Shown here: positions 1-13,474 of the stretch, in pieces | How positions within the stretch are numbered: position 1 is the first letter of the stretch | Layout of the letters: the number at the start of each line of letters is the position of its first letter | Assembly: GCA_023249255.1 (NCBI GenBank) | Contig: JAHFCY010000072.1 | Span: forward strand, 1 to 13,474 | Source of the DNA: Candidatus Lindowiibacteriota bacterium | Lineage (GTDB): Bacteria > Lindowbacteria > 2-12-FULL-62-27 | DNA: 13,474 bases | Direction: 5' to 3' | Program-made: the position numbers and the translations under genes | Notes under the pieces: model-generated | The model's database searches: none | Told to the model about the DNA's origin: nothing | Seen by the model: the letters and a program-made list of their open reading frames with translations, nothing else

Positions 1-189
1 CCCGTCGATCGTCAGAATTTTCCGAACCGGGAAGGCCTGCGCCTTTTCAACGGTCTTGTCGACACTGTTGTTGTCGACGAGGATGACTTCGAAGCACGGA
101 TAATCCTGATTGAAGACTTCCCGAAGACAGGAGGATATCCAGCGTTCCTCGTTTTTGGTTCGGATGATGATGGAGACTTTGTCCGTCAT
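1..189 (-). CDS. GT2 family glycosyltransferase, N-terminal part (runs off left edge)
   Basis: Reading the minus strand from the ATG at 189 gives 63 uninterrupted codons to the window edge. The protein begins MTDKVSIIIRTKNEERW and continues with FEVILVDNNSVDKTVEKA. This is the start of a GT-A fold glycosyltransferase of family GT2: beta-strand 1 (VSIIIRTKNEE), then the nucleotide-binding VDNNSxDKT motif at about residues 38-46. The DXD-type metal site and acceptor domain lie outside the window, so sugar specificity cannot be judged. The IIIRTKNEE opening resembles the GT2 half of the fusion at 6005-7918. The ATG overlaps the TGA of the oxidoreductase at 186-1376 by four bases (ATGA, 186-189), so the two are probably translated together. 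No clear Shine-Dalgarno is visible, which fits translational coupling. Confidence 0.9.
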   Translation of the reverse strand, partial: MTDKVSIIIRTKNEERWISSCLREVFNQDYPCFEVILVDNNSVDKTVEKAQAFPVRKILTIDG

Positions 190-1376
190 GCAGACACGCT
201 CTGCCGGTTGAAAGCCGGAACATCGATCCATTCGCCGCCGGATGCGAGCGAGCGGTTGACGGCGTCAATCACCGCGGTCGAAACCAGCGCGTCCCGGAAC
301 GTCGGCCGCCGTCCCTCAAAATCAGCCGGGGTCGCCGAACCGGCCCGAACGGCCGCCGCATCCTCGACAAATTGCCGGACGCTGCGATATCCGTAGCCGC
401 GGAACTGACTGTGTCCATCAGGCGCCGGAAGGATTTCGGAAAAATATGGATTGACTTCACGCGGGCCGTCTTCGTCTGTTGTGACCCGGACTCCACGCCG
501 TTTCTGATCGCTGTCATACCGGCCGGCGGTCCCGACGAACGATAGGGTTTGATCGGACATGGCCGTGGACGAGTCGGGGTCGATCCAATTAACGGCAATC
601 ACAGTGTGGAATCGCCCGGCCGACACGTCCTCCCATTCGATCGTCGCCTGGATGGCGTCCCATGTGTCTATGCCCTGCCGGATCAACCACCGCTTCTGGC
701 CAACCGCCATGGACCGGACAGGCCGGGCGCCCGTCACAAAATACAAAATGTCCACGTAATGCACGCCGAGATATTGAAATATGTTTGTTCGGGCGCTCCA
801 GGCTCGAAAGAGTTCCGTCGGAACCTGTTTTTTCTGGCTGTATTCGACAACCGCATAGAGCGGCAATCCGAGCCGGCCGGACTGAAAGATCGATTTAAGA
901 TGCAGATTCGCCTCGTCCCAGCGTTTGTGAAACTCCACCGCTCCGTAAACGGTGTGATCTTCGGCCAGCTTGACCAGCCGGAGGGATTCGGCCATCGTGG
1001 GCGTGAGAGGTTTGACGACCAGACAGTGAATGCCGGCTTCTATCAATTCGGCCGCGTGTTCGAAATGAAGCGGATCCGGCGTGACCACGATAGCCGCATC
1101 AACGGCATCGCCGGCGGCAAGCGCGATTCGAAACGCCTTCGAATCATCACCCGCTTGTGGAAATCCTTGAATGGACAGACGGGTTCCGAGGATATCGTTC
1201 AACCCGGTCAGTTTCTCTTGAAGATTCCGGATACTTCGAGACGTCGTCGCCGCAACCGTCACACGATCAATCAGACCGTCCCGATAACATTCAGCCAGAG
1301 AAGGAAGGATGGTGCCAAATCCTTCCCCCCCTCGACCGCAAACATACGCGCCGGCGCCCAGAACGAGGATGTGCAT
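186..1376 (-). CDS. Gfo/Idh/MocA family NAD(P)-dependent oxidoreductase
   Basis: A 396-aa protein, of normal length for this family of sugar or nucleotide-sugar oxidoreductases. The N-terminal Rossmann domain has ILVLGAGAY at residues 3-11. The segment VVTPDPLHFEHA (97-108) is the usual cofactor-side loop. The catalytic-lysine motif usually reads EKP and here reads VKP, with Lys122. The C-terminal half carries GVHYVD (204-209), matching the conserved H-x-x-D of the substrate site. The likely reaction is oxidation or reduction at one carbon of a sugar, probably on a nucleotide-activated intermediate in the cytoplasm. The exact substrate is unknown. An in-frame TAG lies only nine bases before the ATG, so 1376 is the earliest possible start. 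No Shine-Dalgarno is present, while a candidate -10 box sits just upstream. A run of seven Gs falls in codons 15-18. Confidence 0.9.
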   Translation of the reverse strand: MHILVLGAGAYVCGRGGEGFGTILPSLAECYRDGLIDRVTVAATTSRSIRNLQEKLTGLNDILGTRLSIQGFPQAGDDSKAFRIALAAGDAVDAAIVVTPDPLHFEHAAELIEAGIHCLVVKPLTPTMAESLRLVKLAEDHTVYGAVEFHKRWDEANLHLKSIFQSGRLGLPLYAVVEYSQKKQVPTELFRAWSARTNIFQYLGVHYVDILYFVTGARPVRSMAVGQKRWLIRQGIDTWDAIQATIEWEDVSAGRFHTVIAVNWIDPDSSTAMSDQTLSFVGTAGRYDSDQKRRGVRVTTDEDGPREVNPYFSEILPAPDGHSQFRGYGYRSVRQFVEDAAAVRAGSATPADFEGRRPTFRDALVSTAVIDAVNRSLASGGEWIDVPAFNRQSVSA

Positions 1377-1384
1377 ACCGGACG

Positions 1385-1413
1385 ACTATAATAATGGGGG
1401 GGAGAAGATGCAA
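1385..1413 (-). promoter_or_regulatory. Candidate promoter for the oxidoreductase-GT2 pair, giving a near-leaderless mRNA
   Basis: On the minus strand TTGCAT (1413-1408) is followed after exactly 17 bases by TATAGT (1390-1385), one mismatch from the sigma70 -10 consensus. The -35 matches only three of six positions. Transcription would begin near 1378-1379, two or three bases before the ATG at 1376. That agrees with the lack of a Shine-Dalgarno. The spacer contains a seven-base C run on this strand (1402-1396). The location is the 96-base gap after the upstream minus-strand gene. Confidence 0.4.
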
Positions 1414-1458
1414 GTTTGCGGGCGGCAGGAGAGATGCCGGCGAAACTTCGGCAACGCA

Positions 1459-1484
1459 TTCAGGGAATGTCTTCAGGGAATGTC
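1459..1484. repeat. Perfect 13-bp tandem duplication at the 3' end of the GT-B-like gene
   Basis: TTCAGGGAATGTC occurs twice in immediate succession (1459-1471 and 1472-1484). The right-hand copy contains the TGA stop of the minus-strand gene at 1473-3359, so the extra copy lies just after the stop and does not alter the protein. It looks like a simple slippage or replication duplication. Confidence 0.9.
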
Positions 1485-3359
1485 CCGAACCGGCGGCGTG
1501 GGAAACGACTCACGCGACAGGTAAAAAGCCAGGCGCTCGCGCACGAATTCCCGGACCGGTTTGGAATCCGGGTTCGCGTCCAGCATTCCGACTCTTTCCA
1601 AAACCGTCTCAAATCCCTCCTCTGGATAAACGTGCGCGCAAGATTGCGGCAGGTCGATCCAGTCGATGTCCATCGTGTGGGACGTCACCATGTGAATCAC
1701 GGGACACCCCGAGGCCAGCGCGTCCAGATATGCCGACGTGGACGTCCAGATCATGGCCTTGCATTCCTGAAATAATTTGCCGAGCGGCTCGTTTGTCACC
1801 TTCCAACTTGCAGGGACGATCACGTCGAACAGTTTCAGGTCGCGACACACCTGATTCCAGTCAATCAGGCTGTGGACTTTGACGGCGATCCGGCAGGATA
1901 TTCCGTCAAAGAGGCACACAAGCCGATGGACGAGTTCCTGCGTTTCAGGATAGGAGGCGGACGTACAGACTAAAAAATCGCAGCGAAACTCCCGGGCCGG
2001 ACGCGCGGCTGCAGGCGCGGATTTGTCGAGGGCGGCATACCTCAACGGATATCCGACACGCACGTCGGGATACCCCAGGGACCGAAAATGGGCCGCATAT
2101 CGTTCCCCGTTGCAGACGATCGTATCCGGCCGGGGAACAATCCGCAGTTCGTCAGCGGACGACACGTATGCCAGCTGCAATTCAAACACCACCGCATGCT
2201 GATAGCCGCAAATCCAGATTGACGGATTGAGTGATTTCAGCGCGCGCATAAACCATTTTTCCCACGGCTGATTTTCAAACGGCAGATACACAGCGTCGAC
2301 GATGATTCCCCTCTCCCGAAGCCGCTTTGCGAGCGCATCGTGAATCAAAGCGAGCGCGACAACCGGACTGAATCGGCTGGAACGGATTTCTTCCGCGATC
2401 AGCGGCGTCAGATCGGCGTCTCCCAGCCGCGCCTCCGGGCATCGGAACGAGAATGGCCGGATCGTTTTCCACAGTATTTTGAAAACGTCGGTCACGCCGA
2501 CGATCTGTTCAATTGCGGCGAATCCCGGCGTCCGATCCAGAAACGATTTCAATCGACGCACGTCCCTGGATCGCTGAATAGCCAGTACCGTCCAGGCAGA
2601 TCGTCCGGTCGTGCGAATCAAGTCGGCCAATCCTTCGAAATAGACGTCTGAAAATCGTCCGTTCAATCCGGACGTCGAAAAAAACCACGTTCGAATCATC
2701 GTCACGCGTGAGCCGGCCGACGGCAGGGAATTTTTGGCGGAATTCAGGACGAAACGCTTGAACAGTTCATCCTTCAAAAATGACAGGCGCGGTCCCCAGT
2801 ATCGCGCGATGTCCTTCAAGAGCCTCATCGGCGACCATTTGGGTCGTCCGCTGTATCGTTTCACGGTCCAGCCCTGCCCGCGAAAATACATTTCGAACAC
2901 CCGCGCCAGAGCCGGCGTTTCGATGACCAGAAACAAATCGGCCGATGGAACTTGCCGCGCATAAGCACGGATCATCTCGAATGCCGACACATTATAAAAA
3001 AGCGGCGAGAGGTAATGGCTTTTGGCGGAGCACGGAAGAAGCCACCAATCGGGACTGCCGGATTGGACCGCCATGCGACCCATCAGATCGACAAACGGCT
3101 GTTTGACCCGAAGGCATGCCGCGCGAAATATCCGGGATGGATCGGGGAAGACCAATCCGAGACTCCGGGCCCATTTTTGTGTTTCGAGCGCCTTCAGATA
3201 ATTGAGTCCCAAATAAAAAACGTGCGCGGCCGCGGCTCGCTCCCGGTCGTGCGCCCGGGCCATGATCGACAAAATCGACGGCGCGAGGATCACAGTCCGT
3301 GTTTGTGAATTGCCGTTCATCGGTTTCATGTTATCATTTATTGAATAGAGCTCCATCAT
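1473..3359 (-). CDS. GT-B-like surface carbohydrate biosynthesis protein (putative glycosyltransferase)
   Basis: A 628-aa soluble-looking protein without an obvious signal peptide or membrane helix. I recognise the general type, large GT-B-like proteins of surface polysaccharide loci, but not a named gene. Visible landmarks: FENQPWEKWF (361-370), GYQHAVVFEL (385-394), PDTIVCNGERYAAHF (411-425) followed by VGYPLRY (435-441), KVHSLIDW (494-501), and TSTSAYLDALASGCPVIHM (539-557). The last is typical of a GT-B C-terminal nucleotide-binding domain, and KVH recalls the KxH element of CDP-glycerol-type transferases. The N-terminal 340 residues are not recognisable by eye. The likely role is transfer of a sugar or polyol phosphate in glycan assembly. 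The start is uncertain: MM at 3359/3356 lacks a Shine-Dalgarno, and Met11 (3329) or Met14 (3320) are alternatives, since recognisable sequence begins near residue 22. Confidence 0.75.
   Translation of the reverse strand: MMELYSINDNMKPMNGNSQTRTVILAPSILSIMARAHDRERAAAAHVFYLGLNYLKALETQKWARSLGLVFPDPSRIFRAACLRVKQPFVDLMGRMAVQSGSPDWWLLPCSAKSHYLSPLFYNVSAFEMIRAYARQVPSADLFLVIETPALARVFEMYFRGQGWTVKRYSGRPKWSPMRLLKDIARYWGPRLSFLKDELFKRFVLNSAKNSLPSAGSRVTMIRTWFFSTSGLNGRFSDVYFEGLADLIRTTGRSAWTVLAIQRSRDVRRLKSFLDRTPGFAAIEQIVGVTDVFKILWKTIRPFSFRCPEARLGDADLTPLIAEEIRSSRFSPVVALALIHDALAKRLRERGIIVDAVYLPFENQPWEKWFMRALKSLNPSIWICGYQHAVVFELQLAYVSSADELRIVPRPDTIVCNGERYAAHFRSLGYPDVRVGYPLRYAALDKSAPAAARPAREFRCDFLVCTSASYPETQELVHRLVCLFDGISCRIAVKVHSLIDWNQVCRDLKLFDVIVPASWKVTNEPLGKLFQECKAMIWTSTSAYLDALASGCPVIHMVTSHTMDIDWIDLPQSCAHVYPEEGFETVLERVGMLDANPDSKPVREFVRERLAFYLSRESFPTPPVRDIP
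3310..3337 (+). promoter_or_regulatory. Candidate extended -10 promoter for the plus-strand sugar operon
   Basis: TTGCCG (3310-3315, four of six matches to the -35 consensus) is separated by 16 bases from TATCAT (3332-3337, five of six). A TG dinucleotide at 3329-3330 makes it an extended -10 element. Transcription would begin near 3344, leaving about 43 bases before the ATG at 3387. The element lies inside the first codons of the divergent minus-strand gene if that gene really starts at 3359, because only 27 bases separate the two annotated starts. Confidence 0.45.
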
Positions 3360-3386
3360 GTCGCGCAGAGGCAGGTATCCAGACGC

Positions 3387-4181
3387 ATGTCCAAGATGAA
3401 ATCCGTCGCCGTCATTCCAGCCCGGATTGGATCGTCACGCTTCCCCGGCAAACCGCTGGCCAGAATCGGCGGACGGTCAATGATCGAACACGTGTACCGA
3501 CGGACGGCTCTGTGCCGGACGCTGTCCGGTGTCGTGGTCGCCACCTGTGACGCCGAAATCCGGGATCACGTCGAACTGTTTGGCGGAACCGTCGTCATGA
3601 CGTCGCCGCGGCATGACCGTGCCAGCGAGCGGGCGGCGGAAGCGGCGGAACATCTGGAGGCCGACGTCATCGTGATGGTCCAGGGAGACGAGCCGATGAT
3701 CGTTCCGGAGATGATATCCGATGCCCTGGCGCCGATGCATACGGATCCGGATGTTCAGTGCGTGAATCTGGTGAAGCGGATCAAGGATGAGCGGGAATAC
3801 CAGGACATAAACGCCGTCAAAGTCGTCATGGGCCTAAACGGCGACGCGTTGTATTTTTCGCGGGCGCCGATACCGTTTTCCCTGTCGGCGTCGTTTGCTC
3901 ACCTGACCGTCTTCAAACAGGTTTGCGTCATTCCGTTCACGCGGGAGTTCCTTCGGATGTACGCGGCCCTTCCGCCCACGCCTCTGGAACAGGCCGAGTC
4001 GATCGACATGTTGAGAATTCTCGAGCATGGCCACCGCGTCAGGCTTGTCGAAACTCGCGTCTCAACGCACGCAGTCGACACGCCCGCGGATGTGATTCTC
4101 GTCGATCGCCTGATGAAGAACGATCCGCTCCTGTCCCGCTATCCGCCGCCCATTGCGGCAGGGCAGGGCCAGCCATCCTGA
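3387..4181 (+). CDS. KdsB-like CTP:sugar-acid cytidylyltransferase
   Basis: A 264-aa protein of the CMP-Kdo synthetase (KdsB) family, which couples CTP to an acidic sugar to form a CMP-sugar donor. Conserved features: IPARIGSSRFPGKPL (10-24, the nucleotide-binding loop), QGDEPMI (around 104-110, with the metal-binding Asp), NAVKVV and ALYFSRAPIP, PLEQAES, and VDTPAD near the C-terminus. Regions that normally contact Kdo differ: the usual SGTER segment reads RASER, and the HLGIYGYR block is replaced by FKQVCVIPF. The substrate may therefore not be Kdo, so no symbol is assigned. A purine-rich AGAGGCAGG (3367-3375) lies 11 bases before the ATG at 3387. Met4 (3396) is an alternative start. The TGA overlaps the next gene's ATG by one base (TGATG). 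First gene of a five-gene operon. Confidence 0.85.
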   Translation: MSKMKSVAVIPARIGSSRFPGKPLARIGGRSMIEHVYRRTALCRTLSGVVVATCDAEIRDHVELFGGTVVMTSPRHDRASERAAEAAEHLEADVIVMVQGDEPMIVPEMISDALAPMHTDPDVQCVNLVKRIKDEREYQDINAVKVVMGLNGDALYFSRAPIPFSLSASFAHLTVFKQVCVIPFTREFLRMYAALPPTPLEQAESIDMLRILEHGHRVRLVETRVSTHAVDTPADVILVDRLMKNDPLLSRYPPPIAAGQGQPS

Positions 4182-5122
4182 TGTGGCGCGCGCTCATTTC
4201 CGCCCCGTACCTTCAACCGGTCATTGACCGTTATCGGCCCCGGCTGGCGGAACACGGCATTGAGGTTGTTTTGCCCGAGACACGCGAGCGGTTAAGCGAA
4301 AACGAACTGCTTTCATGCATTTCGGATATCGACGGCGCCATCTGTGGAGACGACCGGTTTTCCGAAACCGTGTTGAAGTCAGCAGGAAAATTAAAAGTCA
4401 TCGTGAAGTGGGGGACCGGCATTGACTCGATCGACGTCGCGGCCGCCGAGCGGAGGGGCATCCGGGTCTGCAACACGCCCGGCGCGTTTACCGATCCCGT
4501 GGCCGATACCGTTCTCGGCTACATCCTCGCGTTTGCGCGTCAGCTGTACGGGATGGATCGCGACATCCGGGAAGGCACATGGCGGAAACGTCTGTCAGTG
4601 ACGCTCGGTGAATGCACTCTGGGGGTCGTCGGAGTCGGCGCCGTCGGCAAGGCCGTTCTGCGACGGGCCGCCGCGTTTGGCATGAAGTTGATCGGCAACG
4701 ACATCGTCCCTGTCGACCCGGCATTTCTGTCCTCTATCGGAGTGATGATGAAACCTCTGGATGATCTATTGGCCGACGCCGATTTTGTCAGTCTCAATTG
4801 CACGCTCAATTCGACGTCATTTCATCTGATCGGTGATCGTCAGCTGTCCCGCATGAAACCGTCATCATTTCTGATCAACACCTCGCGGGGTCCGGTGGTC
4901 GATGAGACCGCGCTGGTCCGCGCGCTCGAGTCCCGCCGAATCGCCGGCGCCGCGCTGGACGTCTTCGAAGAGGAGCCTCTGCCCGCCGACAGCCCCCTTC
5001 GCCGATTGGACACCTGCCTTCTGGCCCCGCACAACGCCAATGCCGGTCCGGCCGCGTGGGACCGCGTTCACGAAAATTCCATCCGTCTCCTGATCGAGCA
5101 TTTGAACGGTCAGGGCCGCTGA
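4181..5122 (+). CDS. SerA-like D-2-hydroxyacid dehydrogenase
   Basis: A 313-aa NAD-dependent D-isomer 2-hydroxyacid dehydrogenase, similar to phosphoglycerate dehydrogenase without the C-terminal ACT regulatory domain. The dinucleotide motif is VVGVGAVG (149-156, GxGxxG), and Asp174 at the end of the second strand suggests NAD preference. The catalytic triad is intact: Arg236 in NTSRGPVVDE, Glu265 in DVFEEEP, and His284 in APHNANAG. The start is the ATG at 4181, which shares its A with the preceding TGA. The frame is open further upstream, but that stretch overlaps the cytidylyltransferase in another frame and is not protein-like. Tight linkage suggests it supplies or modifies a 2-hydroxy or 2-keto acid for the cytidylyltransferase rather than serving serine synthesis. 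That role is inference. Confidence 0.88.
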   Translation: MWRALISAPYLQPVIDRYRPRLAEHGIEVVLPETRERLSENELLSCISDIDGAICGDDRFSETVLKSAGKLKVIVKWGTGIDSIDVAAAERRGIRVCNTPGAFTDPVADTVLGYILAFARQLYGMDRDIREGTWRKRLSVTLGECTLGVVGVGAVGKAVLRRAAAFGMKLIGNDIVPVDPAFLSSIGVMMKPLDDLLADADFVSLNCTLNSTSFHLIGDRQLSRMKPSSFLINTSRGPVVDETALVRALESRRIAGAALDVFEEEPLPADSPLRRLDTCLLAPHNANAGPAAWDRVHENSIRLLIEHLNGQGR

Positions 5123-5174
5123 AGCCCCGGAGTTCTCTTGAAATCGCGCCACGTATTTGCCAAACTGCCCCACC

Positions 5175-5978
5175 ATGGTTGATGAAAATTACACATTCGA
5201 GAAATTTCACGACGCCTGGGCGAAATTGACATGCCGTGAGCTGAAAAAAACCTACGAAAGTTTCAATGAAGTCCGTCTGTTTTTGAAGCACAAACGCGAT
5301 CTGCGGGGAAAACACTTTGTCGAAATCGGCTGTTCGGCCGGCGAACTCTACCGGTACCTGCGGATGTATCATCCGACGGTTCAGTATTACGGCTTTGACA
5401 TTTCCCAAAGCGCGATCAATCGGTCGAAGGAAAAATATCCGGAGGCGAATTTTTCCGTGTGCCGGCGGGATTTGTCGGACATTCGGAGCGTTTGTCCGAA
5501 TCCGGCGGTCGTCTTTGCGCGCGACGTGATTTTGCATCAGACGAAGCCCTTTGAGTTTTTGGAGCGGGTTCTGGCGCTGCCCTGCGAGATGCTGGTCATG
5601 CGTCTTCGGACCCGCGACGTGGGACCGACGGTGCTTGATCCGGATCTTTCGTGTCAGTGGAGCTACACCACGTGGATTCCTTACATGGTGTTGAACGTCG
5701 ATGAAGTTCTGGACACCGTCAAAAAAACAGGCCGCGCCGCCTCGATTTCCCTGATCAAAAATTACAGGCAACTGGGCGGATGGAACTTCCGCTATCTGCC
5801 CAAAGATTGTTATGATCCAAAAACGGGAACGGCGGAAACAGCGATGCTCGTCCAATTTTCAAGCGATCCGCCGTCGACGCCAAAAATCGAGATTGGACGG
5901 CAGGCGGATTCCGATCCGAGGTATACGCTGGTTGATCGAGCCTTGAGGAAAATGAGAAACGCGTTCGTTCGGACGTAA
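5175..5978 (+). CDS. Class I SAM-dependent methyltransferase
   Basis: A 267-aa protein with the Rossmann-like methyltransferase core. Motif I is FVEIGCSAGELYRYL (48-62, E-x-G-x-x-x-G), the acidic residue after strand 2 is Asp75 in YYGFDIS, and RDVILH (116-121) is in the motif IV/post-motif position. It would transfer a methyl group from S-adenosylmethionine, plausibly to a sugar hydroxyl or an amino group of the glycan or its precursor; the acceptor is unknown. I choose ATG at 5175. A TTG six codons upstream (5157) is in frame but has no well-placed Shine-Dalgarno. It sits 52 bases after the dehydrogenase and 26 bases before the next gene, and ends in tandem stops TAA TAG. No signal peptide. 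Confidence 0.82.
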   Translation: MVDENYTFEKFHDAWAKLTCRELKKTYESFNEVRLFLKHKRDLRGKHFVEIGCSAGELYRYLRMYHPTVQYYGFDISQSAINRSKEKYPEANFSVCRRDLSDIRSVCPNPAVVFARDVILHQTKPFEFLERVLALPCEMLVMRLRTRDVGPTVLDPDLSCQWSYTTWIPYMVLNVDEVLDTVKKTGRAASISLIKNYRQLGGWNFRYLPKDCYDPKTGTAETAMLVQFSSDPPSTPKIEIGRQADSDPRYTLVDRALRKMRNAFVRT

Positions 5979-5987
5979 TAGCCGCAA

Positions 5988-5999
5988 GAGAGGGGGGAA
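5988..5999 (+). promoter_or_regulatory. Strong ribosome binding site of the GT2-dehydrogenase fusion
   Basis: The purine block GAGAGGGGGGAA lies seven bases before the ATG at 6005. It is the clearest Shine-Dalgarno in the window and fixes that start. Confidence 0.75.
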
Positions 6000-6004
6000 C
6001 ACCG

Positions 6005-7918
6005 ATGGCTCCTGAAACGTCGATTGTCATCCGGACATTTAACGAAGAAAAACGTCTTCCGGCGCTCTTCGAGGCGCTGGCCCGGCAGAGGTATCGCCTC
6101 TTTGAGACCATCGTGGTCGACTCGGGATCGGTCGACCGGACGGTTGACATCGCGGAACGCTCCGCCACGAGCCTTTTGCGCATTCCCCGCCGCGATTTCA
6201 CTTTCGGCCATTCGCTCAACAGGGGAATATCCGCGGCTTCCGGCGCATGTGTCGTGATCGTGTCGGCGCACACGATTCCCGTGAACGATCTCTGGCTCGA
6301 ATCTTTGATCCATCCTCTCGCAGATGGCCGGACGGGCATGGTCTTCGGACGTCAGGTCGGCCCGCCCGGATCCAAATTCGGCGAAATTCAGGATCTTCGA
6401 CGGACGTTCGGCGGCATCCGACAACTCATGAATGCGGCCAATCTTTTCGGCAACAACGCCAATTCGGCCATCCGGAGGGATCTCTGGATTCAGCGGCCAT
6501 TCGATGAATCTCTGCCCGGACTTGAGGACATCGAATGGGCCAAATACTGGCTCGAACGCGGCCATCCGGTTGTTTATGAACCCGGCGCAGCGATCTACCA
6601 TTTCCATGAAGAGACGTGGCCCCAGATTCGGAGGCGGTATTATCGCGAGGCGCTGGCGGCGAAGCGGATCGGGGTGAAGTCTCCGGTGGATGCGCTGAGT
6701 GAAATCGTCCGCGAATCGGCGTATCTGGTGGATGACCTCATCCAATCGCCGTCGGCGGGTGACGCGGCCTGGCGGTCAACCGGCCCGGGTCGGATTTCCG
6801 AGATCGTGCGATTTCGAGCCAACAAAGTGATCGGCACGGTTGCGGGACTGCTCGACGGCAGCGCCATGCAGAATCCGGAAACCAAAGACAAAATATATTT
6901 TGACCGGTCGTTCAAAGCCGTTGTCATCAGCGCGCCCGGACGGGCGGCCATTCAGGAAATTCAAGTCCCGGCGGTCAATCCCGGGGACGTTCTGATCCGG
7001 GTTGCCTGCGTGGGCGTTTGCGCGACCGACCTCGAAATTCTCGACGGATCCCTTGGCTATTACAAAACCGGCATGGCGCGGTATCCGATCGTGCCCGGCC
7101 ACGAAGTGAGCGGACGGGCGGTCCGGGTGGGACCGAATGTTCGGCACATTCAAGAGGGAGATGCGGTGGTCGTCGAATGCATCCAGAGCTGCGGTGAGTG
7201 CGGGGAATGCCGGAGGGACAATCCCATCGGCTGTCCCGATCGCGCCGAGCTTGGCGTGATCCGCCGAAATGGCGGCTACGCCGAATACGTTGTCGTTCCG
7301 GGCCGCTTCGTTCATCGCCTTCCGCCGGACCTCGATTTTCGCCGCGCCGCGCTCGCCGAACCGCTTGCGGTGGTCATGAAAGGTCTGCGTCGCGTCTCTC
7401 GCGCCTGGCCGGTCGAACCGGAGACAAAAACATGCGCGGTTTTGGGCGCCGGGCCAATCGGACATCTCTGCGCCCAGGTTCTGGCCGACCGGGGGCATCA
7501 GGTGACGGTATTTGACCGGGACGAAGGCAGGCGGCGTTTATTTGACGGATCTGCGATCCGCACATCCGGAGATATTCATGACTTGAAGGGATTCGACGTT
7601 CTGATCGAAGCCACGGGAGATCCGAATGTCCTGCAGACTGTTCTCACGGGGAGTGCGGCCGGTTCCACCCTTTTGCTTCTCGGATTGCCCTACGGCGAAC
7701 AACCGTTCACGTTTGAACGCATCGTCGCTTTCGACAAAACCGTCGTTGGGTCGGTCGGAAGCGGAGCCGAAGATTTCCGGGATGCGATTCTCTTTCTGCA
7801 ACGCTTGAACGCCCGGCCGTTTCTGGAATGCGTGATGCCCTTTGAAAAATTTTCAGCAGGGTGGGACATGGCCCGGCAAAAACGCAGTTTGAAAGTGATT
7901 CTGGAGATGGCGCGGTGA
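6005..7918 (+). CDS. Fusion protein: GT2 glycosyltransferase + zinc-dependent medium-chain dehydrogenase
   Basis: A single uninterrupted 637-aa frame with two complete domains. Residues 1 to about 285 are a GT2 glycosyltransferase: TSIVIRTFNEEKRL (5-18), VVDSGSVDRT (37-46), SAHT (87-90) where a DXD normally lies, and GLEDIEW (172-178) with the acidic acceptor-site pair. Residues from about 295 to 637 are a medium-chain (sorbitol/threonine dehydrogenase-like) oxidoreductase. Catalytic zinc ligands are Cys339, His366, Glu367 and Glu452 (AEPLA). The structural zinc set is Cys396, 399, 402 and 410. The nucleotide motif is LGAGPIG. Both halves look functional. Presumably the dehydrogenase oxidises or reduces a sugar that the transferase uses; the pairing is inference. 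Met288 lies at the domain joint, without a good ribosome site, so a separate internal start is unlikely. The stop overlaps the next start (GTGA). Confidence 0.88.
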   Translation: MAPETSIVIRTFNEEKRLPALFEALARQRYRLFETIVVDSGSVDRTVDIAERSATSLLRIPRRDFTFGHSLNRGISAASGACVVIVSAHTIPVNDLWLESLIHPLADGRTGMVFGRQVGPPGSKFGEIQDLRRTFGGIRQLMNAANLFGNNANSAIRRDLWIQRPFDESLPGLEDIEWAKYWLERGHPVVYEPGAAIYHFHEETWPQIRRRYYREALAAKRIGVKSPVDALSEIVRESAYLVDDLIQSPSAGDAAWRSTGPGRISEIVRFRANKVIGTVAGLLDGSAMQNPETKDKIYFDRSFKAVVISAPGRAAIQEIQVPAVNPGDVLIRVACVGVCATDLEILDGSLGYYKTGMARYPIVPGHEVSGRAVRVGPNVRHIQEGDAVVVECIQSCGECGECRRDNPIGCPDRAELGVIRRNGGYAEYVVVPGRFVHRLPPDLDFRRAALAEPLAVVMKGLRRVSRAWPVEPETKTCAVLGAGPIGHLCAQVLADRGHQVTVFDRDEGRRRLFDGSAIRTSGDIHDLKGFDVLIEATGDPNVLQTVLTGSAAGSTLLLLGLPYGEQPFTFERIVAFDKTVVGSVGSGAEDFRDAILFLQRLNARPFLECVMPFEKFSAGWDMARQKRSLKVILEMAR

Positions 7919-8895
7919 AGATTCTTGTCACAGGCGGAGCCGGGTTCATCGGCAGCCACGTCGCGGAGAAATATCTGAAAATCGGGCACGAGGTTGTCGT
8001 CATCGATAATCTCTCCACGGGCCTGAGGGAATTTGTGCCGCGCGGGCTTCGGTTCATCGAAGCCGATCTGCGGGATTTCGGGACAATGGATCGGATCGTT
8101 TCGAAGGAGCGGGCGGAGGTCGTCAGCCATCATGCCGCGCAGATCGACGTGCGCAACTCGGTCCAACGGCCTGTCCACGACTGCCTGACCAACGTTGCGG
8201 CAACGGTGCATCTATATGAATCAGCCCGCCGACAGGGTCTTCGGAAATTCATATTCGCCTCGTCCGGCGGCGTGATTTATGGAGAACCGGACCGGATTCC
8301 GATTTCGGAGAAGACTTCCGCAGCGCCGCAGTCGCCCTATGCCGCCGCCAAACTTTCCGCAGAACACTATTTGTCCTGCTTTCATCATCTCTACGGCATT
8401 TCCTCCACCGTTCTTCGATATGCCAATGTCTATGGTCCCCGCCAGCTGGGCGGCGAAGCCGGCGTCATTTCGATTTTTTTCCGGAACATGGTGTCGGGTC
8501 GGCGGCCGGCGATTTACGGAGATGGACGGCAGCGCCGCGATTTTGTGTTTATCGACGATGTCGTGGACGCCAATGTCCGTGCGCTGGAACACGAAGGATT
8601 CGGTATATTCAACATAGGCACGGGCGTGGCAACATCCATCCGGGATCTCTACCGATCTGTCGCGGCGATCACCCGGTTCGCCGAACCTCCCCTGCACGAA
8701 CCTCCCCGGCAAGGCGAACTTTTTCAGAACGCGCTCGATGTCCGCCTCGCGTCGACGTCACTTGGATGGCGGCCGCACACGGACCTCAAGACGGGGCTTG
8801 CGGCGGCGGGCGCATGGTGGCGCGGCCGGATTCGGACTGTCCGGCGTACCCCCCCACGATCACGGAGGCGCGCTACGCCGGCTCGAGTTTTGTGA
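7915..8895 (+). CDS. NAD-dependent sugar epimerase/dehydratase (GalE-like, SDR extended family)
   Basis: A 326-aa extended short-chain dehydrogenase. It has TGGAGFIG (6-13), Asp31 in VIDNLS for NAD, the Ser117/Ser118 block FASSGGVIYGE, the catalytic pair Tyr142 and Lys146 (YAAAK), and the substrate-side LRYANVYGPRQ. It probably inverts C4 of a UDP-hexose or related nucleotide sugar; the exact sugar cannot be told. The start is GTG at 7915, overlapping the previous stop by four bases (GTGA) and preceded at eight bases by GGAG (7903-7906). A longer frame from 7861 would only add sequence shadowing the upstream gene. The family core ends near residue 303 (WWRG). The last 23 residues are an Arg-rich tail encoded partly in DNA shared with the convergent gene, suggesting a lost stop. 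Confidence 0.9.
   Translation: MKILVTGGAGFIGSHVAEKYLKIGHEVVVIDNLSTGLREFVPRGLRFIEADLRDFGTMDRIVSKERAEVVSHHAAQIDVRNSVQRPVHDCLTNVAATVHLYESARRQGLRKFIFASSGGVIYGEPDRIPISEKTSAAPQSPYAAAKLSAEHYLSCFHHLYGISSTVLRYANVYGPRQLGGEAGVISIFFRNMVSGRRPAIYGDGRQRRDFVFIDDVVDANVRALEHEGFGIFNIGTGVATSIRDLYRSVAAITRFAEPPLHEPPRQGELFQNALDVRLASTSLGWRPHTDLKTGLAAAGAWWRGRIRTVRRTPPRSRRRATPARVL
8841..8881. terminator. Inverted repeat at the convergent gene ends, possible weak terminator
   Basis: CCGGCGTA (8841-8848) pairs perfectly with TACGCCGG (8874-8881) across a 25-base loop. On the plus strand the stem is followed after six bases by TTTT (8888-8891). It lies where the epimerase and the acetyltransferase-deacetylase genes overlap tail to tail. 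The long loop and short T run make it a poor intrinsic terminator, so this is only a candidate. Confidence 0.3.
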
Positions 8896-11185
8896 TCTGG
8901 TCGATCAGGCTGAGATATTTTTCCCGCGGAAGACGAAAGAACGCTTCGTAATACCCGGAACCGTTCACCATCCAGCTTCGATACGCATTGGTTGCAGTTG
9001 TGCAGTGAACGTAATCGAAGGCCATGGACTGCGATTTGAACAGCGCGATCGCCTGCCGCTTTTTTTCCATGCAGGCAGTGATATCGACCAGAACATTGGC
9101 CGGAACCATGGACCAGGTTTCATACGAGTAGATGGCGGCGGCGCTGTCGCATGCGCGGAGGGCGCGAGACAGCAGAACATTCGCGCGCTTGTGATCGGGA
9201 TGCCGGTCGAACACGAACGGAATCCAGATACCGTCCGGTCTGAAAGCACGGATCGTGTCGGCGAGCGCCTGAACATATTCCTCGCGAATCGTGAATGTCG
9301 GCAGCGCCGGAAAATTCAAACAGACCGGATCCGGCAGGAGAAACGTACGCGTGACCGTCATGGCTTCCTCGCGCCGGACCCTGACCATCTCATCGCGGTC
9401 ATGCGGACCGCTCGCATAGGATCCATCGGTCAGATGCACGATCTGGATCGCGTGGTCGCCCGCCGCCGCTGCCTTGATCAGCGTTCCGCCGCAGCCGATG
9501 AAGTCGTCGTCCGGATGGGGCGCCAACACCATCAGGCGGCGCTCCGGAATGAGATCGACCGGTTTCGGATTCGCCACCAGCGCGTTGAACGATTCAAGAT
9601 GCGGCAAAAGAGCCGTTAGATGATTTTTGATCAGGGTGGAAAGATAGGACAGTCCCGCCGAGTCATGAGATATCGCGTTCAATTCCATGTAATGATCGTC
9701 GAGCCGTTTCAACTCGTAACTCCAGTCAGCCACCCACACCGCGGGACAGTTGTCCGGCCAGACAGTTCGCGCGAACTGAAAAATATTTTCAAACGATTCG
9801 AGAATTTCCCGGGGATGCCGGATCGACTGCGAATGAGAGGTGAAGACGATCTGATCCACATCGAGCCGGCCCAGCGCGTCCCGGACGTCGGCCGGCAGGA
9901 TCGCCGCGTCGAGTTTTCCGCGCGGATACCTCAACACGCGAAACGGCGGAAAGAGATACGTGAACGATTCCGGCAGGTCCAGGTTCGTCAGAACCGTCAG
10001 CCGTTCCGGCCCGCAGAGATTCAGCAGGCGTTCGAGGACATACGACCAGTGATCGAATGGAGACGTCCGGATCAGCAGCGTGGCGCGTTTCGACAGGGCC
10101 TTCAGGCTGTCATCCGGCTCTTTGAGCCGATACGTGAACATGCCGTACCTCCGTTCGAGGATGGGCGGTTCGGTTGCGTTCGTGAAAAACCGGTCCCCCA
10201 TGCCAAGCGTTACGCGGGCATCTTTCCATGAAACAGATGATGCGTCGATCCCCGCCGGAAGGCTCATCACCCAGCATCCCGGCGCGGACTGTTCATCCAG
10301 CGCAACGCATCCGGCTTTCTCCCACTCGGTTCGCTCGTCCTGACTCGATGTTCCCACCACCATGTGGTTGCAGGAATATTCTCCGGCAAAATCTTTCAGG
10401 CACGACGCGAAGGCACGGCAGACGTCCGGCGTGAATCCATCAGCATACACGTGATCCATCACCATCACGCATCGATGCGCATCAAGATCGCTGATTTGAA
10501 CCACGGCGTTCAACGCGGGCAGGCCGGTTGCCACGTCGACAAGCGACAAAAAAACTGGCCGGGCCAGCGGGTATCGCGCGTAACGCCAGTCCATCATATC
10601 CGCATCGAGACGGTGCATGAAGGCGGCCGGGACGTCAAACGCGTTAGGCGCCGGCGCTTCGGACGCGATCTTCGCGCGATATCGAATGCGGGTGGGCGAC
10701 GGCGGGAGCAAACGGACTGATGCCATCATCGTCCAGGACGGCACGCGCGTGAATTTGAGCGCGTGATACAACCGGTTGGCGGTCGTATTGGCGCTGGTCG
10801 TGTAGACCACGCTATCCGGGAAACGGTCTATGGCCGTCTGAAGAAGTTTCCGGCCGGCGCCGCCAAACACCGGATCAACGCAAAGTTCGGCCAATCCAAC
10901 GGCTGAAACATTCTGCCCGGCCAGACAGAACCGGCACGGAATCAATGTGAGAATCCCGGCAACCGCATCGCCAGACCAGGCGATCAGCGCATGCGGCACG
11001 CGGTCGCCGCGAAAGGGATTGTCCGATGTTTTCCAGTCCCAGATCCGTCGGTCATCTTCGAATGACGAGGAAGACGGCAAAAATTTCCGGCGGAATTTCA
11101 GGACGGCGGACACGTCTCTCCCGCTCCAGTAGTCCTCGACGATCACATCCCGGATTTGTCCGGCCGGCTGCGGTTTGGATTCCAT
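8873..11185 (-). CDS. Multidomain GNAT-like acetyltransferase / PIG-L (LmbE) family N-deacetylase
   Basis: A 770-aa protein. Residues about 12-165 look like a GNAT N-acyltransferase, with LAELCVDPVFGGAGRKLL (98-115) matching the acetyl-CoA pyrophosphate loop (GxG form) and SANTTANRLYHALKF following. Residues about 180-335 may be a second, degenerate GNAT-like unit. Residues about 365-490 resemble a Rossmann-like nucleotide-sugar fold (LLIRTSPFDHW, IVFTSHSQS) but I cannot name it. Residues about 548-770 are a PIG-L/LmbE zinc deacetylase: APHPDDDFIGCGG with His557, Asp559 and Asp560, and RHPDHKRAN with His662 and His665. The family removes N-acetyl groups from GlcNAc-like substrates. One chain thus carries apparent N-acylation and N-deacylation modules, probably for amino-sugar modification. 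The ATG at 11185 has no close Shine-Dalgarno. The 3' end overlaps the epimerase by 23 bases. Confidence 0.82.
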   Translation of the reverse strand: MESKPQPAGQIRDVIVEDYWSGRDVSAVLKFRRKFLPSSSSFEDDRRIWDWKTSDNPFRGDRVPHALIAWSGDAVAGILTLIPCRFCLAGQNVSAVGLAELCVDPVFGGAGRKLLQTAIDRFPDSVVYTTSANTTANRLYHALKFTRVPSWTMMASVRLLPPSPTRIRYRAKIASEAPAPNAFDVPAAFMHRLDADMMDWRYARYPLARPVFLSLVDVATGLPALNAVVQISDLDAHRCVMVMDHVYADGFTPDVCRAFASCLKDFAGEYSCNHMVVGTSSQDERTEWEKAGCVALDEQSAPGCWVMSLPAGIDASSVSWKDARVTLGMGDRFFTNATEPPILERRYGMFTYRLKEPDDSLKALSKRATLLIRTSPFDHWSYVLERLLNLCGPERLTVLTNLDLPESFTYLFPPFRVLRYPRGKLDAAILPADVRDALGRLDVDQIVFTSHSQSIRHPREILESFENIFQFARTVWPDNCPAVWVADWSYELKRLDDHYMELNAISHDSAGLSYLSTLIKNHLTALLPHLESFNALVANPKPVDLIPERRLMVLAPHPDDDFIGCGGTLIKAAAAGDHAIQIVHLTDGSYASGPHDRDEMVRVRREEAMTVTRTFLLPDPVCLNFPALPTFTIREEYVQALADTIRAFRPDGIWIPFVFDRHPDHKRANVLLSRALRACDSAAAIYSYETWSMVPANVLVDITACMEKKRQAIALFKSQSMAFDYVHCTTATNAYRSWMVNGSGYYEAFFRLPREKYLSLIDQITKLEPA

Positions 11186-11193
11186 GAAGAGCG

Positions 11194-11222
11194 ATTAAAC
11201 CCTCGGAGCATTTTTTTGTAAA
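11194..11222 (-). promoter_or_regulatory. Candidate sigma70 promoter for the GNAT/PIG-L gene, near-leaderless
   Basis: On the minus strand TTTACA (11222-11217) and TTTAAT (11199-11194) are separated by exactly 17 bases. Each matches its consensus at five of six positions. The predicted transcript start (about 11187) is only a few bases before the ATG at 11185, so the mRNA would be leaderless or nearly so. The spacer begins with an A tract. This is the best promoter match in the window and occupies the 56-base divergent gap. Confidence 0.55.
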
Positions 11223-11241
11223 TACGTCACCGGGATGATAC

Positions 11242-12165
11242 ATGTACGGCGTGACGAGTCGAACAAGTCCAACCAAACCGAAAGTCAGCTCCGTCATCTG
11301 CGTGTACAACGGTGCGCGGTTTTTGCGCGAAGCCATTGAGAGCGCGCTCAATCAAACCTATCCGGCCGTCGAAGTCGTCGTGATCAATGACGGTTCGACC
11401 GATGACAGCGACGCGGTATGCCGGCAGTATGCCGGACGCCTTTTGTACCGGCCCCAGCCCAACGCCGGCCTGGCCCGTGCGCGCAATCGCGGCATTCGAG
11501 AGTCGACGGGCGAGTACATTGCCCTGCTCGATCAGGATGACGCGTGGATGCCGGACAAAATCGAGAAACAGATGACTCTGTTCGAACACAATCCCGATCT
11601 GGGGCTCGTGTTCGCCGACAGCGCGCAGTTCGACGCCGAAGGCCGGACAGTGATCACCCGAACCGAGGCCGGCAAGATGCGGCGCGGACATGTTCTGCCC
11701 GACCTCTATGACCACAATTTTGTCTGCAGTTTGACAGCGCTGTGTCCCAGACACGTTCTGGACCGCGTGGGGCTGTTTTGGGAGGACCTTCGCTTTTCTC
11801 TGGACTGGGATTTGTGGCTGCGCATCGCACAAGTTTATCCCGTCGATTTTGTGGATGAGCCGCTGGCGTGGTGGCGGTGGCGGCCCAACCACGCCGAGGA
11901 CAATCACGAAATTTGCCTGCTGGAGGCCTATCGGATCATTTCAGTCCGGCAACCCGCGATGGCCGGCCTGCTCCGGCCGGATCAAAACGCCGGGGTGAAA
12001 AATCGTCTGGCCCGGATCGCGTTTTCACTCAGCCGGATATATCGCCGGAATCAGGACCGGCAAAACGCGGAAAAATGGTTGAGGACATCCGTCGCGCACG
12101 ACCGGTTCACGCCGGAACAGACCTGGGCGCTCGAAGAAATAGAAACGATCTCGCAGACTATTTGA
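11242..12165 (+). CDS. GT2 family glycosyltransferase
   Basis: A 307-aa cytoplasmic GT-A glycosyltransferase that transfers a sugar from a nucleotide donor to a growing glycan. It shows strand 1 SSVICVYNGARFL (16-28), the nucleotide-binding VVINDGSTDDS (46-56), NAGLARARNRGI (74-85), the metal-binding DQD in ALLDQDDAW (97-99), and the acceptor-site SLDWDLWLR (186-194). It is a typical complete single-domain GT2 with a C-terminal helical tail of about 90 residues and no membrane segment. The start ATG is preceded at five bases by GGGAT, a modest Shine-Dalgarno. It stands alone on the plus strand, divergent from the GNAT/PIG-L gene. Its last 8 bases (12158-12165) overlap the convergent GT4 gene, so the two stop codons are interlocked. 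Donor and acceptor are not predictable. Confidence 0.93.
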   Translation: MYGVTSRTSPTKPKVSSVICVYNGARFLREAIESALNQTYPAVEVVVINDGSTDDSDAVCRQYAGRLLYRPQPNAGLARARNRGIRESTGEYIALLDQDDAWMPDKIEKQMTLFEHNPDLGLVFADSAQFDAEGRTVITRTEAGKMRRGHVLPDLYDHNFVCSLTALCPRHVLDRVGLFWEDLRFSLDWDLWLRIAQVYPVDFVDEPLAWWRWRPNHAEDNHEICLLEAYRIISVRQPAMAGLLRPDQNAGVKNRLARIAFSLSRIYRRNQDRQNAEKWLRTSVAHDRFTPEQTWALEEIETISQTI

Positions 12166-13234
12166 TTCGCCGCTGAACACCCGGCCGGCCGTGAATGTAT
12201 TCGGCAATCCGGTGATTCACCCATTTCGAAATTTGTCCGGCGTCATGCATGGCCGCAATCTTTGGGCGGATCCTCTCAAATCGGTCGAACCAGTACCCGG
12301 GCGATCGGCAAAACGAAACGATGACGTCCGAAAGTGCGCCGGCATTGCCGGATGGCGCCATGAGGGTTGATAGATTCCAGAATCGCATCAATTCCCGAAG
12401 ACCCCCGACGGAGCTGCCGGCGATTGGCGTGCCGCATGCCATGGATTCCAGCGCGACCAGCGATCCTCCCTCGCCCCGCGATGGAATCACGACCAGATCA
12501 GCATGCGAATACCAGCGGCCAACGTCACGCCGATGTCCCATCCAGCTCACCCGTCCGGATAAACGGCGCTGTTGGACGGCGGATTCGAGATTGGGACGTT
12601 CCGGTCCGTCACCGATCACGGTCAGCTCACAGGAAACTTCCCGGACTACTCGCGCAAAAGCTTCGATCAAAACATCCGCGCCTTTGGCCTGTTCCAGTCG
12701 CCCGACAAAAAGCAGCCGAATCCGACGCGGGATCATGTGAACGCGGCGATTCAAGCGTCCGAGGTCGATCGGTTGGGGCAGGATCAGGGAGCGCAATCCA
12801 AGCCGCATCGCCATGAGATGCGTTCGGCGTTCCACGCAGAAATAAAACGATGTGGCGGGAGAAAATAGATGAAACGCCCGACGGTGATCCTCGGGCGTCC
12901 ATGCAGCCGACGTGTGCATCACGCGGACAACCGGCAACCCTCCGATCGCCCGCGCAAGCGTTGCCGCTTCGTGGGACGCGGGATCATGCGCGACAATCGC
13001 GTGTCCCCTCAGACGGCGAAGCCACATTACCCGGCGCGCCAGAACTCCGCCGCGGTCGCCCGGCGCAAAGAGCGAATCCGGTATTCCGTCCAGAGATCGA
13101 ATGCGGCGGGACAGTTTCTTGAGGTCCGGATGGGCGGGGGCAAGGGTGAGCAGACGCCCGGATGAGCCGGCCAGAAGAGACGCGATCGTCTCCGCGCCGC
13201 CTTCCCCCGATCCGTCAAGCAGATGGTAGATCAC
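12158..13234 (-). CDS. GT4 family (GT-B) glycosyltransferase
   Basis: A 358-aa retaining GT-B glycosyltransferase. The N-terminus VIYHLLDGSGEGGAE (1-15) aligns with the usual start of family GT4 proteins (the GGAE acceptor-side loop). The C-terminal domain begins at LLFVGRLEQAKGAD (174-187) and contains VIGDGPER, then the EX7E donor-site motif with Glu255 and Glu263 (SRGEGGSLVALESMACGTPI), followed by GGLREL. I choose GTG at 13234: it overlaps the TGA of the upstream gene (GTGA, 13231-13234) and puts the first strand at the family's usual position. The frame is open to an ATG at 13372, but those 46 extra residues are Arg/Pro-rich and shadow the upstream gene. No strong Shine-Dalgarno, consistent with coupling. 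It probably adds a sugar in repeat-unit assembly. Confidence 0.9.
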   Translation of the reverse strand: MIYHLLDGSGEGGAETIASLLAGSSGRLLTLAPAHPDLKKLSRRIRSLDGIPDSLFAPGDRGGVLARRVMWLRRLRGHAIVAHDPASHEAATLARAIGGLPVVRVMHTSAAWTPEDHRRAFHLFSPATSFYFCVERRTHLMAMRLGLRSLILPQPIDLGRLNRRVHMIPRRIRLLFVGRLEQAKGADVLIEAFARVVREVSCELTVIGDGPERPNLESAVQQRRLSGRVSWMGHRRDVGRWYSHADLVVIPSRGEGGSLVALESMACGTPIAGSSVGGLRELMRFWNLSTLMAPSGNAGALSDVIVSFCRSPGYWFDRFERIRPKIAAMHDAGQISKWVNHRIAEYIHGRPGVQRRIK

Positions 13235-13474
13235 GCCGATGATCCGAATCCGCGGCGGCGCAGGATGCCCGCCACGTCCGCCTTTTCCATATTTTGGCGC
13301 CGGATCAACTGGCGCATGATCGCGCCTGACCATCCAAGGCCGGCGTAATCCGGTCCCCAGAACGGCGCCCACCGTTCAGGCGATCTCGCAAGTCCGTTCA
13401 AACGATGCAGCCATTTCACGGGATGTGCGCAACGCTTAACAGCGCGGGAGAGGTCGATGTTTCCCGGCATTCTT
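13231..13474 (-). CDS. Unrecognised protein, C-terminal part (runs off right edge)
   Basis: An open minus-strand frame enters at the right edge and ends at TGA 13233-13231, giving at least 80 codons. Its residues look like real protein (KWLHRLNGLARSPERWAPFW, then GPDYAGLGWSGAIMRQLIRR), rich in Trp, Leu and Arg with good hydrophobic spacing. I do not recognise the family. A Met codon at 13470 is within the window, but the frame stays open beyond it, so it is probably internal. The main support is the four-base GTGA overlap with the GT4 start, the same junction type seen at 7915 and similar to the ATGA at 186. It is most likely another glycan-assembly gene in the same transcript, but that is guilt by association. 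Confidence 0.6.
   Translation of the reverse strand, partial: RMPGNIDLSRAVKRCAHPVKWLHRLNGLARSPERWAPFWGPDYAGLGWSGAIMRQLIRRQNMEKADVAGILRRRGFGSSA

Follow-up and report, generated by a model that had tools for sequence, protein, structure and literature searches.

The analysed DNA (hereafter the window; 13,474 bp) is one whole contig of an incomplete Lindowbacteria assembly. It carries a gene for a 770-aa protein, in which an N-terminal GNAT region is joined to a C-terminal PIG-L/LmbE domain. Five neighbours of this gene have homologues around a similar fusion gene in a second genome of the phylum (identities given below refer to these homologues):

186-1376, minus strand: Gfo/Idh/MocA oxidoreductase; 62% identity
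1473-3359, minus strand: surface-carbohydrate biosynthesis protein; weak TIGR04326 match; 45% identity
3387-4181, plus strand: KdsB-type CMP-ulosonate cytidylyltransferase; 61% identity
6005-7918, plus strand: fusion of a GT2 glycosyltransferase with a zinc alcohol dehydrogenase; the same fusion is present in the second genome, 61% identity
8873-11185, minus strand: the fusion gene, complete, 770 aa, in a single open frame; stop codon at 8873-8875
11242-12165, plus strand: GT2 glycosyltransferase, oriented divergently to the fusion gene; 52% identity

The ATG at position 11185 is the only ATG start of the fusion gene and is preceded, three codons upstream, by a stop codon. Translated in the matching register over 8873-11185, the plus strand is interrupted by several stops. 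Whole-protein scans of genome contigs, including those of three species of the phylum, yielded a single match: a 760-aa protein of Candidatus Lindowbacteria RIFCSPLOWO2_12_FULL_62_27 (a different genus of the same family), whose parts occur in the same order and which is 50% identical over its full length. Since a full-length homologue with conserved neighbours exists in another genome, the 770-aa frame is real and not an artefact, and an assembly chimera or a chance frame is ruled out; the uninterrupted frame described in the initial annotation of this DNA is thereby confirmed. In the second genome the fusion gene is followed immediately downstream by the Gfo/Idh/MocA homologue. The surface-glycan cluster is partly conserved, and the polysaccharide setting originally suggested for the fusion is borne out by its glycan-synthesis neighbours.

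The protein may be divided into three parts, whose features (all encoded on the minus strand) are as follows:

10193-11158: tandem GNAT region, residues 10-331, assigned by structure match and family alignment
10841-10894: GNAT motif A (residues 98-115), a putative loop for the pyrophosphate of acyl-CoA; G111 invariant
10193-10198: Gly330-Asp331, residual GD[ST]D motif now inside the chain; both residues identical across 12 aligned proteins
9551-10165: unassigned middle region, residues about 341-545; 63% identity in the second genome; matches no Pfam family
8876-9550: PIG-L/LmbE deacetylase domain (predicted), residues 546-770; PF02585, BshB-like fold
9503-9517: His557-Pro-Asp559-Asp560-Asp; predicted zinc ligands His557 and Asp560, predicted general base Asp559 (roles from PMC4101496)
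9191-9202: His662-Pro-Asp-His665; predicted third zinc ligand His665; His662 matches His144 of MshB (PMC4101496)

The C-terminal part is probably a deacetylase, as predicted from its complete set of zinc and catalytic residues. PF02585 was matched over residues 552-675 with an E value of 1.7e-20 and 74.3 bits, well above the curated cut-off of 28.2, and His557, Asp559, Asp560, His662 and His665 are all found at the positions initially assigned to the intact zinc motifs. The functions of the zinc ligands and of the base have been tabulated for the whole PIG-L/LmbE superfamily (PMC4101496), and among 13 PIG-L proteins His557, Asp559, Asp560 and His665 show no variation. Folding models were made for the whole chain and for residues 331-770. 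In the latter (13 sequences), pLDDT was about 77-98 over the PIG-L domain, which adopts a single alpha/beta LmbE fold closest to BshB (6p2t; Z 24.9, rmsd 2.1, 200 residues); further matches were diacetylchitobiose deacetylases (Z about 23.6), teicoplanin deacetylase (about 19-20) and MshB (17.8). The window domain shares with BshB, MshB and the teicoplanin deacetylase Orf2* both the fold and the full HxDD...H zinc set with the general-base Asp. However, those proteins are stand-alone enzymes of thiol or antibiotic metabolism, whereas the window domain forms the C-terminal third of a protein encoded in a surface-glycan cluster.

The GNAT assignment of the N-terminal part is marginal by sequence alone, since the PF00583 match over residues 42-145 (E 6e-4, 20.5 bits) falls just under the cut-off of 20.7; stand-alone relatives, 320-390 aa long, score above the Pfam cut-off for Acetyltransf_9 (PF13527). 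The whole-chain model has a pLDDT of mostly 65-88 over residues 12-300, and its residues 10-331 were matched to 2hv2 (Z 21.1, 288 residues, rmsd 3.6), to N-myristoyltransferases (NMT; Z about 19-20.5), to Eis proteins (about 19-20; Eis2, 20.0) and to MAB_4324 (20.2). On this model, residues 10-331 can be securely assigned as a tandem GNAT of the Eis/NMT kind, composed of two consecutive GNAT halves. The likeness to Eis, NMT and MAB_4324 thus spans both halves with Z of 19-21, but at only about 10% sequence identity. The SCP2-like third domain of Eis is absent from the structure matches listed, and the model is of low confidence after residue 331. The initial annotation had recognised here a single GNAT loop; the GNAT fold is indeed present, although it extends through a full tandem unit that matches whole tandem-GNAT proteins. 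When 8 and 12 members of the family were aligned, W49, W51, K52, G111, R201, Y202, P206, G330 and D331 (window numbering) proved to be shared by all or almost all of the sequences. The pyrophosphate loop lacks its usual Gln/Arg.

Most stand-alone members of this GNAT family end in the motif GD[ST]D plus one or two further residues (e.g. GDTDFR, GDSDCV, GDTDFI). The structure alignments stop at window residue 330/331, where NMT (496, 492, 451) and Eis (402) have their final residues. The C-terminal carboxylate is the catalytic base in NMT (PMC7048800), and that of Eis has been proposed to act as a remote base (PMC4964394). In contrast to these proteins, whose chain ends in a free catalytic carboxylate, the window protein continues for a further 439 residues and has no free carboxylate at this site; Asp331 is kept, and both Lindowbacteria fusions retain G330-D331 before running on for about 440 residues. 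Removal of the C-terminus of human NMT1 left kcat unchanged because Glu244 took over the role of the base (PMC7048800). By analogy, Asp331 or another acidic residue would serve as the base in the window protein, which is the most specific mechanistic prediction of this analysis. The pLDDT drops below 50 directly after residue 331, so the model does not permit the active-site geometry to be read.

The middle region comprises about 200 residues of alternating alpha/beta structure, modelled with a confidence of mostly 50-80. Apart from its counterpart in the second Lindowbacteria genome, no convincing sequence relative was found in 386 genomes, a viral collection, Pfam or PDB; the two weak matches in the 386 genomes (E 0.004-0.008) were to a 77-aa frame and an ATP-grasp-like protein. 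The best structural match over the region was threonine dehydrogenase, with a Z of 6.4 that lies within the common-fold range. The initial description of an unrecognised Rossmann-like segment holds as regards the lack of a Pfam family, while the Rossmann-like pattern is partial and of modest model confidence. A glycosyltransferase was considered and rejected, as the region matches no Pfam family and a profile comparison with the surface-carbohydrate protein encoded nearby was negative. That this region binds a sugar nucleotide is a guess.

No Pfam or NCBIfam model spans the 770-aa protein, which therefore does not belong to a three-domain family described in these databases, and a literature search, with poor coverage of subscription journals, revealed no published GNAT-PIG-L fusion. 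The two families are nevertheless associated in other genomes. A PIG-L gene directly adjoins a gene of the same GNAT family in four of them (G078, G220, G527 and G588) and lies within about 1.5 kb of one in two more (G712 and G715). In a gammaproteobacterium (G607) both families are encoded in a single 866-aa frame, with PIG-L at residues 21-135, a GT2 domain at 244-368 and GNAT at about 560-866; the last residues of the GNAT part are GDTDFI. The G607 protein thus resembles the window protein in combining the two enzyme families in one chain, but differs in their reversed order, in the recognisable GT2 domain between them and in the retained C-terminal GDTDFI end of its GNAT part; this fusion arose independently of that of Lindowbacteria.

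Gene surroundings were read for 41 GNAT loci (10, 10 and 21, from separate searches anchored on GNAT); a PIG-L gene was found within 5 kb or fused in seven of them, against about 0.15 expected from an estimated density of about 1.2 PIG-L genes per 3.3 Mb (0.5 at four genes per genome). This count is rough, as some contigs end early, and the enrichment is inflated because both families are concentrated in polysaccharide clusters. A further cluster with the order GNAT - flippase - PIG-L (G026), which came to light via PIG-L, is not included in these figures. At the remaining 34 of the 41 loci no PIG-L gene is nearby, so the GNAT family does not need PIG-L; at some loci it is fused to methyltransferases.

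In glycan or glycoconjugate synthesis, LpxC/LpxD, NodB/NodA and the teicoplanin enzymes Orf2*/Orf11* first remove an N-acetyl group and then attach a different acyl group to the nitrogen. These pairs consist of separate proteins, mostly of folds other than those of the window domains. A parallel involving a GNAT and a PIG-L protein is found in Pseudomonas, where PA5003 (GNAT) and PA5002/dnpA (PIG-L) form one transcription unit (PMC6048251), placed in the LPS-core cluster (PMC8005017). The core galactosamine (GalN) of Pseudomonas carries an N-linked L-Ala, and it has been speculated that WaaG adds GalNAc, which is deacetylated by DnpA, whereupon an unknown ligase or transferase adds L-Ala; LpxC/LpxD was cited as the precedent for deacetylation followed by N-acylation (PMC10579960). 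PA5003-dnpA thus shares with the window fusion the combination of a GNAT with a PIG-L protein and the surface-glycan setting, and deacetylation with subsequent N-alanylation of the core GalN has been proposed for it; however, it consists of two genes instead of one chain, the roles of DnpA and PA5003 are putative, and PA5003 is a candidate relative of the window GNAT. Precedents in separate genes thus exist.

The initial annotation had proposed that the fusion exchanges the N-acyl group of an amino sugar. Both domains with their key features, the glycan setting and the recurrence of the pairing elsewhere are consistent with this proposal, although the idea is less isolated than was then supposed, since separate pairs are known (LpxC/LpxD) or proposed (dnpA/PA5003). 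With a probability of roughly 0.55, we consider the protein to be a bifunctional tailoring enzyme of a surface glycan, in which the PIG-L domain would deacylate an amino sugar and the tandem GNAT would re-acylate the same amine. In the PIG-L domain, His557, Asp560 and His665 would hold a single zinc and Asp559 would act as the base for removal of an N-acetyl or other N-acyl group; with acyl-CoA as the donor, the tandem GNAT would then place an acyl group of another kind on the exposed amine. By analogy with Eis and NMT, the CoA thioester would be bound in the first GNAT half, and the acceptor site would be shaped by the second. The middle region may hold the substrate or link the two sites. 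Fusion of the two activities would protect the free amine from loss or from re-acetylation by other enzymes. We infer an amino sugar as the substrate, the same nitrogen as the site of both steps and an acyl-CoA rather than an aminoacyl-tRNA as the donor. One candidate substrate is a nonulosonic acid or its precursor, as suggested by NeuB genes near the G527 pair and NeuB-type genes about 15 kb from the G001 homologue. The missing Gln/Arg of the pyrophosphate loop, the loss of the free C-terminus of the relatives, the unassigned middle region and the many GNAT loci that have no PIG-L nearby weigh against an exchange reaction.

The two activities might instead constitute separate tailoring steps, with PIG-L deacetylating one amine of a repeat unit and GNAT acylating another of its amines or a hydroxyl, as might happen on a diamino sugar or a nonulosonic acid. 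The frequent occurrence of the families apart, with GNAT mostly lacking a PIG-L neighbour or fused to methyltransferases, agrees with such a division of labour, as do the genes surrounding the G527 pair (NeuB, aminotransferase and dehydratase), which indicate a setting with several amines per sugar. We nevertheless regard it as unlikely, since GNAT and PIG-L adjoin directly and have been fused in both orders, which suggests that their steps are coupled.

Still less likely is an enzyme in which the deacetylase alone is active and the tandem GNAT is a degenerate binding or scaffold module. The GNAT part is less conserved between the two Lindowbacteria fusions (37% identity) than the middle region (63%), and this reading would also account for the altered pyrophosphate loop and for a fusion that removes the free carboxylate. 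On the other hand, both fused proteins keep the residues conserved among distant stand-alone GNAT members, G330-D331 included, and an internal acidic residue could stand in for the carboxylate, as does Glu244 in human NMT1 (PMC7048800).

It is improbable that the GNAT half uses an aminoacyl-tRNA or an activated amino acid as the donor, adding for instance L-Ala. FemABX and LFTR proteins, which are related in fold, do use aminoacyl-tRNA, and the N-alanyl-galactosamine of the Pseudomonas core, together with the co-transcribed PA5003-dnpA genes, is in line with this reading (PMC6048251, PMC8005017, PMC10579960); however, the nearest folds (Eis and NMT) use acyl-CoA, and PA5003 is a candidate, rather than an established, member of the window GNAT family. 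An enzyme of the MshB/BshB thiol-cofactor pathways was rejected, because the NCBIfam equivalog cut-offs are missed by far (BshB1, TIGR04001, 84.3 bits against 182.5; MshB, TIGR03445, 12.9 against 224).

Beyond the acyl exchange proposed for the window protein, we tentatively suggest that GNAT/PIG-L may represent a widespread N-acyl-exchange module of bacterial surface glycans, occurring as gene pairs (perhaps including PA5003-dnpA) and as at least two independent fusions, with an internal Asp replacing the C-terminal carboxylate in the window fusion. In Pseudomonas, the target of DnpA is putative, and the attachment of L-alanine to the core galactosamine has been ascribed, speculatively, to a ligase or transferase yet to be named (PMC10579960). 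The fusions point to working partners, and the recurring pairing names a candidate partner for DnpA together with a testable chemistry; if the module exists and PA5003-dnpA belongs to it, the missing acylation step of the core GalN would be supplied. It is this recurrence, and its bearing on DnpA/PA5003, that should interest specialists, and the window fusion offers one purifiable chain in which both steps could be assayed together.

Several other long PIG-L proteins (L116, L118, L120, L122, L125 and L128) were considered as fusions and rejected, as they contain no other Pfam domain and are likely to be frames extended upstream. The true partners of PIG-L seen elsewhere are GT2, GT4 and NagB.

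Relatives of the tandem GNAT are also found in other fusions. A gammaproteobacterial protein of 866 aa (genome G607) is a three-domain fusion of independent origin, and in gammaproteobacteria SAM-dependent methyltransferase domains are followed, within one chain, by a tandem GNAT of the window family:

L179:6004-8601, PIG-L - GT2 - GNAT (G607)
L161:7836-9602, methyltransferase-GNAT
L174:7023-8786, methyltransferase-GNAT

A GT2 or GT4 glycosyltransferase is joined to a PIG-L domain repeatedly, across unrelated genomes (loci L030, L117, L119, L123, L170 and L172). The window's own genome carries, outside the window, two PIG-L matches located near each other (G000:C285:11143-12221; loci L001 and L004).

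The window also encodes a 637-aa fusion, which is present in the second Lindowbacteria genome as well (61% identity):

6005-7918, +, GT2 glycosyltransferase and zinc-dependent alcohol dehydrogenase in one chain

In G001, a genome encoding a homologue of the GNAT-PIG-L protein, a NeuB gene lies approximately 15 kb from the gene for this homologue. The surface-glycan region of this genome is flanked by two radical SAM/SPASM proteins (L129:13004-14725; L130:13591-15309), whose spiro-SPASM match is weak.
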